In this document: positions 1 through 64,000 of the stretch, piece by piece
How the letters are laid out: each line of letters begins with the position of its first letter
How positions within the stretch are numbered: position 1 is the first letter of the stretch
NCBI GenBank assembly: GCA_945898275.1
Contig: CAMDHZ010000015.1
Coordinates: 1 to 64,000 of the forward strand
From: Chitinophaga pinensis
GTDB taxonomy: Bacteria; Bacteroidota; Bacteroidia; UKL13-3
Direction of reading: 5' to 3'
DNA: 64,000 bases
Notes under the pieces: generated by a model
What the model was told of the DNA's origin: nothing
Databases searched by the model: none
The model's input: the letters and a program-made list of their open reading frames with translations, nothing else
Made by a program: the position numbers and the translations under genes

Positions 1-1015
1 GGCGCGGGGGCTTCGCCGCCGCGCCTTCTTCGCTCTTAGCACCAACTGCCCCTTGGTTAAACAAATCAAACACCCCAGCTGCCCCTTGGCCACTCGCCTT
101 ATCGCTAACTGCCTGCTTGCCACCTTCAACAGCACTTACTGGGTTACCAAACAACCTTGCAGCCAAAGTTTTAAACTCAAGCTCAGCAAATAATTTTTCA
201 GTTGCCTCCTTGTCTGCTGGCTCTAATAGCAATTTTTCTTCTTCAAAAGCAATAGGAACATTGATATCAATAGTAGCCAAACGCTTAGAGAGTAAAGCTT
301 GCTCTTTGTTGTTTTCTACATTCTCCTTTTGTTTTCCTTTGAGCTCATGCGTATGCGCCAATAAGCCCTCTACACTGCCATATTTTTGAACAAGCAGCTT
401 GGAAGTCTTTTCACCTATTCCTGGCACCCCAGGTATATTATCTACGGCATCCCCCCATAAACCTAAAATATCAATGACTTGCTTTACCTCAGAAATTTCC
501 CACTTCTTTAAAACTTCTGGCACACCCATTATTTCAATGTCATTACCCATTCTAGCAGGCTTATAAACAAAAATATTTTCCTCCACCAACTGCGCAAAAT
601 CTTTATCTGGCGTCATCATAAAAACAGTAAAACCCTCTTTAGCTGCTTGCTTAGCAAGTGTTCCTATAATATCATCCGCTTCATAACCATCCATTACCAA
701 AAGTGGAATGCGCATGGCTCTTACCACATCCATAATATAAGGCAAAGATTTGCTAATATCCTCTGGCATTTCTTCTCTATGCGCTTTGTATGCCTCAAAC
801 TCTATATGCCTAGCAGTTGGTGCCGAGGTGTCAAATGAAACGCCTATATGAGTTGGCTTTTCTCTTTTAATTACATCTAATAAAGTAGTAGTGAATCCAA
901 AAATAGCCGAAGTATTAAAACCATAACTCGTAACACGAGGATTTTGACTAAAGGCAAAATAAGCACGGTAAACCAAGGCCATGCCATCTAATAAAAAAAG
1001 TTTCTTTGGAGTCAT
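1..1015 (-). CDS. polA: DNA polymerase I, N-terminal 5'-3' exonuclease part (runs off the window)
   Basis: The first 338 codons of a gene whose 3' end lies before base 1. It begins MTPKKLFLLDGMALVYRAYF with the FEN-type metal-binding Asp at residue 10, has YEADDIIG near residue 110, and the helix-hairpin-helix DAVDNIPGVPGIGEKTSKLL near 190. These are the 5' nuclease domain hallmarks of Pol I, which removes RNA primers and nick-translates. From about residue 310 an Ala/Gly/Lys-rich low-complexity stretch follows, probably the linker to the next domain. The ATG at 1013-1015 was chosen because homologues start a few residues before the LLDG motif. The polymerase domain is not visible, so a stand-alone exonuclease cannot be excluded, but the linker argues for full Pol I. 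Confidence 0.9.
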   Translation of the reverse strand, partial: MTPKKLFLLDGMALVYRAYFAFSQNPRVTSYGFNTSAIFGFTTTLLDVIKREKPTHIGVSFDTSAPTARHIEFEAYKAHREEMPEDISKSLPYIMDVVRAMRIPLLVMDGYEADDIIGTLAKQAAKEGFTVFMMTPDKDFAQLVEENIFVYKPARMGNDIEIMGVPEVLKKWEISEVKQVIDILGLWGDAVDNIPGVPGIGEKTSKLLVQKYGSVEGLLAHTHELKGKQKENVENNKEQALLSKRLATIDINVPIAFEEEKLLLEPADKEATEKLFAELEFKTLAARLFGNPVSAVEGGKQAVSDKASGQGAAGVFDLFNQGAVGAKSEEGAAAKPPR

Positions 1016-1085
1016 GCACGCAAGATATATAAATATTCATTTACAGAAATATTTTGCTGACATTGTGCATGCATCTTTCGAAATT

Positions 1086-1895
1086 TCACTGCAACCTAAA
1101 CACAATGGGTAACATTAACCTAACTGCTACTGGCTTACCATTTTGAGTGGCAGGTGTCCATTTAGGCATCTCATTAATTACCCTAACTGCCTCTTCATCG
1201 CAACCAAACCCAATTCCCTTTTCAACTTCACTCATTTGGATGCTGCCATCTGCTGCAATCACAAAGGATAAAACAACTTTCCCTTCCTTTGAATTCTCCC
1301 TAGCAAAGCTTGGATAGTTAAGGTTCTTCCCTATAAATGCATACATTGCTTCAAGTCCACCCGGAAACTCTGCCATTACCCCAACCGAAGAAGCATCCAA
1401 TATTTCTGGCTCCTTGGGAACACCTAATATTGGTAATCCACCCGGAATTCCACCTGGTAATCCCGGCAGTCCAATTCCACCTATGCTCGCACTGCTACTG
1501 CCTGTTCCAGACATCCCTTGAATCACAGCATGAACCATTTTCTTTACTTCTGGTTTTTTAGCTCGTTTTTCAGGTATTTTTTTATCCGGTACAATCACAA
1601 ATTCAGCATTGGCTAATTCCATTTCAAACCCTGACATTACTTCTACAATATCACCACATATAATTGTTGTACCTTTTGGCTGTGGAGCATTCGGAAACAA
1701 AGGCGCAAATGAGTCAATAGGATGGTTTAACAAAGTAATTCCTACTACCAGAACAAAAGGTAGTAATGTAAAAATTAAACTTTTGTTTACACGAGAAGGA
1801 TATGCCTTGCGCAAAGCATAAGCACCATAACTTTTGTTTCTTTTTTCAAACACCACCTCATCAAGGTTTTGTTTGTTGGAATTAAATAGTAGCAT
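1086..1895 (-). CDS. TonB family energy transducer
   Basis: A 269-residue protein that should couple the proton-motive force (through ExbBD) to TonB-dependent outer-membrane transporters. The N-terminus has VFEKRNKSYGAYALRKAY, the cytoplasmic signature of Bacteroidota TonB proteins, then one membrane helix (about residues 40-60), a Pro/Gly-rich periplasmic linker, and a C-terminal TonB_C domain (about 180-269) with FPGG, the NLNYPSFAREN stretch and W-T-P-A. The open frame extends 23 codons further upstream, but the ATG at 1895 places the EKRNKSYGAYALR motif at the usual distance from the start. It stands alone; no exbB/exbD is next to it. Confidence 0.88.
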   Translation of the reverse strand: MLLFNSNKQNLDEVVFEKRNKSYGAYALRKAYPSRVNKSLIFTLLPFVLVVGITLLNHPIDSFAPLFPNAPQPKGTTIICGDIVEVMSGFEMELANAEFVIVPDKKIPEKRAKKPEVKKMVHAVIQGMSGTGSSSASIGGIGLPGLPGGIPGGLPILGVPKEPEILDASSVGVMAEFPGGLEAMYAFIGKNLNYPSFARENSKEGKVVLSFVIAADGSIQMSEVEKGIGFGCDEEAVRVINEMPKWTPATQNGKPVAVRLMLPIVFRLQ

Positions 1896-2010
1896 AATAG
1901 TATTGTTTAATTTGTAACCAATTGATGCTGTACTAACCCAAATTCCACAAACTATGGTATTCAAATTTTTTAAACTGACTATTATCTGACAAATACAAAA
2001 GTTAAGACAT

Positions 2011-2044
2011 AAAAAAGGCCGTCTCTTCGAGACAGCCTTTTTTT
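2011..2044 (-). terminator. Rho-independent terminator after the HiPIP gene
   Basis: An A-run, GGC-GTCTC, a TTC loop, GAGAC-GCC and a T-run form a strong hairpin flanked by A and T tracts, so it can work in both directions. It lies just downstream of the HiPIP stop codon and upstream of tonB, both on the minus strand, and would separate the two transcripts. Confidence 0.8.
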
Positions 2045-2060
2045 GTTTTTCTGTTAAGAA

Positions 2061-2432
2061 TTAAGCTTCTTTCTTGTTCCAAGTTTTGCAGTAACCTTCT
2101 GGCGTAACCGGACCTTTAAACAATTGGCATCCACCACAACCATTGGCTTGAGTGCCTGCTTGGTAGAAACGGCAGTTTGTGCAATTTTTGTCAGCTTCTG
2201 TAGATTTAGCAACATAGCCTAATGACTCACGTTGTTTCAAATCTGCTTCTGCAACACTACTCAAGTCGTTGCAATCTGCAGTAGTAGCAGGAGCCGCAGC
2301 TTCTGGTGCAGGTGCTGCTTCTGGTGCTGTTTTATTTTCAGTCTTAGGCGCGTCGCCGCCACATGCAGCTACTAATACACTTGTAGAAAGTGCCCCAAAG
2401 GCAAATGCTTTTAAGAATTTTTTTCTATCCAT
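2061..2432 (-). CDS. High-potential iron-sulfur protein (HiPIP), lipoprotein
   Basis: A 123-residue exported electron carrier. The C-terminal half has the HiPIP cysteine pattern: C-T-N-C-R-F-Y, then C-G-G-C-Q-L-F, then G-Y-C, ligands of a [4Fe-4S]2+/3+ cluster. The start DRKKFLKAF followed by a hydrophobic run and V-A-A-C-G looks like a Tat-type leader merged with a lipobox (Cys near residue 24), suggesting a membrane-anchored protein. An Ala/Pro/Glu-rich linker separates anchor and domain. The ATG at 2432 was preferred over one eight codons upstream because it puts the basic RKKFLK directly at the N-terminus. The partner redox proteins are not in the window. Confidence 0.85.
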   Translation of the reverse strand: MDRKKFLKAFAFGALSTSVLVAACGGDAPKTENKTAPEAAPAPEAAAPATTADCNDLSSVAEADLKQRESLGYVAKSTEADKNCTNCRFYQAGTQANGCGGCQLFKGPVTPEGYCKTWNKKEA

Positions 2433-2529
2433 TGTTGTAAAAATTAATTGGTTCAAACTTACTACTTACAACATAGGCGAAGCCTAACTGTTCTGTTAAA
2501 TTTGCAATTTAGAATCAGACTAATTAAAG

Positions 2530-2859
2530 TTATTTTCCAATGAAATTATAGATATAATAACCAACTGCTAAAACCACGGCTAACCATATCAAATTAATAA
2601 GCGCACGAATCATCATGCTTACATAAGCAATTACCGCAATGATTAAAAATATCACGCCTATAGTTAACAATTCATTTTGGTAACTAGACAAATAGCTGAT
2701 GTCCTTTACTTGCAAAGTGTGCATTAGCGTTTTTCCAAATGGATAACTTGGTTTTTTATCTAAAAAACTCACATTAGCATATTCTATAAATGCCCTACCC
2801 GATATTAAAGGAGCAGCAATCATCAAAGCAAGACTGATAATTTTCTTTATTATTTTCAT
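2530..2859 (-). CDS. Small membrane protein of unknown function
   Basis: 109 residues. An N-terminal hydrophobic segment (about 8-22) is followed by a polar stretch of about 45 residues and two closely spaced hydrophobic segments (about 66-86 and 88-105), so it probably spans the inner membrane two or three times. No family recognised. It lies 15 bases downstream of the ftcD stop on the same strand and its ATG follows an A/T-rich leader, so it may be read with another transcript. Confidence 0.55.
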   Translation of the reverse strand: MKIIKKIISLALMIAAPLISGRAFIEYANVSFLDKKPSYPFGKTLMHTLQVKDISYLSSYQNELLTIGVIFLIIAVIAYVSMMIRALINLIWLAVVLAVGYYIYNFIGK

Positions 2860-2874
2860 GCAAGGTTGTTTTAA

Positions 2875-4560
2875 CTAGACCAATGCCTGTTCTACTAATG
2901 CAAGGATACTATCACATTCTTCATGGTTGCGCTTTAGCAAATCCTTTGTTTTTGCAACAATTTCTTTTGCGTAGGCCTCATCTTTTAATCCTTTGGCATT
3001 AACCAAAACATTAAAATAAGCACCTCGCACTGCCGTTTTCACACATAATACCCCAACACCAGCATCTGTAATAGAATTTTGATTTCCCTCTACTACCATT
3101 GCTCTTAGCATTGGCAAGGCTTCAAAGGAGGTTTGCATTACACTATAAGGTACTTGGCATGCATATTTTGTTGCAGCTTCAATGGCCTCAGTTCTTGCAG
3201 CCTTCTCAGTTTCATTGCTTTTAGGTAGCGCAAAAGCTTCCATAATTTTATTAAAGGCTCGGGTGTCTTCATCAACTGCTTTCAATAATTTTTCTTTAAC
3301 GGTTTGACCCAACTCCGCCCAATCACTGAATACCGAAATTTTGTCTTCCCAGCCTCTTTTTCCAGCACTTAAATTAGCCACCATGGTTCCTAAGGCAACC
3401 CCTAAACTCCCTACATAAGCGCTAATAGAACCGCCGCCTGGGGCAGGACTTTCACTGGCAGTTTCATCAGAAAACGCTCTTAAATTCATGCCAATGAGTT
3501 TCTCCTCAGCTGCATTCTTTAACTTATATTCAATGATTTTTTGTTGTGGATCAAAAGGACCTAATTCATCTAAACCCAAAGATTTAATTGCAATTTGTAT
3601 TAATTCTGATTCACTTACACCAAGCGATCTTCCTTGCATTTTTAAATAATGCTTACCTGCGCTTAACATGGCTTCTAATGGAATTAATCCAACCAATTCA
3701 GAACCAGTCACCCTCAATCCTCTTTGCGCTGCACTTTTGCAAACCTCATCAAAAGCGGTATGAACAGCCGTTATTTTATAATTGGTTAGGTTCATACTAA
3801 TCTGCGCTATACCATATTCTTCAATAAACCAACCAATGGCTTTGCAGGCTTTTAAAGTTCCTGGAATTCTAACATCATTCCCTTCTGCATCTTTTACTAC
3901 CTTACCTGTGATTGGATTACCCTCACGTTTTACCCTACCAGCCTCACGCACGTCAAATGCCACAGAATTTGCCAACCTAACTGATTTTGTATTTAGATTG
4001 ATATTGTAAGCAATTAAGAAGTCCCTTGCCCCAATTACAGTTCCACCAGCACGTTCATTAAACACAGCTGGACCAAAATCTGGCTTCCATTCAGGTAATT
4101 TAATTTTATCGAAGAATCCTTCATACTCACCTCCACGAATGATAGAAAGGTTATTACGCGATTTATCTGCCTGCGCATATTCATATAAATAAACAGGTAC
4201 CTGTAATTCCTCTCCTACTCTTTTGCCTAACATTTGAGCGTACACAGCAGTTTCTTCCATGCTAATGCCACTAACTGGAATTAACGGACAAACATCAGTT
4301 GCGCCCATTCTTGGGTGCTCCCCTTTGTGTTTGCGCATGTCTATTAATTCTGAAGCCTTTTTTATGGCCCTAAAGGCTGCTTCTATTACGGGTTCTGGTT
4401 CTCCAACGATAGTAACTACAGTGCGGTTAGTGGCTTTTCCTGGGTCTACATCTAATAACAATACACCCTCAACTTTCTCCATTTCATCAGTTATCTGCTT
4501 AATTATGGTTAAGTCGTTTCCTTCACTAAAATTTGGAACACATTCAATTAACTTTTTCAT
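2875..4560 (-). CDS. ftcD: Fused glutamate formimidoyltransferase / formimidoyl-THF cyclodeaminase
   Basis: A 561-residue bifunctional enzyme of histidine degradation. It moves the formimino group of N-formimino-glutamate to tetrahydrofolate and then deaminates it to 5,10-methenyl-THF. The N-terminal transferase (about 1-330) opens ECVPNFSEGND and has DVDPGKATNRTVVT and KHKGEHPRMGATDVCP. The cyclodeaminase (about 350-555) shows SPAPGGGSISAYVGSLG. This fused layout is known from animals and from Bacteroidota. hutH, hutU and hutI are not adjacent, so the pathway must be completed elsewhere. Confidence 0.93.
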   Translation of the reverse strand: MKKLIECVPNFSEGNDLTIIKQITDEMEKVEGVLLLDVDPGKATNRTVVTIVGEPEPVIEAAFRAIKKASELIDMRKHKGEHPRMGATDVCPLIPVSGISMEETAVYAQMLGKRVGEELQVPVYLYEYAQADKSRNNLSIIRGGEYEGFFDKIKLPEWKPDFGPAVFNERAGGTVIGARDFLIAYNINLNTKSVRLANSVAFDVREAGRVKREGNPITGKVVKDAEGNDVRIPGTLKACKAIGWFIEEYGIAQISMNLTNYKITAVHTAFDEVCKSAAQRGLRVTGSELVGLIPLEAMLSAGKHYLKMQGRSLGVSESELIQIAIKSLGLDELGPFDPQQKIIEYKLKNAAEEKLIGMNLRAFSDETASESPAPGGGSISAYVGSLGVALGTMVANLSAGKRGWEDKISVFSDWAELGQTVKEKLLKAVDEDTRAFNKIMEAFALPKSNETEKAARTEAIEAATKYACQVPYSVMQTSFEALPMLRAMVVEGNQNSITDAGVGVLCVKTAVRGAYFNVLVNAKGLKDEAYAKEIVAKTKDLLKRNHEECDSILALVEQALV

Positions 4561-4585
4561 ATTAAATACTATGTTTTATTTTTAC

Positions 4586-4600
4586 TTGGTTCAAACCGAA
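4586..4600 (+). repeat. Dispersed 15-nt motif, exact copy (TTGGTTCAAACCGAA)
   Basis: Exact copy of the motif scattered through the core part of the window. It sits in the intergenic stretch between the ftcD start and the stop codon of the DUF721 gene. The core GGTTCAAACC is a near-palindrome (GGTT-2-AACC). Confidence 0.7.
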
Positions 4601-4602
4601 AA

Positions 4603-4893
4603 CTAACGAATGATAACCTCTTCAATGAATTCGCAGTTTAATTCTTTATTTACAATCTCTTTGATGCGCTCCCGTTGATATCCTAATTCATTGCGCAAGG
4701 CTGGAGAACTTATTTTTACGGTAAGTTGGCCTTTATAAATGCTAATTTTTTCTGTGTATTTGGCAATTGGTTCACCTACCCAATTGGGCCACGACTCAAT
4801 TACCTGAGCTTCTAACAGTTTGGCTTTTAGTGCGCCCTGATTCACAAAACTGCTTATCAGGTCCTTTAATTCTTTTTCGTCTTGAAATCTCAT
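4603..4893 (-). CDS. DUF721 (DciA-like) protein
   Basis: 96 residues with the DUF721 pattern: an amphipathic N-terminal helix, then V-I-E-S-W-P-N-W-V-G-E and L-T-V-K-I-S-S-P-A-L-R-N-E-L. In other phyla members of this family (DciA) help load the replicative helicase; in Bacteroidota the role is inferred only. It is followed 42 bases later by ftcD on the same strand. Confidence 0.75.
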   Translation of the reverse strand: MRFQDEKELKDLISSFVNQGALKAKLLEAQVIESWPNWVGEPIAKYTEKISIYKGQLTVKISSPALRNELGYQRERIKEIVNKELNCEFIEEVIIR

Positions 4894-5013
4894 GTCTTGG
4901 GTTCAAATATCTGAAAAAAAGCGAGTTCATTTCACATGTTTGTAAACTTTGATTAGAATCAGTTTTTGTTTCATAGATTATCAATATCTTGCAGGCCTTC
5001 TTAAAGTAAATAG

Positions 5014-6087
5014 ATGGCTAAAATTAAATTTAACAACAGCAACGCACAATTTTTTAACACTTTAAAATCTCGTGTAGACCAGTATTTCAAAGAAAAAAAC
5101 ATTCGACAAACTGGCAATTTTAAGCTATATTCAAAAACAGCTATACTCCTGAGCATCCTAGTGATTTGTTATATCACTTTGGTTTTTTTCACTCCAGAAA
5201 ATGGTTGGTTGGCCTTGTTTATTGCAGCAGTTATGGGCTTAGACATGGCAGCTATTGGATTTAATGTGATGCACGATGGTGCTCATGGCAGTTATAGTAG
5301 CAAAAAATGGGTAAACGACATGATGAGCTATTCTCTGAATGTTTTAGGCGGCTCAAGTATGATGTGGAAACAAAAGCACAACATCAACCACCATTCATAC
5401 CCAAACATCGAAGGTATGGATGATGATATTGACATCAAACCATTTATACGAGTACATAGCACACAACCTAAATATTGGTTTCACCGCTTTCAGCATGTTT
5501 ATGGATTATTTCTATATGGATTAACTTATTTATTTTGGATATTCATGAACGACTTTAATAAGTATTTTAAAGGAAAAATTTCAGATTTTACACCTATTCG
5601 CAAAATTAAACCTTCAGAACATATTGCGTTTTGGGCAACCAAAATTGGGTATGTTGGATTGTTCTTAGTGTTGCCAATTTTCTTTGCTGGATTAGTAAAC
5701 ACAATCATTGGATACATGGTTGCAGTATTTATTTGCGGCTTAACCATTGCAATTGTATTCCAATTGGCGCATGTGGTAGAAGACGCTGAGTTTATAGATA
5801 CACATGGTGAAAGCGCTAAAATTGAAACTGAATGGGCCGTTCATCAAATTAATACTACTTTTAATTTTGCAACCCGCAGTAAAACCGTTAGTTGGCTATT
5901 AGGGGGATTAAACTTTCAAGTAGAACATCATTTGTTTCCAAAGATTAGCCATGTGCATTATCCACAGATAAATAAAATCATCAAGCAAACTTGTAAAGAG
6001 TTTAACATTGCTTATAATGAGTTCCCAACAGTTGTATCGGCGATTAGGTCTCACCTCAAACATCTAAAACAGGTAGGAACAGCATAA
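5014..6087 (+). CDS. Membrane fatty acid desaturase (acyl-CoA/acyl-lipid front-end type)
   Basis: A 357-residue integral-membrane di-iron desaturase. The three histidine boxes are visible: HDGAH (about residue 89), HNINHH (about 127) and QVEHHLFP (about 311). Four to five hydrophobic segments lie between boxes. The QxxHH third box is typical of linoleoyl-CoA-type (delta-6-like) desaturases of Bacteroidota. It introduces a double bond into an acyl chain using O2 and an electron donor. It is a single-gene unit closed by a terminator at 6133-6168. Confidence 0.87.
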   Translation: MAKIKFNNSNAQFFNTLKSRVDQYFKEKNIRQTGNFKLYSKTAILLSILVICYITLVFFTPENGWLALFIAAVMGLDMAAIGFNVMHDGAHGSYSSKKWVNDMMSYSLNVLGGSSMMWKQKHNINHHSYPNIEGMDDDIDIKPFIRVHSTQPKYWFHRFQHVYGLFLYGLTYLFWIFMNDFNKYFKGKISDFTPIRKIKPSEHIAFWATKIGYVGLFLVLPIFFAGLVNTIIGYMVAVFICGLTIAIVFQLAHVVEDAEFIDTHGESAKIETEWAVHQINTTFNFATRSKTVSWLLGGLNFQVEHHLFPKISHVHYPQINKIIKQTCKEFNIAYNEFPTVVSAIRSHLKHLKQVGTA

Positions 6088-6093
6088 GAAGTC

Positions 6094-6107
6094 TTGGTTT
6101 GAACCAA
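6094..6107 (+). repeat. Near copy of the dispersed motif, perfectly palindromic (TTGGTTTGAACCAA)
   Basis: TTGGTT-TG-AACCAA lies seven bases after the desaturase stop, ahead of its terminator hairpin. Both halves match the dispersed 15-nt motif. Confidence 0.55.
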
Positions 6108-6132
6108 CTAGCATTTTTAAAATTTAAAAAGT

Positions 6133-6168
6133 AAAAAGAGGCCATTTGAAAAAATAGCCTCTTTTTTT
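6133..6168 (+). terminator. Rho-independent terminator after the desaturase
   Basis: AAAAAGAGGC and GCCTCTTTTT pair over ten bases around a 14-nt A-rich loop and end in a T-run. Confidence 0.85.
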
Positions 6169-6200
6169 ATGTTCTTTGAGACAAATAAAAGCTAATTAAG

Positions 6201-6782
6201 ATGGAAGAAACTAATTTTTTAAGTACTATTTTCATTGAGCATAATTTTAAAAATGAGGATTTAAAAACCATTTTATCGCAATACCAAAAGGTAGAATTTG
6301 ACAAAAACGATTTTTTAATGACAGAAGGAAATTCAGCCAATTATTACTTCTTCCTTGAAAGCGGTTTTGCTCGGTCATATGTAATAGACTTGGATGGAAA
6401 TGATATTACCACAAAATTTTTTAGCACCAAAGACATTATTATCGATTGGCATTCCTATTTCTTGAAAAAAAATTGCATAGAAAATATACAAGCCATTACA
6501 GCTTGCACTGCATGGAAAATAACTTTCGAAAACTTCATGAAACTCTTTAAAATAGAGGCCTTCAGAGAAGTTGGAAGAACAAGGTTAGTAAATAATTATT
6601 TTGAATTGAAAAACCATGCAGTTTCAATTATCTCCGATCCTGCCAAAGATAGGTATCTCAATTTAATAAAAACAAAACCTGACATCGTTCACAATGTGCC
6701 ATTAAAACAAATTGCTACATACCTTGGCATCACAGATACTTCATTGAGCAGAATTAGAAAAGAAATTGCAGAAATAAAATGA
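6201..6782 (+). CDS. Crp/Fnr-family transcriptional regulator
   Basis: 193 residues. The N-terminal cyclic-nucleotide-binding-like beta-roll (about 25-115) has E-G-N-S-A-N-Y-Y-F-F-L-E-S-G, and the C-terminal helix-turn-helix (about 165-190) reads V-P-L-K-Q-I-A-T-Y-L-G-I-T-D-T-S-L-S-R-I-R. No cysteine cluster of FNR type is present, so it does not look like an oxygen sensor. The stop codon overlaps the next start (ATGA), so it is translationally coupled to the membrane protein at 6779 and probably controls this operon. Confidence 0.85.
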   Translation: MEETNFLSTIFIEHNFKNEDLKTILSQYQKVEFDKNDFLMTEGNSANYYFFLESGFARSYVIDLDGNDITTKFFSTKDIIIDWHSYFLKKNCIENIQAITACTAWKITFENFMKLFKIEAFREVGRTRLVNNYFELKNHAVSIISDPAKDRYLNLIKTKPDIVHNVPLKQIATYLGITDTSLSRIRKEIAEIK

Positions 6783-7498
6783 ATACCTTAGTTCAATATC
6801 CATTGCCCGAATGGCTTTCGATTTTATTTCTAATTGCAATTCCGCTGCCATTTCTATTAATTCTATCATTTATAAAAAAACAGCGGGTAAAAGGTTCAAA
6901 TGACTTTGCATTTTATGCGGTAGGGCTATTTTTCCTTTTGTATTTAGCTTATATAAGCTTTGCTAGTTTTAAAGGATGGTTCAATGTGGTTTCATTTCCA
7001 CCAAGAGTTTTAATCTTAAGTACATTCCCTTATGGCTTCTTGCTTTTTGGTTTTGTAATGAATACACGGACTTTTAAAAATATAATTGAAAATTCAGCAC
7101 TTGAAAACCTTGTTAAGCTTCATCTTTTTAGAGTTGTAGGAGTATTCTTTATTTTATTAGCTTTTTATGATGCCTTACCAAAACCCTTTGCACTACTAGC
7201 AGGCTTTGGAGATGTTATTACAGCAATCAGCAGTGTTTTTGTTGCAAAGGCTATTAGCAATAAAAAGCCCTATGCGCAAAAACTAGTAACCTTTTGGAAC
7301 ATTTTTGGCACCATAGATATTCTATTTACAGCCATTGCCGCCAATATTCTCACCAAAATATCGATAGACACAGGTGTGATGGGAGTTGACGCCTTGGCCA
7401 AGTTTCCTTTTTATATTATTCCAGCCTTTGCCCCTCCTACCATTTTGTTGATGCATTGGGTAATTTTCAAAAAGATAAAGACAAATTATGGATCTTAA
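6779..7498 (+). CDS. Multi-pass membrane protein, unknown function
   Basis: 239 residues with about six hydrophobic segments (roughly 12-33, 45-63, 75-93, 118-138, 142-160, 205-232). No family recognised with confidence. It overlaps the Crp-like regulator by four bases and is likely its first target. A similar-looking six-helix protein lies at 8644-9339 but I see no clear residue-by-residue similarity. Confidence 0.6.
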   Translation: MNTLVQYPLPEWLSILFLIAIPLPFLLILSFIKKQRVKGSNDFAFYAVGLFFLLYLAYISFASFKGWFNVVSFPPRVLILSTFPYGFLLFGFVMNTRTFKNIIENSALENLVKLHLFRVVGVFFILLAFYDALPKPFALLAGFGDVITAISSVFVAKAISNKKPYAQKLVTFWNIFGTIDILFTAIAANILTKISIDTGVMGVDALAKFPFYIIPAFAPPTILLMHWVIFKKIKTNYGS

Positions 7499-7501
7499 TA
7501 T

Positions 7502-7521
7502 TTCTTGCCCTATGGCAAGAA
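7502..7521 (+). terminator. Hairpin directly after the 6779-7498 gene
   Basis: TTCTTGCC-CTAT-GGCAAGAA forms a perfect eight-base stem with a tetraloop three bases past the stop. There is no T-run, so it may protect the 3' end or attenuate rather than terminate. Confidence 0.4.
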
Positions 7522-7572
7522 TTGAGAAGTAATTGAAGCCAATCTTTGTGCCATCATTAACAACAAAACAAA

Positions 7573-7926
7573 ATGAACATGGTACAAACTAAAGAATTCA
7601 TGCTATTGTTTCGCTTCGAACCTAGCAACAACTATCAACCCACTGCAGAAGAAATTAATGCGATGCACCAACAATGGAGCGCTTTTATTAGCCACATTGC
7701 TTTTCAAGAAAAACTCATTAGCACCCACCAACTAGGCTTTGAAGGAATGCAAATTTCTTCAGACAAATCTGTTCAAGAAGGCATTTGTATTGCCAACAAT
7801 TTAACCCTTGCCGGAAACATGGTTTTGTTAGCAAGCTCACTTGAAGAAGCAACAGAAATGGCTAAAAACTGTCCTATCCTTTTTATGGGTGGTACTGTTG
7901 AAGTAAGGAACATACAACCCATGTAA
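7573..7926 (+). CDS. YciI/YCII-like (DGPF) small protein
   Basis: 117 residues resembling the YciI-like dimeric ferredoxin-fold family: E-F-M-L-L-F-R near the start, a central G-I-C-I-A, and a C-terminal L-L-A-S-S-L-E-E-A-T-E-M-A-K-N-C-P pattern. Members are thought to bind or turn over small organic molecules, with no settled reaction. The start could also be the second Met (three codons later). It sits between the Crp-like operon and an SRPBCC protein, all on the same strand. Confidence 0.65.
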   Translation: MNMVQTKEFMLLFRFEPSNNYQPTAEEINAMHQQWSAFISHIAFQEKLISTHQLGFEGMQISSDKSVQEGICIANNLTLAGNMVLLASSLEEATEMAKNCPILFMGGTVEVRNIQPM

Positions 7927-7957
7927 ATCAAAATAATAACACATAATAATCTTTAAA

Positions 7958-8503
7958 ATGAATAAGAAAATGATATTAGGAACAATCGCAATTGCTTTGA
8001 TAGCATTCTTAGCCTTTGGTTTTTACAAATCAAGCGAATTAAAAACCATACAAATTGTTAAAACAGTAACCATAAAAGGGTCAAGACAAGAAGTGTTTGA
8101 CATGGTTAAATACTTAAACAATTTCCCTAAATGGTCGCCATTTTATGCCCAAGACCCTAGTCAAAAGTACGAGGTAAAAGGAATTGATGGAACTGTTGGT
8201 GCACAATACCATTGGGATGGAAACAAGGGTAAAGACCTAGGTTTCCAAGAAATTGTAAAAATTGACGAACTAAATTTTATAGGTATGAAATGCGATATAC
8301 AAAAGCCTTTTGTGGCCAAACCAACCTTTGATTATTACTTTACCGAGACCAATATTGGAATTGAAGTTAAACAAGATTTCAAGGTTGAATCTGGTTTACC
8401 AAATACTTTTTTTATGTGGCTCTTTGGCGCAAAAGCAGAGATGGAAAAAACCAACCAACAAGGTTTAGAACTGTTAAAGCTAGCAGTCGAAAAACAATCC
8501 TAA
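7958..8503 (+). CDS. Membrane-anchored SRPBCC (START/polyketide-cyclase-like) protein
   Basis: 181 residues: one N-terminal membrane helix (about 5-23), then a START-type lipid-binding fold with V-T-I-K-G-S-R-Q-E-V-F-D-M-V and N-N-F-P-K-W-S-P-F near the ligand-pocket entrance. A homologous protein with the same layout is encoded at 43325-43864. The family binds hydrophobic ligands; the ligand here is unknown. It is the last gene before a long terminator hairpin. Confidence 0.75.
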   Translation: MNKKMILGTIAIALIAFLAFGFYKSSELKTIQIVKTVTIKGSRQEVFDMVKYLNNFPKWSPFYAQDPSQKYEVKGIDGTVGAQYHWDGNKGKDLGFQEIVKIDELNFIGMKCDIQKPFVAKPTFDYYFTETNIGIEVKQDFKVESGLPNTFFMWLFGAKAEMEKTNQQGLELLKLAVEKQS

Positions 8504-8521
8504 CAAATATATCCCAAGCCG

Positions 8522-8578
8522 AACTCTTTTATTTTAGCTAGTAGCCATTAGGAGACTTTCTAAAATAAAAGAGTTTTT
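8522..8578 (+). terminator. Strong terminator closing the Crp-like operon
   Basis: AACTCTTTTATTTTAG at 8522-8537 pairs perfectly over 16 bases with 8560-8575, followed by a short T-run; the 22-nt loop can fold further. It lies 18 bases after the SRPBCC stop. Confidence 0.8.
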
Positions 8579-8643
8579 AAATTCCCTTTTAATTACAAGA
8601 CAAACAATTCTTTTCTACTTTCGTTCAATCAAAATTAACTTCT

Positions 8644-9339
8644 ATGTTAGCACAAGTGCCTTTAATAATAAGTATCTTATTTATCAGTATAACTATTGTT
8701 AGTATTGTGTGGGTTTACCGTGCCACTGGCTCTAAAACATTTCTTTTAATAGTTAGTATTTGGGCAATCATTCAATCTATATTAGGTTTAAGTGGGATTT
8801 ACCAAAATACAGATCTACCAGTGCCTCTTATTATGCCCCTTGGCATTATGCCCACCTTAATTGCTATCCTAGCTTGTTTAACAACTTCAAAAGGTAAAAA
8901 ATTCTTGAAGCTTATTAACCTTCAAACACTCATCTACTTTCATAGCATTCGAATTATAGTGGAAATTCTATTAGCTTTATTATATCAAATTGGCGTAATG
9001 TCTATTTACATTACCTACCATGGCACCAACTTCGATTTACTTTCAGGATTAACAGCTCCTATAATTGCCTATTTTGTCTTTAATCAAAACCTTAAACATC
9101 CAAAACTACTTTTTTGGTGGAATGCTCTAGCGCTCTTGCTACTGCTTAACGTCGTAATTACAGCCATATTTGCAATACCTTCTCCATTTCAAAAATTAGC
9201 TTTTGAACAACCTAACATTGCAATTTTGTATTTTCCTTTTAACTTATTACCTACTGTAATTGTTCCTTTAGTGATGTTTGCTCATGCAGTTGCATTTTTT
9301 CAATTGCAAGGAACCAAAAACATGGTTCAAAACAATTAA
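8644..9339 (+). CDS. Six-helix membrane protein, unknown function
   Basis: 231 residues, very hydrophobic, with about six segments (roughly 5-25, 33-50, 60-78, 95-118, 128-146, 155-178, 200-222). No family recognised. It is a monocistronic-looking gene between a terminator and convergent genes. Confidence 0.55.
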   Translation: MLAQVPLIISILFISITIVSIVWVYRATGSKTFLLIVSIWAIIQSILGLSGIYQNTDLPVPLIMPLGIMPTLIAILACLTTSKGKKFLKLINLQTLIYFHSIRIIVEILLALLYQIGVMSIYITYHGTNFDLLSGLTAPIIAYFVFNQNLKHPKLLFWWNALALLLLLNVVITAIFAIPSPFQKLAFEQPNIAILYFPFNLLPTVIVPLVMFAHAVAFFQLQGTKNMVQNN

Positions 9340-9350
9340 AATTTCTACGT

Positions 9351-9365
9351 TTGGTTCAAACCGAA
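9351..9365 (+). repeat. Dispersed 15-nt motif, exact copy
   Basis: TTGGTTCAAACCGAA in the 42-base gap between the convergent genes at 8644-9339 and 9382-10482. Confidence 0.7.
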
Positions 9366-9381
9366 ATTTTTTAGTACTTTT

Positions 9382-10482
9382 TTAATAAGCTTCAGCCAAT
9401 CCCGTAAATACATTCCACCAATTTGCCTTGCCTTCGTTTTTACCTAACCTCACTATGATTAATTTTTTAGCAGGATTAACATATACAAACTGACCTAAAA
9501 TTCCTTCTGCCATAAAATCTCCTGTTTCGCTTGGCAACCACCATTGGTATTGATAATATGCAACACTTCCTGCCATGGTTTCAACTTTTGTAGATTGTGC
9601 AATCCAATCTTTAGAAACAATTTGTTTGCCGTTCCAGTTGCCTTGGTTTAAACACAATCTACCAATTTTTGCAAAGTCTCTTGCCCTTGCATTGAGGCAA
9701 CAAAAGGTTTTTTCTAGCCCATTTTTCTTCTTATCAATACTCCAAGATGCGCCAAATTCCATTCCCAATGGCTGCCATAACTTTTCTTCCAAATAAGCAC
9801 TAATGGTTTTGGTTTTTAAGGCACGTTCTAAAACTAAACCCAAAAGCTGTGTATTGCCACTTACATAATCAAAGCGTGTTCCAGGTTCAACTTCCAACCG
9901 CATTTTTCTAATAAGCTTTCTCAAGTCTGTACCATAATAAAACGATGCAGCATCACCAAATGGATTCACATAACTTTCGTTAAACTTGATGCCGGATGTC
10001 ATTTGCAACAAATGCAAAATCGTAACTTTCTCAAAACCCTTTTCTTTTAACTCTGGAATATAATTAGTGATAGGCTCATTGACAGATTGAATCAAATGCT
10101 CGTCAATAGCAATACCAATTAACAAGGAAGTTACAGACTTGGCCATAGAAAAAGAAGGCACAATTCTTTCTGCATCAAACCCGCTAAAATACCTTTCATA
10201 CTGCAGGGTATCATTCTTGATAATCAAAAATGCTACTGTATTATTATCTTCTAAATAAGCATCAAAAGAAATCTCCTTATTGTTTCCCCCAGTTAACATT
10301 TTAGGAAATTTTCCTATGCTAGCCACTGGGAAATTAAATTTAATAGAATCATTTAAAATGGTTCTATATGGAAACTTTTTATGATCATTTATATCGGCAA
10401 AATTATAGAAAATAAACCTTCCTAATTGACAAGATGTAAGACTTAATGTTAGCACAAAAACAAGGATAATTTTAAATTTCAT
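9382..10482 (-). CDS. Serine hydrolase of the class C beta-lactamase family, lipoprotein
   Basis: 366 residues with a lipoprotein leader (L-T-S-C, Cys near 18). S-M-A-K near residue 112 is the SxxK nucleophile motif, and Y-V-S-G-N near 207 the second (YxN-like) motif. The overall pattern (YERYFSGF, LLQMTSGIKFNESY) resembles 6-aminohexanoate-oligomer hydrolase/esterase EstB-type enzymes rather than true beta-lactamases. The substrate is unknown. Its start is 14 bases downstream of the helicase stop on the same strand, so the two may be co-transcribed. Confidence 0.82.
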   Translation of the reverse strand: MKFKIILVFVLTLSLTSCQLGRFIFYNFADINDHKKFPYRTILNDSIKFNFPVASIGKFPKMLTGGNNKEISFDAYLEDNNTVAFLIIKNDTLQYERYFSGFDAERIVPSFSMAKSVTSLLIGIAIDEHLIQSVNEPITNYIPELKEKGFEKVTILHLLQMTSGIKFNESYVNPFGDAASFYYGTDLRKLIRKMRLEVEPGTRFDYVSGNTQLLGLVLERALKTKTISAYLEEKLWQPLGMEFGASWSIDKKKNGLEKTFCCLNARARDFAKIGRLCLNQGNWNGKQIVSKDWIAQSTKVETMAGSVAYYQYQWWLPSETGDFMAEGILGQFVYVNPAKKLIIVRLGKNEGKANWWNVFTGLAEAY

Positions 10483-10496
10483 TGTGGTAAAATAAC

Positions 10497-12284
10497 TTAT
10501 CTGTATAATTCTTCCAATTGTAATTTTTTAATTCTTGATCCAATGGCGCTTCGGCTTCTTCCAAAATGCTTTTCCATGTCTTTTAGAGAAACCCCTTCTT
10601 GAAACATTCTTGCTAATTCCAAGTCCAATTCCTTTGACCAAGGCCTATATGCGTCTTTATGCGCAATTCTCTTTTCTGCAACTTCATACGCCTTTGGCTC
10701 TGCCTGCTGATACATGCTTTGTTTTGGATAACCAATAAGCTTTTTCTTCTCCAACTTATCTTCAGGGCGCATATCCTGCATAATGTGGATATGCTCGAAA
10801 ATCACATCAGAAGGCGGCATCAGTGCATTCGGAATATACAAACTGTTTCGGGTTCTTGTGACAGCCACATATAACAAGTTTATTTCTTCATTAATCTTTG
10901 CAGCATCTGTATCATTCTTTTCTAACTCGTCGCACATCTTATGCACTTGCCCTTCTGTTATAAAATCATTGACCAACTGAACTGTGTCGTACTCCATACC
11001 CTTGCAGCGATGCACGGTAGAAAATATCATTTCTGCTTTATCCTTGTCTTCATTGGATACATGTTTGTCCTTTAAATTTCTAATGATGTCTGGAATTCTA
11101 TTGCCATATTCTTTCACAATTTCTACCATCATTCCCAATTGAACTTCCTCAGTTTTTTCAATATAATCTTCTAAATCTGCAAGGTCTTTCATTCCTTTAA
11201 TAAGTGCATCTTTTATAGCATGTCTTTTTTCATTGTAAAGATTTAAAACATCATACAAAGAAGCGCCCTCTTCGGCATATGTGTAAGAGTTAATATTACC
11301 TTCAAAATAAATATGCTTTACATTTTCACGCTCTGTTATATACTCAATTGCTTTTAACAATAAACCCAAATTAGTTCGCGCCAAAATTGCCTTTGTTTTA
11401 ACAGCCTTGCTGTTTCCTTTGCCGTCTATTTGTATAGGTTTGAACCTACCTACATGCCGTTTTAAGCTGAGCACAGTTAAGGCAAGATCTGCAATTTCTT
11501 GGCTGAACCTAAAGCTTGTGGATAGTTGGTAGTCTGTAAAGTTAACTTGCTCCAAAGCGTTTATAGCATAGCGCCAACCATAAATTTGTTGATGCGTATC
11601 GCCTACAATTACTTTGATTGCCTTTTGCCTTAGAAATATGTCCAGCATGGCGGCAGAGGCATCCTGACCTTCATCAAACAAAATATAATCGTAAGGTAAA
11701 TCAGGATTGGCAAGCTGAAATTTCTTAAGATAAAAATCATGGGTAATTTCAATTTTGCCTTTATCCATGAAACTAAGAAACAAGCGAGTTTGCGACAAGA
11801 TGTAGTCATAAAAGGTTTCTACAAATGCCTTTGCTTTAGCTTCATTTAGGGTTCCTAAATAATCTAATTCTTGAACCTTTTGCTTGCTGCTGTTGCAAAA
11901 GTAGGCTACAAACTTATTGATATGGTTGGCAACCATGTATGCTGCATGTTTTTCCCCGATTACACTTAACCCAAGTATTTCTGCTATTTCATTTGTTTTA
12001 TATCCTTGGGCACGAACTTTATAACCATAGTCGAATACAACGTTCTTATAGGCTAAGGAATGCGCGGTTTCTACCTTTACATTACTTAGTCCAGCAGCTG
12101 AAAAGCGCCTTGCAGCTTCTAATTTAACCGATTTATTAAACGCTAAATACAAAATTCTACTTTTAGCGTCTCTGGTTTTAGCATACTCAATAATGGTGGT
12201 TGTTTTCCCAGAACCCGCCACTGCATTGATTTTAATATTATCGTTAGATGCTAAAATATTGATTTGCTCTTCGGTTAATTTCAT
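10497..12284 (-). CDS. UvrD/Rep-type SF1 helicase with C-terminal HTH-like domain
   Basis: 595 residues. Helicase motifs in order: Q-motif LTEEQINIL, Walker A AVAGSGKTTT (about 19-29), motif II F-D-E-G-Q-D (about 205), motif III G-D-T-H-Q-Q-I-Y-G-W-R, motif V S-T-V-H-R-C-K-G-M-E-Y, motif VI Y-V-A-V-T-R-T-R-N. It is shorter than PcrA/UvrD (about 720) and closer to small UvrD-like helicases. The last 45 residues (R-P-W-S-K-E-L-D-L-E-L-A-R-M-F to S-R-S-A-I-G-S-R-I-K-K-L) look like a Myb/HTH DNA-binding module. It probably unwinds or remodels DNA 3'-5'; the tail may add DNA specificity. Confidence 0.82.
   Translation of the reverse strand: MKLTEEQINILASNDNIKINAVAGSGKTTTIIEYAKTRDAKSRILYLAFNKSVKLEAARRFSAAGLSNVKVETAHSLAYKNVVFDYGYKVRAQGYKTNEIAEILGLSVIGEKHAAYMVANHINKFVAYFCNSSKQKVQELDYLGTLNEAKAKAFVETFYDYILSQTRLFLSFMDKGKIEITHDFYLKKFQLANPDLPYDYILFDEGQDASAAMLDIFLRQKAIKVIVGDTHQQIYGWRYAINALEQVNFTDYQLSTSFRFSQEIADLALTVLSLKRHVGRFKPIQIDGKGNSKAVKTKAILARTNLGLLLKAIEYITERENVKHIYFEGNINSYTYAEEGASLYDVLNLYNEKRHAIKDALIKGMKDLADLEDYIEKTEEVQLGMMVEIVKEYGNRIPDIIRNLKDKHVSNEDKDKAEMIFSTVHRCKGMEYDTVQLVNDFITEGQVHKMCDELEKNDTDAAKINEEINLLYVAVTRTRNSLYIPNALMPPSDVIFEHIHIMQDMRPEDKLEKKKLIGYPKQSMYQQAEPKAYEVAEKRIAHKDAYRPWSKELDLELARMFQEGVSLKDMEKHFGRSRSAIGSRIKKLQLEELYR
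11437..11450 (+). repeat. Near copy of the dispersed motif inside the helicase gene
   Basis: AGGTTTGAACCTA contains the full ten-base core GGTTTGAACC; it lies within the helicase coding sequence. Confidence 0.5.
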
Positions 12285-12323
12285 GGTTGGGGGTGCAAAA
12301 TAAATCCTCGATTTTTAACATTT

Positions 12324-12331
12324 TACCTTTG
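12324..12331 (+). promoter_or_regulatory. Possible -7 box for the cryptochrome gene
   Basis: TACCTTTG fits the Bacteroidota -7 consensus TAnnTTTG and lies about 90 bases before the cryptochrome ATG, in the divergent gap with the helicase. I see no good -33 TTTG partner. Confidence 0.35.
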
Positions 12332-12371
12332 TTAATAACAAAGTCAAATTAAATCCCATTAATATGACAAT

Positions 12372-12386
12372 TTGGTTCAAACCGAA
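12372..12386 (+). repeat. Dispersed 15-nt motif, exact copy
   Basis: TTGGTTCAAACCGAA in the divergent gap between helicase and cryptochrome, 36 bases before the ATG. Confidence 0.7.
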
Positions 12387-12421
12387 CCCAAACAATTCTT
12401 ATTTCATTGGGTTATCTAAAC

Positions 12422-13696
12422 ATGTCAAATAAACTTATTTGGTTTAGAAACGACCTCAGAACGAGTGATCATCAAGGTTTACATCAATGTGCTACGAGCA
12501 AACATCCTGTAATTGGAATATATTGTTTAGATGTAAAGTTATTTCAAGCTAATGCATTAGGCTTTAGGAATTCTGGCCAAGCCCGACTAAACTTTCTAAT
12601 TGAATCGATAGCCAATTTAAAATCAGAATTGCAAAAACTGGGTTCAGACCTTTTAATTTACCAATCACCTGCCCACCTTGCTATTCCCAAGGTTTGCAAT
12701 GCCTTGTCTATTGATGAAGTTTTTTGGCAAGAATTATCAGGACCAGAAGAAGAAACTGACGCTCGCTTGGTTCAAACCGAACTAAAAAAAACAAACATCA
12801 AGGTCAATACCTATTGGGATAGCACCCTTGCCTCGTTAAGCCAGATGCCGTTTTCATTAGAACAATTACCTGACTTGTTTACTACTTTTAAAAATCGGGT
12901 TGAACCAAACCTTTCGCCAGCATTACCACTGCCAAAACCTAGCCATTTAATTGGAATACCTCACCAAATTCCACAGGCTGATTTACCCTTAAATAAAGAT
13001 GAAATAAGGGAAAATTGGTATCATTTAAAAGGTGGAGAAGAGGAGGCATTGCTCCGACTTAAAGCATACACCTGGGAAAGTAACGCCATTCAGCAATACA
13101 AAGTAACGCGCAATGGTTTAATTGGAAAGGACTATAGCAGCAAGCTTTCTCCTTACCTTGCCATAGGTTGCATTAGCGCGAGAAAAGTGTATGCAGAAAT
13201 AAAAGAATACGAACGCTTAGTAAAAAGTAATGACAGCACATATTGGTTGATCTATGAGTTGCTTTGGCGTGATTACTTTAAATGGGTTTTGGTAAAATAT
13301 GGGTCTAAACTTTTCCAAATAAACGGATTACAAAACAAACCTCATCCATGGAATAATGATAAGGCAACATTTGAAAAATGGCGATCAGGTAACACTGGCC
13401 AACCCTTTATAGATGCAAATATGCGGGAATTATTGCACACAGGTTTTATGAGCAACCGAGGAAGACAAAATGTTGCCAGTTATCTATGCAAAGACCTTGG
13501 CATCAATTGGCTTTGGGGTGCAGCCTGGTTCGAAAGTCAACTGATAGACTACGACCCTTCGAGCAATTATGGTAACTGGGCTTATCAAGCTGGCGTGGGA
13601 AATGATGCCCGTAACGACAGAAAATTTAACCCAGTAAAACAAGCCGAACAATACGACCCTAATAATGATTACGTATCGTTTTGGTTAAACCAATAA
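12422..13696 (+). CDS. DASH-type cryptochrome / photolyase
   Basis: 424 residues. The N-terminal photolyase antenna domain starts K-L-I-W-F-R-N-D-L-R, and the C-terminal FAD domain has L-I-Y-E-L-L-W-R-D-Y-F, G-Y/F-M-S-N-R-G-R-Q-N-V-A-S and G-N-W-A-Y-Q-A-G-V-G-N-D-A-R, the latter being typical of CRY-DASH. Such proteins repair cyclobutane pyrimidine dimers, mainly in single-stranded DNA, using blue light. The ATG at 12422 is chosen over an in-frame TTG five codons earlier. The 3' end overlaps the convergent gpmI gene by 12 bases. An exact copy of the dispersed motif is inside the gene. Confidence 0.9.
   Translation: MSNKLIWFRNDLRTSDHQGLHQCATSKHPVIGIYCLDVKLFQANALGFRNSGQARLNFLIESIANLKSELQKLGSDLLIYQSPAHLAIPKVCNALSIDEVFWQELSGPEEETDARLVQTELKKTNIKVNTYWDSTLASLSQMPFSLEQLPDLFTTFKNRVEPNLSPALPLPKPSHLIGIPHQIPQADLPLNKDEIRENWYHLKGGEEEALLRLKAYTWESNAIQQYKVTRNGLIGKDYSSKLSPYLAIGCISARKVYAEIKEYERLVKSNDSTYWLIYELLWRDYFKWVLVKYGSKLFQINGLQNKPHPWNNDKATFEKWRSGNTGQPFIDANMRELLHTGFMSNRGRQNVASYLCKDLGINWLWGAAWFESQLIDYDPSSNYGNWAYQAGVGNDARNDRKFNPVKQAEQYDPNNDYVSFWLNQ
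12767..12781 (+). repeat. Dispersed 15-nt motif, exact copy inside the cryptochrome gene
   Basis: TTGGTTCAAACCGAA read here as L-V-Q-T-E; other copies are read in other frames, so the conservation is of DNA, not of a peptide. Confidence 0.7.
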
Positions 13697-15211
13697 AGAT
13701 TCACCGTCCATTTCTTTGGGTTTTTCTATACCCATTAATGCTAGGGTTGTTGGCGCCAAATCGGCTAATTTTCCTGATTTAATTTTATACTTTACATCAG
13801 GTTGAATTAGCATTAAAGGCACATCATTGGTAGTATGCGCAGTATTTGGCGTGCCGTCTTCAACATTAATCATGTACTCACCATTGCCATGATCGGCAGT
13901 TACCAGCAAAGTATAGCCATTGGCCAAAGCAGCCTTAACTACTCTTCCCAAACAATCATCTACCTTTTCAATGGCTTTAATCTCTGCTGAAACTACACCT
14001 GTATGGCCTACCATATCTGGATTAGCAAAGTTAACGCACATAAAATCGGCCTCATTCTTTTCAATTTCAGCCAAGGTGAAATTACAGACATCCTCAGCGC
14101 TCATTTCTGGCTGGAGGTCGTATGTAGCAACCTTAGGAGATGGTGCCATGTGACGCGTTTCACCTACAAATGGGACTTCTCTGCCACCACTAAAAAAGAA
14201 AGTAACATGTGGATACTTCTCTGTTTCGGCAATACGGACCTGTTTTTTGCCATTTGCGGCCAATACCTCACCTAATGTATTATTCAACTCAATATCTGGG
14301 AAAACAACGCCTACGTTTTTAAATGTTTTATCGTACTCTGTAAGGGTTATGTAATGCAAGTCGAATGCTTTCATCTCTTGCTCAGGAAAATCCTTCTGAG
14401 TAAGTGCTTCTGTTATTTCTCTGCCGCGGTCAGTTCTAAAGTTAAAGTTGATAACAACATCTCCCACTTCAATTTTTGCTACAGGATTTCCTTGGGTATT
14501 GGCACAAATAATTGGTTTAAGAAATTCATCGGTTTCTCCAGAAAGGTAGCGTTGCTCAATTAAATATAAAGGATTATTGCTCAATTCTCCTTTGGCTTGA
14601 ACCAAAGCGTCATAGGCTAATTTTACACGCTCCCAACGTTTATCTCTATCCATTGCATAATAGCGGCCAGTAATGCTTGCCAAGTGACCTTTCGTTGAGG
14701 TTAAGTGATTTGACAAATCTGTTAAGTAGCCAATGCCACCTTTGGGATCTGTATCTCTGCCATCTGTGAATGCATGCACAAAAAAATCTGGGCATTGGTT
14801 ATCTTGTAAAAAACTGCAAAGCCCCTTAAGGTGGTCGAGACTACTATGTACCCCGCCATCGCTTACTAAACCAATCAGGTGTATTTTCTTTTGGTTAGTT
14901 TTTGCATATTGAACCGCATTCAATAAGGTTTCATTTTGGTTAACAAAACCTTCTTTAAAGGCTTTATTGATTAAGACCAATTGTTGCCAAACAACTCTAC
15001 CAGCGCCTATGTTCATGTGTCCCACTTCGCTGTTTCCCATTTGGCCATGTGGCAAACCCACCCATTCACCGCAAGTATGTAGCTCGGCATTTGGGTAAGT
15101 TGACATTAGTCTATCGAAATTAGGTTTTTGAGCAAGGTTTATGGCATTTCCTTCATAAGGTTTACCATTTCCCCAACCATCTAAAATGAGAAGAATAACA
15201 CGATTTTCCAT
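13685..15211 (-). CDS. gpmI: 2,3-bisphosphoglycerate-independent phosphoglycerate mutase
   Basis: 508 residues, the usual length of iPGM (about 510). It interconverts 3- and 2-phosphoglycerate in glycolysis with two Mn ions. Visible: V-I-L-L-I-L-D-G-W-G at the start with the first metal Asp, H-G-Q-M-G-N-S-E-V-G-H with the phospho-Ser near 62, and the C-terminal T-A-D-H-G-N-G-E. The ATG at 15211 is used because the eight upstream codons add nothing conserved. It is convergent with the cryptochrome gene with a 12-base overlap. Confidence 0.95.
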   Translation of the reverse strand: MENRVILLILDGWGNGKPYEGNAINLAQKPNFDRLMSTYPNAELHTCGEWVGLPHGQMGNSEVGHMNIGAGRVVWQQLVLINKAFKEGFVNQNETLLNAVQYAKTNQKKIHLIGLVSDGGVHSSLDHLKGLCSFLQDNQCPDFFVHAFTDGRDTDPKGGIGYLTDLSNHLTSTKGHLASITGRYYAMDRDKRWERVKLAYDALVQAKGELSNNPLYLIEQRYLSGETDEFLKPIICANTQGNPVAKIEVGDVVINFNFRTDRGREITEALTQKDFPEQEMKAFDLHYITLTEYDKTFKNVGVVFPDIELNNTLGEVLAANGKKQVRIAETEKYPHVTFFFSGGREVPFVGETRHMAPSPKVATYDLQPEMSAEDVCNFTLAEIEKNEADFMCVNFANPDMVGHTGVVSAEIKAIEKVDDCLGRVVKAALANGYTLLVTADHGNGEYMINVEDGTPNTAHTTNDVPLMLIQPDVKYKIKSGKLADLAPTTLALMGIEKPKEMDGESLLV

Positions 15212-15296
15212 GGGAGCGAAAATATTCCTTTTCAATCACAAAAGAACTGATATATATTAGTGGCATAGTTTTTGGCAATTTTTATCAAAAATCAGC

Positions 15297-15683
15297 ATGA
15301 AAAAATTAGTTGTTTTAGGGATTCTATTAATAAGTTTATTTGGCTTTCAATCTAAGTCGGACAGTTTTGATGAAATTGCAGGGGCCATGAAAGCTGGGCA
15401 AGTTGGCGGGCTTACACAATTTTTTAGTAGTAGTGTAGAATTGACCCTATTAGACAACGAAGGGATTTATAGCAAGCAACAAGCAGAGCAAATGTTGCGT
15501 ACATTTTTTAATCAGCACCCACCTAAATCGGTGAGTATTCAGCACAAAGGTTCCTCAGGTCAAGGTGCCAAATATGCAATTATCATTTACGAGGCAAGCA
15601 ATGGGAAGTTTCGTTCCTACATTTTTATGAAGGATAATGGCAAGGGAATGCAGGTAAATGAGTTTAAATTGGAGAGAGAGTAA
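15297..15683 (+). CDS. DUF4783 secreted protein
   Basis: 128 residues with an N-terminal signal peptide (about 1-20). The rest matches the pattern of DUF4783, a Bacteroidota family with an NTF2-like look: F-D-E-I-A-G-A-M-K-A-G, then L-T-L-L-D-N-E-G-I-Y-S-K-Q-Q-A and F-F-N-Q-H-P-P. Function unknown. It is convergent with thyA with a two-base gap. Confidence 0.75.
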   Translation: MKKLVVLGILLISLFGFQSKSDSFDEIAGAMKAGQVGGLTQFFSSSVELTLLDNEGIYSKQQAEQMLRTFFNQHPPKSVSIQHKGSSGQGAKYAIIIYEASNGKFRSYIFMKDNGKGMQVNEFKLERE

Positions 15684-15685
15684 GC

Positions 15686-16480
15686 TTATACTGATACTGG
15701 TGCCTTAATAGCGGGATGCGGCTCATAGCCCTCAAAAGCAAAATCTTCATATACAAAATCAAAAATCGATTTTACATTTGGATTCATTACCAAAGTTGGG
15801 TAAGGCCTTGGATCTCTAGATAATTGAAGCTCTACCTGTTCGTAATGATTACTGTAAATATGTGCATCACCAAAAGTGTGCACAAAATCTCCAACTTCCA
15901 ACCCACAAACTTGAGCAACCATGTGAGTTAACAAAGCATAGGAGGCTATATTAAATGGAACACCCAAAAACATGTCTGCACTGCGCTGATATAATTGGCA
16001 ACTTAACTTACCACCTGCCACATAAAACTGAAAAAAAGCATGGCAAGGCATTAGGGCCATTTTTGATAAATCGGCAACATTCCAAGCACTTACGATAATT
16101 CTTCGGCTATCTGGATTTGACTTCAAAGTTTCAATAACTTCGCTTAACTGGTCTATATGCTTACCATCTGGGCTTGGCCAAGAACGCCATTGGTAGCCAT
16201 AAACCGGACCAAGTTCTCCATTAGCATCGGCCCATTCATCCCAAATACTTACTCCATTATCTTTTAGATATTTTGTATTTGTTTCTCCTTTGATAAACCA
16301 AAGTAACTCATGAATGATAGATTTTAAATGCACCTTTTTGGTGGTAATTAAGGGGAAACCCTCATTTAGATTAAAACGAATTTGTGCCCCAAAAATGCTC
16401 CTGGTGCCAGTACCTGTGCGGTCGGCCTTTTCATTTCCGTTTTCGTAAATGTGTCTTAAAAGTGTTTCGTATTGATTCAT
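15686..16480 (-). CDS. thyA: Thymidylate synthase
   Basis: 264 residues, the canonical ThyA length. It methylates dUMP to dTMP with methylene-THF. Visible are the dUMP-binding R-T-G-T-G-T-R start, the catalytic Cys in M-P-C-H-A-F-F-Q-F (about 146), and [14 protein letters not shown]. The ATG at 16480 gives the standard N-terminus M-N-Q-Y; an upstream in-frame ATG adds eight residues not expected in the family. Confidence 0.96.
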
Positions 16481-16595
16481 ATAGAGTGAAATCCAATTGG
16501 TCAAAAATAAATCTTTCGTATAGATTCCCTATCGAAATTTTATGAGTTTAAATCTTTCATTATATTGTCAACTCAAATTCCAAAATAAAACTTTG

Positions 16596-17045
16596 ATGAA
16601 AACATTATTTAGTCTTTTGCTTATTCTAATTGCAAAAATAACCCTAGCCCAAAATCCAAATTACGATAGCACACTCGCTAAAAAGCTTGGTGGAGATGAT
16701 TTTGGCATGAAGAAATATTACTTAGTAATACTTAAAACAGGTGAAAATTTGGTAAAAGACAGGGCCTACAGAGACAGCTGCTTCAAAAGCCATTTTGAAA
16801 ATATGAAAAAAATGGAGGAAGCAGGAAAACTAGTAGTTTCTGGACCCATAACATCAAATAATAAAGGTTACAGAGGAATTTTTATTTTGAATGCCTCCAA
16901 AAGAGAAGAAGTTATTGCACTCTTGCAAGGCGATGCAACCATTAACGTTAAAATATTTGAACCAGAAATTTTAGAGTGGTATGGCTCTTCTGCTTTGCCA
17001 TTGTATCTAGAACATACAGATAAAATATGGAAGAAGAAGTTTTAA
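16596..17045 (+). CDS. Secreted YciI/YCII-domain protein
   Basis: 149 residues: signal peptide M-K-T-L-F-S-L-L-L-I-L-I-A-K-I-T-L-A-Q, then a YCII-like domain with Y-Y-L-V-I-L-K-T-G, H-F-E-N-M-K-K-M, G-K-L-V-V-S-G-P-I and G-I-F-I-L-N-A. The start at 16596 is chosen because it begins the signal peptide; an 18-codon in-frame extension upstream is not signal-like. Function unknown. Confidence 0.7.
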   Translation: MKTLFSLLLILIAKITLAQNPNYDSTLAKKLGGDDFGMKKYYLVILKTGENLVKDRAYRDSCFKSHFENMKKMEEAGKLVVSGPITSNNKGYRGIFILNASKREEVIALLQGDATINVKIFEPEILEWYGSSALPLYLEHTDKIWKKKF

Positions 17046-17133
17046 TGAGAACCAACCTATCTTTTGCAGTTAAATTTTAAAGTTACTCAGGTGATCAGGT
17101 TCTTAAATAAATCTCCATTTCCCTCTTTTTTAA

Positions 17134-17164
17134 CTTGCACCAATAGGATTAAAGAATATTTTTG
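17134..17164 (+). promoter_or_regulatory. Promoter of the pyruvate dehydrogenase E2 gene
   Basis: CTTG at 17134-17137, 19 bases, then TATTTTTG at 17157-17164: both boxes and the spacing fit the Bacteroidota -33/-7 promoter. The predicted start lies about 20 bases before the ATG at 17192. Confidence 0.6.
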
Positions 17165-17191
17165 CAGTTCGCAAAAAAATACCATAACGCA

Positions 17192-18442
17192 ATGGCCGAA
17201 GTAATAAGAATGCCCAAAATGAGTGATACAATGACCGAAGGGGTGATTGTTTCGTGGTTGAAGAATGTTGGTGATGCTGTAAAACCTGGGGATATTTTAG
17301 CCGAGGTAGAAACAGACAAAGCCACCATGGAGTTAGAAAACTTCGTGAAAGGAACCCTACTTCATATTGGAATTCCAGCCGGAGGCTCTGTGCCAGTTGA
17401 TGCGCTTATAGCTATCGTTGGAAATGCTGGAGAAGATATTAGCACATTGTTGTCTGGAAGCCCTGCTGCAACAACACCTATTGCTCCAGCTCAAACGCCA
17501 ACAGAAACTGTTCCTGTTGCTCCAACCCAAACAGAATCAACGCCTTCTCCTGTTGCTCAAACTGTTGCTGACGGAAGACTCATTGCTTCACCTCTAGCAA
17601 AATCTATTGCTAAGGAAAAAGGCATAGATCTTGGCCAAGTAAGTGGCAGTGGCGACAATGGTCGCATTGTTAAACGTGATGTAGAGAATTTTTCACCTGC
17701 TGCTCAAACTACCACTAGCAAGGTTGCTGCACCAATAGCTCTGCCACAAATAGTTGCAAGCGAGAGCTTTACCGAAGTACCTGTGAGCCAAATGCGTAAA
17801 GCAATTGCTCGTAGATTAGGGGAAAGCAAGCATACTGCACCTCATTTCTATCTCACCATGAGCATAGTTATGGACAATGTTATCAGTGCGCGTAAACAAA
17901 TTAATGAATTTAGCGAGGTTAAAATATCTGTAAACGATATCATCATAAAAGCTGTAGCCCTTTCGCTTCGCAAAAATCCTAACGCAAATTCGAGTTGGCT
18001 AGGTGATAAAATACGCTATAACCAACATATCCACGTGGGAGTTGCAGTAGCCATAGAAGACGGACTTATCGTTCCAGTTGTAAAATTTGCTGATAATAAA
18101 TCACTTTCTCACATCAGTGCCGAAGTAAAACAACTCGCAGAAAAAGCTAAAAGCAAAAAACTTCAGCCAAATGAGTTTGAAGGAAATACATTTACTATTT
18201 CTAATCTAGGCATGTTTGGAATAGACGAGTTTACAGCTATCATCAATCCACCAGATGCCTGTATTCTGGCAGTAGGTGCTGCTAAAGAAACTGTCATTGC
18301 CAAAAATGGTGAAATGAAAATTGCTCAAGTGATGAAAGTAACCCTAAGCTGCGACCACCGTGTGGTAGATGGCGCAACAGGTTCTGCTTTCTTACAAACC
18401 TTAAAGGAATTGCTTGAGAATCCAGTTATGATGTTGGTTTAA
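17192..18442 (+). CDS. pdhC: Pyruvate dehydrogenase E2, dihydrolipoamide acetyltransferase
   Basis: 416 residues. A lipoyl domain (about 1-78, lipoylated Lys in E-T-D-K-A-T-M-E), an Ala/Pro/Thr linker, an E1/E3-binding domain (about 120-155, A-S-P-L-A-K-S-I-A-K-E-K-G) and a catalytic domain ending D-H-R-V-V-D-G-A. It passes the acetyl group to CoA in the PDH complex. The start with the ATG at 17192 places M-P-K-M-S-D-T-M-T-E-G at the expected site. E1 and E3 genes are not adjacent. Confidence 0.92.
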   Translation: MAEVIRMPKMSDTMTEGVIVSWLKNVGDAVKPGDILAEVETDKATMELENFVKGTLLHIGIPAGGSVPVDALIAIVGNAGEDISTLLSGSPAATTPIAPAQTPTETVPVAPTQTESTPSPVAQTVADGRLIASPLAKSIAKEKGIDLGQVSGSGDNGRIVKRDVENFSPAAQTTTSKVAAPIALPQIVASESFTEVPVSQMRKAIARRLGESKHTAPHFYLTMSIVMDNVISARKQINEFSEVKISVNDIIIKAVALSLRKNPNANSSWLGDKIRYNQHIHVGVAVAIEDGLIVPVVKFADNKSLSHISAEVKQLAEKAKSKKLQPNEFEGNTFTISNLGMFGIDEFTAIINPPDACILAVGAAKETVIAKNGEMKIAQVMKVTLSCDHRVVDGATGSAFLQTLKELLENPVMMLV

Positions 18443-18444
18443 AT

Positions 18445-18479
18445 AGCTTCTGGCAGCTGGCCTCTAGCAGCTGGCAAAT
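18445..18479 (+). repeat. Heptamer-phased degenerate tandem repeat
   Basis: Five successive seven-base units (AGCTTCT GGCAGCT, then GGCCTCT AGCAGCT, then GGCAAAT) fill most of the gap between pdhC and the Ppx gene. A similarly phased array is at 33392-33447. Confidence 0.6.
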
Positions 18480-18497
18480 TAACTACAACTTTTTTTA

Positions 18498-19439
18498 ATG
18501 CTGAATAGCCACCCTACTTTAGCGGTTATTGATTTGGGAACCAATACTTTTCATTTGTTAATTGGAAGGTTCGGTTTGAACCAAATTGAAGAAATCTATC
18601 AACATCAATTGCCTGTAAAAATTGGGCAAGGAGGTATTAATAAAGGATTTATTACAAATGAAGCTTGGCAAAGAGCCATACAAGCTTTAGCAATTTTTGC
18701 AGAAAAAGTAAAGGAGTTCGAGGTAACAAAAATTCTAGCCACTGGAACTTCGGCCATTAGAAATGCTAACAATGGTGAGGCTTTTCTTCAAGAAATTCGT
18801 CAACGTTTTGGATTCAACATAAAAAAAATAGAAGGAAACCAAGAAGCTGAACTCATATATAAAGGAGTATTTTACTCATTCACCCTTCCTAAAGAACCTA
18901 TTTGGGTTATGGATATTGGTGGAGGAAGTGTAGAATTTATTCTTGGCCAAGAAAAGGAAATTATCTGGAAAAAAAGTTTTGAAATAGGCGCTGCAAGACT
19001 CATTGATAAATTTAAATTCTCTGAACCTATCACCCAATTAGAAATTCAACAGCTCGAAATTTATTTTGAAACTACACTTGAAGAAGTTTGGCATGAACAA
19101 GCCAAACATCAGGTCAATTGGTTTGCTGGCTCAGCAGGCAGTTTTGACACCCTTAGGGAAATTTTAGAGAATGATTTAAATGAAACATTGCAAGGCATTA
19201 GCAAGCATGCACAAGAAGTTTCAAATGACCAAGTAATTAAATTCTCAAATTATATCATACAAAGCACTCAGTACCAAAGGCAACAGATGAAAGGCCTTCC
19301 AGATTTTAGGATAGACATGATAGTTGCTGCCACTGCTTTAATGAACTTTGTAATAAAAAGGCTTGGTTCAAACCGAATTATTGCCAGCCATTATGCTTTA
19401 AAAGAAGGATTGTTGGCTTCCTTTAATGATTTACAATAG
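18498..19439 (+). CDS. Ppx/GppA-family exopolyphosphatase
   Basis: 313 residues of the sugar kinase/actin ATPase fold: A-V-I-D-L-G-T-N-T-F-H-L at the start, T-G-T-S-A-I-R-N-A, and W-V-M-D-I-G-G-G-S-V-E-F (about 137). It lacks the C-terminal HD domain of full-length E. coli Ppx/GppA, as is usual for short forms. Expected to hydrolyse polyphosphate or pppGpp. Two exact copies of the dispersed 15-nt motif lie inside the gene in opposite orientations and different frames. Confidence 0.85.
   Translation: MLNSHPTLAVIDLGTNTFHLLIGRFGLNQIEEIYQHQLPVKIGQGGINKGFITNEAWQRAIQALAIFAEKVKEFEVTKILATGTSAIRNANNGEAFLQEIRQRFGFNIKKIEGNQEAELIYKGVFYSFTLPKEPIWVMDIGGGSVEFILGQEKEIIWKKSFEIGAARLIDKFKFSEPITQLEIQQLEIYFETTLEEVWHEQAKHQVNWFAGSAGSFDTLREILENDLNETLQGISKHAQEVSNDQVIKFSNYIIQSTQYQRQQMKGLPDFRIDMIVAATALMNFVIKRLGSNRIIASHYALKEGLLASFNDLQ
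18570..18584 (-). repeat. Dispersed 15-nt motif, exact copy (reverse orientation) inside ppx
   Basis: TTCGGTTTGAACCAA, read by the gene as F-G-L-N-Q. Confidence 0.7.
19363..19377 (+). repeat. Dispersed 15-nt motif, exact copy inside ppx
   Basis: TTGGTTCAAACCGAA, read by the gene as L-G-S-N-R, a frame different from that of the copy in the cryptochrome gene. Confidence 0.7.
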
Positions 19440-19553
19440 AAAAAAAGTTAGGTTTTTGGATTGAACCAAAAATGCGGATTAATTGTTTACTATTTAGGCA
19501 ATTAATAATTATAGATAAACTTATCTTCGCGGCCAATTAAACGAATCTGCATT

Positions 19554-21740
19554 ATGCTAACTTTACGATTTAAAGCACTAGACACGGTTCAAGCCAGAGA
19601 AACCGTAAGTGTCATTCCACCTTCCGATAAAATTTCGGACTACTTTAACAGCAATGTTTTCAACGATGCTGCCATGTTGCAATTTTTAAGCAAAGAGGCC
19701 TACAAAGCGGTTTCAAATGCCATCAGAAATGGTGAAAAAATAGATAGAAATGTTGCAGACCAAGTGGCAAGTGGCATGAAAGCTTGGGCAATGTCAAAAG
19801 GAGTTAGTCACTACACGCATTGGTTTCAACCTTTAACAGGCGCAACCGCAGAGAAGCATGATTCATTTTTTGAACCTACTGAAGATGGAAGATCTGTAGA
19901 AAAATTTAGTGGCAGCGCTTTGGTTCAACAAGAACCAGACGCCTCTAGCTTCCCTAACGGAGGTATTAGAAATACTTTTGAGGCTCGCGGATATACGGCT
20001 TGGGACCCCTCTTCGCCAGCTTTCATCATGGAAGGTTCTAACGGAAAAACCTTATGTATTCCAACTATTTTTGTTTCCTATACTGGTGAAGCCTTAGATT
20101 ATAAAGCCCCATTATTAAAAGCCTTGCACGCCGTTGAGAAATCAGTGGTAAACGTAGTTTCTAGCTACTTTGATAAGCAAGTTCAAAAAGCCTTCGCTTC
20201 TTTAGGAATAGAACAAGAATACTTTTTGGTGGATGAGGCAATGGTTATCGCAAGACCTGACTTAATGCTTACTGGTCGCACCTTAATTGGACTTTCACCA
20301 GAAAAAGGTCAGCAACTAGAAGACCATTACTTTGGCTCAATTCCGCCACGCGTGCATGATTTTATGGTGGATTTTGAAACTGAGTGTTATAAATTAGGTA
20401 TTCCATTAAAAACGCGTCACAACGAAGTGGCACCATCTCAGTTTGAGTGTGCGCCAAACTTTGAGGAAGTGAACTTGGCCATCGACCACAACCAGTTATT
20501 GATGGACGTAATGGAAAAAGTTGCTCAACGTCATCATTTTAAAGTATTACTGCATGAAAAACCATTTGCGGGAGTAAATGGCAGTGGTAAACACAATAAC
20601 TGGAGTTTAATAACCGATACAGGTGTTAATTTATTGGCTCCAACAAAAGACCCAGCCAATAACTTACAATTCTTAAGTTTCTTTGTAAATGTTATCAAAG
20701 CAGTACATGACCATGCTGATTTATTGCGCGCTTCAATTGCTTCTGCTGGTAACGACCATCGTTTAGGAGCCAATGAAGCCCCTCCTGCCATAATGAGTAT
20801 CTTTATTGGTACACAAATGACAGAAATTCTTGAGAACCTTTTAAATAATAAAGCAACCAGCAAAGCGAGCAAAGCTGCAAGCATAAATGTAAATAAGATT
20901 CCAGATATTTTATTAGACAATACTGATAGGAATAGAACTTCACCATTTGCATTTACTGGGAATAAATTTGAATTTAGAGCGGTTGGCTCAAGCGCAAATA
21001 GCGCAAACGCGATGATTGTTTTAAACACCATCATGGCTAATCAGTTGAACAAGTTTAAGGCAGAAGTTGATGCACATATCAAGAAAAATAGCAGCAAAAA
21101 AGAAGATGCTATTTTGGAAGTACTGAAGGGTTATTACAAAACTAGCAAAAAGATTCTTTTTGAAGGTAATGGATATGGAGACGAATGGGTGGAAGAAGCT
21201 GCTAAACGTGGCTTAAATAATATCAAAACTACCCCAGAGGCTTTAAATGCTTATATTAGTAAATCTGCTAGAGATTTGTTTGTAAGCAATGAAATCTTCA
21301 ATGAGGTTGAATTGAATGCGCGTTACGAAATCATGCAAGAACTTTATGTGAAGAAATTAGACATTGAAGCTAAATTATTAGCGCAATTAGCCACTTCACA
21401 CGTAATCCCAGCTGCCATTGCTTACCAAAGAAATTTGGCTGAAAGCGTAGATGCGATGAAAGCCGCAGGTCTATCAAAATCTGATACAGAAGTTCAGGTA
21501 AATTTGATTAAAGAAATTAGCGGGCACATCAAAACCATATACGGCAATGTGCAAAAGCTTCAAGTAGAATTGGAAAAAGCACATCATGCAAAAAGTTCGC
21601 ATGAAAGTGCTTTGGCAATTTGCAAAAAGGTTAAACCTTTGTTTGACCCAATTAGAGATTCAAGTGATTCGCTAGAATATTTAGTAGATGATGAACTTTG
21701 GAAGCTCCCTAAATACAGAGAAATGCTCTTCATTAAATAA
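19554..21740 (+). CDS. glnN: Glutamine synthetase type III
   Basis: 728 residues, the length of GSIII (about 700-730), the form common in Bacteroidota. It makes glutamine from glutamate, ammonia and ATP. Visible: the N-terminal GSIII region (T-H-W-F-Q-P-L-T-G), G-I-E-Q-E-Y-F-L-V-D, N-G-S-G-K-H-N-N-W-S and L-G-A-N-E-A-P-P-A-I-M-S. It is a single-gene unit ended by a terminator. TATCTTCG at 19522-19529 resembles a -7 box, with the same TATCTTCGCGG context as one upstream of sucA. Confidence 0.93.
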   Translation: MLTLRFKALDTVQARETVSVIPPSDKISDYFNSNVFNDAAMLQFLSKEAYKAVSNAIRNGEKIDRNVADQVASGMKAWAMSKGVSHYTHWFQPLTGATAEKHDSFFEPTEDGRSVEKFSGSALVQQEPDASSFPNGGIRNTFEARGYTAWDPSSPAFIMEGSNGKTLCIPTIFVSYTGEALDYKAPLLKALHAVEKSVVNVVSSYFDKQVQKAFASLGIEQEYFLVDEAMVIARPDLMLTGRTLIGLSPEKGQQLEDHYFGSIPPRVHDFMVDFETECYKLGIPLKTRHNEVAPSQFECAPNFEEVNLAIDHNQLLMDVMEKVAQRHHFKVLLHEKPFAGVNGSGKHNNWSLITDTGVNLLAPTKDPANNLQFLSFFVNVIKAVHDHADLLRASIASAGNDHRLGANEAPPAIMSIFIGTQMTEILENLLNNKATSKASKAASINVNKIPDILLDNTDRNRTSPFAFTGNKFEFRAVGSSANSANAMIVLNTIMANQLNKFKAEVDAHIKKNSSKKEDAILEVLKGYYKTSKKILFEGNGYGDEWVEEAAKRGLNNIKTTPEALNAYISKSARDLFVSNEIFNEVELNARYEIMQELYVKKLDIEAKLLAQLATSHVIPAAIAYQRNLAESVDAMKAAGLSKSDTEVQVNLIKEISGHIKTIYGNVQKLQVELEKAHHAKSSHESALAICKKVKPLFDPIRDSSDSLEYLVDDELWKLPKYREMLFIK

Positions 21741-21743
21741 TAT

Positions 21744-21767
21744 AAAACGGCCTCGGCCGTTTTTTTT
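21744..21767 (+). terminator. Terminator after glutamine synthetase
   Basis: AAAACGGCC and GGCCGTTTT flank a two-base gap and are followed by a T-run, four bases after the stop codon. Confidence 0.85.
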
Positions 21768-21853
21768 ATGTTTTTTTGAGAAGAAATTGACGATAGTCTG
21801 TAAAAATTTAATAAACTTGCATTAATTAGAAATCTAATAAATTCTGTCTATTC

Positions 21854-23950
21854 ATGAATAAAAGACATTTACTCGTTCTTAGCCTTGGCTTCCTTTTTGG
21901 TAGCTTACTGCTTTTAAGTGCCTGCTCTAAGAAAGGCTCAATTACTGCTGCTCGTGAGCATATGCTAAAAAAAGAATACGGCTTTGCCGGAGAAAACTAT
22001 AGAAAGGTTTACTCCAGCACAAAGAAAAAAGATGAAAAAATCGAGTCGGCCAACACCGCAGCTTTCTGTTATTGGAAAATGAATGACATGAAAAATGCCG
22101 AAAGTTGGTACCGAAAAGCCATTAAGGTTGATCCTAAAAATGAAGAAAACCAATACATGCTTGCCAAAACGCTTAAGAATAATGGCAAATATGAAGATGC
22201 GATCCTAGAATTGAAAAACTACTTAAAGATGTCGAGCGAAAAGACTATGGAAACGCAAAGGCTCATCGATGGTTGTCAAAATGCTCTAAAATGGAAGAAC
22301 GACAAAACCAGGTACTTTGTGGATAATGTAAAAGGCTTGAATACTCGTTGGCAAGATTTTGCACCTCAATTCTTCAAAAAAGACCAGTTGTATTTTACTT
22401 CAGACCGTGAAAAAGGTGTTAGCGGAACAACATGGGGCTGGACCACCAATTGGTATACCGACTTATATACCACAACTTATAAAGTTGACAAGAAAAACCC
22501 AAACAATATCACTTATCAATTGCCAGTTTTGGTGGATAAGGACAAACTCAATGGAAAATTAAATGATGGTGTGGTTTGTTTTGACAATAGGTTTACAACT
22601 ATTTACATTACAAAATGTAACTACGATAATAAAATGACAGGCAACCATTGCCGCTTGTACACTTCCCAATTAACAGGCTCTGAATGGTCGGATCCAGAAG
22701 CACTACCATTTAGTTCAGACTCATTTAATTGTGGGCAACCAAGTTTAAGTAAAGATGGTAGCACCCTTTATTTTAGTTCTGATATGCCTGGCTCTGTGGG
22801 TGGTAAAGACATTTGGATGGTTACTAAAAGTGGAAGAGGTAAAACTTGGGGTGACCCAATTAACCTAGGGCCAGTAATTAATACAGAAGATGATGAAATG
22901 TATCCAACCATTACAGACGACGGTACACTTTATTTTGCTTCTAATGGTCATGTAGGTTTAGGTGGCACAGACATCTTTATGGCTAAAGGCAGCGCTACAG
23001 ATTGGAGCGACCCAATTAACATGAAGTCTCCTATTAACTCTCATGGAGATGATTTTGGAATCATTTTCGGCAAGGACAAAGAAAACGGCTATTTTAGCAG
23101 TAATCGTGAAGGTGGAAAAGGCCAAGATGATATTTATAGATTTTATATGACACCATTGGTATTTACCTTAAGTGGTGTGGTTAGAAATGCCATTACCAAA
23201 GAAACAATGCCTAACGCAGTAGTTTCAATCACTTCTAGCAGTGATACTGGAAAGATTGTTTTGAAAACTGATGGTGCTGGTTCATATAAAATTGTTTTGA
23301 AACAAAAAACAGACTACGAATTATTTGCTTCTAGAGCCATGTTCTATGATAGTAAAATGGAAGAAAAAACTACCCGTGGCTTAGAACAATCAACAGATTT
23401 GGTTCAAGACTTTGAATTAAACTCATTAGGTTTAGAAACATTTACATTACGCGGAATTTTATACGATTTAGATAAAGCAGACATTCGCCCAGATGCGGCA
23501 AAAGTGTTAGACTCTCTTATCATTGTTTTAAATAAGTATCCAACCTTAAAAATTGAACTAGGATCTCATACGGATTGCCGTGCAGACTCATTATATAATA
23601 TTGGCTTATCTCAAAGACGTGCCGACTCAGCCGTAGCCTATTTGGTTAAAAACGGAATTGACACCATGCGTTTGGTTTCTAGAGGCTATGGAGAAAACAC
23701 TAAAGACTCTGCTGCTATGCATTGTAATTGCGAAGGACCAAACGAAAGAGAAGAAGGTTTAAAATGTACTGAAGCAGAACACCAATTAAATCGTAGAACT
23801 ACAGTTAAAGTATTAGATATTTACTGGGAAAAACCAAGACCAGTTCAAATTACACCACCTGCCAATCAAAAACCTCAAGGCAGACCAACTGGCAGACCCG
23901 CTCCTGCTCCTAGGCCAACACCGGGTGTAAGGACACAACCAAGGGGCTAA
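21854..23950 (+). CDS. PorE-like lipoprotein: TPR, PD40 propeller, carboxypeptidase-regulatory-like and OmpA domains
   Basis: 698 residues. Lipoprotein leader with L-S-A-C (Cys about 24); TPR repeats (about 30-150); PD40/WD40-like blades with repeated L-Y-F-S-S-D and D-I-W-M (about 180-420); a CarboxypepD_reg-like domain (about 425-510, F-T-L-S-G-V-V); and a C-terminal OmpA peptidoglycan-binding domain (about 535-660, L-Y-D-L-D-K-A-D-I-R-P-D-A and L-S-Q-R-R-A-D-S-A). This order matches PorE of the type IX secretion system, which anchors the machinery to peptidoglycan. Many paralogues exist in the phylum, so a T9SS role is an inference. A Pro/Arg-rich tail ends the protein. Confidence 0.82.
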   Translation: MNKRHLLVLSLGFLFGSLLLLSACSKKGSITAAREHMLKKEYGFAGENYRKVYSSTKKKDEKIESANTAAFCYWKMNDMKNAESWYRKAIKVDPKNEENQYMLAKTLKNNGKYEDAILELKNYLKMSSEKTMETQRLIDGCQNALKWKNDKTRYFVDNVKGLNTRWQDFAPQFFKKDQLYFTSDREKGVSGTTWGWTTNWYTDLYTTTYKVDKKNPNNITYQLPVLVDKDKLNGKLNDGVVCFDNRFTTIYITKCNYDNKMTGNHCRLYTSQLTGSEWSDPEALPFSSDSFNCGQPSLSKDGSTLYFSSDMPGSVGGKDIWMVTKSGRGKTWGDPINLGPVINTEDDEMYPTITDDGTLYFASNGHVGLGGTDIFMAKGSATDWSDPINMKSPINSHGDDFGIIFGKDKENGYFSSNREGGKGQDDIYRFYMTPLVFTLSGVVRNAITKETMPNAVVSITSSSDTGKIVLKTDGAGSYKIVLKQKTDYELFASRAMFYDSKMEEKTTRGLEQSTDLVQDFELNSLGLETFTLRGILYDLDKADIRPDAAKVLDSLIIVLNKYPTLKIELGSHTDCRADSLYNIGLSQRRADSAVAYLVKNGIDTMRLVSRGYGENTKDSAAMHCNCEGPNEREEGLKCTEAEHQLNRRTTVKVLDIYWEKPRPVQITPPANQKPQGRPTGRPAPAPRPTPGVRTQPRG

Positions 23951-23961
23951 AAATATTGACT

Positions 23962-23992
23962 AAAAAAAGGGGCGCTCCGGTGCCCCTTTTTT
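23962..23992 (+). terminator. Terminator between the two OmpA-family genes
   Basis: AAAAAAGGGGC and GCCCCTTTTTT pair around an eight-base loop, a strong bidirectional-looking terminator. Confidence 0.85.
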
Positions 23993-24036
23993 ATTTATAA
24001 TTGAAATCAAACCTAACCTGCAAACGTTATATCTGT

Positions 24037-25989
24037 ATGCGTAAACTGCTTTTGATATTCATTTTTTTTAGCTTTTTCAATTTACAAAAGGCAAATGCAC
24101 AACAACCTACTGTGCCAACCTATCAACTCGAATTTGACAAGGCTGATTTAGCCTACCGTTCTAAAAAATATAATACTGCAGCCTTATTGTATCAAAAGGT
24201 TTATCCTAAGGTGAAACAAGAAGAAGAAAAACAAAAAATACTTTACAAAATCGCAGATAGCTACCGATATAGCAATAATTTTAAACAGGCACTTAAATGG
24301 TACGAGGAAGTTGTAAACAGCAAATATCCAGACCCATTTATACTTTATAGCTATGGACAATTGCTCAAAAACTTTGAACGATATGAGGAAGCAAATAGAG
24401 CCTTTTATGACTATAGCTTTGAAGTTCCAGATGACCCGAAAGGTAAAATAGCCATGCAGAGCTGTATGCTTTCTACCGAATGGAAAGCTAATCCATTAAA
24501 ATTTAAAATTGATAACGTCAAAAGCATAAACACAGACCAAAGCGATTACGCGCCATTTGTAGGAAGCAAAGGGATATACTTTACCTCAACCCGAAAAGAA
24601 TCACAAGGAAGCGAAATTTTTGAATGGACGGGTCAGAAATATTGCGATATATTTTTATCAAATTTTTCGGCAACTGGAATGGCCAAGCCTGAGCCTATTA
24701 AAAGTATCAATACTAATTTTAACGAAGGTGTTACTTGGCTGGATAGCTCAGAATCCATGGTTTTATTTACCCAATGCAATGGCAAAGATGGTGCTGGCTT
24801 ATTTTGCAAGGTACTGGTAAGTTATTATCAGAATGGGGTTTGGGTTGAACCAAAACCGCTCCCAATAAACTCTGACAGTTTTAGCATTGGCCATCCTGCT
24901 TTTAGTGCAGATGGAAAACGCCTATATTTTAGTAGCGATATGCCAAGCGGCTATGGAAATAAGGATATTTGGTATGTTGAATATAATCCTGTGAAAGATG
25001 CTTGGGGTTCTCCTATTAACTTGGGCTCCAATGTTAACACTTCTGAAGATGAACTTTTTCCATATGTAGATGAAGCTGGGGTTATCTTTTATTCCTCAAA
25101 AGGCTTTTTAGGAATGGGGGGATTAGATATTTTTAAAACTTCGGATAGTGCTGGTGTTTTCAAAACTGCCCAAAACTTACAATCTCCCATTAACTCGGGT
25201 GCAGATGATTTTGGAATTAGTTATGTTAAACAATCTAAAAGAGAAACAGGTAAACCCTTTGCCTATTTTACTTCGAACAGAGAAGGTGGTATAGGTGACG
25301 ATGATATTTATAGCATTAGCGAAAAACCCATCATTGTTTTGGTAAAGGGAATTGTTACCGAACGCGAATCTGGAAATCCTTTAGGCGGCGCTTTGGTTCA
25401 AGCCGTAACCTTAAACGGACAAAACCTTTGGAAAATAAAAACCAATGAGAAAGGCCTGTTTAGTGCAGAATTGCCTTTGAACGAAGTAAACACCCTTTCT
25501 GCAAGCCTGGATAAATACCTTAGCAGCAGCCCTCGCATTTGCGAAACAAAAGAAATTACCAAAGACACCATTATTGAAGTGGCATTTGTGCTAGATTTTA
25601 TTCCGCCCACCGATGTTGAGCTTACGATGGAAGGCATTTTATATGACCTAGACAAATGGAACATAAGGGAAGATGCAGGTAAGGTATTAGATTCTATGGC
25701 ACTCATTTTAAAAGCAAATCCCAGTTTAGTGGTGGAACTTGCCTCGCATACAGACAGCAGAGCACCAGCGCCATATAACCTTGAATTATCCAATAAAAGG
25801 GCAAAATCTTGTGTAGATTATTTAATTGCTAAAGGCATTGCAAAAGATAGGCTTATTCCAGTTGGTTATGGCGAAACCAAGTTATTAAATGATTGCAGTG
25901 ACGACGTGGATTGCAGCGAAGAAGAGCATCAACAAAATAGAAGAACAACAGTAAAAGTGATCCGAACCGATTATAAGCAAAGGCGGTAA
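24037..25989 (+). CDS. Second PorE-like TPR/PD40/OmpA protein
   Basis: 650 residues and the same domain order as its upstream neighbour, but with a cleavable signal peptide (cut expected after A-N-A-Q region, about 23) rather than a lipobox. TPR (about 30-140), PD40 blades (about 165-420, L-Y-F-S-S-D-M-P), regulatory-like beta domain (about 430-520) and OmpA domain (about 535-650, L-Y-D-L-D-K-W-N-I-R-E-D-A and L-S-N-K-R-A-K-S-C). It is a diverged tandem duplicate. The ATG at 24037 starts the signal peptide; an in-frame TTG 12 codons upstream is unlikely. Confidence 0.82.
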   Translation: MRKLLLIFIFFSFFNLQKANAQQPTVPTYQLEFDKADLAYRSKKYNTAALLYQKVYPKVKQEEEKQKILYKIADSYRYSNNFKQALKWYEEVVNSKYPDPFILYSYGQLLKNFERYEEANRAFYDYSFEVPDDPKGKIAMQSCMLSTEWKANPLKFKIDNVKSINTDQSDYAPFVGSKGIYFTSTRKESQGSEIFEWTGQKYCDIFLSNFSATGMAKPEPIKSINTNFNEGVTWLDSSESMVLFTQCNGKDGAGLFCKVLVSYYQNGVWVEPKPLPINSDSFSIGHPAFSADGKRLYFSSDMPSGYGNKDIWYVEYNPVKDAWGSPINLGSNVNTSEDELFPYVDEAGVIFYSSKGFLGMGGLDIFKTSDSAGVFKTAQNLQSPINSGADDFGISYVKQSKRETGKPFAYFTSNREGGIGDDDIYSISEKPIIVLVKGIVTERESGNPLGGALVQAVTLNGQNLWKIKTNEKGLFSAELPLNEVNTLSASLDKYLSSSPRICETKEITKDTIIEVAFVLDFIPPTDVELTMEGILYDLDKWNIREDAGKVLDSMALILKANPSLVVELASHTDSRAPAPYNLELSNKRAKSCVDYLIAKGIAKDRLIPVGYGETKLLNDCSDDVDCSEEEHQQNRRTTVKVIRTDYKQRR

Positions 25990-26005
25990 AGCGCGTTTAT
26001 TTTCT

Positions 26006-26013
26006 TAGTTTTG
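26006..26013 (+). promoter_or_regulatory. -7-like box directly before purM
   Basis: TAGTTTTG fits TAnnTTTG and lies only seven bases before the purM ATG, which would give an almost leaderless message. No clear -33 box, so this is tentative. Confidence 0.3.
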
Positions 26014-26020
26014 CGACAAC

Positions 26021-27187
26021 ATGAGTTCAGATAAATACATGAAACGGGGCGTGTCTTCCCAGAAAGAAGACGTTCACGCGGCCATTAAAAACCTTAACAA
26101 AGGCTTATTTCCAAAGGCATTTTGCAAAATTGTTCCAGATTACTTAGGAGGCGACCAAAATTTTTGCAATATCATGCATGCCGATGGCGCTGGCACTAAA
26201 TCTTCTTTGGCCTATTTATATTGGAAAGAAACGGGAGATTTATCTGTTTGGAAAGGCATTGCGCAAGACGCAATTGTGATGAACCTAAACGACCTTTTGT
26301 GCACAGGTGTTTATCAAAATATTACCTTATCTTCTACTATTGGTCGTAATAAAAATTTAATTCCGGGCGAAGTAATTGCAGCCATTATTGAAGGTACAGA
26401 AGAATTTATTGAAATGCTAGAAAACCATGGCATTCATGTGCATTCTACTGGAGGAGAAACGGCTGATGTAGGTGATTTGGTTAGGACCATCATTGTAGAT
26501 TCTACTGTTACAGCAAGGGCGGAAAGAAAAGACATTATTAGTAACCATAAGATTGAAGCAGGAGATGTGATTGTAGGCTTTGCTTCGTTTGGGCAAGCAA
26601 GCTATGAAAAAGCATACAATGGTGGCATGGGCAGCAATGGACTCACCATGGCAAGGCATGATGTTTTGGGTAAAAAATACCAAGACATTTTAGAAAGTTA
26701 TGACCCATTGGTACCCAAAGAATTGGTTTATACTGGAGGTTTAAATTTACAAGACCAATTGCCTGAACATCCTTTAAATGTAGGAAAGATGATTCTCTCT
26801 CCCACCCGCACGTTTTCTCCAATCATTAAACCCATATTAGACGAATATTTTGACAGGATACATGGCATGGTGCATTGCACGGGTGGCGGTCAAACCAAAA
26901 TATTGCATTTCATTGACCAGTTTAAAATTGTGAAAGACAATTTATTTGAATTGCCGCCTTTGTTTGAGATGATACAAGCACAAAGTGGCAGTAGCTGGGA
27001 AGAAATGTATAAAGTGTTTAACATGGGTAACTTGTTAGAATTTTATACTGACGAAAAAACTGCAGAAAGCCTCATTGCTATTGCAAAATCATTTGGTATT
27101 GCCGCGCAAGTTGTGGGTAGGGTTGAACCAAGTGAAAAGAAAACGTTAGAAATTAAAACGGCAACAGCAAACTATTTGTATTATTAA
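26021..27187 (+). CDS. purM: Phosphoribosylformylglycinamidine cyclo-ligase (AIR synthetase)
   Basis: 388 residues, the longer PurM type seen in Bacteroidota. It closes the imidazole ring in purine synthesis with ATP. Visible: H-A-D-G-A-G-T-K-S-S-L, N-D-L-L-C-T-G, H-S-T-G-G-E-T-A-D-V-G-D and H-C-T-G-G-G-Q-T-K. No other pur gene is adjacent. Confidence 0.9.
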   Translation: MSSDKYMKRGVSSQKEDVHAAIKNLNKGLFPKAFCKIVPDYLGGDQNFCNIMHADGAGTKSSLAYLYWKETGDLSVWKGIAQDAIVMNLNDLLCTGVYQNITLSSTIGRNKNLIPGEVIAAIIEGTEEFIEMLENHGIHVHSTGGETADVGDLVRTIIVDSTVTARAERKDIISNHKIEAGDVIVGFASFGQASYEKAYNGGMGSNGLTMARHDVLGKKYQDILESYDPLVPKELVYTGGLNLQDQLPEHPLNVGKMILSPTRTFSPIIKPILDEYFDRIHGMVHCTGGGQTKILHFIDQFKIVKDNLFELPPLFEMIQAQSGSSWEEMYKVFNMGNLLEFYTDEKTAESLIAIAKSFGIAAQVVGRVEPSEKKTLEIKTATANYLYY

Positions 27188-27313
27188 GGCTATATTTTAG
27201 AATGTAAGTTTAAAAGTCAAAATGAGGCTTAAGTTAACATTCAAATTGTTTTTTGCATATATCCTATTCAAATAAAAAAGTTATTTTGCAACCAAAATAA
27301 ATAGTTAAGCCCT

Positions 27314-28327
27314 ATGAAAATACTTGTTACAGGTGGAACAGGCTATATTGGTTCTCACACAGTTGTTGAGCTGCAACAAGCGGGTTATGAGGTTGTTGCC
27401 TTAGACAACTTTGACAACTCCTCACCAGAAGTTTTAGACAATATCAAAAAAATTACAGGCAAAGACCTGGTTTTTGGAAAAGTTGATATTAGGGACAAAA
27501 CCGCCCTCACCAGTTTCTTAAAAGCACAGCAAGGTATTGACGCTGTCATCCATTTTGCAGCGAATAAAGCTGTTGGCGAAAGTGTAGCCAACCCTTTGAA
27601 ATATTACGAAAATAATGTTGGTGGTACTGTAAATTTATTGTATGCCATGGAGGCTGCGGGTATTCAACAAATTGTTTTTTCTTCCTCTTGCACTGTTTAT
27701 GGCGAGGCAAATCCTCCTGTAGATGAATATGCAGAAATGCCAGTTGCTAACTCTCCTTATGGAAATACCAAGCAAATTTGCGAAGAAGTACTTAGAGATT
27801 ACTCCCAAGCATCTGAAATGAAAGTAGTAAGTCTTCGGTATTTCAATCCAGTAGGAGCGCATGAATCTGCGTTAATTGGGGAATTACCTTTGGGAGTGCC
27901 AAGCAATTTAGTGCCTTTTATTACCCAAACCGCCATTGGTAAAAGAGCTGAGCTGACTGTATTTGGCAATGATTACCCAACGCCAGACGGAACCAATATC
28001 AGAGATTATATCCATGTGGTGGATTTGGCTAAAGCACATGTGGCAGCTATTGAATATTTGGCTAAAAAGAAATATACAGCCCCTTTTTCTGTATTTAATT
28101 TGGGCACCGGAAACGGAAATTCAGTTTTAGAGGTAATAGAAACCTTTGAAAAAGTAAGTGGTGTAAAGTTAAACTACCGCATCGGTCCTCGCAGAGCTGG
28201 CGATGTAGTTCAAGTATATGCCTCTTGTGATAAAGCTGCGAAAGAATTAGGTTGGCGCACCCAAAGAGGCCTAGAGGAATGTTTGAGCAGCGCATGGAAA
28301 TGGGAACAAGCCATCCAAACTAAATAA
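27314..28327 (+). CDS. galE: UDP-glucose 4-epimerase
   Basis: 337 residues, the usual GalE length. NAD-binding G-G-T-G-Y-I-G-S-H at the start, S-S-S-C-T-V-Y-G with the catalytic Ser/Thr, and S-P-Y-G-N-T-K with the Tyr-x3-Lys pair (about 149). It interconverts UDP-glucose and UDP-galactose. It is 24 bases upstream of rfbB on the same strand, forming a nucleotide-sugar pair. Confidence 0.93.
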   Translation: MKILVTGGTGYIGSHTVVELQQAGYEVVALDNFDNSSPEVLDNIKKITGKDLVFGKVDIRDKTALTSFLKAQQGIDAVIHFAANKAVGESVANPLKYYENNVGGTVNLLYAMEAAGIQQIVFSSSCTVYGEANPPVDEYAEMPVANSPYGNTKQICEEVLRDYSQASEMKVVSLRYFNPVGAHESALIGELPLGVPSNLVPFITQTAIGKRAELTVFGNDYPTPDGTNIRDYIHVVDLAKAHVAAIEYLAKKKYTAPFSVFNLGTGNGNSVLEVIETFEKVSGVKLNYRIGPRRAGDVVQVYASCDKAAKELGWRTQRGLEECLSSAWKWEQAIQTK

Positions 28328-28351
28328 GTGTTAATTTAATGTATAATACGA

Positions 28352-29407
28352 ATGAATAGAAAAATTTTAATCACAGGAGGAGCCGGATTTATAGGTTCTC
28401 ATGTAGTGAGATTGTTTGTTAACAAATATCCAAACTACCAAATTCACAATTTGGATAAGCTTACTTACGCAGGTAACCTAAAAAACATTACAGATATTGA
28501 AAATGCCCCTAACTACCATTTTCATCGAGTTGATTTGGTTGATGCAGCTGCATTAACCAACTTGTTCAACACTCACCAATTCGACTCAGTGATTCACTTG
28601 GCCGCAGAAAGCCATGTGGACCGCAGTATTACCAATCCTTTAGAGTTTGTAATGACCAATGTTGTTGGCACAGTAAATTTACTAAATGCGGCCAAAGAAA
28701 GCTGGAAAGGTAATATGGACGGAAAAATGTTCTACCATGTTTCTACAGACGAAGTGTATGGTAGTTTGCACGATGGCGGTTTCTTTTATGAAGACACTTC
28801 TTACGACCCACAATCTCCATACTCTGCCAGTAAAGCAAGCTCTGACCATTTCGTGAGAGCCTATCACAATACGTATAAAATTCCTGTAGTGATTAGCAAT
28901 TGCAGTAACAACTATGGTCCGAACCAATTCCCAGAAAAGTTAATTCCTCTATTTATTAATAACATCAGAAACAACAAACCTTTACCTGTTTATGGCAAAG
29001 GAGAAAATGTGAGAGATTGGTTGTATGTGGTTGACCATGCACGTGCCATTGATGATGTGTTTCATAAAGGTAAAAACGGTGAAACCTACAATATTGGTGG
29101 TTTCAACGAGTGGACCAACCTCGACTTAATTAAAGTTATCTGCAAAACTGCTGATAAGAAATTAGGCAGAGCAGAAGGCGAATCTGAGAAGTTGATTACG
29201 TATGTAACAGATAGAGCAGGTCATGATTTGCGTTATGCCATTGATGCCAACAAAATTATGAAAGAACTAGGTTGGGAGCCAAGTTTACAATTTGAAGAAG
29301 GAATTGCCAAAACCATTGATTGGTATTTAGAAAACCAACAATGGATGGACGAAGTTACCAGTGGTGATTACGCCAAATATTACGATAACATGTATGCAAA
29401 AAGGTAA
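28352..29407 (+). CDS. rfbB: dTDP-glucose 4,6-dehydratase
   Basis: 351 residues. G-G-A-G-F-I-G-S-H at the start, S-T-D-E-V-Y-G-S (catalytic Thr/Asp/Glu) near 128, and S-P-Y-S-A-S-K-A-S-S-D-H with Tyr-x3-Lys near 160. It makes dTDP-4-keto-6-deoxyglucose, the branch point to dTDP-rhamnose and other deoxysugars. The matching thymidylyltransferase is at 33490; rfbC and rfbD are not in the window. Confidence 0.95.
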   Translation: MNRKILITGGAGFIGSHVVRLFVNKYPNYQIHNLDKLTYAGNLKNITDIENAPNYHFHRVDLVDAAALTNLFNTHQFDSVIHLAAESHVDRSITNPLEFVMTNVVGTVNLLNAAKESWKGNMDGKMFYHVSTDEVYGSLHDGGFFYEDTSYDPQSPYSASKASSDHFVRAYHNTYKIPVVISNCSNNYGPNQFPEKLIPLFINNIRNNKPLPVYGKGENVRDWLYVVDHARAIDDVFHKGKNGETYNIGGFNEWTNLDLIKVICKTADKKLGRAEGESEKLITYVTDRAGHDLRYAIDANKIMKELGWEPSLQFEEGIAKTIDWYLENQQWMDEVTSGDYAKYYDNMYAKR

Positions 29408-29428
29408 GAAGCGCCTTAGCGCTTCTTA
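29405..29428. terminator. Hairpin holding the stop codons of two convergent genes
   Basis: TAAGAAGCGC and GCGCTTCTTA pair perfectly around a four-base loop. The left arm begins with the rfbB stop TAA, and the stop of the convergent WG-repeat gene lies at 29416-29418, in the loop and the start of the right arm. There is no T-run, so it may be a 3'-end stabiliser or weak bidirectional terminator. Confidence 0.5.
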
Positions 29429-32400
29429 AACCAATTATAAAAATGTGTAGATGGCACTAAGTATGGAAGAACTTCTTCTTTGCTTAGTGCCATTTTTATT
29501 TCATTGGTATTGGTATTCTGCACTTTTAAACTGCGTATAATTACCTCAATACCAGTTGCTGTTAGCCTAAATTCAGGTGAAAGGAAGTTAAATAACTCCT
29601 CTTGCTTTACGCAAACATTCCAATTAATAGACTCGTCTGTTCCCATTTTATCTGTGAGCAAACGCGCAAATTTTAGTCCATTAACCTCGTCAAAATACAA
29701 TTGAGGAATCACCGGGAATATAGAATCATTTTGAATGTAAAAACTACGCATGCTTGGTATAAGTGTTCCATCATTATAGGTTGCAGTTTCCATGTTGATG
29801 TAATTAGAATTTAAGTCTATCAAATCTGGAAATCTAGCATAACTTAAACTCATCCACTCTGCCATCACAAAAGCTGCAGCTAATTTTGGTTCAACCCGAA
29901 GCTTACTTGCATTTGGCAACCAAATATCTGAACTGCCGCTACTATTTCCGTTACCATCATAATCACCCATTAATAAATTGTTTGCGTATTGAACCGAGAT
30001 GGCCTCAAAACCTAAAGCTACTGCTAGTCCGTTCGAATCTACATCTGTTTGCTGCATTGACCTTGTTGTATCTAGCCAACTTACAAACTCAGGAATAATA
30101 GGCCAACCGTTTCTATTTAAAGCCCAACTTGATTTTATCTCTCCTTCTAAAGTCATAAAATGCATCTGCTTTTTAGATTTAACTCTTATTAAACCCATAT
30201 GAGGTTTCGATACCCTTAAAACCTTTTCTTTTAAGATTTTATTTCCCAAAGTATCGTATATCATAATGCGGTTACTTTTGCTTAGGTTTACCAGTATATT
30301 TCCTTTTGGGGTAAGGCTAAAGGAGCCTTTTTTGGATTTAAATAATTGCTCGCCTTTTTTATTGTAAACCAAAAATCCACCAAATGTCCTTCGGATTTGG
30401 ATATAATTATCTGCCAAAATGCTAAAAGCTCTTCTCGACCCAAACTTCTTGTCGAAATACATTTTACCAGAAAGGTCAAAGAACTGAACTTGCTTTTCTT
30501 TTCTTGCTGCAATAAAGGAAGCACTTACTTCGATATCTTTAAAGGCAGTGTCGAGTACCCATTTAAATGCAGCATTGCTTAATCCTTTCAAGCCGCTGCT
30601 AGTGGTAAATAAATAATAATTTGGAAGGTCGACGGCTGATTTATAACTTCTACTGTTATGGTTTAATTCTTGCTCATCAAAATACAAAGGTGTAATGGCA
30701 TTGAAACTTCCTTTCAATTCATAATTATTCTTTAAATCAACCACCACTTGCTCTCCAAACCTAGAGACAATTAAGGGTTCAGATTCATTTATGGATTCTT
30801 CAAAGTCTCTCGTGCCTAACCACTTGCCATTTTTGTTTACGATATGCGTGCTTAAGCTTCCTCCCATTGTTAAATACCTATAATGCAAAGTATCTTTAAA
30901 AGGCAATACATGTTCTTTTCGATTGTATTGCCAAAGCAAGCCATCTTTTAGGTAGCTCCAATTGCAAATTTCAAGTGATGAAGCTCCATCCAGCCAAATG
31001 TCCTTAGATGGCGCTTCAAAAATTACCTTAAAGCTTCTATCACAAATTTGAGTGCTTCCCTCCTTTTCAAAAGCCAGTAATCCAAGCACTTCAGAATAAA
31101 TATACACTTTATCATAAGCAAAAGGTGTTAGTTGCTTACCTGTTGTATCAAAAACGGCATACTTATCTTTAAAACTCACCACTAGCAGTGAATCAAAACT
31201 CTCAATATCATCATAAATGCTTGGCAAAACTACTTTGCCATTTGAATTAATAATCCCTTGACAATTGTCTTTTATCAACCTAAACAGAGAGTTGTTTGCA
31301 CTATTTTCATTGTATTCATAATCATAGTTATTTTCAACTTGTTCAATGCTTTGAAAGGTATCTATTTGCAAGGCACCTGCTGCATCTTTTAGCAAAAGGT
31401 CATACTTATCTTGAATTCTAAAAATAAAGTAATCATCCCCAATTGAGCTAAGTCCGTTAAAATCCAAACGAAAAGGCTTGCTTTGCATAGAACCATCTGA
31501 TTTACGCAAAACAGATTCGCTTAAATTAGAAGCAAAGTAATAATGTTTACCCGGCAGATTTAAGGTTGGGTAGCGTTTGTTCCAAGCATGTAAAGTTCCG
31601 GTTTGAGCCAACATTTGAAAGTCGTTTGCAATCCTAAATCTGCGAAACAAGTTGTTATACGTGCGCTTGTATACAACCAAGGGAAAATTTTGGACTTGAC
31701 TATGCGATTGCGGCACAATGCTATGCCAACCTGGTTGCATTATTTCTTTGCCATTTCTATCAATGACCCCAAACTTCTCTCCTGGCATTTTCAATTTATT
31801 GCCATTGATTCGATTAGGTGTCCATTTCTTAGCATCAAACAAAACGGTGATAGCATATTCTCCGCCATTGAAAGGTTTAATGTAGCTGTATTTTGGTTTA
31901 ACAATTTCATTCCCTTTGATGTCTATCATGCCCATAAAAGGACTACCTGTAAATTTAAATGCGAGCAAATCATTCCCTAATGGATTTAAAGCTTGATATT
32001 GATAGTCTAGGATGGCTTTGCCATTGGCATAAATCAGTCCGTATTTATCATATTTTCTGGCAATATAGATTCCAGAATCATAATATATTAAATCTTCAAA
32101 GCCGTTTTGTAGTATAGTTTGACCCAATACATTGATGAGTTTATAATGCATGCCATCTAATACAATAGCATAACCATCTTTATTAAATTCTAATGCACGT
32201 TCGAATTGTGGAGAAATTAGCCAACCTTCTGCTCCAGTGCTCCCTTCCTCATAAAAATCATTTTGAAGGAAAACACTTTGTGCCGCTGCTGTATAGCCAT
32301 AGTTGCAATTAGGTCCATCCGACTTTGGGAACACTTGGTAAATGGCCAAGGCCATTTCTATGCCAAAAGAATGGTTTAATATTTTATAAGCCGGACTTAA

Positions 32401-33153
32401 CTTTTCTGTTTCAAAGTTTACCTGCACCAATTCGGCAACTCTATCATTAACCTTCGATTTGATTTCATTGAACTCAGGATTGGGAAAAACCTCCAATTTG
32501 GTAACCTGTTTAATTGGTTCAATAAACCAAGGTGAAACAGCATTTATGGTTTTAGTTTTTTGCTGAAACCTTCCTAAATGGGCATAGTTTAGGTAAATTT
32601 CTGCAACCTTTAATTCAAGGGTATTTAAAGCAAGTTGCAACAAATTGGGTGGCAAAGTGTCTTGTCCATTTCTTATGCCTTCAATAGCAATTTCTTTTGC
32701 AGCAAGTAATTTTGCATTGAAGGCAGTTGAGTCTAATAAGCCATAATTGTAGGCGTTATCAAATTCTTCAAAAGCTTCTAGGGCATTAAATAGGTTGTTG
32801 CCCCTAGATAACACTTTTGCAGCAAAATCACTTTCCTCTTCAGTGGCATTTTCCTGAAGGTTGAGGCTTTCACCGGGAAGGAGCAAATAACTGTCGAGGT
32901 AATGAGCGCCAGGCTCATAACGCATTTCTATTAAGGAGAATCCTTTTAATTTGGCTTTAAAAAAATAGCTACTGTCGAGCCCAAATAAGCAAGAATCATA
33001 AGTGGTATTGCCATTATGCTTAATGGATAAAAAAACCTTACCTCTCCCAGCAATAAGGCCAGAAGCCGCTATTTTCCCTTTGATGATAGATTCTTGGGCA
33101 AATAATTGGAGAGATAAAAAAATGAGAAGTGTTAAAAGTTTAAGGGTTTTCAT
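29416..33153 (-). CDS. Very large secreted WG-repeat protein
   Basis: 1245 residues with a signal peptide (about 1-19, ending L-F-A-Q). Residues 25-100 resemble a DUF4369-like beta domain. From about 320 many WG-type repeats follow, with a beta-hairpin pattern such as K-Y-G-L-I-Y-A-N-G-K, G-M-I-D-I-K-G-N-E-I and F-G-V-I-D-R-N-G-K-E. The last 250 residues have no recognised domain. WG-repeat proteins are common surface/periplasmic proteins in this phylum without an agreed function. The gene lies between rfbB and rfbA on the opposite strand. Confidence 0.72.
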   Translation of the reverse strand: MKTLKLLTLLIFLSLQLFAQESIIKGKIAASGLIAGRGKVFLSIKHNGNTTYDSCLFGLDSSYFFKAKLKGFSLIEMRYEPGAHYLDSYLLLPGESLNLQENATEEESDFAAKVLSRGNNLFNALEAFEEFDNAYNYGLLDSTAFNAKLLAAKEIAIEGIRNGQDTLPPNLLQLALNTLELKVAEIYLNYAHLGRFQQKTKTINAVSPWFIEPIKQVTKLEVFPNPEFNEIKSKVNDRVAELVQVNFETEKLSPAYKILNHSFGIEMALAIYQVFPKSDGPNCNYGYTAAAQSVFLQNDFYEEGSTGAEGWLISPQFERALEFNKDGYAIVLDGMHYKLINVLGQTILQNGFEDLIYYDSGIYIARKYDKYGLIYANGKAILDYQYQALNPLGNDLLAFKFTGSPFMGMIDIKGNEIVKPKYSYIKPFNGGEYAITVLFDAKKWTPNRINGNKLKMPGEKFGVIDRNGKEIMQPGWHSIVPQSHSQVQNFPLVVYKRTYNNLFRRFRIANDFQMLAQTGTLHAWNKRYPTLNLPGKHYYFASNLSESVLRKSDGSMQSKPFRLDFNGLSSIGDDYFIFRIQDKYDLLLKDAAGALQIDTFQSIEQVENNYDYEYNENSANNSLFRLIKDNCQGIINSNGKVVLPSIYDDIESFDSLLVVSFKDKYAVFDTTGKQLTPFAYDKVYIYSEVLGLLAFEKEGSTQICDRSFKVIFEAPSKDIWLDGASSLEICNWSYLKDGLLWQYNRKEHVLPFKDTLHYRYLTMGGSLSTHIVNKNGKWLGTRDFEESINESEPLIVSRFGEQVVVDLKNNYELKGSFNAITPLYFDEQELNHNSRSYKSAVDLPNYYLFTTSSGLKGLSNAAFKWVLDTAFKDIEVSASFIAARKEKQVQFFDLSGKMYFDKKFGSRRAFSILADNYIQIRRTFGGFLVYNKKGEQLFKSKKGSFSLTPKGNILVNLSKSNRIMIYDTLGNKILKEKVLRVSKPHMGLIRVKSKKQMHFMTLEGEIKSSWALNRNGWPIIPEFVSWLDTTRSMQQTDVDSNGLAVALGFEAISVQYANNLLMGDYDGNGNSSGSSDIWLPNASKLRVEPKLAAAFVMAEWMSLSYARFPDLIDLNSNYINMETATYNDGTLIPSMRSFYIQNDSIFPVIPQLYFDEVNGLKFARLLTDKMGTDESINWNVCVKQEELFNFLSPEFRLTATGIEVIIRSLKVQNTNTNEIKMALSKEEVLPYLVPSTHFYNWFKKR

Positions 33154-33489
33154 CAGCCAGTTTTATGTGATAGGCTCAAATCTAAGAAATCAGCAATACT
33201 TAGCAATCACTTTTGGTTCAAACTGAAAAATCTTTTTGCAAGAAAACTATCAATACTTGCATCAATGGCAAAGTTTGTCCTTATAATTCATCTACTTTAA
33301 CTTAATTAACTTCTGAAAATATAAAGTAACACCAGCTTGATTGGTGACATTCGCCCAATAAACTCCCGCAACCTATAGTAGTGTGCGATCCAGCTGGGGG
33401 CAGTTTGCAAGTTGCCAGAAGCCAGGTGCAAGAAGCCATTTTGCCAAAATAGGAATATCGTCTATATTGCGCGCTCAGTTGACCCAATA
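33154..33489. other. Intergenic region between the WG-repeat gene and rfbA
   Basis: 336 bases without a plausible gene. It holds a one-mismatch copy of the dispersed motif at 33213-33227 (TTGGTTCAAACTGAA) and a heptamer-phased array at 33392-33447. Promoters for the two divergent genes must lie here, but I find no convincing -33/-7 pair. Confidence 0.6.
33392..33447 (+). repeat. Heptamer-phased degenerate tandem repeat
   Basis: Eight seven-base units with GC at positions 2-3 in most (AGCTGGG GGCAGTT, TGCAAGT TGCCAGA, AGCCAGG TGCAAGA, AGCCATT TTGCCAA). The complement strand shows repeated GGCTTCT, linking it to the array at 18445-18479. Confidence 0.6.
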
Positions 33490-34356
33490 ATGAAAGGAAT
33501 AATTTTAGCAGGAGGCAGCGGAACTCGCTTGCATCCACTTACAATTGCCGTTAGTAAGCAATTGATGCCTGTTTACGACAAACCTATGATTTACTACCCA
33601 CTAAGCACTTTGATGCTTGCTGGAATTAGAGAAATCTTAATTATTACAACCCCTCACGACCAAGAAGGGTTTGTTAAACTCCTTGGCGATGGCTCTCAAA
33701 TTGGGTGTAGGTTTGAATATGCCGTACAACCCTCTCCTGATGGTTTGGCGCAGGCGTTTATCATTGGCGAAAAGTTTATTGGAAACGATAAAGTGGCCTT
33801 GGTTTTAGGAGATAATATTTTTTACAGCGCAGGCTTAAGCGACCTCCTTCAAAGCAATAATGACCCTGAAGGTGGGGTAGTTTTTGCGTACCATGTAAAC
33901 GACCCAGAACGCTATGGGGTGGTGGAATTTGATCAAGACATGAAAGCCTTAAGCATTGAAGAAAAACCAGAAAACCCTAAGTCAAATTACGCAGTACCAG
34001 GACTTTATTTCTATGACAACTCGGTAGTGGAGGTTGCAAAAAACATTAAGCCCTCACCACGTGGAGAATTAGAAATTACCGATATAAATAAATATTACCT
34101 TGAAAGAGGCTTACTAAAAGTAGGCGTTTTGCGCAGAGGTACTGCTTGGTTAGATACTGGTACTTTTGAATCTTTGATGCAAGCTGGGCAGTTTGTGCAA
34201 GTTATTGAAGACCGCCAGGGTTGGAAGATTGGTTGCATTGAAGAAGTAGCCTTTCGCATGGGTTGGTTAGACATAGCTGGATTGGAAAGAGAAGGCAAAA
34301 AATACCTAAAAAGTGGCTACGGTAAATACCTTTTAGGATTGTTAAATAATCATTAA
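33490..34356 (+). CDS. rfbA: Glucose-1-phosphate thymidylyltransferase
   Basis: 288 residues, the standard RmlA length. [11 protein letters not shown] nucleotide-binding loop, then [16 protein letters not shown] and G-D-N-I-F-Y. It makes dTDP-glucose, the substrate of rfbB. The ATG at 33490 gives the family's typical M-K-G-I-I-L-A-G-G start; the 26 in-frame codons upstream are repeat-derived. Confidence 0.95.
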
Positions 34357-34380
34357 TTTTTAAACTTAGGAAATACAAAT

Positions 34381-35358
34381 ATGAATCCACAACACGAAGC
34401 ATTAAGGAAATTTGGTTATCAAATTAATTTTGCGGTAGAAAATTTTAGCAACCATGGCTTAGCAGCCAATCAGTTTTCAAATATATTAATTGGCGGTTTA
34501 GGTGGCAGTGGCATTGGCGGTAGAATTGTTAAAACCCTATTCATGGATGAATTTCCATTGCCAGTTGAGGTGATTGCTGATTATACTTTACCAGCCTATG
34601 TTAACGAAAAAACATTGGTAATCCTTGGTTCATACAGTGGCAATACAGAAGAAACTTTGGCCATGTTTGACGAAGTTAAGAAAAGAGGAAGCCAAATGTT
34701 GGTTTTGACCAGTGGAGGTAAGTTAGGCAATTTGGTTAAAGAGAACAATTTAAAAAGTTACTTCATAGAACCTGGTGTTCAACCTAGAATGGCTTTAGGT
34801 TACTCTTTGAGCTACTTGGTGTTAATTTTTGCAGAACTTATAGGAAAAGATGCTCGTGAAGAAATGAAAAAAGTTTCAAGCTTATTCGATAATTGCGACC
34901 CTTACCAACAAGATGCAGAAGAAGTTTTTGAGGCTATCAAAAGCAAAGTAAATTCAAAATATGTGGTACTTAGCGATGCTCAATTTGAAGCAGTTGCCAC
35001 ACGTTTTGCGCAGCAAGTGCAAGAAAATGCAAAGCACGAATGTTTTACTCATGTGCTTCCTGAACATAATCACAATGTAATTGAAAGCTATTATGGCACA
35101 TTGGATACCGTGTTCTTTTTCTTAAATTCTAACAGCAATCCAAGAGTTGGTTCAAGATTCGAATTCTTGAATGGTTTATTAGAAGTTGAAAACCATAAGG
35201 TAATAGAAATGGGTGTTGAGCAATTTAATTTTGCTTCAGTTTATCAAACGATTCACAGACTTGACTGGTTAAGTTTATTGGTAGCAGATCATAGACGTGT
35301 TGATTCACTCAATGTTCCAAATATCGCGTCATTAAAAGAGTTTTTAGAAAACGTATAA
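34381..35358 (+). CDS. Bifunctional phosphoglucose/phosphomannose isomerase (SIS fold)
   Basis: 325 residues with two SIS domains. I-G-G-L-G-G-S-G-I-G-G and S-Y-S-G-N-T-E-E-T-L are the sugar-phosphate-binding loops, and P-E-H-N-H-N-V-I-E is the active-site motif near 228. It interconverts glucose-6-P, mannose-6-P and fructose-6-P, feeding nucleotide-sugar synthesis. It lies 24 bases after rfbA and two bases before the PHP phosphatase, so these three form an operon. Confidence 0.85.
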   Translation: MNPQHEALRKFGYQINFAVENFSNHGLAANQFSNILIGGLGGSGIGGRIVKTLFMDEFPLPVEVIADYTLPAYVNEKTLVILGSYSGNTEETLAMFDEVKKRGSQMLVLTSGGKLGNLVKENNLKSYFIEPGVQPRMALGYSLSYLVLIFAELIGKDAREEMKKVSSLFDNCDPYQQDAEEVFEAIKSKVNSKYVVLSDAQFEAVATRFAQQVQENAKHECFTHVLPEHNHNVIESYYGTLDTVFFFLNSNSNPRVGSRFEFLNGLLEVENHKVIEMGVEQFNFASVYQTIHRLDWLSLLVADHRRVDSLNVPNIASLKEFLENV

Positions 35359-35360
35359 CT

Positions 35361-36119
35361 TTGTCATTTTTTAGCAAATTATTTAGCGGAACAAAAGGTG
35401 CAGATAGAAATGCTGCACCTTTTGTTAATCCCATTCAAGTAGAGTTTCACTCACATCTCATTTTTGGTGTGGATGATGGCTGTGAAACCATAGAGCAAAG
35501 CCTAGAAATATTAGAAGGTTTTGCAAAGCTCGGTATGCGTAAGGTAATCACCACGCCGCATATCATGAGTGATTTTTACAAAAACAGCAAGGAAAATCTA
35601 TTTCCGATTAGAGATGAAATTAGGAGAAGACTCAAAGAAAATAATATTGAGTTAGAATTAGACTGCGCTGCAGAATATTTGATTGATGACGGCTTTGAAA
35701 AGAAAATTGAAAAGGGCGACTTATTAACCTTTGGTCCAAATGGTAAGCATGTTTTAGTAGAATTACCTTTTATGAATGAGCCTAGAAATTTAGCTTCTAG
35801 TTTATTTGAATTGCAGATTGCAGGGTTTACTCCCATATTGGCTCATCCTGAAAGATATCTTTATTATAATGATGATCGCAGTAGGTTTCATGATTTAAAA
35901 GACCAAGGAATTTTATTGCAAATGAACATGCTTTCATGCCTTGGCTATTATTCTAAACCAGTTCAAGATGCGGCAATTTATTTGGTCAACAACAATTTGG
36001 TAGACTTGGTAGGTTCAGATACTCACAACATTAAGCACCAAGAATTGTTGCAAGAAGTGTATCAAAACAAGGTTTACCATAAAGTGTGCGAAGCTGCATT
36101 ATTAAATAATAATTTATAA
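35361..36119 (+). CDS. CpsB/YwqE-type PHP tyrosine-protein phosphatase
   Basis: 252 residues. Metal-binding motifs of the PHP domain: E-F-H-S-H-L-I-F-G-V-D-D-G (about 29), T-P-H-I-M-S-D-F, L-A-H-P-E-R-Y and G-S-D-T-H-N. Such enzymes dephosphorylate the tyrosine kinases that control capsule/exopolysaccharide export, fitting the nucleotide-sugar context. The only reasonable start is TTG at 35361, two bases past the upstream stop; the next Met is too far into the domain. Confidence 0.82.
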   Translation: MSFFSKLFSGTKGADRNAAPFVNPIQVEFHSHLIFGVDDGCETIEQSLEILEGFAKLGMRKVITTPHIMSDFYKNSKENLFPIRDEIRRRLKENNIELELDCAAEYLIDDGFEKKIEKGDLLTFGPNGKHVLVELPFMNEPRNLASSLFELQIAGFTPILAHPERYLYYNDDRSRFHDLKDQGILLQMNMLSCLGYYSKPVQDAAIYLVNNNLVDLVGSDTHNIKHQELLQEVYQNKVYHKVCEAALLNNNL

Positions 36120-36129
36120 ACTAGCTCCC

Positions 36130-36137
36130 TACCTTTG
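36130..36137 (+). promoter_or_regulatory. -7-like box directly before the hydrolase gene
   Basis: TACCTTTG ends four bases before the ATG at 36142, so if used the message would be leaderless. No clear -33 partner. Confidence 0.3.
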
Positions 36138-36141
36138 TGTC

Positions 36142-37464
36142 ATGAGAAAATTCTTATGGCTACTAATTCTTGTTGCTTTTAGCAAATTAAGCATTGCCCA
36201 ATCGCGCGATTTTGAAATGGCAGATTCTTTGGGCAAAACAATTATTGAATATTTTAAAACAAATCAGTTTCAAAAAATTAGTGATGCAAGAGATACTATT
36301 TATTTGAATAGTTACAATGCCATAACTTTTGAGGGAGATTGGAACGAACTTGTAGGCACCTATGGTAAGTTAGAAAGTGTTAGACCAATATTTTACGGCA
36401 ATTACCAAGGCTCTCACTTTATTAGTTACAAACTAAGCTTTGAATCACTGCCCTACGTCTTAAATCTAGGCTTTAATCCTGAAAACAAAATTGTGATGAT
36501 TTCATTTTTACAGGCACACAAAGTTTATGTCTCTCCTGACTATGTAGATGTGTCTAAGTTTAGCGAAAGGCATTTTAAATTAAACAATGGCATTTTTGAG
36601 TTACCAGCACTTTTTACTGCACCAAATAGCCCAGGCAAACATCCTTTAGTAATTATTTTACCAGAATCTGGTCCAACCGACAGAGATGGCAGTTATGGCG
36701 AAAACAGACCTTACCGCGATTTAGCTAATGCCATGGCAAGCAATGGATATTGTACTTTTAGGTACGACAAACGCTCACTCCATTACCAAAACATATTACT
36801 TACCGCAAAAAATGCCTATGAAAATTACACTTGCAGGGAAGAATATTTAGATGACCTTTACAAAGCGATGGACACCTTGCTCACTTTTTCTGAGGTTGAC
36901 CCTGCTAGAATTTATTTGTTAGGCCATGGGCAAGGTGGAATGCTTTTACCACTAGTTGCTAAAGAAAGAAAAGAAGTAAAAGGGATTGCTATGCTAGGCT
37001 CTAATTACAAACGCATGCAGGAAATGATGATGGACCAATATGATTATTTATCCTATGTTACCCCTAACAAAAAGGATGAATTTATGGAGGAAAAGGAAAA
37101 GGCTTTGTATAGCATGAATAAAAAGTTAAACCCGCTTACAGAACATTATAAAATGCCTTATGAGGTGCAAGCTACCTATTGGATTTGGCTCAATAAATAC
37201 CCGCATGTTGAAATCGCTAAAAAACTAAAAAAACCTATTCTCATCATGCATGGCGATAGAGATTACCAAGTAAATATGGAAAATCTTGCTGGCTGGAAAA
37301 AAGACCTAGGCAAACAACCAAACGTAACTATAAAAAATTACCCAAAACTTAATCACCTATTTTATTCAGGTGGCGCAGAATCTACCTATTCAGAATATTT
37401 TATGATTGGAAACATTCCAGATTATGTCATAAAAGATTTGATGGATTGGCTTTCAGCAAATTAG
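36142..37464 (+). CDS. Secreted alpha/beta-hydrolase-fold protein with Ser-to-Gly at the nucleophile
   Basis: 440 residues: signal peptide (about 1-20), a DUF3887-like N-terminal domain (about 25-115), then an alpha/beta-hydrolase domain (about 150-435) with L-P-E-S-G-P-T-D-R-D-G (oxyanion region) and F-R-Y-D-K-R. The nucleophile elbow, normally G-H-S-x-G-G, reads G-H-G-Q-G-G near residue 261. The Asp (M-H-G-D-R-D-Y, about 370) and His (L-N-H-L-F) of the triad are present. It is therefore either inactive as a serine hydrolase or uses another chemistry. It is read alone, before sucA. Confidence 0.75.
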   Translation: MRKFLWLLILVAFSKLSIAQSRDFEMADSLGKTIIEYFKTNQFQKISDARDTIYLNSYNAITFEGDWNELVGTYGKLESVRPIFYGNYQGSHFISYKLSFESLPYVLNLGFNPENKIVMISFLQAHKVYVSPDYVDVSKFSERHFKLNNGIFELPALFTAPNSPGKHPLVIILPESGPTDRDGSYGENRPYRDLANAMASNGYCTFRYDKRSLHYQNILLTAKNAYENYTCREEYLDDLYKAMDTLLTFSEVDPARIYLLGHGQGGMLLPLVAKERKEVKGIAMLGSNYKRMQEMMMDQYDYLSYVTPNKKDEFMEEKEKALYSMNKKLNPLTEHYKMPYEVQATYWIWLNKYPHVEIAKKLKKPILIMHGDRDYQVNMENLAGWKKDLGKQPNVTIKNYPKLNHLFYSGGAESTYSEYFMIGNIPDYVIKDLMDWLSAN

Positions 37465-37545
37465 CATTCTTTGGAATTTCTTAGAGAAACTCCTTTAAAT
37501 GCATGATTTTTCTATCTTCGCGGTTCGTTTACCAAACCATAAAGT

Positions 37546-40275
37546 ATGGACCAATTCTCTTACCTCTCAAATGCAGACGTTTCTGCCATTGACAATTTAC
37601 ATCAACAATACCTGAGTGACCCAGAATCTGTAGATTTTGGTTGGAAGAAATTTTTCGAAGGTTTTGATTTTGGATATAACCAAAAATATAGTAATGGCAA
37701 ACAAGGTACTGCAGTTTCTGAGGATGTATTGAAAGAAATAAATGTACTTAACCTTATTCAAGGATACAGAAGTAGAGGCCATCTTTTTACCAAAACAAAC
37801 CCAGTACGCGAGCGCAGAAAATATGAGCCAACTTTAGCTTTAGAAAATTTCGGTTTGATCCAAGCCGATTTAGAAAAGGCTTTTAATGCTGGAACAGAAG
37901 TAGGTTTAGGTTCAGCAAAACTCAAAGATATTATTGCCCTTTTACAACAAACCTATTGCCAAAGCATTGGCGCAGAGTTTATGTATGTGCGTGAGCCTAG
38001 AAAAATTTCTTGGCTCAAACAGAAAATGGAAAGTAGCCGCAACACCCCGCAACTTTCTATCGACCAAAAAAGAAATGTGCTTTCTAAACTCAATCAAGCT
38101 ACTGTTTTTGAAAATTTCTTACACACCAAATTTGTAGGCCAAAAACGTTTTAGCTTAGAAGGCCTAGAAACCTTAATTCCTGCACTTGATTCTGTGATAG
38201 AATATGGTGCCGACCTTGGCGTTGAAGAATTTGTGCTGGGCATGGCGCATCGCGGTCGCTTAAATGTTTTGGCAAATATTCTAGGTAAAACCTATGAAGA
38301 TATTTTTAAAGAATTTGAAGGAAAAGCTGCCGAAGACGAAGGAATTTTCGAAGGCGATGTGAAGTATCATTTAGGGTATACTTCGGATATTACTACCAGC
38401 AATGGTAAAAAAGTACATTTGAGCTTAAGTCCAAATCCTTCTCACTTAGAAACCGTTAATCCTGTGGTTAAAGGTATTACTAGGGCAAAAATGGAATTTG
38501 CTCACAAAAGTGATGAAGATAAAATTGCGCCTATTCTAATTCATGGCGATGCATCAGTTGCAGGTCAAGGTATTGTGTATGAAGTTTTACAAATGGCAGG
38601 TTTAAAAGCTTATAATGTGGGTGGATGCATTCATATTGTTGCCAATAACCAAATTGGTTTTACTACCAATTACATCGATGCAAGAACTTCTACTTATTGT
38701 ACAGATGTAGCCAAAACAACTTTATGTCCAGTGTTTCACGTAAATGCAGACGACGTAGAAGCGGTGGTGTTTACCGTTAAATTAGCCATGGAATATCGCC
38801 AAGAGTTTAATAGCGATGTATTCATAGATTTATTGGGCTATAGAAAGTATGGCCATAACGAAGGCGATGAACCTAGGTTTACACAACCTGTGTTGTACAA
38901 AGCCATTTCAACACATGCGAATCCAAGAGAGCTTTACAACCAAAAATTGCTGGCCAATGGCAGTGTAGAAGCCGAGCTAGCAAAAGAAATGGAAAGCTCT
39001 TTTAGAAAGTTATTACAAGAAAAACTAGAAAGTGCAAAAGGTGCTGAACCTTCTAAACCTAAAAACTTCTTGCAAAACTTATGGGATGGCTTTAGACCAG
39101 CTAACCAAGAAGATTTCTTAAAATCTGATGGCACTTCGGTTGCTAAGGATAACTTCCTAAACCTTGCTAATTTAATAACCAATATTCCTGATGAGTTCAA
39201 GGCTTTTAACAAAATAGAAAAGTTGTTTAAAGACCGCAAAAACATGATTGCTAACGACAATTATGATTGGGCAATGGGCGAGCTTATGGCTTATGCAACC
39301 CTTACCCATGAAGGTCATTATGTGCGCATGACCGGTCAAGATTGTGAGCGTGGTACTTTTAGCCATAGACATGCAATTATTAAACAAGAAGACTCTGAAA
39401 AAAGCTTCAATATCTTTGATAACCTTGGGGACTTAAACAAAGCTGGCGTTAAGTTCTATAACTCTTTGTTGAGTGAATATGCTGTGCTTGGATTTGAATA
39501 TGGCTTTAGCATGATTAGACCAAATGACCTTACTATTTGGGAAGCTCAGTTTGGCGATTTTGCCAATGGTGCGCAAATCATTATCGACCAATACTTGGCA
39601 AGTGCTGCCACCAAATGGAAAACCTTTAGTGGACTTACCTTGTTGTTGCCGCATGGATACGAAGGTCAAGGACCCGAGCATTCATCGGCTAGGTTAGAAA
39701 GATTTTTACAACTCTGCGCCAATTGGAATATGCAAGTTTGTAACATCACCACACCTGCTAATTATTTTCATGCCTTAAGAAGACAAGTGAAACACAAAGA
39801 CATTCGCTTGCCTTTGGTGGTAATGTCTCCAAAGAGTTTGTTGCGTCACCCGGGTTGTGTGAGTAAATTAGAAGATTTTACCCAAGGACATTTCCAAGAG
39901 TTAATTGATGATGCTTTTGTAGATACCAAGAAGGTAAAACGTGTGTTGTTGTGCACTGGCAAAATTTACTATGAGCTTTTAGAACGCCAACAAAAAGACC
40001 AACGTAAAGATGTGGCTATTGTGAGGTTAGAACAATTGTATCCAATGCCAGAAAATCAATTGGCAGATTTGTATGCAAAATATGCCAAAGCAGAAATTTG
40101 TTGGGTACAAGAAGAACCTAAAAATATGGGCGCTTGGCTTTACTTATTGCGTTGGGATCAAAACTTAAAGCTCAAAAGAATTTCTAGAGAATCAAGTGCT
40201 TCCCCTGCAACAGGATATAGCAAAGTACATGCGAAAGAACAACAAGCCATTATGGATAAGGCTTTTGACATCTAA
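37546..40275 (+). CDS. sucA: 2-oxoglutarate dehydrogenase E1
   Basis: 909 residues, near the usual 930. The thiamine-diphosphate-dependent decarboxylase of the TCA cycle complex. N-terminal Y-L-S-D-P-E-S-V-D-F-G-W-K, then G-M-A-H-R-G-R-L-N-V-L-A-N, H-G-D-A-S-V-A-G-Q-G and N-N-Q-I-G-F-T-T, and the C-terminal transketolase-like half with L-L-P-H-G-Y-E-G-Q-G-P-E-H-S. The E2 gene (sucB) is not adjacent. It ends directly against the convergent LytTR gene (stop codons abut). Confidence 0.95.
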   Translation: MDQFSYLSNADVSAIDNLHQQYLSDPESVDFGWKKFFEGFDFGYNQKYSNGKQGTAVSEDVLKEINVLNLIQGYRSRGHLFTKTNPVRERRKYEPTLALENFGLIQADLEKAFNAGTEVGLGSAKLKDIIALLQQTYCQSIGAEFMYVREPRKISWLKQKMESSRNTPQLSIDQKRNVLSKLNQATVFENFLHTKFVGQKRFSLEGLETLIPALDSVIEYGADLGVEEFVLGMAHRGRLNVLANILGKTYEDIFKEFEGKAAEDEGIFEGDVKYHLGYTSDITTSNGKKVHLSLSPNPSHLETVNPVVKGITRAKMEFAHKSDEDKIAPILIHGDASVAGQGIVYEVLQMAGLKAYNVGGCIHIVANNQIGFTTNYIDARTSTYCTDVAKTTLCPVFHVNADDVEAVVFTVKLAMEYRQEFNSDVFIDLLGYRKYGHNEGDEPRFTQPVLYKAISTHANPRELYNQKLLANGSVEAELAKEMESSFRKLLQEKLESAKGAEPSKPKNFLQNLWDGFRPANQEDFLKSDGTSVAKDNFLNLANLITNIPDEFKAFNKIEKLFKDRKNMIANDNYDWAMGELMAYATLTHEGHYVRMTGQDCERGTFSHRHAIIKQEDSEKSFNIFDNLGDLNKAGVKFYNSLLSEYAVLGFEYGFSMIRPNDLTIWEAQFGDFANGAQIIIDQYLASAATKWKTFSGLTLLLPHGYEGQGPEHSSARLERFLQLCANWNMQVCNITTPANYFHALRRQVKHKDIRLPLVVMSPKSLLRHPGCVSKLEDFTQGHFQELIDDAFVDTKKVKRVLLCTGKIYYELLERQQKDQRKDVAIVRLEQLYPMPENQLADLYAKYAKAEICWVQEEPKNMGAWLYLLRWDQNLKLKRISRESSASPATGYSKVHAKEQQAIMDKAFDI

Positions 40276-41016
40276 CTACATACCTAACACTTGCTTTAAT
40301 TTAACATAACCAGTTTTACTAATAGGAATTTTACTTCCACCTTTTAGGATTACAAAATCGGGCGGGTCTATTTTTACAATTGCCTGCGTTGGAATAATAT
40401 AACTGCGGTGCACGCGTATGAACTCTTTATCGTTGAGGTGCGACTCGAAAAAACTCATGGTTTTCTTCTTTAGAAAAACGCCTTCTGCCGTGTGTAATTT
40501 TATATAATCACCATAGGCCTCTAAGTAAAGTAGCTCTTGTAAGGCTAATATTCTTACCACATGGTTGTGTTTTACTACAATCCTTGTTAATGTATCTTGT
40601 TTCTCTAGGTAGTCTTCTGTTACTGCTGTTAAGGCTGTATTTTGTTGGTTTGAACCTAATTGCGCCAACACTTTAGAAACAGCTTTTTCGAACCTGTCTT
40701 TGCTAAATGGCTTGAGCAGGTAATCGATTGCATTGGCTTCAAATGCCTTCATGGCATAATCATCAAATGCTGTAGTGAATATCACCGCAGGAGGTTCTTC
40801 GAGTAACTCTAACAGCTCAAATCCATTGATTTTTGGCATTTGAATGTCTAGGAATATAAAATCTGGCTTCAAGGTAGCAATAGCCTTCATGCCTTCAAAA
40901 CCATCATTGCACTCGGCAAGTACTTCTATGTTTTCAAAACTTTGCAGGTATTCCAATACCAATATTCTGGCCAATGGTTCGTCATCAATAACTAAGCAGG
41001 TATATTTTTTCATCAT
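40276..41016 (-). CDS. LytTR-family response regulator
   Basis: 246 residues. Receiver domain (about 5-120) with D-D-E acidic pocket, F-L-D-I-Q-M-P containing the phospho-Asp (about 56), and D-Y-L-L-K-P-F. LytTR DNA-binding domain (about 145-245) with L-Y-L-E-A-Y-G-D-Y-I-K-L-H-T and R-V-H-R-S-Y-I. Its start overlaps the kinase stop (ATGA), so it is translationally coupled as last gene of a three-gene operon. A near copy of the dispersed motif (40645-40659) is inside the gene. Confidence 0.9.
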   Translation of the reverse strand: MMKKYTCLVIDDEPLARILVLEYLQSFENIEVLAECNDGFEGMKAIATLKPDFIFLDIQMPKINGFELLELLEEPPAVIFTTAFDDYAMKAFEANAIDYLLKPFSKDRFEKAVSKVLAQLGSNQQNTALTAVTEDYLEKQDTLTRIVVKHNHVVRILALQELLYLEAYGDYIKLHTAEGVFLKKKTMSFFESHLNDKEFIRVHRSYIIPTQAIVKIDPPDFVILKGGSKIPISKTGYVKLKQVLGM

Positions 41017-42044
41017 TGTGGAATGGTAATTCGAGCGATGTATAGGTTATCTTGTACAATGGTTTCAACCAGGTCATTGCGTGCATAAATGAGGTACAAT
41101 CTGCGGCGAATGGAGGCTAATCCAAAACCAGTACCTGCAGCCGCCTTAGAACTTGCGGGGTCGAATGGATTGGTAATTTCCACCACTAATTTTCCCTCAT
41201 TACAATTGGCACTCACTGCAATTAAAACTTCGTGTAAGGTATCGTATAAACCAAACTTAATGGCATTTTCTACCAATGGTTGCAATACCAAAACGGGCAG
41301 CAATAGGTCTTCGCATTTTGGGTCGGTTTGAACCGAGGTAAGCAGGCGATGGCCAAACCTTACCTTTTCTATTTGTAAATATAAATTGAGTTGGTAAAGC
41401 TCTTCTTTTAGGCTCACCAATTGCTTGTCGTCCTTGTTTAAGGTATGTCTCAAAAACTCTGAAAGCTGTTGAATCATTGATCTTGCTAACTCTGGCTTGG
41501 AACCTGCCAATGCGCTTATTGAATTAAGGCTATTAAACAAAAAATGAGGTTGTAATTGTTGGCGTAAATTATATAGTTCGGCATCTTTGGCGGCGTCTTC
41601 AAGCATTTGTTTTCGCTCATTGAGGCTTTTATCTTGTCTATGAAAATTTACTAACCAAAGCAAAACAGTAACCATGCCTACCATTAATACTTGAAACAAG
41701 AACCGAATGGTTAGAGAATCGTAAAGAAATTGGGTATAATGGACATTGGGTTCAAACCGAAACTTTAAAATTTCATAGCTACCTGCAGTAGCACCAGCGG
41801 CTAAAAGTAAGGACCAAATGCGCAGGTAAAAGAAATTACCTTCTGTAGGTTGATAGTATTTTAGGGTAAGAAATAAAATGCTTGCAATGAGCAGAAAAAA
41901 ACTTTGTGAAACCAAGGCATCTGTAAAGGCAACGCCAATGGGAATTTCAAAATCCATTAACACATAAAAATGGATGAACAGCCATAGCACCCAAAAGGTG
42001 CTAAAGCCAATGAGACTTCGTTTTAAGGATAGTTCAGGTATCAC
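41013..42044 (-). CDS. LytS/YehU-type sensor histidine kinase
   Basis: 343 residues: four to five membrane helices (about 10-150) without a recognisable sensor domain, then a His_kinase domain with Q-L-Q-P-H-F-L-F-N-S-L-N (phospho-His about 185) and an ATPase part V-L-Q-P-L-V-E-N-A-I-K. It should phosphorylate the coupled LytTR regulator. The start is GTG at 42044, overlapping the upstream stop as GTGA. Two copies of the dispersed motif lie in the gene (41333-41346 and 41746-41761). Confidence 0.88.
   Translation of the reverse strand: MIPELSLKRSLIGFSTFWVLWLFIHFYVLMDFEIPIGVAFTDALVSQSFFLLIASILFLTLKYYQPTEGNFFYLRIWSLLLAAGATAGSYEILKFRFEPNVHYTQFLYDSLTIRFLFQVLMVGMVTVLLWLVNFHRQDKSLNERKQMLEDAAKDAELYNLRQQLQPHFLFNSLNSISALAGSKPELARSMIQQLSEFLRHTLNKDDKQLVSLKEELYQLNLYLQIEKVRFGHRLLTSVQTDPKCEDLLLPVLVLQPLVENAIKFGLYDTLHEVLIAVSANCNEGKLVVEITNPFDPASSKAAAGTGFGLASIRRRLYLIYARNDLVETIVQDNLYIARITIPQ
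41333..41346 (+). repeat. Near copy of the dispersed motif, perfect palindrome (TCGGTTTGAACCGA)
   Basis: TCGGTT-TG-AACCGA inside the kinase gene; both arms match the motif. A second copy with one extra G is at 41746-41761. Confidence 0.6.
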
Positions 42045-42406
42045 GACGACAATAGGGGTTGCAAGCCTAATTCAATAGAGGCTTGCAACTCTGAGGCCCT
42101 TGCCTTAATAAACTTCTCGTAATGCTCTGTGGCTTCTTTTTCTAGCACTGCAGAATGTAGCTCAAGGCCATCTTCAAAGGAGGTAATTTCTTTGAGAAAG
42201 GGTACATCAATGAATTTCCAAAGAATGGAAGAACCACTTTCGTGCTTTACCTCATCTTCATTTTTTACGCCCAACATTCTGGCCTTAAAAAAGGCTTCAT
42301 GTAAATCGCGGGCATTTACAAAACAAAGCTGCTCATCAAATTGCTCATACCCTTCCTCGAAGGGTTTAACTATTTTGTAGATGATTTTTGCTAGAAATAA
42401 CTTCAT
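42041..42406 (-). CDS. DUF4288-like protein
   Basis: 121 residues with the DUF4288 pattern (start K-L-F-L-A-K-I-I-Y-K-I, then F-D-E-Q-L-C-F-V-N-A-R-D-L-H-E-A-F-F-K-A, and W-K-F-I-D-V). Function unknown. Its stop overlaps the kinase start by four bases, so it is made together with the LytS/LytR-type pair. Confidence 0.7.
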   Translation of the reverse strand: MKLFLAKIIYKIVKPFEEGYEQFDEQLCFVNARDLHEAFFKARMLGVKNEDEVKHESGSSILWKFIDVPFLKEITSFEDGLELHSAVLEKEATEHYEKFIKARASELQASIELGLQPLLSS

Positions 42407-42426
42407 ATAGGCCTTGGTTTATATAA

Positions 42427-43164
42427 TTAATAACTTCTGATATCAATCCCTCCAAACACGCAAACTCCCTTAAGAATAAGCACTGATTTTTGTTCTTGGT
42501 TGAAGTTACCGATAACTTGTCTTTTATCTTCTACTCCACCTAAAACCACTGTAATTTCCGAGATGATTTCCCAATTGGCTGGAACAATAAGCTTGGCTCC
42601 ACCAAAAACTTGGTTCATTTCTAAAACCGCAGTACCTGTAATGGCTGCATGCGCAAAATTGAGTTCTGCACCACCCATGATGCAATTCACCTCTCCACCT
42701 TTAAAATCTTTGGTAAGAATATTTCTTTTTACTCCTGCTAAGATGCTGTTAACTTCTATGGTTTGGTCTGTAGAATCTGTGGCCACCATGCAATTGTTCT
42801 TGCTATCCCAGGCAGTATATTCCACAGCTTTGTTTCTTCTAGGTTTAAACAACAATACAATTCCCATTACAATTAGAAAAGTAGGCCAAAAGAATTCATG
42901 AATTTGAATTTCTGGATAAAAGCGTTCACTTAAGAAAACGCCCCCTATCAGCATCAAGATGTAACCCCCTGGATTTCTAAAATTATGTTTGGCACTGATG
43001 TACAATCCTAATCCAATTAAAAACATGGGCCATGTAAACAACCAATCTGGCATTTCGATGCCTAATTTTCTTGCAAAAAACAATACCCCAATAAGGATAA
43101 GGATAATGCCTCCAAGAATTCTTGAGCGTTGTGGATCTGGATTTATATTACCTGCGTTTTTCAT
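42427..43164 (-). CDS. LiaF-like/DUF5668 membrane protein
   Basis: 245 residues. Four membrane helices (about 15-110) of the LiaI-LiaF/DUF5668 type with I-L-I-G-V-L-F-F and W-P-M-F-L-I-G-L-G, then a cytoplasmic beta-rich domain with repeated G-G motifs (M-G-G-A, F-G-G-A, L-G-G-V, F-G-G-I) typical of the cell-wall-active-antibiotic-response family. It is 20 bases upstream of DUF4288 and so probably heads the operon with the two-component system, fitting an envelope-stress role. Confidence 0.78.
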   Translation of the reverse strand: MKNAGNINPDPQRSRILGGIILILIGVLFFARKLGIEMPDWLFTWPMFLIGLGLYISAKHNFRNPGGYILMLIGGVFLSERFYPEIQIHEFFWPTFLIVMGIVLLFKPRRNKAVEYTAWDSKNNCMVATDSTDQTIEVNSILAGVKRNILTKDFKGGEVNCIMGGAELNFAHAAITGTAVLEMNQVFGGAKLIVPANWEIISEITVVLGGVEDKRQVIGNFNQEQKSVLILKGVCVFGGIDIRSY

Positions 43165-43324
43165 TTTTATATTATTTTCTTAGGTCAAAGGTACCCTCAC
43201 CCACACAATGTTAAACTGCCTGAGGCTGTTTACAAAACATTTGTAGACGAAACTACTAAAAAAAGCGATGAACTCAAATCTGAATGATTTATGTAATTTC
43301 GTCGCCAGTTAGAATTGACACAAA

Positions 43325-43864
43325 ATGAAATTATTTGGAATATTTGCGGCCATCCTTGGATTGGCAGCCTTAGTGTTTTTGGTTTCTTTGCTTTTCCCTA
43401 AAACCTACCGCATTGAGCGCAGCACGGTGATAAACAAACCTGTATATGAAACCTATGCTTATATGAACAGCATTCGCAATTGGGCCGATTGGAGTCCGTG
43501 GAATACCCAACTAGACAGTTCTATGGTTAGCTTTTATAGCAAAGAAAAAAGTGGTGTTGGGGCAGCCCAATATTTTAGAGGCGGATTGGTAGGCATTGGC
43601 AGGTTTAAAATAACCAAGAGCCAACAAAATGAAATGATTCATTATGATTTGAGCATCAATGAAGGGACTATGCATTCGGAAGCTACCTTTTACTTTAAGC
43701 CAGTAGCCAATAAAACCCATTTAATTTGGGTAGATTCTGGCGATGTAGGATATAACCCAATCTTTAGGTTTATGTTACCTTCCAAGATAAAATCTACCGA
43801 AGCAGGTTTTGAGGAAGGCTTATTTGAAATAAAAAGGGCAGCTGAGAAAAGGGAGTTGGAATAG
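43325..43864 (+). CDS. Membrane-anchored SRPBCC protein
   Basis: 179 residues: N-terminal helix (about 3-24), then a polyketide-cyclase-like START fold (F-P-K-T-Y-R-I-E-R-S, N-W-A-D-W-S-P-W-N). A paralogue of the protein at 7958-8503 with the same anchor-plus-domain layout. Single gene, divergent from the LiaF-like operon. Confidence 0.75.
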   Translation: MKLFGIFAAILGLAALVFLVSLLFPKTYRIERSTVINKPVYETYAYMNSIRNWADWSPWNTQLDSSMVSFYSKEKSGVGAAQYFRGGLVGIGRFKITKSQQNEMIHYDLSINEGTMHSEATFYFKPVANKTHLIWVDSGDVGYNPIFRFMLPSKIKSTEAGFEEGLFEIKRAAEKRELE

Positions 43865-43888
43865 ACCATGGTCGATAGACCATAGCAT
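43861..43888 (+). repeat. Short heptamer-phased repeat at a gene end
   Basis: Four seven-base units (ATAGACC ATGGTCG, ATAGACC ATAGCAT) overlap the stop codon of the SRPBCC gene. It has the same period as the arrays at 18445 and 33392 but a different sequence. Confidence 0.5.
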
Positions 43889-43979
43889 AACCTTTAAATC
43901 CCCAATTTACCCAAAATAAAAATTGCATTTGGTGTAAAAATGGGTTTCCCATTTGGGTAAAATACAAATTATGTAATCG

Positions 43980-44004
43980 TTCATTTGTGAAATATGCAAA
44001 TGAA
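43980..44004. promoter_or_regulatory. Inverted repeat upstream of the interrupted gene
   Basis: TTCATTTG and CAAATGAA, nine bases apart, about 145 bases before the start of the broken gene at 44148; possibly an operator. A smaller hairpin (AAATGGG-TTT-CCCATTT) is at 43938-43954, and the 12-mer CTTGTATATGCA occurs twice between 44025 and 44075. Confidence 0.35.
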
Positions 44005-44147
44005 AGGGTGTTTACCTAGGATGTTGTCCTTGTATATGCAATTTGTGCAAGAACATGGCTTGTATATGCATAATATCCAACTATTTAGCCTTTACTGTTC
44101 AGCCGTTTATGTCAATACTTGCAGTGTCATTATTAATACATAAAAAT

Positions 44148-44385
44148 ATGAACAAGAACAATTTATCTAGCTTTACCGCTAAAATGAACAATTTCGCTGG
44201 TTTGATTGATGTAGTGAAGAAATTTGGAACAGCCTACAACCCCGCCAACCCCAACCTCTCCATGGCCACGCTGGAAAACTTTTTAACAGAGGGCCGTATG
44301 TCTATTAAAAAGGTAAGCGATGCAGAAACAGACTATTTAAATGCCACTACGCGCAGGTTGAACCTATTTAAAGGCATTCCAAGAT
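44148..44385 (+). pseudogene. Conserved protein cut by the IS110 element (5' part only)
   Basis: From the ATG at 44148 the frame reads M-N-K-N-N-L-S-S-F-T-A-K-M-N-N-F and continues for about 78 residues of well-formed protein (F-L-T-E-G-R-M-S-I-K-K-V and T-T-R-R-L-N-L-F-K-G-I-P). It then runs into the AT-rich end of the IS element, where the translation loses protein character. The protein looks like a family of short Bacteroidota proteins of unknown function. No continuation is visible on the far side of the element, so the 3' part was lost or is elsewhere. The exact breakpoint is estimated. Confidence 0.6.
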
Positions 44386-44411
44386 CAAAAGCAAGCTTTT
44401 TCTTAATTTTT

Positions 44412-45407
44412 TTACGCCGCAAAATTACTCAAAGATACAAATGGCGTTCCTCTGTTAACTGTTGCAAATATTCTTGCCACAATTTTATTTCGGATTATGT
44501 TCAAAACAACCATTTTAGGTTTCCCTTCTTCAACTCTTTTTGAATAGTAATTTTTAAGTTCTTTATCATGTTGAATCGCACTTATAGCCGACATCGAGAG
44601 TAAGCTCTTCATTTTGCGGTCACTTATCGGATGTGTTTTTTCTCTTCCATGGATGCTTGTCCCTGATTGATAAGGAAATGGAACCAGCCCACAATAAGAG
44701 GAAAATTGACGCCAACTAGCAAAACGGCTATAGTTGTGAGTATGTAGCAACATTTGAATAGCCAGAATTGGACCAACCCCTTTTACACTCTTTGATAATT
44801 TGTAGTTTCTATTCAATTGTTGATCCAATTTGATTAAAGCATCCATTGCCTTTTCAATCCTATTTATTTGAAACTCCAAATGGCTTAATGTGTCATCCAA
44901 CGCCATAATGGATGCATCTGGCTGTCCTTTAATAGCTATTTGCTCCATTCCTTTTCGTAAGTTCTTTAGCGCTGTTTGCTGCTTTACAAATTGCTCTCTT
45001 AAACTCATCATTCTTTGCAATTCAATGATATTTTTAGCTGGTGGGGTTGAAGGAACTAATTCACTTCTTCTGAGCCAGGCATAATAGGCAATCTCTTTTG
45101 AGTCAGCCTTGTCGCTTTTACCCCTTTTTAGGCCCATTGAGCGCTTTATCTCCATTGGGTTAATAGAACAGTAATCTAATCCATTTTCCTTCAGAAAATA
45201 GCTTAAAATTATGCAATACCATCCTGTGTGTTCAAAGCAAAACAATACCTCATTAAGGTTTACTTGTTTTGATTTTAACCATTTTAAAATTTTAAAATAA
45301 CCTCTTCGATTATTTTCAAATTGAGCGTGATCTTTTAATGTGTGAATGAAAACGTCCAATGTCAGTTTCGACACATCAATACCAACTGTTTCTTTTACAT
45401 TTTTCAT
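44412..45407 (-). CDS. IS110-family DEDD transposase (bridge-RNA-guided recombinase type)
   Basis: 331 residues. The RuvC-like N-terminal domain has G-I-D-V-S-K (Asp about 10), F-E-H-T-G-W and K-S-D-K-A-D-S-K-E-I-A (Asp pair about 110); the C-terminal Transposase_20 domain has G-V-G-P-I-L-A and S-S-Y-C-G-L-V-P with the candidate catalytic Ser, followed by Q-S-G. Length fits the family. The ATG at 45407 gives the family's M-K-N-V-K-E-T-V-G-I-D start; the longer frame upstream runs into the predicted bridge-RNA region. All key residues are intact, so it may be active. Confidence 0.9.
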   Translation of the reverse strand: MKNVKETVGIDVSKLTLDVFIHTLKDHAQFENNRRGYFKILKWLKSKQVNLNEVLFCFEHTGWYCIILSYFLKENGLDYCSINPMEIKRSMGLKRGKSDKADSKEIAYYAWLRRSELVPSTPPAKNIIELQRMMSLREQFVKQQTALKNLRKGMEQIAIKGQPDASIMALDDTLSHLEFQINRIEKAMDALIKLDQQLNRNYKLSKSVKGVGPILAIQMLLHTHNYSRFASWRQFSSYCGLVPFPYQSGTSIHGREKTHPISDRKMKSLLSMSAISAIQHDKELKNYYSKRVEEGKPKMVVLNIIRNKIVARIFATVNRGTPFVSLSNFAA

Positions 45408-45419
45408 ATATTCGTGTTT

Positions 45420-45600
45420 AGGAAAAAAAAATAAACTTGCTGTGCTATCGCCTTTAACGGGCCACAATGCCCAACATTCCAATTAGTACGTGCAAGTCCG
45501 AAAGTGTGAAACAGGACTAATGCAGCTAATAGGACCATAATCCTACAAAACGTTTTAGGTCACCCGTTTCTCCTTCGGAATTTATAACTTTTTATCCCAA
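45420..45600 (-). ncRNA. Candidate bridge RNA in the upstream end of the IS110 element
   Basis: The non-coding region upstream of the transposase holds a series of hairpins as seen in IS110 bridge RNAs: GGGC/GCCC at 45459-45472, AGTCC/GGACT at 45495-45518 (with outer TTAGT/ACTAA), TAGGA/TCCTA at 45530-45545, and a C-rich hairpin near 45563-45578. The family rule (guide RNA encoded next to the recombinase) is established; that this stretch is the RNA, and its ends, are inferred. Confidence 0.5.
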
Positions 45601-45630
45601 TGCAAACTAAAGGCAAACTAAAGGCAAACC

Positions 45631-45644
45631 GTTAGCAGTAAGTG
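45631..45644 (+). repeat. Cassette start box of the HNH module
   Basis: GTTAGCAGTAAGTG is the inverted complement (13 of 14) of the box just past the same gene at 46874-46887. The pair brackets the nuclease gene like the two halves of an attC core site. Confidence 0.55.
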
Positions 45645-45647
45645 TAA

Positions 45648-46853
45648 ATGACGACAACAACACCACATATAACCAAAGACACTTTTGTAGAAATTCTGCA
45701 AGACAAAGACCTTGTGCAATCTGACGACCTGCTCATTTTTCAAACTTTATATTCACTCGACAAACAAGAGGCATCAGCGACAGACCTTGCAAGAATTATC
45801 GGCTGGTCAGACAAAAACGGAGTTGTTGGAAGAATTGTAGGACTTGGAAAACGTATTCTAAAAAAATACGACATCAAACAAACAGAACGTGAAGACGGAA
45901 CAAAAAAGCTTTGGGACTTCTTTTTTACAGGCTATTATAAAGAGGCTTTTTTCATTTACCAACTCAAACCAGAACTCAAAGACGCATTAGAAGAATGTGG
46001 TTTAACTGACAACGTAAAACCTATTTCAATTCAACGGGCTTACTTGTTCGCTTGGAACCCCAACAACTGGCATCAGTGGACAGACCCAAAGAACGTCCCA
46101 TATATTGAGGACAACATTGAAGAATTAAAAAACACAGGTAAAGTTACTTTGATATGGAGTTGTCGCAGCCACAAAAGTATCCGACCAGGTGACAGAGCAT
46201 TTTTAGTGAGAGTTGGTTCTACTCCGAGAGGAATTATGGCATCAGGCAAAGTAGTATCAGAACCTTTTTTATCACCGCATTGGAGTGGCGAGGACAAAGA
46301 TGTTCCAAGAGTTATGATTGAGTTTGATGTTTTGCTTAATCCTGACAAAGAAGCCATCCTCACATTGGACAATTTTGACAATGGAAATTTATCTAAACAA
46401 ACATGGACACCGCAATCATCAGGAATTTCTATCAAACCTGAACTCGTTGACGAACTTGAAGAAGAATGGTTTGAGTTTCTAAGAACTCAAAAGGTTCGTT
46501 ATAATCCTTTTTCCGAAACGACTGACACTACAAAAACATTTGTTGAAGGTTCAGCGACACAAGTAACGCAGACACGTTACGAAAGAAATATTCATGCAAG
46601 ACGAGAATGTTTAAAACATTACGGTTATTCCTGTATGGTTTGCGGATTCAACTTTGAGAAAATATACGGGAACATCGGCTATCAGTTTATTCACGTTCAT
46701 CATTTGACACAAGTAGCGACAATCAAACAAGAGTATAATGTAAATCCAATTGCTGACTTACGACCTGTTTGTCCAAACTGCCATGCTATGTTGCACAAGG
46801 ACAATCCACCATTGACAATTGACGAACTAAAAGACAGAATAAAAAATGGGTAA
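45648..46853 (+). CDS. EVE/PUA-like plus HNH endonuclease, probable modification-dependent restriction enzyme
   Basis: 401 residues. N-terminal winged-helix-like region (about 1-110); a central EVE/PUA-like domain (about 125-275: R-A-Y-L-F-A-W-N-P-N-N-W and W-S-C-R-S-H-K-S-I-R-P-G-D-R-A-F-L-V-R-V-G); and a C-terminal McrA-like HNH nuclease (about 320-395) with zinc pairs C-M-V-C and C-P-N-C and F-I-H-V-H-H-L. EVE-like domains bind modified cytosines, and EVE-HNH fusions are known modification-dependent nucleases, so a type IV restriction role against modified phage DNA is likely but inferred. It is the first cassette of the array. Confidence 0.8.
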   Translation: MTTTTPHITKDTFVEILQDKDLVQSDDLLIFQTLYSLDKQEASATDLARIIGWSDKNGVVGRIVGLGKRILKKYDIKQTEREDGTKKLWDFFFTGYYKEAFFIYQLKPELKDALEECGLTDNVKPISIQRAYLFAWNPNNWHQWTDPKNVPYIEDNIEELKNTGKVTLIWSCRSHKSIRPGDRAFLVRVGSTPRGIMASGKVVSEPFLSPHWSGEDKDVPRVMIEFDVLLNPDKEAILTLDNFDNGNLSKQTWTPQSSGISIKPELVDELEEEWFEFLRTQKVRYNPFSETTDTTKTFVEGSATQVTQTRYERNIHARRECLKHYGYSCMVCGFNFEKIYGNIGYQFIHVHHLTQVATIKQEYNVNPIADLRPVCPNCHAMLHKDNPPLTIDELKDRIKNG

Positions 46854-46873
46854 CGTTGGACACCAGCCAAAAA

Positions 46874-47002
46874 CACCTACTGCTAACACGGGCTTAGCAA
46901 AAGTGGCGGTTCAGTACTCCGCAGACAGTTTTGTGGTTAATCAAAATTTGGTTCTCCGCATCAACATTTGTGGTGAAAATCGCCACCTTCGCCAAGCCCG
47001 AA
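46874..47002 (+). repeat. attC-like palindrome after the HNH gene
   Basis: Begins CACCTACTGCTAAC. Arms at 46889-46908 and 46981-47000 match at 17 of 20 positions; all three mismatches are of the kind that leaves G-T wobble pairs when the bottom strand folds. The interior shares CAGACAGTTTTGT and ATCAACATT blocks with the site at 51253. The right boundary is cut by an IS1182-like remnant. Confidence 0.55.
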
Positions 47003-47408
47003 AACGTCAGGTTGTGAAAAAACTAAGTTTTGGTTGAAAATTGGATGGATTTGATGGTCTAAGGCTTCCAATTTTTAATTTTATCCATTAATTTTTCAAT
47101 GCCTATAATGTTTATACATCTCTTCATGTTATAAACTGTCATGATTAACGCAAACTCACCGTTTACTTTCTTTAATCCCGTTAAGTTGGTATGGTTGTAT
47201 CCCCACTTGCTTTTAATGGTGCTGAATACCTTGCTCTAACAGCATCCTCCAAACAACTAAACGCCATTTGAGCACGATTACTTTCTGAAATGTAATTCAT
47301 ATCCGTTTTATTAAACCAAATTTAACCTCGCAATATCTTGCCTAATCACACTTCTTTTAATACTTTTACACTACAGACTGTGGAGAGGTTTTTTCATACG
47401 CTGACGTT
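47003..47408 (-). mobile_element. Internally deleted IS1182-like element, copy 1
   Basis: 406 bases bounded by inverted ends (AACGTCAG..TGTGAAAAAAC and the complement of its partner AACGTCAG..TATGAAAAAAC). On the minus strand it encodes the first ~21 residues of a transposase (M-N-Y-I-S-E-S-N-R-A-Q) and, after a deletion, its end (W-G-Y-N-H-T-N-L-T-G-L-K-K-V-N-G-E, then T-V-Y-N-M-K-R), typical of IS1182-type enzymes. It cannot move by itself. ACGT occurs at both ends and may be the target duplication. Confidence 0.6.
47337..47368 (+). promoter_or_regulatory. Outward promoter-like sequence in the IS1182-like remnant
   Basis: CTTG, 20 bases, TACTTTTA: close to a -33/-7 pair, pointing at the vapBC-like genes. 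The same arrangement occurs in the other two remnants (50530-50561 and 51585-51616). Confidence 0.4.
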
Positions 47409-47463
47409 GTGCAAGACCTTCCCAAACCAACGTAATTCGACAATTTTTCATAAATTTGCTTTT

Positions 47464-47688
47464 ATGCAAGTACAAGTAGACATAGAATTTGACCAATTAC
47501 TTAAAATTGTGAAGACCCTGCCTGCAGGACAATTGAAACAATTGAAAACGGAAATCGAAAAAGAGGCAAAAAGCACAAAGTCAGCTGACTTGGAAACGTT
47601 GCTTTTGAACGGACCGACTGCAACCAAAAAGCAATTGAATACAATCGTTAAGAACAGAAAAGCTTTTAACCTATGGCGGACAAAATAA
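47464..47688 (+). CDS. Antitoxin of a VapBC-like pair
   Basis: 74 residues, mostly helical and charged, M-Q-V-Q-V-D-I-E-F-D-Q-L-L-K-I-V-K, with a basic end F-N-L-W-R-T-K. Its place and the 16-base overlap with the PIN toxin identify it as the antitoxin; the sequence itself is only weakly like known families. The ATG at 47464 is chosen because upstream codons come from the IS remnant. Confidence 0.65.
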   Translation: MQVQVDIEFDQLLKIVKTLPAGQLKQLKTEIEKEAKSTKSADLETLLLNGPTATKKQLNTIVKNRKAFNLWRTK

Positions 47689-48062
47689 TTTTGGTTGACA
47701 CTTCTATTCTTATTGACTATTATCGTAAGACTGAAAAAGAAAAATCTATTTGGGTAAATCTAGTGCGCCAAGGTTATGCATTTGCTGTTTCTGTTGTGAC
47801 TAAATATGAAATTTATGCAGGTGCAACCCCCAACCAATTAATTTTTTGGGACCGTGTCTTCAAAGCTATTAAGGTCATATCGCTTGATGAACTTTCAATA
47901 GACACCGCCGTAGTTATTAATAGCGCTCTGAAAAGAAAACGAAAACAAATTGATTTGGCTGACCTTTTTATTGCAGCAACTGCAGTTGCATATAATCTCC
48001 CTTTAGTGACACTCAACAGAAAGCATTTTGACAGAATAGATACATTACAACTAATGGATTAA
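47673..48062 (+). CDS. vapC: VapC-like PIN-domain ribonuclease toxin
   Basis: 129 residues. PIN acidic residues: Asp9 (V-D-T-S), Glu46 (K-Y-E-I-Y-A-G), Asp94 and Asp97 (D-L-A-D-L-F-I-A-A-T-A). Expected to cleave RNA (often initiator tRNA or rRNA) when freed from its antitoxin. Length and motif spacing fit VapC; the active site is intact. Confidence 0.85.
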   Translation: MADKIILVDTSILIDYYRKTEKEKSIWVNLVRQGYAFAVSVVTKYEIYAGATPNQLIFWDRVFKAIKVISLDELSIDTAVVINSALKRKRKQIDLADLFIAATAVAYNLPLVTLNRKHFDRIDTLQLMD

Positions 48063-48065
48063 GGC

Positions 48066-48172
48066 GAACGCACAAAATGCGTTTGTCTGCAATAAGGGCA
48101 TTGGAATAAAAGAGAAAAGAAAAGGCGAAAAAGTGCCAACCATTTCCTTATTATGCCACGTGCCAAAACGAT
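48066..48172 (+). repeat. attC-like palindrome after vapC
   Basis: GCACAA directly after the gene mirrors TTGTGC at the module start (47407-47412). The arms around 48077-48104 and 48136-48172 pair imperfectly (AATAAGG..ATTGG against CCATTTCCTTATT). The left arm resembles the one at 49515 (TGCAATAAGGGCA / GGCAATAAGGGCA). Confidence 0.45.
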
Positions 48173-48188
48173 ATAGCGGCTATATTTT

Positions 48189-48854
48189 ATGACAATTACC
48201 ATTGATAAAAGACAATATTTTGAAATAATCACATCATCAATTTGCGGACTTTTATTTATTTCTTTATTCATTTTCGAAATATTTGACTTTAACGAATATT
48301 CAAAGTTAATTGCTTGCTTAGCATTTAGTTTAATTGTGATCCTTTTAATCTACTATGCCTTTTCTGCTTTGTCGACGCCTTTTACTGTGGCCATAGGGTT
48401 ATCTTCTGTTGTTTTCATTGGGGCAATATTTAAGATTCTACATTTGAGAGGATATTCTTTGATAATTATGTTAGGATCATTGTTTGAAGTTTTGGCTATT
48501 CCAATTTTAGGGGTTTTAATTCTTAAAAAGTATTTGAAACAATCTAATAAAAACAAACTACAATTACTCCTATTCAGAATGTTGACCATATATCTTATAG
48601 TGAAATTATTCCTATTTTCAGTACTTAAATTCTATTCTATCAACCTTGACTTTATATTCCTTTTACCTGTAATTTTTTTGCTATCATTTTTTACTTTGCA
48701 AGACGACTTTCAAGGTTATCATATATCTGTAAAAAATGGAATTAAGGTATTACTATTATTGCATTTGACATTGTTCAGCCTTAAAATGATTGCTCGTACT
48801 TCAGAAAATTACAACCGCCAACATCACTTACCCAAAATTGGCGCATTGTACTAA
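48189..48854 (+). CDS. Membrane protein with a GldL-like segment
   Basis: 221 residues, about six hydrophobic segments. The segment G-A-I-F-K-I-L-H-L-R-G-Y-S-L-I-I-M-L-G-S (about 77-96) resembles the transmembrane hairpin of the gliding/T9SS motor protein GldL, where an F-K-I-x-H motif precedes the second helix. It lacks GldL's cytoplasmic part. Could be a free-standing GldL_N-like protein; function unknown. It sits alone in its module. Confidence 0.5.
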   Translation: MTITIDKRQYFEIITSSICGLLFISLFIFEIFDFNEYSKLIACLAFSLIVILLIYYAFSALSTPFTVAIGLSSVVFIGAIFKILHLRGYSLIIMLGSLFEVLAIPILGVLILKKYLKQSNKNKLQLLLFRMLTIYLIVKLFLFSVLKFYSINLDFIFLLPVIFLLSFFTLQDDFQGYHISVKNGIKVLLLLHLTLFSLKMIARTSENYNRQHHLPKIGALY

Positions 48855-48945
48855 GTTGAAATGCAGTGCATCTTTGATAATAAACTGCTAAATTGCATTT
48901 ACTAAATTTCTTAGTTGAAAGCCTTGGTTAGCTGTGAAATTTAAG
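48855..48945 (+). repeat. Palindromic spacer after the GldL-like gene
   Basis: CTAAG..AAATGCA (about 48853-48868) pairs with TGCATTT..CTTAG (about 48894-48914). GGTTAGCTGTG at 48935-48945 may be the start box of the next module. Confidence 0.35.
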
Positions 48946-49001
48946 GGGAAATAGTACCTCGGGTAATTATGAGTTATGTGCTAATATAATGACGACAAAA
49001 C

Positions 49002-49505
49002 ATGCATAATTTTCTGTTTATTTTAGCAATCTTGTTGGCAACAATTTCTTTTGGACAAAAGCCTTCTGAAAAAGATTTACCAAGACTTTATAACATGACA
49101 ATTAGAGAATATTTTTCTGACTCATCTATCCATCAAGACCAAAAGAGGTATGGTAATATTATTATTCGGACTGACTTGGATTCCACCTTACTAAAAAGAA
49201 AAGTCGGGCAAAACCATTTTAGATTTTTTGCACATCAGACACCAAGACAAGCCTTATGCCAAGGGGACAAGGCGGACAGCGGCAGATACATTTACAATAT
49301 TTATCGCAAAGAAGAACAAACCGACACTATTGAAGTCATAATTGGTGGAGATATTGTTCAATGGCGAGACGACATTTATTCTGACTTTTTACTTCAAACT
49401 CAAGCCTTAATGGACGTTCGAGTAGCTAAGTTCATTTATAACAAAGTTACAAAGGATTGGACATTTATTAAAGAGCCAGAACGAAGGTTACTCTTACAAA
49501 AATAA
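49002..49505 (+). CDS. Secreted protein of unknown function
   Basis: 167 residues with a signal peptide (about 1-18, ending S-F-G-Q). The mature part is polar with one cysteine (A-L-C-Q-G-D), a central F-R-F-F-A-H-Q and a beta-rich I-E-V-I-I-G-G-D-I-V-Q-W. No family recognised. Single gene of its module. Confidence 0.55.
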   Translation: MHNFLFILAILLATISFGQKPSEKDLPRLYNMTIREYFSDSSIHQDQKRYGNIIIRTDLDSTLLKRKVGQNHFRFFAHQTPRQALCQGDKADSGRYIYNIYRKEEQTDTIEVIIGGDIVQWRDDIYSDFLLQTQALMDVRVAKFIYNKVTKDWTFIKEPERRLLLQK

Positions 49506-49507
49506 CA

Positions 49508-49633
49508 GCCACTAACAGGCATTTGCAGGCAATAAGGGCAATGAAATAAAAGGGAAAAAAGTTTATTTTTGAATTAAGGTGATGAGGCGAATAGGTGCTT
49601 ACAATTCTCTTACTTCGCCAAACGCCAAAACCA
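49508..49633 (+). repeat. attC-like palindrome after the secreted-protein gene
   Basis: Begins CACTAAC (49510-49516). Left arm 49517-49545 (AGGCATTTGCAGGC, AATAAGGGCAATGAA) pairs imperfectly with 49601-49626 (ACAATTCTCTTACTTCGCC, AAACGCC). Total about 125 bases, uninterrupted by an IS remnant, so the best site for structural tests. Confidence 0.5.
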
Positions 49634-49651
49634 TTGTGCCCAATTTATAAG

Positions 49652-50324
49652 ATGAAATTTCAGTACATTATAATATTTATCATTTCTTCTTGTATAAATC
49701 AGGGAAGGGACTCCAATAATCAACAAATTCAAATTGCCGAATCAATAAGTAATAATAAAGTAAAGAGTGAAATTAACTTTACAGATGGGAAAGGGTTAAA
49801 ACAAGGATTTTGGAAAATAAATGACTCTGTAAATAATGAAATTAGAGAAGTATATTACAAAGACAATCAGCTAGACAGCATTTCAAAAAAAATTCCATTT
49901 CTCCCAAAAGGACAAATTATTATCATTAGCTTTTTTTCAAAATGGAAAGATACAATGGTCAGTTATGCCTGAATATTTTAACAACACGCATCCTAAATAT
50001 ACTAAAGCATTTGCTTTGAAAGGTATTATTATTTACGAGGATACTGTATACGTAAAAGTGCCATATGAGAGTGGAAAAATTTGGTTTGAGGGCACATATT
50101 TACGGGTATATAATTACAATACGGGTTTACCTTCAGGTGTCCTGAAAAGTTACTTTAAGAATGGGGAAATCAATACTATAGAAAATTGGAAATTGTATAA
50201 GAAACCTTATAACAATAATAAAGTTGGAGGAGGTTCTTTATTAAACGGAAATTTCCAAATATTTGACTCTATAGGAAATAAAGTATTTGATACAAACTTT
50301 AATATGGCACCGCTTATACTGTAA
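49652..50324 (+). pseudogene. Lipoprotein gene with a frameshift in a T7 run
   Basis: The ATG at 49652 opens a lipoprotein (I-I-S-S-C, Cys about 12). The frame stops at 49972, while the continuation is open from 49965 to 50324 in the +1 frame. At 49931-49937 lies a run of seven T. With six T the frames join smoothly as S-F-F-Q-N-G-K-I-Q-W-S-V-M-P-E-Y, giving about 223 residues with MORN/YwqK-like features (Y-F-K-N-G-E-I-N-T-I). It may be a true pseudogene, a phase-variable gene or a base-calling error. Confidence 0.65.
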
Positions 50325-50325
50325 A

Positions 50326-50426
50326 ATAAACTGGGCATAACAGCTAGCTTTTCGTGGTGACCGCAGGCCAAGCCATGAATTGAAAATCATCGAATAAACT
50401 CCAGTTGATTGGAACCTGATTGTTTT
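50326..50426 (+). repeat. attC-like site after the frameshifted gene, right half replaced
   Basis: The end box at 50326-50341 (ending GGGCATAAC) mirrors the module start at 49633-49648 at 13 of 16 positions. A 26-base stretch at 50355-50380 (TGGTGACCGCAGGCCAAGCC, ATGAAT) recurs at 52451-52476 with two differences. The right arm is missing where an IS1182-like remnant begins. Confidence 0.45.
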
Positions 50427-50601
50427 GCTTTACCGCATCCTCCAAACAACTAAACTCCATTTGAGCACGATTACTTCCTGAAATGTAATTCATATCCGTT
50501 TTGTTAAAGCAAATTTAACCTCGCAAAACCTTGATTAATCACACTTCTTTTAATACTTTTACACTACAGACTGTGGAGAGGTTTTTTCACACTCTGACGT
50601 T
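50427..50601 (-). mobile_element. IS1182-like remnant, copy 3 (transposase start only)
   Basis: Shares about 165 bases with the other two copies, including the inverted end CTGACGTT and the outward promoter-like boxes. On the minus strand it keeps slightly more of the transposase N-terminus (F-S-C-L-E-D-A-V-K-Q-N-N-Q-V). The frame then runs on into the neighbouring spacer. Confidence 0.55.
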
Positions 50602-50614
50602 ATGCCCAATATTA
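50599..50614 (+). repeat. Cassette start box of the 50724 module
   Basis: GTTATGCCCAATATTA is the inverted complement, at 15 of 16 positions, of 51246-51261 just behind the same gene. Confidence 0.55.
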
Positions 50615-50723
50615 CAAAGACAGTAAAGATAAATTAAGTATTAACCTTCAGCTTTTATATAAATGACATTATGTCAGACAGATTGAAGTGGAATAAAAAT
50701 TGGTTATATTTCATAAAAAGAAA

Positions 50724-51248
50724 ATGAAAAAGAGCCAATTAACAGTAACTAGTTCCAGTATTTTGTCATATGCTGGGATTAAAACGCTTGAAAATAAGAT
50801 TGATCCTTATACAAGAATGTCATTAGGACTTCTTGCAACAGTAGGTTTATCACTATCAGAAAATCAAACAACCAGAAATATTGGATTAGGGCTCGGTATA
50901 GCATCTTTGCTACAGCTATTAGACATAAAAAAAGGAGGAAAAATAACGCGGAATGATTCAAATATTAAATTTTATATTTTAGACGAGAATCAAGGCGTGA
51001 CAATATTAGAGCCTGGTCAAACTCCAAATAGTTCCATCGATGGAATAACATTCAAAGGATTAAATGGAGTTTTTAAAGTGTCTGATGGTGTATACGTCGA
51101 ATTAGGAACGGACAATAGTATCAATTATTCGTTTGGATTTGGGAAGCTAATAAATCAGAATTTAAGAAGTGGGGGCTATAAGTCAAAACAATGGGTTGAC
51201 CAGCAAACCGATCTTCGTTGGAAAGAATTATACAATAAATCAATTTAA
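50724..51248 (+). CDS. Protein of unknown function in a cassette
   Basis: 174 residues. Residues 1-65 contain two weakly hydrophobic glycine-rich stretches (S-L-G-L-L-A-T-V-G-L-S-L and G-L-G-L-G-I-A-S-L-L-Q-L-L); residues 75-150 are beta-rich (F-Y-I-L-D-E-N-Q-G-V-T-I-L, then G-L-N-G-V-F-K-V-S-D-G-V-Y-V). No family recognised. Start at the ATG at 50724; an in-frame TTG eight codons earlier is possible. Confidence 0.5.
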   Translation: MKKSQLTVTSSSILSYAGIKTLENKIDPYTRMSLGLLATVGLSLSENQTTRNIGLGLGIASLLQLLDIKKGGKITRNDSNIKFYILDENQGVTILEPGQTPNSSIDGITFKGLNGVFKVSDGVYVELGTDNSINYSFGFGKLINQNLRSGGYKSKQWVDQQTDLRWKELYNKSI

Positions 51249-51376
51249 TACTGGGCATAACAGCACATTTGCAATAGGCGGGGTTTCGTGCTCGGCAGAC
51301 AGTTTTGTAGTAGCCAATAGTTTTGTGCTCCGTATCAACATTGGTGGTGAAATTCCCGCCCATCGCAAATCTGCAA
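51246..51376 (+). repeat. attC-like palindrome after the 50724 gene
   Basis: Begins TAATACTGGGCATAAC. Arms at 51263-51282 and 51355-51374 match at 17 of 20 positions; two of the three mismatches (the same two positions as in the site after the HNH gene) leave G-T wobble pairs on the bottom strand. The IS1182-like remnant starts two bases past the right arm, exactly as in the HNH site. Confidence 0.55.
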
Positions 51377-51654
51377 AACGTCAGGTTGTGAAAAAACTAA
51401 GTTTTGGTTGAAAATTGGATGGATTTGATGGTCTAAGGCTTCCAATTTTTAAGTTTCTCCATTAATTTTTCAATGCCTATAATGTTTATTCATCCTCCAA
51501 ACAACTAAACTCCATTTGAGCACGATTACTTCCTGAAATGTGATTCATATCTGTTTTGTTAAAGCAAATTTAACCTCGCAAAACCTTGATTAATCACACT
51601 TCTTTTAATACTTTTAGACTATATAGTGTGGAGAGGTTTTTTCATACGCTGACG
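51377..51654 (-). mobile_element. Internally deleted IS1182-like element, copy 2
   Basis: 278 bases; same inverted ends as copy 1 but a larger internal deletion that joins transposase residue ~20 almost directly to its last ~25 residues. Nearly identical in sequence to copy 1 over the shared parts, so both derive from one source or were spread as non-autonomous units. Confidence 0.6.
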
Positions 51655-51700
51655 CTAGCGGTCAGGCTATGACGATCATGAGACCGACAGGAAAGAACAC

Positions 51701-51736
51701 AAAAGTTTCATTGTAACGAAACTTTTACTATCTTTG
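51701..51736 (+). promoter_or_regulatory. Promoter and operator of the HigBA-like operon
   Basis: AAAAGTTTC, eight bases, GAAACTTTT (51701-51726) is a perfect nine-base inverted repeat. The -7 box TATCTTTG follows at 51729-51736, and TTTC at 51706-51709 can serve as -33 with 19-base spacing. An antitoxin bound to the repeat would block RNA polymerase, the usual autoregulation of such pairs. Confidence 0.6.
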
Positions 51737-51756
51737 CTTTATGAATAATTTATGTA

Positions 51757-52113
51757 GTGGACAAACATTTTGAAATTTTATTTTTAGACGAGGCATTTGA
51801 ATTTCTAAGTGGTTTAGAAAGGAAGCATTACGAAAAAATACTTTATAATATTCGTAAATCTCAAGTAGAAATAGACCCCGAACTTTTTAAAAAACTATCA
51901 GACGAAATTTGGGAATTTAGAACTTTGTATCAAGGACTGCAATATCGACTACTTGCCTTTTGGGACAAGACTTCAACAACAGATACCTTGGTAGTTTCGA
52001 CACATGGATTTATTAAAAAAAGAAGCAAAGTTCCAGACAATGAAATTCAAAAAGCGGTTAGCATTAGGACAAAATACTTTGCAGACAAACAAGTTAAAAA
52101 CAAGAAAAAATGA
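51757..52113 (+). CDS. HigB/RelE-like (phage Gp49-type) toxin
   Basis: 118 residues with the RelE-superfamily pattern: F-L-D-E-A-F-E-F-L-S-G-L, then L-S-D-E-I-W-E-F-R-T-L-Y-Q-G-L-Q-Y-R-L-L-A-F, and V-V-S-T-H-G-F-I-K-K. Expected to be a ribosome-dependent mRNA interferase. Starts with GTG at 51757; the nearest ATG runs into a stop. It overlaps its antitoxin by four bases (ATGA), toxin first as in higBA. Confidence 0.82.
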   Translation: MDKHFEILFLDEAFEFLSGLERKHYEKILYNIRKSQVEIDPELFKKLSDEIWEFRTLYQGLQYRLLAFWDKTSTTDTLVVSTHGFIKKRSKVPDNEIQKAVSIRTKYFADKQVKNKKK

Positions 52114-52424
52114 AAGTATATACATTAGACCAAGTTCAAGACAAACTAATTGGTAAAATTGGGACACCTGAACGAGAAGTATTTGAATACGAACTTCAAA
52201 TGGACTTAATAGGTAAAGCCATTAAACAAACACGACAAGAAAGAAACTTGACGCAAGAAGAATTAGGGAAACTAATTGGTGTTCAAAAAGCACAAATTTC
52301 ACGACTTGAAAACAATGCAAGTAATGTAACTATGGACACTTTACTGAGAGTTTTTGCCGCACTAAAAGCAAAAGTTAAACTCCACGTAGAACTTCCGAAT
52401 TTAAACATCAATATTGGACAATAA
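52110..52424 (+). CDS. HigA-like HTH antitoxin
   Basis: 104 residues. Central XRE-type helix-turn-helix (about 35-90): G-K-A-I-K-Q-T-R-Q-E-R-N-L-T-Q-E-E-L-G, then Q-I-S-R-L-E-N-N-A-S-N-V. It should neutralise the upstream toxin and bind the inverted repeat at 51701-51726. Confidence 0.85.
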   Translation: MKVYTLDQVQDKLIGKIGTPEREVFEYELQMDLIGKAIKQTRQERNLTQEELGKLIGVQKAQISRLENNASNVTMDTLLRVFAALKAKVKLHVELPNLNINIGQ

Positions 52425-52639
52425 TACGTCACATAACAGCAAGAGTTTCTTGGTGGCTGCAGGCCAAGCCATGAATCTTTGGTTGTCCGAAAATGCTACC
52501 TTATACATAGTTCATCCCTCTTTTGTTGAAGTAAATTTATCCCTTAAGTTACCTGCTTTTCTCTGATTAAATTAAAACATTTACATGGAGAATGGTGTAA
52601 AGGTTTTAGGGAAGTTGGTTAAGTTTAGCGTAATGTAAT
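52425..52639 (+). repeat. attC-like left half after the HigBA pair, then plain intergenic DNA
   Basis: ACGTCACATAAC (52426-52437) is followed by a 26-base stretch at 52451-52476 nearly identical to 50355-50380. No clear right arm follows. A weak counterpart of the end box (GCTATGACG) lies ahead of the operon at 51668-51676. The remaining ~160 bases show nothing recognisable. Confidence 0.35.
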
Positions 52640-53170
52640 ATGACAACGATATATTGTTCAAACAAATTAAAAGAATTCATTGGTCCCTCAAGTTTGTCTG
52701 CGGCGGGTAGCGATACTCAAAATCCCTTTGGAGACTGGAATGCACATCTATTTTATTTTAACAGACACAAGCATTTAATTTTTGTAAACAACCTTTCTTA
52801 CTATTCAATAATCATCGAAAACATCAAAAAGGCTGAGCTTAAAAACTTCGATAAGTTATTTATAAATCGGCTGACAGACCAATTAGTTTTTGATAAAGTC
52901 ATTGATATTTCAGATGTTTTAATTACCATACAAAAGTTATTACCGCTCCAACTTTCTAGCACTAACAATGACAAAAAAACTATTGGAACAATGAACGAAT
53001 TTATTCTTTCGTATAAGTGTATCCGTGATAGTTATAATTGGTTCGACAAACCCTTGATTGAAGTTAATCATGCAGTGAATGACACCCTAACTGGCGCTGG
53101 AAAAACTAAAGAGAGAGCATTTGGCATTCCTATTACTGACATGGCATCCTTATTAAACAGCAACACCTAA
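52640..53170 (+). CDS. DUF6933-like protein
   Basis: 176 residues. The start M-T-T-I-Y-C-S-N-K-L-K-E-F-I-G and the W-N-A-H-L-F-Y-F-N-R-H-K-H-L-I-F-V-N-N block are the pattern I associate with DUF6933, a family of unknown function often found in mobile regions. Last probable gene of the array; its flanks show no clear box pair. Confidence 0.55.
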   Translation: MTTIYCSNKLKEFIGPSSLSAAGSDTQNPFGDWNAHLFYFNRHKHLIFVNNLSYYSIIIENIKKAELKNFDKLFINRLTDQLVFDKVIDISDVLITIQKLLPLQLSSTNNDKKTIGTMNEFILSYKCIRDSYNWFDKPLIEVNHAVNDTLTGAGKTKERAFGIPITDMASLLNSNT

Positions 53171-53442
53171 AAATCCATTTAAACAAACAGAACGCTCCTA
53201 CGGAGCTTTGTTTAAATACAAATCATTTCCTACAAACAAGATGCTCCTATGGAGCTTTTAAAGCTACAATTAACAATATGCCCCATAGGGTTTTACTGTT
53301 TGTTGAACCGAATCAACCACAATTAAAAAAGCTCCGTAGGAGCGGCATGTTAATAATTACCGATAACAGGTAGCAAGAAAGCCTCTCCAAATAAGTGTAA
53401 ATTGCTCCCTATTAGTATGCCTCATGCACAAGAATTTATCAA
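53171..53442. repeat. Cluster of GCTCCTAYGGAGC palindromes
   Basis: 272 bases without a gene. GCTCCTACGGAGC at 53194-53206 (extended by AAACAAA/TTTGTTT outer arms), GCTCCTATGGAGC at 53243-53255, GCTCCGTAGGAGC at 53331-53343, and a weaker GCCCCATAGGG at 53280-53290. These short palindromes resemble REP-type elements. Confidence 0.65.
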
Positions 53443-53931
53443 ATGAAATCTAATAGCTTAGCACAACTTAAAAAAGAATTGCAAACGCTCCCTCCCACCC
53501 AATTAGTGGATACACTATTGCGCTTGGGGAAGTTCAAAAAAGAAAACAAAGAATTGTTGCACTACTTATTATTTGAAGAAGCAGATGAAGAAAATTATAT
53601 CAAAAACATAAAGGATGAAATTTCTTTTGATTTTAATGCCATCAACTATTCAAATGTTTACTATGCCAAAAAAAGCATCCGCAAAATTCTGCGAAGCATT
53701 AATAAGTACATAAAATATTCTGGCAAGCCCCAAACTAGTATTGAGTTATTGTTACATTTTATAGAAGAATTCCAAGGCATGCCAATAGCAGTTGAGAAAA
53801 GTTTGGCCCTTGCAAACCTTTATGATGCTCAAATCAAAAAGATAAATAAAGAAATAAGTAAACTACACGAAGACTTGCAGTATGATTATCAAAAATTACT
53901 TACAACTTCCCGCTCTTTCTCAACCAAGTAA
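53443..53931 (+). CDS. Helical protein of unknown function
   Basis: 162 residues, strongly alpha-helical and charged (S-L-A-Q-L-K-K-E-L-Q-T-L, K-K-S-I-R-K-I-L-R-S-I-N-K-Y-I-K-Y). It is loosely like the DUF6155 family, which I cannot confirm. It lies at the edge of the island and overlaps the end of a small minus-strand gene by 32 bases. Confidence 0.5.
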   Translation: MKSNSLAQLKKELQTLPPTQLVDTLLRLGKFKKENKELLHYLLFEEADEENYIKNIKDEISFDFNAINYSNVYYAKKSIRKILRSINKYIKYSGKPQTSIELLLHFIEEFQGMPIAVEKSLALANLYDAQIKKINKEISKLHEDLQYDYQKLLTTSRSFSTK

Positions 53932-54067
53932 ACATAAATATCAAAAATAGGAAAAAGAACATATACGCTTTTCCTTTGACAAAGTCTTCTGTAAAGGCTA
54001 CCCAAAAACCTACCACCAAAGAAGCTATGGCCAAGATAAGCCAGTTTCTTAAAATCCACTTTTCCAT
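53900..54067 (-). CDS. Small membrane protein (55 aa) coupled to lptC
   Basis: An easily missed frame: M-E-K-W-I-L-R-N-W-L-I-L-A-I-A-S, then a second hydrophobic run Y-M-F-F-F-L-F-L-I-F-M-F-T-W-L-R. Two membrane helices with positive charges at the ends. Its ATG overlaps the lptC stop by one base (TAATG), a common coupling arrangement, which is the best argument that it is real. No family recognised. Confidence 0.55.
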   Translation of the reverse strand: MEKWILRNWLILAIASLVVGFWVAFTEDFVKGKAYMFFFLFLIFMFTWLRKSGKL

Positions 54068-54612
54068 TACTGCTTTAAACTAATTATTCCAGTGATGTTT
54101 AATACCCTAAACTTTGTAAATGCGGTATTAGATTCTAATCCGCTTCCTAAAATTATTCTTTCGGGAGAAGTAATTTTAACAAACTGCTCTGAGTAAATTC
54201 TATCTGCCTTCTCATCCCAAATCAACTCTTCTGTTCGCAAGGTGTCTCCTTTGTTATTCACCACAAAAACATCTTGTCTGGCGGTTAAAACCCTTGCATT
54301 CTCATCTCTTATGGCATACTTACTTTTAATGTAGGAGCTAATCTTACCATTGTTGTCATAAAAGTAGGCTGTAATCCCTTGCCGCATCTCTGTTTCCATT
54401 CTAGCATCCGAACTGTAGCGCTCCAATAGGGGTGCAAATACTTTAGCCTTTAAGTAGCCACTGTCTGTATAACTGATAGAAATATTACTCCCCACCTCGA
54501 TGGGTAGTTCTTTTGCACTTGCTGCAATTTTCACTTTATCTATCTTTTTGCCACCACAAGCAATTAAAGAGAAAGCAGTTATTAAAAGAACAAGTTGCTT
54601 AATTCTAATCAT
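54067..54612 (-). CDS. lptC: LPS export periplasmic protein LptC
   Basis: 181 residues with a lipoprotein-like leader (L-I-A-C-G-G, Cys about 19) in place of the usual membrane anchor. The mature part has the OstA/LptC beta-jellyroll pattern: G-Y-L-K-A-K-V-F-A-P-L, then F-Y-D-N-N-G-K-I-S-S-Y-I-K-S and L-T-A-R-Q-D-V-F-V-V-N-N-K-G-D-T-L. It hands LPS from LptBFG to LptA. The ATG at 54612 begins the leader and overlaps the upstream gene by eight bases. Confidence 0.78.
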   Translation of the reverse strand: MIRIKQLVLLITAFSLIACGGKKIDKVKIAASAKELPIEVGSNISISYTDSGYLKAKVFAPLLERYSSDARMETEMRQGITAYFYDNNGKISSYIKSKYAIRDENARVLTARQDVFVVNNKGDTLRTEELIWDEKADRIYSEQFVKITSPERIILGSGLESNTAFTKFRVLNITGIISLKQ

Positions 54613-55915
54613 AGCGGTAACGATAAAACCATTTATCGGCAAAAGTTATTCCGATAAAAATTTTAAAATAATCCTCTTGGATCAAACCATTGCTTGTGGT
54701 TCCTCTTTGCATCCATTCAGCACCTAAATTCAACCTTGAGCGGGTTCTCCCCATTGGGATGCCCATACCAAGTGTAAAAGCCCTTACATCTACACCAGTG
54801 CCAAATACTTCTAAATTGCTCCTTTCATATCGGCCTCCGATGCGGTACTCAATTCTACCTAAGATATTTTTGTTTTTATAATCTGGAATGTAAGAAAAAC
54901 CCAAATGATAAGATAAACTATTTCGCAAAGAATCCTTCCTACCTAAAGCTACAAAATCACTCCAATTAGTACCCTTAATATCTGCCAATACACTCCATTT
55001 ATCTTTTCGAGCAAAGCTAACGCCAAATTTCCAAGCCATTGGAGAAAGCACATTTCCCGAAGCCACTTCCTCTTTAAATATCGTGTCTTTTATGCCTGTA
55101 CCTGAACCAATAGGTAAATTTCTTAAAAGGTAGGTTTGTTCTCCACTAAAATTGCTTTGAGGGGTAATTGTTGCTCCAACAATCCAATCATACTCAATGC
55201 GATCGTTTTTCTTCATGACAGAAAAACTATCATGCACCTGAGTACCAAATTCCATTAACCACCCTTTAACAAAATAAGAATTGTCTTCGTTGGTGTTAAA
55301 CATATTATATTTAGCAGGAATTAGTAATTGTGTAGAATTATTAACCTCGCCATACACGTAATTGGCATTAACACCCACCGAAACCATTCGATGAAGCCTC
55401 ATGCCATATCCCAAATAAAATTTAGTTAAACCGCCTCTTCCTATGAAATTGTTTTGAGCCAAAATAGAAAAAGTATCTTGTGGGTCTTGAGGAATAATTA
55501 CATCAGATTTAATGTTATACCCCACGCTAGTATAAGGTGCAGCGCCAAAACTGAAGCCTATGCCGTGTTTGGTGGATAGTGGAACGCCAAAATTAATATT
55601 AGAAATCCAGCTATTGCTAACCTCAGAACTATTGGTGGCACCGCTAATTAATGCAGAGCTATAGGTTGCACCTGCCTCTATATTGGTAGTTAAAAATGCT
55701 GAATAGGAAGCAGGGTTGAGGTAGTTAACTGAAAAGGGTGAGCGATACCCTTGGTTGGCCTGACCCAAAGAATAGGTTTGTGCATTACCCGTATAAACTA
55801 ACTCTCCTAATCCAATGATAGAATAGGGTGATTTAGTAATATTCTGGGCCTGTGCTCTAAAGGAACAGATAATGAATATGGCAAAAAACAAGGCCTTATT
55901 GGCAAATTTAATCAT
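54605..55915 (-). CDS. Outer-membrane beta-barrel protein (OmpP1/FadL-like look)
   Basis: 436 residues; signal peptide (about 1-23, A-Q-A-Q). Many alternating beta strands ending in aromatic residues, N-terminal S-P-Y-S-I-I-G-L-G-E and N-Y-L-N-P-A-S-Y-S-A, and a strand-like C-terminus (F-K-I-F-I-G-I-T-F-A). No exact family name recognised. It overlaps coaX by eight bases upstream and lptC downstream, so the operon joins cofactor synthesis with envelope assembly. Confidence 0.65.
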   Translation of the reverse strand: MIKFANKALFFAIFIICSFRAQAQNITKSPYSIIGLGELVYTGNAQTYSLGQANQGYRSPFSVNYLNPASYSAFLTTNIEAGATYSSALISGATNSSEVSNSWISNINFGVPLSTKHGIGFSFGAAPYTSVGYNIKSDVIIPQDPQDTFSILAQNNFIGRGGLTKFYLGYGMRLHRMVSVGVNANYVYGEVNNSTQLLIPAKYNMFNTNEDNSYFVKGWLMEFGTQVHDSFSVMKKNDRIEYDWIVGATITPQSNFSGEQTYLLRNLPIGSGTGIKDTIFKEEVASGNVLSPMAWKFGVSFARKDKWSVLADIKGTNWSDFVALGRKDSLRNSLSYHLGFSYIPDYKNKNILGRIEYRIGGRYERSNLEVFGTGVDVRAFTLGMGIPMGRTRSRLNLGAEWMQRGTTSNGLIQEDYFKIFIGITFADKWFYRYRYD

Positions 55916-56633
55916 TGATACTAGCTATTTTATTTAATCCATGCAGCAAAAGCTGTGGTTCTGCAAATATGTTAGTTTTAAGCCGCTTTGCCAACAAATG
56001 AGCATCACCTCCTGTAAGTAAAACTTTTAAACCAGAGAAATCGGCAGCATATTGTTGAACTAACCACTCTATTTCTCCCACTAAACCATGGTATGCACCA
56101 GAGATTAAGCATTCTTTGGTATTCTGACCCAAAACTGCTTCTGGAAAAATAAATTCAGGTTCTGGGAGTTTTCCTGTAAATGTATGCATGGCCTTTAAAC
56201 GCATCAATAAGCCTGGTGTTATATTTCCCCCCAAATATTCTGCATGTTGGGTAAGCAAATCATAGGTAACACATGTGCCAGCATCAATCACTAGGCAATT
56301 TTCTGCTGGATATTTAGCCAAAGCACCCGCCACCAAAGCAATTCTGTCGGCTCCTAAAGTATTCGGGGTAGCGTATAAATTTTTAAAAGGCAAATGAAGG
56401 TTTGAACCAAGGATTTGAATTTTGGCATTTTTAAAATAGGGACTAAGGATGGATATAGCTTGACCCGAAACATCGCTCATTAAAATTTTATCAAAGGTTT
56501 TTCCAAAAAGAAATGAATGCAAATCGCTTTCTGAAGATTTGTCCCAAGTAAACGCTTCTTGTAGCAAATCACCCCTAAAATAGGCAAATTTCATGAGGGT
56601 ATTGCCCGCGTCTATGACAAGTTGATGTTGCAT
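55908..56633 (-). CDS. coaX: Type III pantothenate kinase
   Basis: 241 residues. D-A-G-N-T-L-M-K-F (phosphate 1 motif), G-A-D-R-I-A-L-V-A-G and V-I-D-A-G-T-C-V-T-Y-D (about 115) are CoaX hallmarks. First step of CoA synthesis. It is seven bases downstream of birA, the usual birA-coaX pairing. A near copy of the dispersed motif is inside (56399-56410). Confidence 0.92.
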   Translation of the reverse strand: MQHQLVIDAGNTLMKFAYFRGDLLQEAFTWDKSSESDLHSFLFGKTFDKILMSDVSGQAISILSPYFKNAKIQILGSNLHLPFKNLYATPNTLGADRIALVAGALAKYPAENCLVIDAGTCVTYDLLTQHAEYLGGNITPGLLMRLKAMHTFTGKLPEPEFIFPEAVLGQNTKECLISGAYHGLVGEIEWLVQQYAADFSGLKVLLTGGDAHLLAKRLKTNIFAEPQLLLHGLNKIASIND

Positions 56634-56640
56634 GTTGAAC

Positions 56641-57396
56641 CTAAATTAGATGTATCAATTTTACTTCTTTATTGGCAAAACTCCACACTTCGTCATTGGT
56701 ATAAATATGCAGCCTTCCCTTTTTATCAATGCCCATCACTTCTCCTTCAAATTGTTTTCCGTTGGCCTCAAAAAGTGCCAGTTGGCCTTTGGCGTAGAGG
56801 TTTGAGTGATAAGTATCCCAAAAATAGCTCCATTGTTTTCCTTTGAGCATACGGTACGTTTCTGTAAAATGTTTGCTTAAAACTGCACGGGCTTCAGTCA
56901 AATCTTGGTTCAAACCAGAAACATTTTTAACAGAGCTTGCTTGCGGAAAGCTAAACTGCAATTGGTTTAGGTTCAAACCAACCCCAACTATACTATATTT
57001 AATTTTAGCGCCTTGCAGCACATTTTCGATGAGAATACCTGCAATTTTATGGTGGTCTACAAAAATATCATTGGGCCATTTGATAAAGGTGGCTTGACCC
57101 GAGAGTTCTTTTACGGTTTTTTGAACGGCTAAACAGGCACATAGGTTTAACCATACTTGTTCGTCTATGTTTAAAAAACTAGGATACAGCAAAATGCTCA
57201 GCAATAAATTTTGGCCGGGTAAGGATTCCCATTGGCTATTTTCTTGCCCACGCCCAGCGGTTTGGTAGTGGGTATAAACCATTGCGCCTTCGGGCAGCGA
57301 CTCACGTTCGAGCCATAATTTGAGGGCAGAATTGGTTGAATCTGTTTCTTCTAAAAATAGGGAATATTGCCCAATTTGAGGTATTTGCTGTGCCAA
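56641..57396 (-). CDS. birA: Biotin-[acetyl-CoA carboxylase] ligase
   Basis: 251 residues, a class I BirA without the N-terminal HTH. E-E-T-D-S-T-N-S-A-L-K at the start, G-R-G-Q-E-N-S-Q-W (biotinyl-AMP loop), K-W-P-N-D-I-F-V and K-I-A-G-I-L-I-E-N. It attaches biotin to carboxylases. The frame opens with TTG at 57396; no ATG lies between it and the first conserved block. Divergent from rsfS with 45 bases between. Confidence 0.9.
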   Translation of the reverse strand: MAQQIPQIGQYSLFLEETDSTNSALKLWLERESLPEGAMVYTHYQTAGRGQENSQWESLPGQNLLLSILLYPSFLNIDEQVWLNLCACLAVQKTVKELSGQATFIKWPNDIFVDHHKIAGILIENVLQGAKIKYSIVGVGLNLNQLQFSFPQASSVKNVSGLNQDLTEARAVLSKHFTETYRMLKGKQWSYFWDTYHSNLYAKGQLALFEANGKQFEGEVMGIDKKGRLHIYTNDEVWSFANKEVKLIHLI

Positions 57397-57441
57397 TTAA
57401 AAAAAGTCTTATTTTGCGTCAAATTTACCCGTAGATTCGAG

Positions 57442-57948
57442 ATGGCAAAAACACCAGCGAAAAAAGTATCCGCAAAAAAGGCTGCCCCAAAAAAGGCCGC
57501 AGCTAAAAAAGTAACCGCTAAGAAAGCAGTTGCTAAAAAAGTAAGTGCTAAAAAAGCAGTTACTGAAAAGAACCCAAAGATTGTTAGCATTATGGACCCA
57601 GCCACACTTTTGGCAATTACAGTGGCCCAAGGTATGTATGAGAAAAAGGCAGAAAATATAAGAATTTGGGATATGCGCAAAATTGCGAGTGCCCCAGCAG
57701 ATTTCTTTGTGATTTCATCGGCAGACAATGATAAAAAAGTAGAGGCAATTGCCAAAAGTGTAGAAGATGAAGTGAAAAAGAAATTAAACGAAAATCCATT
57801 ACATCGCGAAGGATATGAGAACCTTGAATGGATTTTAGTTGACTACTTTAATGTGGTTGCACATGTATTTCAAGAAGAAAAAAGAGAATTTTATGGCATA
57901 GAACAACTTTGGGGTGATGCCATAGAAGTGTCATTTAAAGGAAAATAA
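57442..57948 (+). CDS. rsfS: Ribosome silencing factor RsfS with an N-terminal histone-H1-like tail
   Basis: 168 residues. Residues 46-168 are the RsfS/Iojap domain (I-T-V-A-Q-G-M-Y-E-K-K-A-E-N-I, D-F-F-V-I-S-S-A-D-N, W-I-L-V-D-Y-F-N-V-V-A-H-V-F), which binds L14 and keeps 50S and 30S apart in starvation. Residues 1-45 are a Lys/Ala-rich tail of repeated A-K-K units, absent from typical RsfS. The ATG at 57442 starts the tail; the frame continues without a stop into the core domain. Confidence 0.88.
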   Translation: MAKTPAKKVSAKKAAPKKAAAKKVTAKKAVAKKVSAKKAVTEKNPKIVSIMDPATLLAITVAQGMYEKKAENIRIWDMRKIASAPADFFVISSADNDKKVEAIAKSVEDEVKKKLNENPLHREGYENLEWILVDYFNVVAHVFQEEKREFYGIEQLWGDAIEVSFKGK

Positions 57949-57964
57949 TTGTTTTGAACCTAGT

Positions 57965-59644
57965 ATGAAAAAAATATACTCACTCACTTTACTCACCTTA
58001 TTGTTTGCAGGACTCGCTAAAGCCCAAGAAGAAAAAAAAGAAGACAAAGGCGAGTTTTCAGGAAATTTTCAAACTACCAATCAGTTTTACGTGAGAGATA
58101 GCGCCATTGGAGCTACCACCACGCAATATGAAAAGGAATTATCTTCTACTGATGCTTGGCTTTGGCTCAACTATAAAAAAAATGGGTACACCTTTACAGC
58201 TCGTTTTGATTTGTTTAATAACTCTCCCCTTCTTAACCCACAAGAAGCTTATACCAAAAGTGGTTTAGGATTTTGGAGTGTTAGCAAAAAGTTGGAGAAA
58301 GCAACCATCACTGTGGGTTACTTTTATGACCAATTTGCCAGTGGTATGGTATTTAGGTCTTACGAAGACAGAAACCTAGGTTTAGATTTTGCCATACAAG
58401 GGGCGCATATCAAATACACGCCTACAGAAAATACGACAGTAAAAGCCTTTACAGGATTGCAAAAGTTTAGGTTTGACCTAAGACCTGTGGTAATTAAAGG
58501 TATCAATGCCGACCATCACTTTGACATTAGTGAAAGTTTTAGCATGGAACCTGGTGCAAGTTTGGTGAATAGAACTATAGACCAAGGCACCATGAATGTA
58601 ATTGCAAGTACCATTAACAATTATGACTTAGAACAAAGGTTTTTCCCTAAATACAATGTGTTTGTGTACAATGCTTATAATACGATGCGTTACAAAGATT
58701 TTAGCTGGTATGCAGAGTATGCAGGAAAAACACAAGAAGCCATTATTAACCCAGTTAACAATCAAATGGAATTGCATGAAGGGAAAGTGCTACTTACCAA
58801 TTTGTCTTATTCTACCAGAGGTTTTGGGGTAACAGCACAGTATAGATACATTGACAAATTTTCTTTTCGTACCTCGCCATTAGAAAACCAAAACTTAGGA
58901 ATGATTGCGTATTTGCCAAGTATCACTAGGCAAAATGTGTATAGACTACTTGCACGTTATAACGCTTTTACCCAAGAATTTGCGGAAGAAGGTTTACAGC
59001 TCGACCTAACTTGGAAGCCAAAATTTTTAAAGAAGCACCAAACCCAATTTAACTTTAATACATCCTTGGCTACACCTATTGGTAGTTTTAAGGGAGCAAC
59101 GGTAAGTCCAGTAAACTTTGAAGCCGACTCTAATCGCTACTTCCGTGAATACTATTTTGAAATTCAACACAAATTTACCAAGAAGTTTAAAGCACAATTG
59201 GGTTATCAGTTAATAAACTATAACCAACAATTGTTTGAAGCCAAACCGGGTGTTCCTTATGTAATTGCTAATACTATTTTTGGAGAAGCCACGTATAAAT
59301 TAAGCAGTAAAAAATCATTAAGATTAGAGGCACAATATTTAAAAACAGATGCTGATTTGGGAAGTTTTGTAAATGGTTTGATAGAACTAAACATTGCACC
59401 GCATTATTCGTTTAGTGCAGGAGACATGGTGAATGTTAAACCAGGTGCAAGAAACAAACCTGCGGCAGGAAAAGAGTTTGAATTGATACATTATTGGAAT
59501 GTATTTGGAGCTTATACCAAAAAGAACACACGCCTCACTGGAGGGTATATTAAACAAGTAGAAGGGGTAAATTGTGCAGGAGGTGTTTGCCGTGTAGAAC
59601 CTGCCTTCTCAGGAGTAAGATTAACCATGACCACTAATTTCTAA
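57965..59644 (+). CDS. DUF6029 outer-membrane protein
   Basis: 559 residues with a signal peptide (about 1-20, A-K-A-Q). The rest is beta-strand rich with the DUF6029 pattern (G-E-F-S-G-N-F-Q-T-T-N-Q-F-Y, then V-G-Y-F-Y-D-Q-F-A-S-G-M-V-F-R-S-Y-E-D-R). Probably an outer-membrane barrel of unknown function. It starts an operon with the Omp28-like and DUF1684-like genes (gaps of four bases). Confidence 0.78.
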   Translation: MKKIYSLTLLTLLFAGLAKAQEEKKEDKGEFSGNFQTTNQFYVRDSAIGATTTQYEKELSSTDAWLWLNYKKNGYTFTARFDLFNNSPLLNPQEAYTKSGLGFWSVSKKLEKATITVGYFYDQFASGMVFRSYEDRNLGLDFAIQGAHIKYTPTENTTVKAFTGLQKFRFDLRPVVIKGINADHHFDISESFSMEPGASLVNRTIDQGTMNVIASTINNYDLEQRFFPKYNVFVYNAYNTMRYKDFSWYAEYAGKTQEAIINPVNNQMELHEGKVLLTNLSYSTRGFGVTAQYRYIDKFSFRTSPLENQNLGMIAYLPSITRQNVYRLLARYNAFTQEFAEEGLQLDLTWKPKFLKKHQTQFNFNTSLATPIGSFKGATVSPVNFEADSNRYFREYYFEIQHKFTKKFKAQLGYQLINYNQQLFEAKPGVPYVIANTIFGEATYKLSSKKSLRLEAQYLKTDADLGSFVNGLIELNIAPHYSFSAGDMVNVKPGARNKPAAGKEFELIHYWNVFGAYTKKNTRLTGGYIKQVEGVNCAGGVCRVEPAFSGVRLTMTTNF

Positions 59645-59648
59645 GACC

Positions 59649-60545
59649 ATGAAAAAGATAATTTTTGCATTTAGTTTAGTTGTAAGCATTGCATTTTTAA
59701 GCAGCTGCGAAGAAATTCCACCTTATATAAACTTTGAACCAGAATCTGTTGTGGAAGATACCACTTATGTTTCAACTGAGATTCCAACCCCGCAACAAAG
59801 GCAAATTGTAATTGAAGAAGTAACAGGCGTAAGATGTCCTAATTGCCCTGCAGCGCAGGCAGAAGCAAAAATTATTTCTAACAACAACCCTGGCAGGGTA
59901 AATATCATTACCCTTCATCCATTAAATAAGTTAAATCAATTAACCTCGCCATTCGATGAAAATAGAGGAGATAAATATACCAGTAAATATGATTTTAGAA
60001 CTTTGGCAGGTGCGCTCATATTTGAAATGGTTGGCATTAACAACAGTTTACCCATTGGAAACGTAAATCGTATGAAATTTGAAGGTGAGATTTCTCCAAA
60101 TATTGAATACCAAAAATGGAGTGCTTATTCCAATGTAGAGTTATCAAAACCTACACCTTTAAACCTAGAGGTAACAGCAAAAAACATTGGTGAAGAAGTT
60201 GAGATTAGGGTAAAGGTTACTTATACCACGGCGGTAAGCGACTCAAACTATTTATCAGTAGCGATTTTAGAAAACGATATAAAAGATGTGCAAGAAAGTA
60301 GAGACGAATTTGGGAGTTCAATCTATGATAAAGAATACAAACACACCCATGTATTAAGAGCCATGGCAAGTAGTTTCTTTGGAGATTTGTTAAAAGCAGA
60401 ATATACTCCTGGACGTGTTTTTATTAAAACCTATCGTTATAAAAGAGGTCTTTGGAATCCTGCAAACTTAGAGGTTTTGGTATTTGTAAATAAAGATGTA
60501 ACGCAAAAAGAAATCATTCATTCTACGAGTGTAAAGGTTCAATAG
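59649..60545 (+). CDS. Omp28-related lipoprotein with a CPNC motif
   Basis: 298 residues. Lipoprotein leader (L-S-S-C, Cys about 20). V-I-E-E-V-T-G-V-R-C-P-N-C-P-A-A near 58-73 is the thioredoxin-like Omp28 signature with a CxxC pair, followed by a beta-rich C-terminal domain. Surface or periplasmic; exact role unknown. Paired with the DUF6029 gene, a co-occurrence that suggests a joint outer-membrane complex. Confidence 0.82.
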   Translation: MKKIIFAFSLVVSIAFLSSCEEIPPYINFEPESVVEDTTYVSTEIPTPQQRQIVIEEVTGVRCPNCPAAQAEAKIISNNNPGRVNIITLHPLNKLNQLTSPFDENRGDKYTSKYDFRTLAGALIFEMVGINNSLPIGNVNRMKFEGEISPNIEYQKWSAYSNVELSKPTPLNLEVTAKNIGEEVEIRVKVTYTTAVSDSNYLSVAILENDIKDVQESRDEFGSSIYDKEYKHTHVLRAMASSFFGDLLKAEYTPGRVFIKTYRYKRGLWNPANLEVLVFVNKDVTQKEIIHSTSVKVQ

Positions 60546-60549
60546 TATT

Positions 60550-61164
60550 ATGCTTAAGCAAGGTAAGGCATTAACTTCAATTTTATTAGGAGCATTGAGC
60601 TTATTGGGCGCCTGCGGCCCGCAAGAAGACCCAAAATACCGTGCGGAAATTGCCAACCACAGGGCAGCGCTTAATGAACAGTTTTTTGACCCTGCAGAGA
60701 CACCTTTAGACAGCACAAGTTTTTATACCTGGAAAGGTTTAAAATTCTTTCCTATTCAAGAGAAGTATAAGGTTAAGGCGCAATTAACATTGATTGAGAA
60801 TGCCAATGTGTTTGAGTTGCCGCATTCGCATCAAAAAACAAAGCCTTACAAGCAGTATGGCAAATTAAAATTTGAACTTGAAGGTAAAGCTTTTGAATTA
60901 CTGGTGTTGGAGCAAGAAGTTAAAAAGCCAGGTTACGAAAACTACTTGATTGTGCCCTTTACAGATGAAACCACAGGCAAAGAAACCTATGGTGCAGGCA
61001 GGTATTTAGACTTAGAAAAAAGTGATGCCAAAGAAGTTATTTTAGATTTTAACCTTTCCTACAACCCATACTGTGCCTACAACGAAGCGTATACTTGCCC
61101 AATTCCTCCCAAAGAAAATAACCTAAGCCTAAGGATAGAAGCTGGTATGAAGTATACCAAATAA
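60550..61164 (+). CDS. DUF1684 lipoprotein
   Basis: 204 residues; lipoprotein leader (L-G-A-C-G-P). The DUF1684 pattern is clear: F-Y-T-W-K-G-L-K-F-F-P-I, then L-L-V-L-E-Q, V-P-F-T-D-E-T-T-G-K-E-T-Y-G-A-G-R-Y-L-D-L, and N-P-Y-C-A-Y-N-E-A-Y-T-C-P-I-P-P. Function unknown. Its last 36 bases overlap the convergent LysE gene. Confidence 0.8.
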   Translation: MLKQGKALTSILLGALSLLGACGPQEDPKYRAEIANHRAALNEQFFDPAETPLDSTSFYTWKGLKFFPIQEKYKVKAQLTLIENANVFELPHSHQKTKPYKQYGKLKFELEGKAFELLVLEQEVKKPGYENYLIVPFTDETTGKETYGAGRYLDLEKSDAKEVILDFNLSYNPYCAYNEAYTCPIPPKENNLSLRIEAGMKYTK

Positions 61165-61755
61165 ACCTAAGAGGAAAAGTATTAAACCAATGCTTTTTTC
61201 AGGATGTGTTCGCAACCATCTTAACAATAAAAACTGTTGATATTTTTGGATCAAACCGATATAGAAAACATGCAATAAGAATGCACCAATACCTGCGCCA
61301 ACCGCTGAGGCTATTAAATATTTTGTTGCCATTAAATTAACACCCTCGAAGGTATTTTGCAGGTACCAAATTATACCTGACCAAAACAAAAGCAATTGTG
61401 GGTTTAATAATCCTAAAGCCAAGCCGCTCCAAAAACTGCCTTTTGGAGGTTTTTCTTGAGTGCTCTTTTTTGAGGCTTTATAAAACCATAAGTATGCGCC
61501 TAAACCTATCAATACAAATGAAGCAAGTATTGAAATAATGCGAATGTAATCTTGTTTGACACTCGTAAAAGAAACCAGTTTGACGGCCAATATCACATAC
61601 AAAATTTCTGGCAAAGAACCACCAATTGCAAGTAAAACAGCCTTTCTTTTTTCTTGATGTAAAGTATAATAAACCACCCCAAGATTTACTGGACCGGGTT
61701 GTAATGAACCGATAAAACTTATAAGCGCGAAAAGCAAAAAAATCAGGGCAAGCAT
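61129..61755 (-). CDS. LysE-family transporter
   Basis: 208 residues, six hydrophobic segments. The N-terminal S-L-Q-P-G-P-V-N-L-G-V-V matches the conserved (P)GP motif of LysE/RhtB amino-acid exporters. Substrate unknown. Coupled to the upstream ATP-grasp gene by a one-base overlap (TAATG). Confidence 0.8.
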   Translation of the reverse strand: MLALIFLLFALISFIGSLQPGPVNLGVVYYTLHQEKRKAVLLAIGGSLPEILYVILAVKLVSFTSVKQDYIRIISILASFVLIGLGAYLWFYKASKKSTQEKPPKGSFWSGLALGLLNPQLLLFWSGIIWYLQNTFEGVNLMATKYLIASAVGAGIGAFLLHVFYIGLIQKYQQFLLLRWLRTHPEKSIGLILFLLGLFGILHTSFYP

Positions 61756-62777
61756 TATTGAAATGTTTCTTTTGAATTCAAATTTCTTAAGACATAAAAA
61801 GTCCCAGGCGTTTTTAATCCCTTTGCCCGATTGGCAGCTGCAATCTTAAACACCAAGTGCCAATGATGAAACAAATCTCGCCATCCCTTTAAAGCTCCTC
61901 GGCCCGGGTGGTAAATGTGTCCAGGCTCTGAGGTGATGCCATTGAGCTCCATAACTTTGATGTTTTTACCTTCCATTAAATCCTCAAGACTTGCAGCCTT
62001 AACATCAAACCTACCAATAAAAAAACCTGGCACATGGGAAGCCATTTCTTGTATGGTTCCTATAAGCTTGTTATTGATTATTGCATTAGCATTAATAAAC
62101 TTAGTACCTCGACAATGATTGCCAATAGGCTCTAATAAAATCTTTTCTCCTAAAGCAGGAATATCATTTAACTGCACTTGGTGTTTTTCTAGCAAATATG
62201 GCAATCTATCTTGGGCTCTTTCGGCTTGAAGGAGCAGTGCTTGAACGGTCTGTATGCCATCGCCTGTCAAAGTCAAAAAAGATTTCTGCACCAAAGAACT
62301 AATACCAAATTCTCCCTCAGGAATATGGTACCAAAGCACCCCAAATTCTTCAGGCCAATCAATGAATTCTTGGAGCATAAAATCGAGGGTATTTCCCTTT
62401 AAATAAACCTTTAATTCAGTTTCATTTGTTAGCTTCTCTACCCCATTGCCTCTTTCTCCTATCTGGGGTTTAATGATGATTGGAAAAGTTAATTGTTGAA
62501 ACTGCATCTCTTTTACTATGCCTTCATAAGCTGTATGGGTAGAAAAAGCAAGGGTTTTCGGTTTGAACCTATCTGGAATATGTTTTAGAATATTGTATTT
62601 GTTTTCGTTCTTAATGCCACCTAAATAAAAACCAGGGTTTGCCAAAGTGATTAAAGAAAACGAACGGAACCTTATATACCAATAGGGGAAAATGGCATAT
62701 ACTGGAAGATATAATAACCAAGTTGGCCAATATTCAAAAGCAAAACGTTTAAAAAAAGAGGGCTTAACACTTGGCAT
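61755..62777 (-). CDS. ATP-grasp ligase-like protein
   Basis: 340 residues. An N-terminal hydrophobic segment (about 17-32), then an ATP-grasp fold: F-P-I-I-I-K-P-Q-I-G-E-R-G-N-G-V (about 97-112), M-L-Q-E-F-I-D-W-P-E-E-F-G-V, and M-E-L-N-G-I-T-S-E-P near 280 with the metal-binding Glu/Asn. Such enzymes join a carboxylate to an amine; the substrate is unknown. Coupling to a LysE exporter hints that the product or its precursor is exported. A near copy of the dispersed motif lies inside (62557-62571), read as R-F-K-P-K. Confidence 0.7.
   Translation of the reverse strand: MPSVKPSFFKRFAFEYWPTWLLYLPVYAIFPYWYIRFRSFSLITLANPGFYLGGIKNENKYNILKHIPDRFKPKTLAFSTHTAYEGIVKEMQFQQLTFPIIIKPQIGERGNGVEKLTNETELKVYLKGNTLDFMLQEFIDWPEEFGVLWYHIPEGEFGISSLVQKSFLTLTGDGIQTVQALLLQAERAQDRLPYLLEKHQVQLNDIPALGEKILLEPIGNHCRGTKFINANAIINNKLIGTIQEMASHVPGFFIGRFDVKAASLEDLMEGKNIKVMELNGITSEPGHIYHPGRGALKGWRDLFHHWHLVFKIAAANRAKGLKTPGTFYVLRNLNSKETFQ
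62557..62571 (-). repeat. One-mismatch copy of the dispersed motif inside the ATP-grasp gene
   Basis: TTCGGTTTGAACCTA; the gene reads it in a third frame relative to the exact copies in the cryptochrome and ppx genes. Confidence 0.6.
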
Positions 62778-62788
62778 ATAAAGGAGCT

Positions 62789-63511
62789 TTATAATGAAAC
62801 AGTAGGCATGCTTTGCATAAAATGTTTGTCTTGCAACATGTCATAATAATCAAAGCTAAGCGCTTCTTCTTCCATTAAAATCTGGCTAATGCTAACAGTT
62901 TTTGTACCATTATCCCTTTCAAGTCTAATGCCATGTGGAAAGCGATCATCTCCTTTAAATTGATGAAATTCCATCATTTTATCTGCCGCATTTTCACGTG
63001 TTAAGGTATTAAGGTATTCCAAATAGAACAGCTCTCTTTGTTTAATAATCTCAGGGGAGTATAAGGTTACAGACGACCAAATATGGGCTTGGTATTTATC
63101 TTTAATTTGGTGTTGAACACCAGCACCAGTCCACCTGATTTCATGCAACATGTGGTCTGCAAAAACAATTAAGGAAAATGGCTCAATATTGTCGAAATTA
63201 GATTGAGTTACAAAATCAGAAATATTGGGATAATCAAATACACTTAACAAAACCAAACCTCTGCTCATTTTATAGGGCGGGTTTGGTGTATGTGGCACAA
63301 ATCCTCCATTTAACAAGCAAGCTACACTTCCATTTGGAGAAACTGCAAGCCAAGAGCCATTTCCTTGTGGGTCCTTCGGATATAACAATAATCTTCCATT
63401 TTGCTCATAAACCTTTGGCGGCAAAGCAAGGCTGCGTTGCAGTTTTTCATCTCGATTAGAAGTAAGCAAAAAGGAATTATTCGCTTGTGGCAGATAGGTT
63501 AGCGTGCACAT
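62789..63511 (-). CDS. NRDE (TANGO2-like) family protein
   Basis: 240 residues beginning M-C-T-L-T-Y with the conserved Cys at position 2, and T-S-N-R-D-E near residue 20, the NRDE motif. Later G-S-W-L-A-V-S and C-L-L-N-G-G-F fit the TANGO2 family, whose fold resembles N-terminal-nucleophile hydrolases; the reaction is not settled. The ATG at 63511 is chosen because Cys2 is invariant. It overlaps the end of the DinB-like gene by 35 bases in another frame. Confidence 0.85.
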   Translation of the reverse strand: MCTLTYLPQANNSFLLTSNRDEKLQRSLALPPKVYEQNGRLLLYPKDPQGNGSWLAVSPNGSVACLLNGGFVPHTPNPPYKMSRGLVLLSVFDYPNISDFVTQSNFDNIEPFSLIVFADHMLHEIRWTGAGVQHQIKDKYQAHIWSSVTLYSPEIIKQRELFYLEYLNTLTRENAADKMMEFHQFKGDDRFPHGIRLERDNGTKTVSISQILMEEEALSFDYYDMLQDKHFMQSMPTVSL

Positions 63512-64000
63512 TTGTTTTGTTATATTTGATAGTAGAATACGCCAACCCAAAATCTTCTGAAAGTGGTACTAATGGAAAAGAATGTTTAACACAAATTTGA
63601 ATAATAGCCATGTGGTGTATGGCATGTTCCAAATTATAGGCTAATTCCCTACTTATACTCGATGGCAATTGAATGGCCTCTTCTCCGGCAAAATTTGCTT
63701 TTACCAAGGTTGAGGCATCAGCGCTTACTTCAACCAACTTTTCAAGTAAAATTTGCAAACTTTCCTTGGCTGAGTGAATGTCGGTTTCAAGGAGAATGAT
63801 TCTTTTTCTTTGATCGTAATTTACTTCCCCAAGTACTATTCCTGAAAAAAACTCTTGATACAATTCAATTACATGTCTAACGTGCTTGCCAATTGAGTTT
63901 CCAGAAAGTAAATCTAATGGTTTTGCATAAGCATCATAGGGCATTTGGTTCAACAAATCCTTGAGTTGCTTGATAATGATAGTATTCGACTCTTTTAAAA
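63477..64000 (-). CDS. DinB-like protein (5' end outside the window)
   Basis: An open frame running off the right end. Helical, with H-V-R-H-V-I-E-L-Y-Q-E-F-F (about 35 residues into the visible part) and N-L-E-H-A-I-H-H-M-A-I-I, the His pattern of DinB/YfiT-like metal-binding four-helix proteins. An internal TTG at 63956 is not the start, because the frame and a plausible sequence continue upstream. Confidence 0.65.
   Translation of the reverse strand, partial: LKESNTIIIKQLKDLLNQMPYDAYAKPLDLLSGNSIGKHVRHVIELYQEFFSGIVLGEVNYDQRKRIILLETDIHSAKESLQILLEKLVEVSADASTLVKANFAGEEAIQLPSSISRELAYNLEHAIHHMAIIQICVKHSFPLVPLSEDFGLAYSTIKYNKTNVHANLSATSE

Follow-up and report, generated by a model that had tools for sequence, protein, structure and literature searches.

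A probable integron type, apparently common in Bacteroidia, with a recombinase missing a part regarded as essential

Analysis of a 64,000-nucleotide stretch of Chitinophaga pinensis DNA (contig CAMDHZ010000015.1; the window) indicated that a row of its gene modules is very probably a decayed array of integron-type gene cassettes, in which the short boxes at the two borders of a module are attC halves joined only in a circle; a recombinase without the insertion of IntI enzymes (patchless) is proposed to act on them. The initial annotation had taken the complementarity of the boxes as what a circular cassette intermediate predicts, and had named a set of module-specific terminal inverted repeats as the alternative. 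That reading gained support from related arrays with attC-type hairpins, head-to-tail chains and an IntI-like integrase, although no circle was seen and there were no reads. In each cassette of the window, the boxes look like the two halves, R' and R'', of its own attC (Table 1).

The complementarity claimed between the start box and the end box of three modules was reproduced exactly: 13 of 14 positions in the HNH module (45631-45644 with 46874-46887), 15 of 16 in the module with the 50724 ORF (50599-50614 with 51246-51261), and 13 of 16 in the frameshifted lipoprotein module (49633-49648 with 50326-50341). Among 400,000 random GTT-start/AAC-end pairs drawn from the window, 151 reached 13/16 and three reached 15/16; the three pairs are far above chance. 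One mismatch was common to all of them, at box position 11, where the start has A and the reverse complement of the end has G; the initial annotation did not mention it. The boxes had also been described as different between modules, which was true of the HNH module against the other two and not of the modules at 49633 and 50599, which were alike over most of the first ten bases and differed mainly at positions 12-15. The start at 50599 matched the end at 50341 at 12 of 16 positions by hand count, compared with 15 of 16 for its own end. A convincing own partner was found for three of the seven module starts tried in the window array and for none of those at 47406, 48169, 48973 and 51654. The window array is partly decayed.

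Table 1. Features of the window array and its left flank
Feature	Position	Strand	Basis
Transposase ORF directly left of the first cassette; presumably IS110-type	44412..45482	-	
Start box (R' half + extension) of the HNH cassette, GTTAGCAGTAAGTGTA	45631..45646	+	
HNH-domain protein gene (PF01844), cassette 1	45648..46853	+	
End box (R'' half) of the HNH cassette; partner of 45631-45646	46872..46887	+	
attC inner hairpin, cassette 1	46888..47005	+	by eye
Remnant of an IS-like element, presumably IS1182-type, separating the attC hairpin from the start box that follows; inverted ends GTCAG..CTGAC (repeat families D1/D2)	47006..47405	.	
VapBC-like module with own hairpin; PIN protein 47673-48062; start GTTGTGCAAGACC; own end box not recognisable	47406..48168 (right edge approximate)	+	
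Membrane-protein gene in decayed module	48189..48854	+	
Module whose start, GTTATGTGCTAATATA, carries A at position 11; only weak complementarity to it in the end box near 49501-49516	48973..49516	+	
attC-like hairpin preceding the lipoprotein module	49517..49632	+	by eye
Frameshifted lipoprotein cassette; start box ATTGTGCCCAATTTAT (ATT replaces GTT); end box 50326-50341	49633..50341	+	
Right-hand fragment of the same IS-like element as 47006..47405, CTGAC end at 50598	50432..50598	.	
Cassette with ORF 50724-51248; start box 50599-50614, end box 51246-51261 (15/16)	50599..51261	+	
attC inner hairpin of the 50599 cassette	51262..51379	+	
IS-like remnant, ends as in 47006..47405, at the same attC position	51380..51653	.	
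HigBA-like toxin-antitoxin module (PF05973, PF01381); start GCTAGCGGTCAGG (GCT replaces GTT); no own partner box found	51654..52439	+	

The window array was considered a relic, because it is without an integrase, mutations have altered several of its boxes and IS-like elements lie inside attC sites. No integrase match was obtained in the window (contig C15), and the source genome demonstrated only decayed integrase ends adjoining attI copies, with no A1-type integrase match at 1e-70 and no TIGR02249 match above the cut-off. The attC hairpin of cassette 1 is interrupted between AAAAC and G by the IS-like insert; positions 46894-47026 were 78% identical to the site at 51246-51400, and the hairpin at 51262 was 82% identical to sites in intact arrays on contigs C44 and C62. 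The attC finder made for this analysis detected no complete site at these two hairpins or anywhere else in the window, because the right half of each attC is mutated or cut off by an insert. The cargo comprised two toxin-antitoxin-like pairs and the HNH protein, the rest being unknowns.

It had been suggested that homologous modules with borders elsewhere would refute the reading. That was not the case in the single homologue that could be compared: the HNH module of another genome (G051, locus L218) is bordered by boxes of this kind and has the private box GTTAGCAGTA in common with the window HNH cassette. At positions 12-15 the homologue has TTTT on both sides and the window cassette has GTGT on both sides. 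The HNH gene was present in two of 147 relatives, one of them the source genome, and short parts were found in four plasmid records. A border between G and TT, as first proposed, fits the sequence and integron practice; it cannot be distinguished from a cut before the G, since the G is constant.

A first own-pair test on hairpin-defined cassettes yielded mean scores of 9.6 for own, 8.2 for neighbouring and 7.9 for other boxes, with scores of at least 12 in 17/48, 2/48 and 6/208, respectively. This test was diluted by missed and misplaced sites, and the search was therefore restarted from the boxes. A pair was defined by nine exact matches and an attC hairpin on at least one side. With this definition, 85 start/end pairs were found in 25 of 37 loci (seven contigs of the source genome and 18 other genomes), and none in one shuffle of each. 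The 37 loci (13 contigs of the source genome and 24 other genomes) were hand-chosen after an earlier look at the data, not drawn at random, so 25/37 is not a rate. A looser own-pair search (111 vs 28.5 shuffled) had a high background and was used as a guide only. The pairing extended over about 15 bp, broke at position 11 and then resumed, with a nearly invariant start A and end C; the start A was present in 83 of 85 starts. The boxes, 52-184 nt apart (the hairpin) in the sites measured, adjoin attC-type hairpins and the start of the next cassette, so that the modules chain head to tail. The cassettes stand in tandem and in one orientation, and imperfect palindromes bounded by R'' (YAAC) and R' (GTTR) lie between them. 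These related arrays begin behind the stop codon of an IntI-like integrase and an attI stretch, with the first cassette at GTT, an arrangement not found in the window. The attI stretch was conserved within the source genome and different in other genomes; the pattern of the source genome was absent from the 40 relatives searched.

The private inverted ends of about 15 bp per unit, together with the IS-like elements in the same stretch, could also be read as module-specific terminal inverted repeats of small transposon-like units, each moved independently by a transposase. We consider this extremely unlikely, as the units adjoin an attC-type hairpin and the next unit, form one-way chains with a constant GTT/AAC edge and begin behind an IntI-like gene, and as the 85 pairs had 61 different 9-base ends, which a single transposase could hardly read.

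The pairing rule recurred in a set of 20 held-out loci, taken from integrase profile matches for spread and contig room and again not random: 41 A/G pairs were found in 13 of them (shuffled mean 0.6), and reverse, G/A-type pairs were not found in any of the 20. The seven loci without an A/G pair included four with less than 900 bases of contig. Among 30 short loci in the held-out run, two were genes met before (G022 and G027) and one had no ORF. Detection that started from hairpins and was blind to own pairing gave the same profile (31 cassettes, 22 kept); it is a less biased check than the own-pair search, but a small one. When 57 loci were scanned, most of which had been passed over earlier, an A/G pair was present in seven, with 2/33 in a mainly non-Bacteroidota list. 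In one genome (G150), three A/G-type cassettes end about 4 kb before a degenerate classical IntI, and no patchless integrase was found in the 11 kb to their left; the cassette dialect and the integrase type are thus not strictly tied.

Own pairing averaged 9.55 of 12 positions in 80 cassettes compared with 4.34 at 47 linear junctions, a gap that is partly selected because the own-pair search demands nine matches. Classical control loci also demonstrated own pairing, over about 9-12 bp (40 pairs in 12 of 21 loci and two in one shuffle; own 9.03/12 vs neighbour 4.78/12), and, when oriented by their ORFs, a milder bottom-strand wobble bias (21 vs 7 in 33 cassettes). The modules might accordingly be ordinary classical cassettes served by a patch-bearing IntI, in a lineage that is nothing special. 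However, classical pairs were contiguous and faded beyond position 11-12, and 8 of their 33 starts had A at position 11, whereas the arrays of the patchless type have the A, the break and the renewed pairing described above. Classical arrays were few; the classical set excluded loci L157 and L161, which had no pairs, the orientation step omitted L211, and the Kovacikia and class 1 plasmid control stretches were used in no result.

The integrases bear on the same question. The array-linked enzyme is IntI-like but lacks the IntI insertion of about 41 residues (I2, or patch). The distance from the catalytic Arg motif to HxxRH was 85-90 residues in the patchless integrases (measured in 17 of the 18 other genomes with pairs) and 127 residues in 51 of 51 classical ORFs measured, which represent about 41 distinct genes; about 90 extra residues precede the Arg motif in the patchless enzyme (median 223 vs 133 classical). 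Two patchless examples, with 217.9 and 209.6 bits, missed the TIGR02249 cut-off of 265. One patchless integrase, from locus L079, passed NF040815 (223.8 vs 220), which counts for a classical assignment; NF040815 is an XerA-type model whose title includes 'integron integrase'. In the tree, 18 classical IntI rows formed one clade (100/100) with the patchless rows outside, and five Xer rows formed a separate group (100/100); six patchless loci were dropped, the classical rows were thinned to the 18, and a few rows were called cassette-linked by the start box alone. With position 11, residue spacing and profile scores all against it, we hold the classical explanation to be very unlikely. The patchless integrase profile matched 147 of 295 genomes of the class of the window, inferred to be Bacteroidia from named loci.

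The best Foldseek match of the predicted structure of the patchless integrase was IntI4 (2a3v, E 6.1e-16). In VIA, the predicted integrase aligned with the Xer/XerA structures 4a8e (Z 24.2, rmsd 8.5, 256 aligned) and 5hxy_A (Z 20.8, rmsd 14.3, 251 aligned) and, as a comparison, with IntI4 2a3v_C (Z 20.4, rmsd 3.8, 255 aligned). The enzyme also has an extra N-terminal domain, in which PF07443 was matched in two of 21 members (best 0.0013) and DUF5710 in four of 21 (best 0.00064). The best Foldseek match of this domain was the SMARCAL1 HARP domain (4o66), which was not significant (E 0.27), and the best VIA match was a different fold (5jb3; Z 4.6, rmsd 3.6, 64 aligned). HARP is a lead only, as there was no significant fold match.

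The start A and end C at position 11 make a mismatch on the top strand and a G·T pair on the bottom strand. Wobbles that form on one strand only numbered 76 for the bottom and five for the top. Of the 71 cassettes with a clear hairpin, 67 had a modelled circle site that folded better as bottom than as top strand, and all 71 had one that folded better than the linear junction; in the window, 51246-51384 folded at -22.2 kcal/mol on the bottom and -16.4 kcal/mol on the top strand. The choice of strand is probably encoded in the letters themselves, by the end C and start A of position 11 and by A/C mismatches of the hairpin, which are G·T on the bottom strand only. Use of the bottom strand is an inference from these folding energies and from the wobble polarity. 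The modelled circle site, in which alone the private arm is complete, exceeded the in-array site in stability by about 8 kcal/mol.

The polarity also bears on whether the complementarity is a feature of mRNA or transcription, such as pairing between transcript start and end or terminators, and not a DNA recombination signal. Long intergenic hairpins can work as terminators, and the boxes lie at likely transcript edges. Because the favoured bottom strand is the template strand, however, transcripts would pair worse, not better; the borders match cassette edges around unrelated genes; and Rfam returned no match up to E 1 in the stretch searched and only a 5S rRNA in two arrays. We find such an explanation scarcely conceivable.

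In the recombination scheme proposed instead, each cassette opens with a start box (GTTRNNNNNNANNNN) and closes with an end box of reverse-complementary sequence (NNNNCNNNNNNYAAC), after which comes the hairpin. Within an array, the right half of each attC is supplied by the next cassette, and only the free circle would unite the end box, the hairpin and the start box of one and the same cassette into one long hairpin. An IntI-like patchless tyrosine recombinase, whose gene lies directly upstream of the array and has its stop codon towards attI, would insert circles at attI and free them again, as inferred from the anatomy. Pairing, borders, strand bias, chains, integrase linkage and absence of the insertion are features read from the sequence, whereas circle formation and recombination by the patchless integrase are inferred, no circle, excision or insertion having been observed.

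A wider reading, which we regard as evenly poised, is that Bacteroidia have an integron lineage of their own, for the most part unrecognised, which acts on folded single-stranded sites and recombines them without the "essential" IntI insertion. The strand would be chosen by G·T/A·C polarity, chiefly the position-11 pair in the 15-bp private arm, and not by extrahelical bases that I2 reads; the hairpin would be read by a small, possibly HARP-like, N-terminal domain. On this reading the greater stability of the site in the circle, where the private arm is whole, would also tilt the system towards gaining cassettes and away from losing them. If true, cassettes can be recombined without the insertion, and the enzyme might resemble the Xer-to-IntI intermediate imagined in the accessible part of one paper (PMC4792948). 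Should a large part of Bacteroidia prove to have arrays run by patchless integrases, a widespread system of gene capture has gone unnoticed. The open question of what, beyond an Xer-like enzyme, is required to recombine cassettes as single strands becomes testable, and the start-A/end-C rule with the private 15-bp arm offers a simple finder of cassette borders, even without an integrase.

Of the systems already described, integron cassettes and CALIN (attC clusters without an integrase) are covered in the available sections of the IntegronFinder 2.0 paper, a large survey where Bacteroidetes proper are credited with In0 earlier and one complete integron, in Salinibacter ruber (PMC9024848). A CALIN, as defined in a partly available source, needs two or more attC sites spaced by less than 4 kb (PMC9668308), with no integrase in the vicinity. 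Bacteroidota were named among integron phyla without detail in the accessible text of another paper (PMC8618304), and an attC has been said to 'belong' to the circular form of its cassette (PMC2674596, available in part). In the portions open to us, an early survey retained only insertion-bearing integrases (PMC2426708), and a paper on an 'integron-like' subgroup of tyrosine recombinases called the insertion essential for integron function and did not tie patchless members to cassette arrays (PMC8138268). Our literature search, which did not reach preprints and most subscription papers, recognised no report of cassette arrays with a patchless integrase. The arrays share with integrons and CALIN the head-to-tail, one-way cassettes, the attC hairpins between GTTR and YAAC and an attI ending at a GTT core, and differ in the private pairing of about 15 bp, the conserved start A and end C at position 11 and the type of integrase. 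To our knowledge, Xer enzymes are not linked to cassette arrays. The patchless integrase has the same core fold as Xer/XerA, likewise without the insertion; unlike IntI (TIGR02249; 2A3V, IntI4), it lacks the catalytic-domain insertion and scores below the IntI cut-off, and like IntI it carries an SPLD-type tail and matches two stretches of TIGR02249.

The initial annotation had matched the start boxes of three window modules to their own end boxes, and all three pairings were exactly reproduced from the sequence; the modules are putative integron-type cassettes, and the boxes are read here as the R' (start) and R'' (end) halves of each cassette's own attC. Random GTT-start/AAC-end pairs taken from the window reached at least 13/16 in 151 of 400,000 draws and 15/16 in 3 of 400,000. 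One mismatch was common to the three pairs, an A in the start box against a C in the end box at position 11. A convincing partner of its own was present for three of the seven module starts tried in the window, and none was convincing for the other four. The same annotation expected the edges of homologous modules to fall at the boxes, and this was borne out by the HNH module homologue in genome G051 (52% identity over residues 130-399), which lies between start GTTAGCAGTAATTTTA and end ACTACTGCTAAC with hairpins on its flanks, as judged by eye. The two HNH cassettes have a private box in common, with positions 12-15 changed alike on both sides; in this single comparison, the matching change is what a constrained stem would predict.

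The module genes of the window, all in one orientation, are listed in the table. When nine of their proteins were scanned, with the lipoprotein pieces left out, the HNH, PIN, Gp49, HTH_3 and DUF6933 matches passed the Pfam cut-offs, a GldL_N match stayed below its cut-off, and three proteins had no Pfam match. Hairpins of about 118 nt separate the modules. The attC finder reported no complete attC site in the window because IS-like inserts interrupt the sites: one such element with inverted ends has copies at three window junctions, two of them directly after the AAAAC of attC. By eye, at least two kinds of IS-like elements with ends GTCAG/GTCAA..CTGAC, which we take to be IS1182-type, lay repeatedly and exactly at the attC edge between AAC and GTT, beside the crossover, and their positions suggest placement as if they targeted cassette sites. 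A transposase ORF, presumably IS110-type, was located just left of the first cassette, adjoining an attC-like end where AAACC meets GTTAGC; some IS110 relatives target attC. Since the integrase is absent, the boxes are broken and elements are inserted, the integron system in the window is dead or silent.

Features of the window, of other contigs of its own genome (G000) and of the loci (L) fetched for study
Feature	Sequence	Position	Strand	Remark
HNH protein	window		+	module gene
VapBC-like pair	window		+	module genes
Membrane protein	window		+	module gene
Two small unknowns	window		+	module genes
Frameshifted lipoprotein	window		+	module gene
HigBA-like pair	window		+	module genes
DUF6933 protein	window		+	module gene
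Transposase ORF	window	44412-45482
attC site	window	51246-51400		82% identity to sites on C44 and C62 of own genome, 78% to window site at 46894
Short repeat around CTCCTACGGAGC / GGAGCTTT	window	53180-53370	both	intergenic, several copies (by eye)
IS-like elements at attC	window	47006-47405, 51380-51653, 50432-50598		by eye
IS-like elements at attC	L037; L039	up to 211 and from 6603; from about 3719		by eye
IS-like elements at attC	L040; L066	from about 1178; up to 2170		by eye
Decayed integrase C-terminus	G000 C35, C41, C46, C51, C80, C83, C88, C92, C105, C106			dispersed
Contig end within 4 kb of integrase	L250, L251, L253, L254, L255, L257, L261, L262, L264, L265
A/G first cassette	L121	11097-11857		behind patchless integrase
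A/G first cassette	L120	11131-11854		behind patchless integrase
Three A/G cassettes	L211	1464-5884

No intact integrase copy was found in the window's own genome, where the profile A1, aligned from six patchless integrases (IntI-like tyrosine recombinases without the roughly 41-residue IntI insertion), had no match at 1e-70. Decayed integrase ends were present in ten places (12 matches), most of them followed by a conserved attI and then a cassette. The short contigs C88 and C105 carry at one end a C-terminal tyrosine recombinase part matching TIGR02249 positions 286-315, which is followed by a conserved stretch and a cassette start. This attI stretch occurred 7 times in the genome with at most one mismatch found, and its reversed control 0 times. 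On C80, C88 and C105 an N-terminal integrase piece appeared by eye to be fused directly to the C-terminal end, with the catalytic middle gone. Several relatives keep the gene as an open frame (for example 358-437 aa in G022, G060 and G067), and a GTT cassette start follows roughly 5-200 bases past its stop codon.

A scan of named genomes with A1 yielded 80 loci, including isolates of Flavobacterium, Algoriphagus, Winogradskyella, Seonamhaeicola, Algibacter and Rufibacter. A pair had to show nine exact start/end matches and be flanked on one or both sides by an attC hairpin; such pairs were sought in 37 loci (24 chosen after inspection of the 80, and 13 contigs of the own genome). The search returned 85 pairs, with 61 different forms of the nine-base boxes, in 25 of the 37 loci (7 own contigs and 18 other genomes), and none in one shuffle of each. 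Pairing at the unselected positions 12, 13 and 14 was 74, 91 and 72%, and at position 11 it was 4%; the start had A at position 11 in 83/85 pairs. This A stood against G in the reverse complement of the end box (A/G) in 61 pairs and against C in 17, most of which became A/G by eye with a one-base gap allowed. After overlap removal, 80 cassettes paired with their own end at 9.55/12 positions, compared with 4.34/12 at 47 linear junctions between an end box and the next cassette's start. Hairpin-only detection, which gave 31 cassettes with 22 retained by a filter on positions 4-7, displayed the same pairing shape, with a match of 0.95 at position 8 and of 0.86 at both 9 and 13, versus 0.05 at position 11, and start A there in 22/22. 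In the five consecutive cassettes detected hairpin-first on C44 of the own genome (L036; 118-129 nt between boxes), every start paired with its own end.

Twenty further loci, chosen for spread and contig room out of 147 A1-matching genomes, were held out; they contained 41 A/G pairs in 13 loci (shuffled mean 0.6) and never the reverse G/A type. One of them, in G008 of the window's own genus, had four A/G cassettes in a chain. An A1 match alone is no proof of an array, which was present in 13 of the 20 loci checked. In 10/20 sampled loci the contig ran for less than 4 kb behind the integrase, and array assembly and array counts probably fall short as a result. An A/G first cassette was seen in 10 of 29 other loci whose downstream DNA extended for only about 1.5 kb or less. 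A scan of 57 A1 loci, mostly ones omitted earlier, gave an A/G pair in seven (L085, L093, L095, L108, L144, L121 and L122), the last two being the finds among its 33 loci from a mainly non-Bacteroidota list. Most patchless integrases outside Bacteroidota therefore lack such cassettes in the DNA scanned. The A/G first cassettes of L121 and L120 come from MAGs that are assigned to Spirochaetota and Firmicutes, which could mean transfer, wrongly labelled bins or a range that extends further.

Wobbles in the box stem were bottom-only in 76 cases and top-only in 5. A clear hairpin was present in 71 of 80 cassettes; among these, the bottom strand of the modelled circle site was more stable in 67 (mean -31.0 vs -26.5 kcal/mol), and that of the inner hairpin alone in 56. 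The circle site exceeded the linear junction in bottom-strand stability in 71/71, with a mean gain of 8.1 kcal/mol, and 300 G·T pairs were counted in bottom folds versus 108 in top folds. In a worked example, a site from L036, the bottom strand formed one nearly unbroken hairpin in which four bases bulged out next to the crossover; a second example, from L101, had a smaller strand gap (-30.6 vs -28.9). The attC bottom strand is the substrate of integron integrases, according to PMC8946536.

The control with classical, patch-bearing IntI (21 loci) gave 40 pairs in 12 loci and 2 in one shuffle. Pairing was contiguous and faded after about 11-12 positions, without an A rule, and amounted to 9.03/12 for own versus 4.78/12 for neighbouring boxes before strands were oriented. 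In 33 cassettes oriented by ORFs, with L211 omitted, wobbles were 21 bottom and 7 top, and start A at position 11 occurred in 8. Own pairing in the 12 loci spanned about 9-12 bp and so exceeded the core sites, for which PMC3053210 and PMC2674596 give 7 bp. These results indicate that integrons in general show own pairing past the 7-bp core, together with a weaker bottom-strand bias, and that the position-11 rule, with pairing resumed beyond it, sets patchless-type arrays apart. An exception was L211 (G150), where three A/G cassettes end about 4 kb before a degenerate classical IntI whose C-terminus is disturbed; a search of the 11 kb retrieved on their left side found no patchless integrase.

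The catalytic Arg motif and HxxRH were 127 residues apart in 51/51 classical ORFs (about 41 distinct genes) and 85-90 residues apart in 17 of the 18 other genomes with pairs, those measurable. The median length ahead of the Arg motif was 223 residues in cassette-linked integrases and 133 in classical IntI, and the extra N-terminal domain of the cassette-linked ones gave weak hints of HARP or DUF5710; the L103, L112 and L126 integrases were longer forms, seemingly with more than one copy of this domain (by eye). A1 at E 1e-70 matched 147/295 sampled genomes of the window's class, taken to be Bacteroidia. Patch-bearing IntI passed the cut-off in 105/395 genomes drawn from the phylum, and only G178 was marked as the window's class among 108 genomes with any such match at 1e-50 (the class share of the draw was not given).

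The best reading is that cassette circles would be captured at attI via the folded bottom strand, catalysed by an integrase that lacks the IntI insertion; the anatomy was observed in sequence, and the reaction is inferred, none having been shown. Messier and Roy in 2001 (listed among the references of PMC4792948) are said to have called the insertion necessary or essential. It is so described in PMC8138268 as well, which makes the activity of patchless integrases the decisive question. In a tree of 92 rows, classical IntI formed one clade (100/100) and Xer another, and patchless rows, whether or not arrays had been detected beside them, were scattered over several groups, so the tree does not decide for a single gain of the insertion from such ancestors. 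TIGR02249 was the best NCBIfam match of the L077 integrase (217.9 bits) and the second of the L079 integrase (209.6 bits), each in two stretches and below the cut-off of 265; the latter was over the cut-off of the XerA-type model NF040815. For the L101 integrase, a structure prediction (pLDDT 82.8, pTM 0.61) matched IntI4 (2a3v) best in Foldseek; in VIA its best matches were archaeal Xer, XerA and IntI4.
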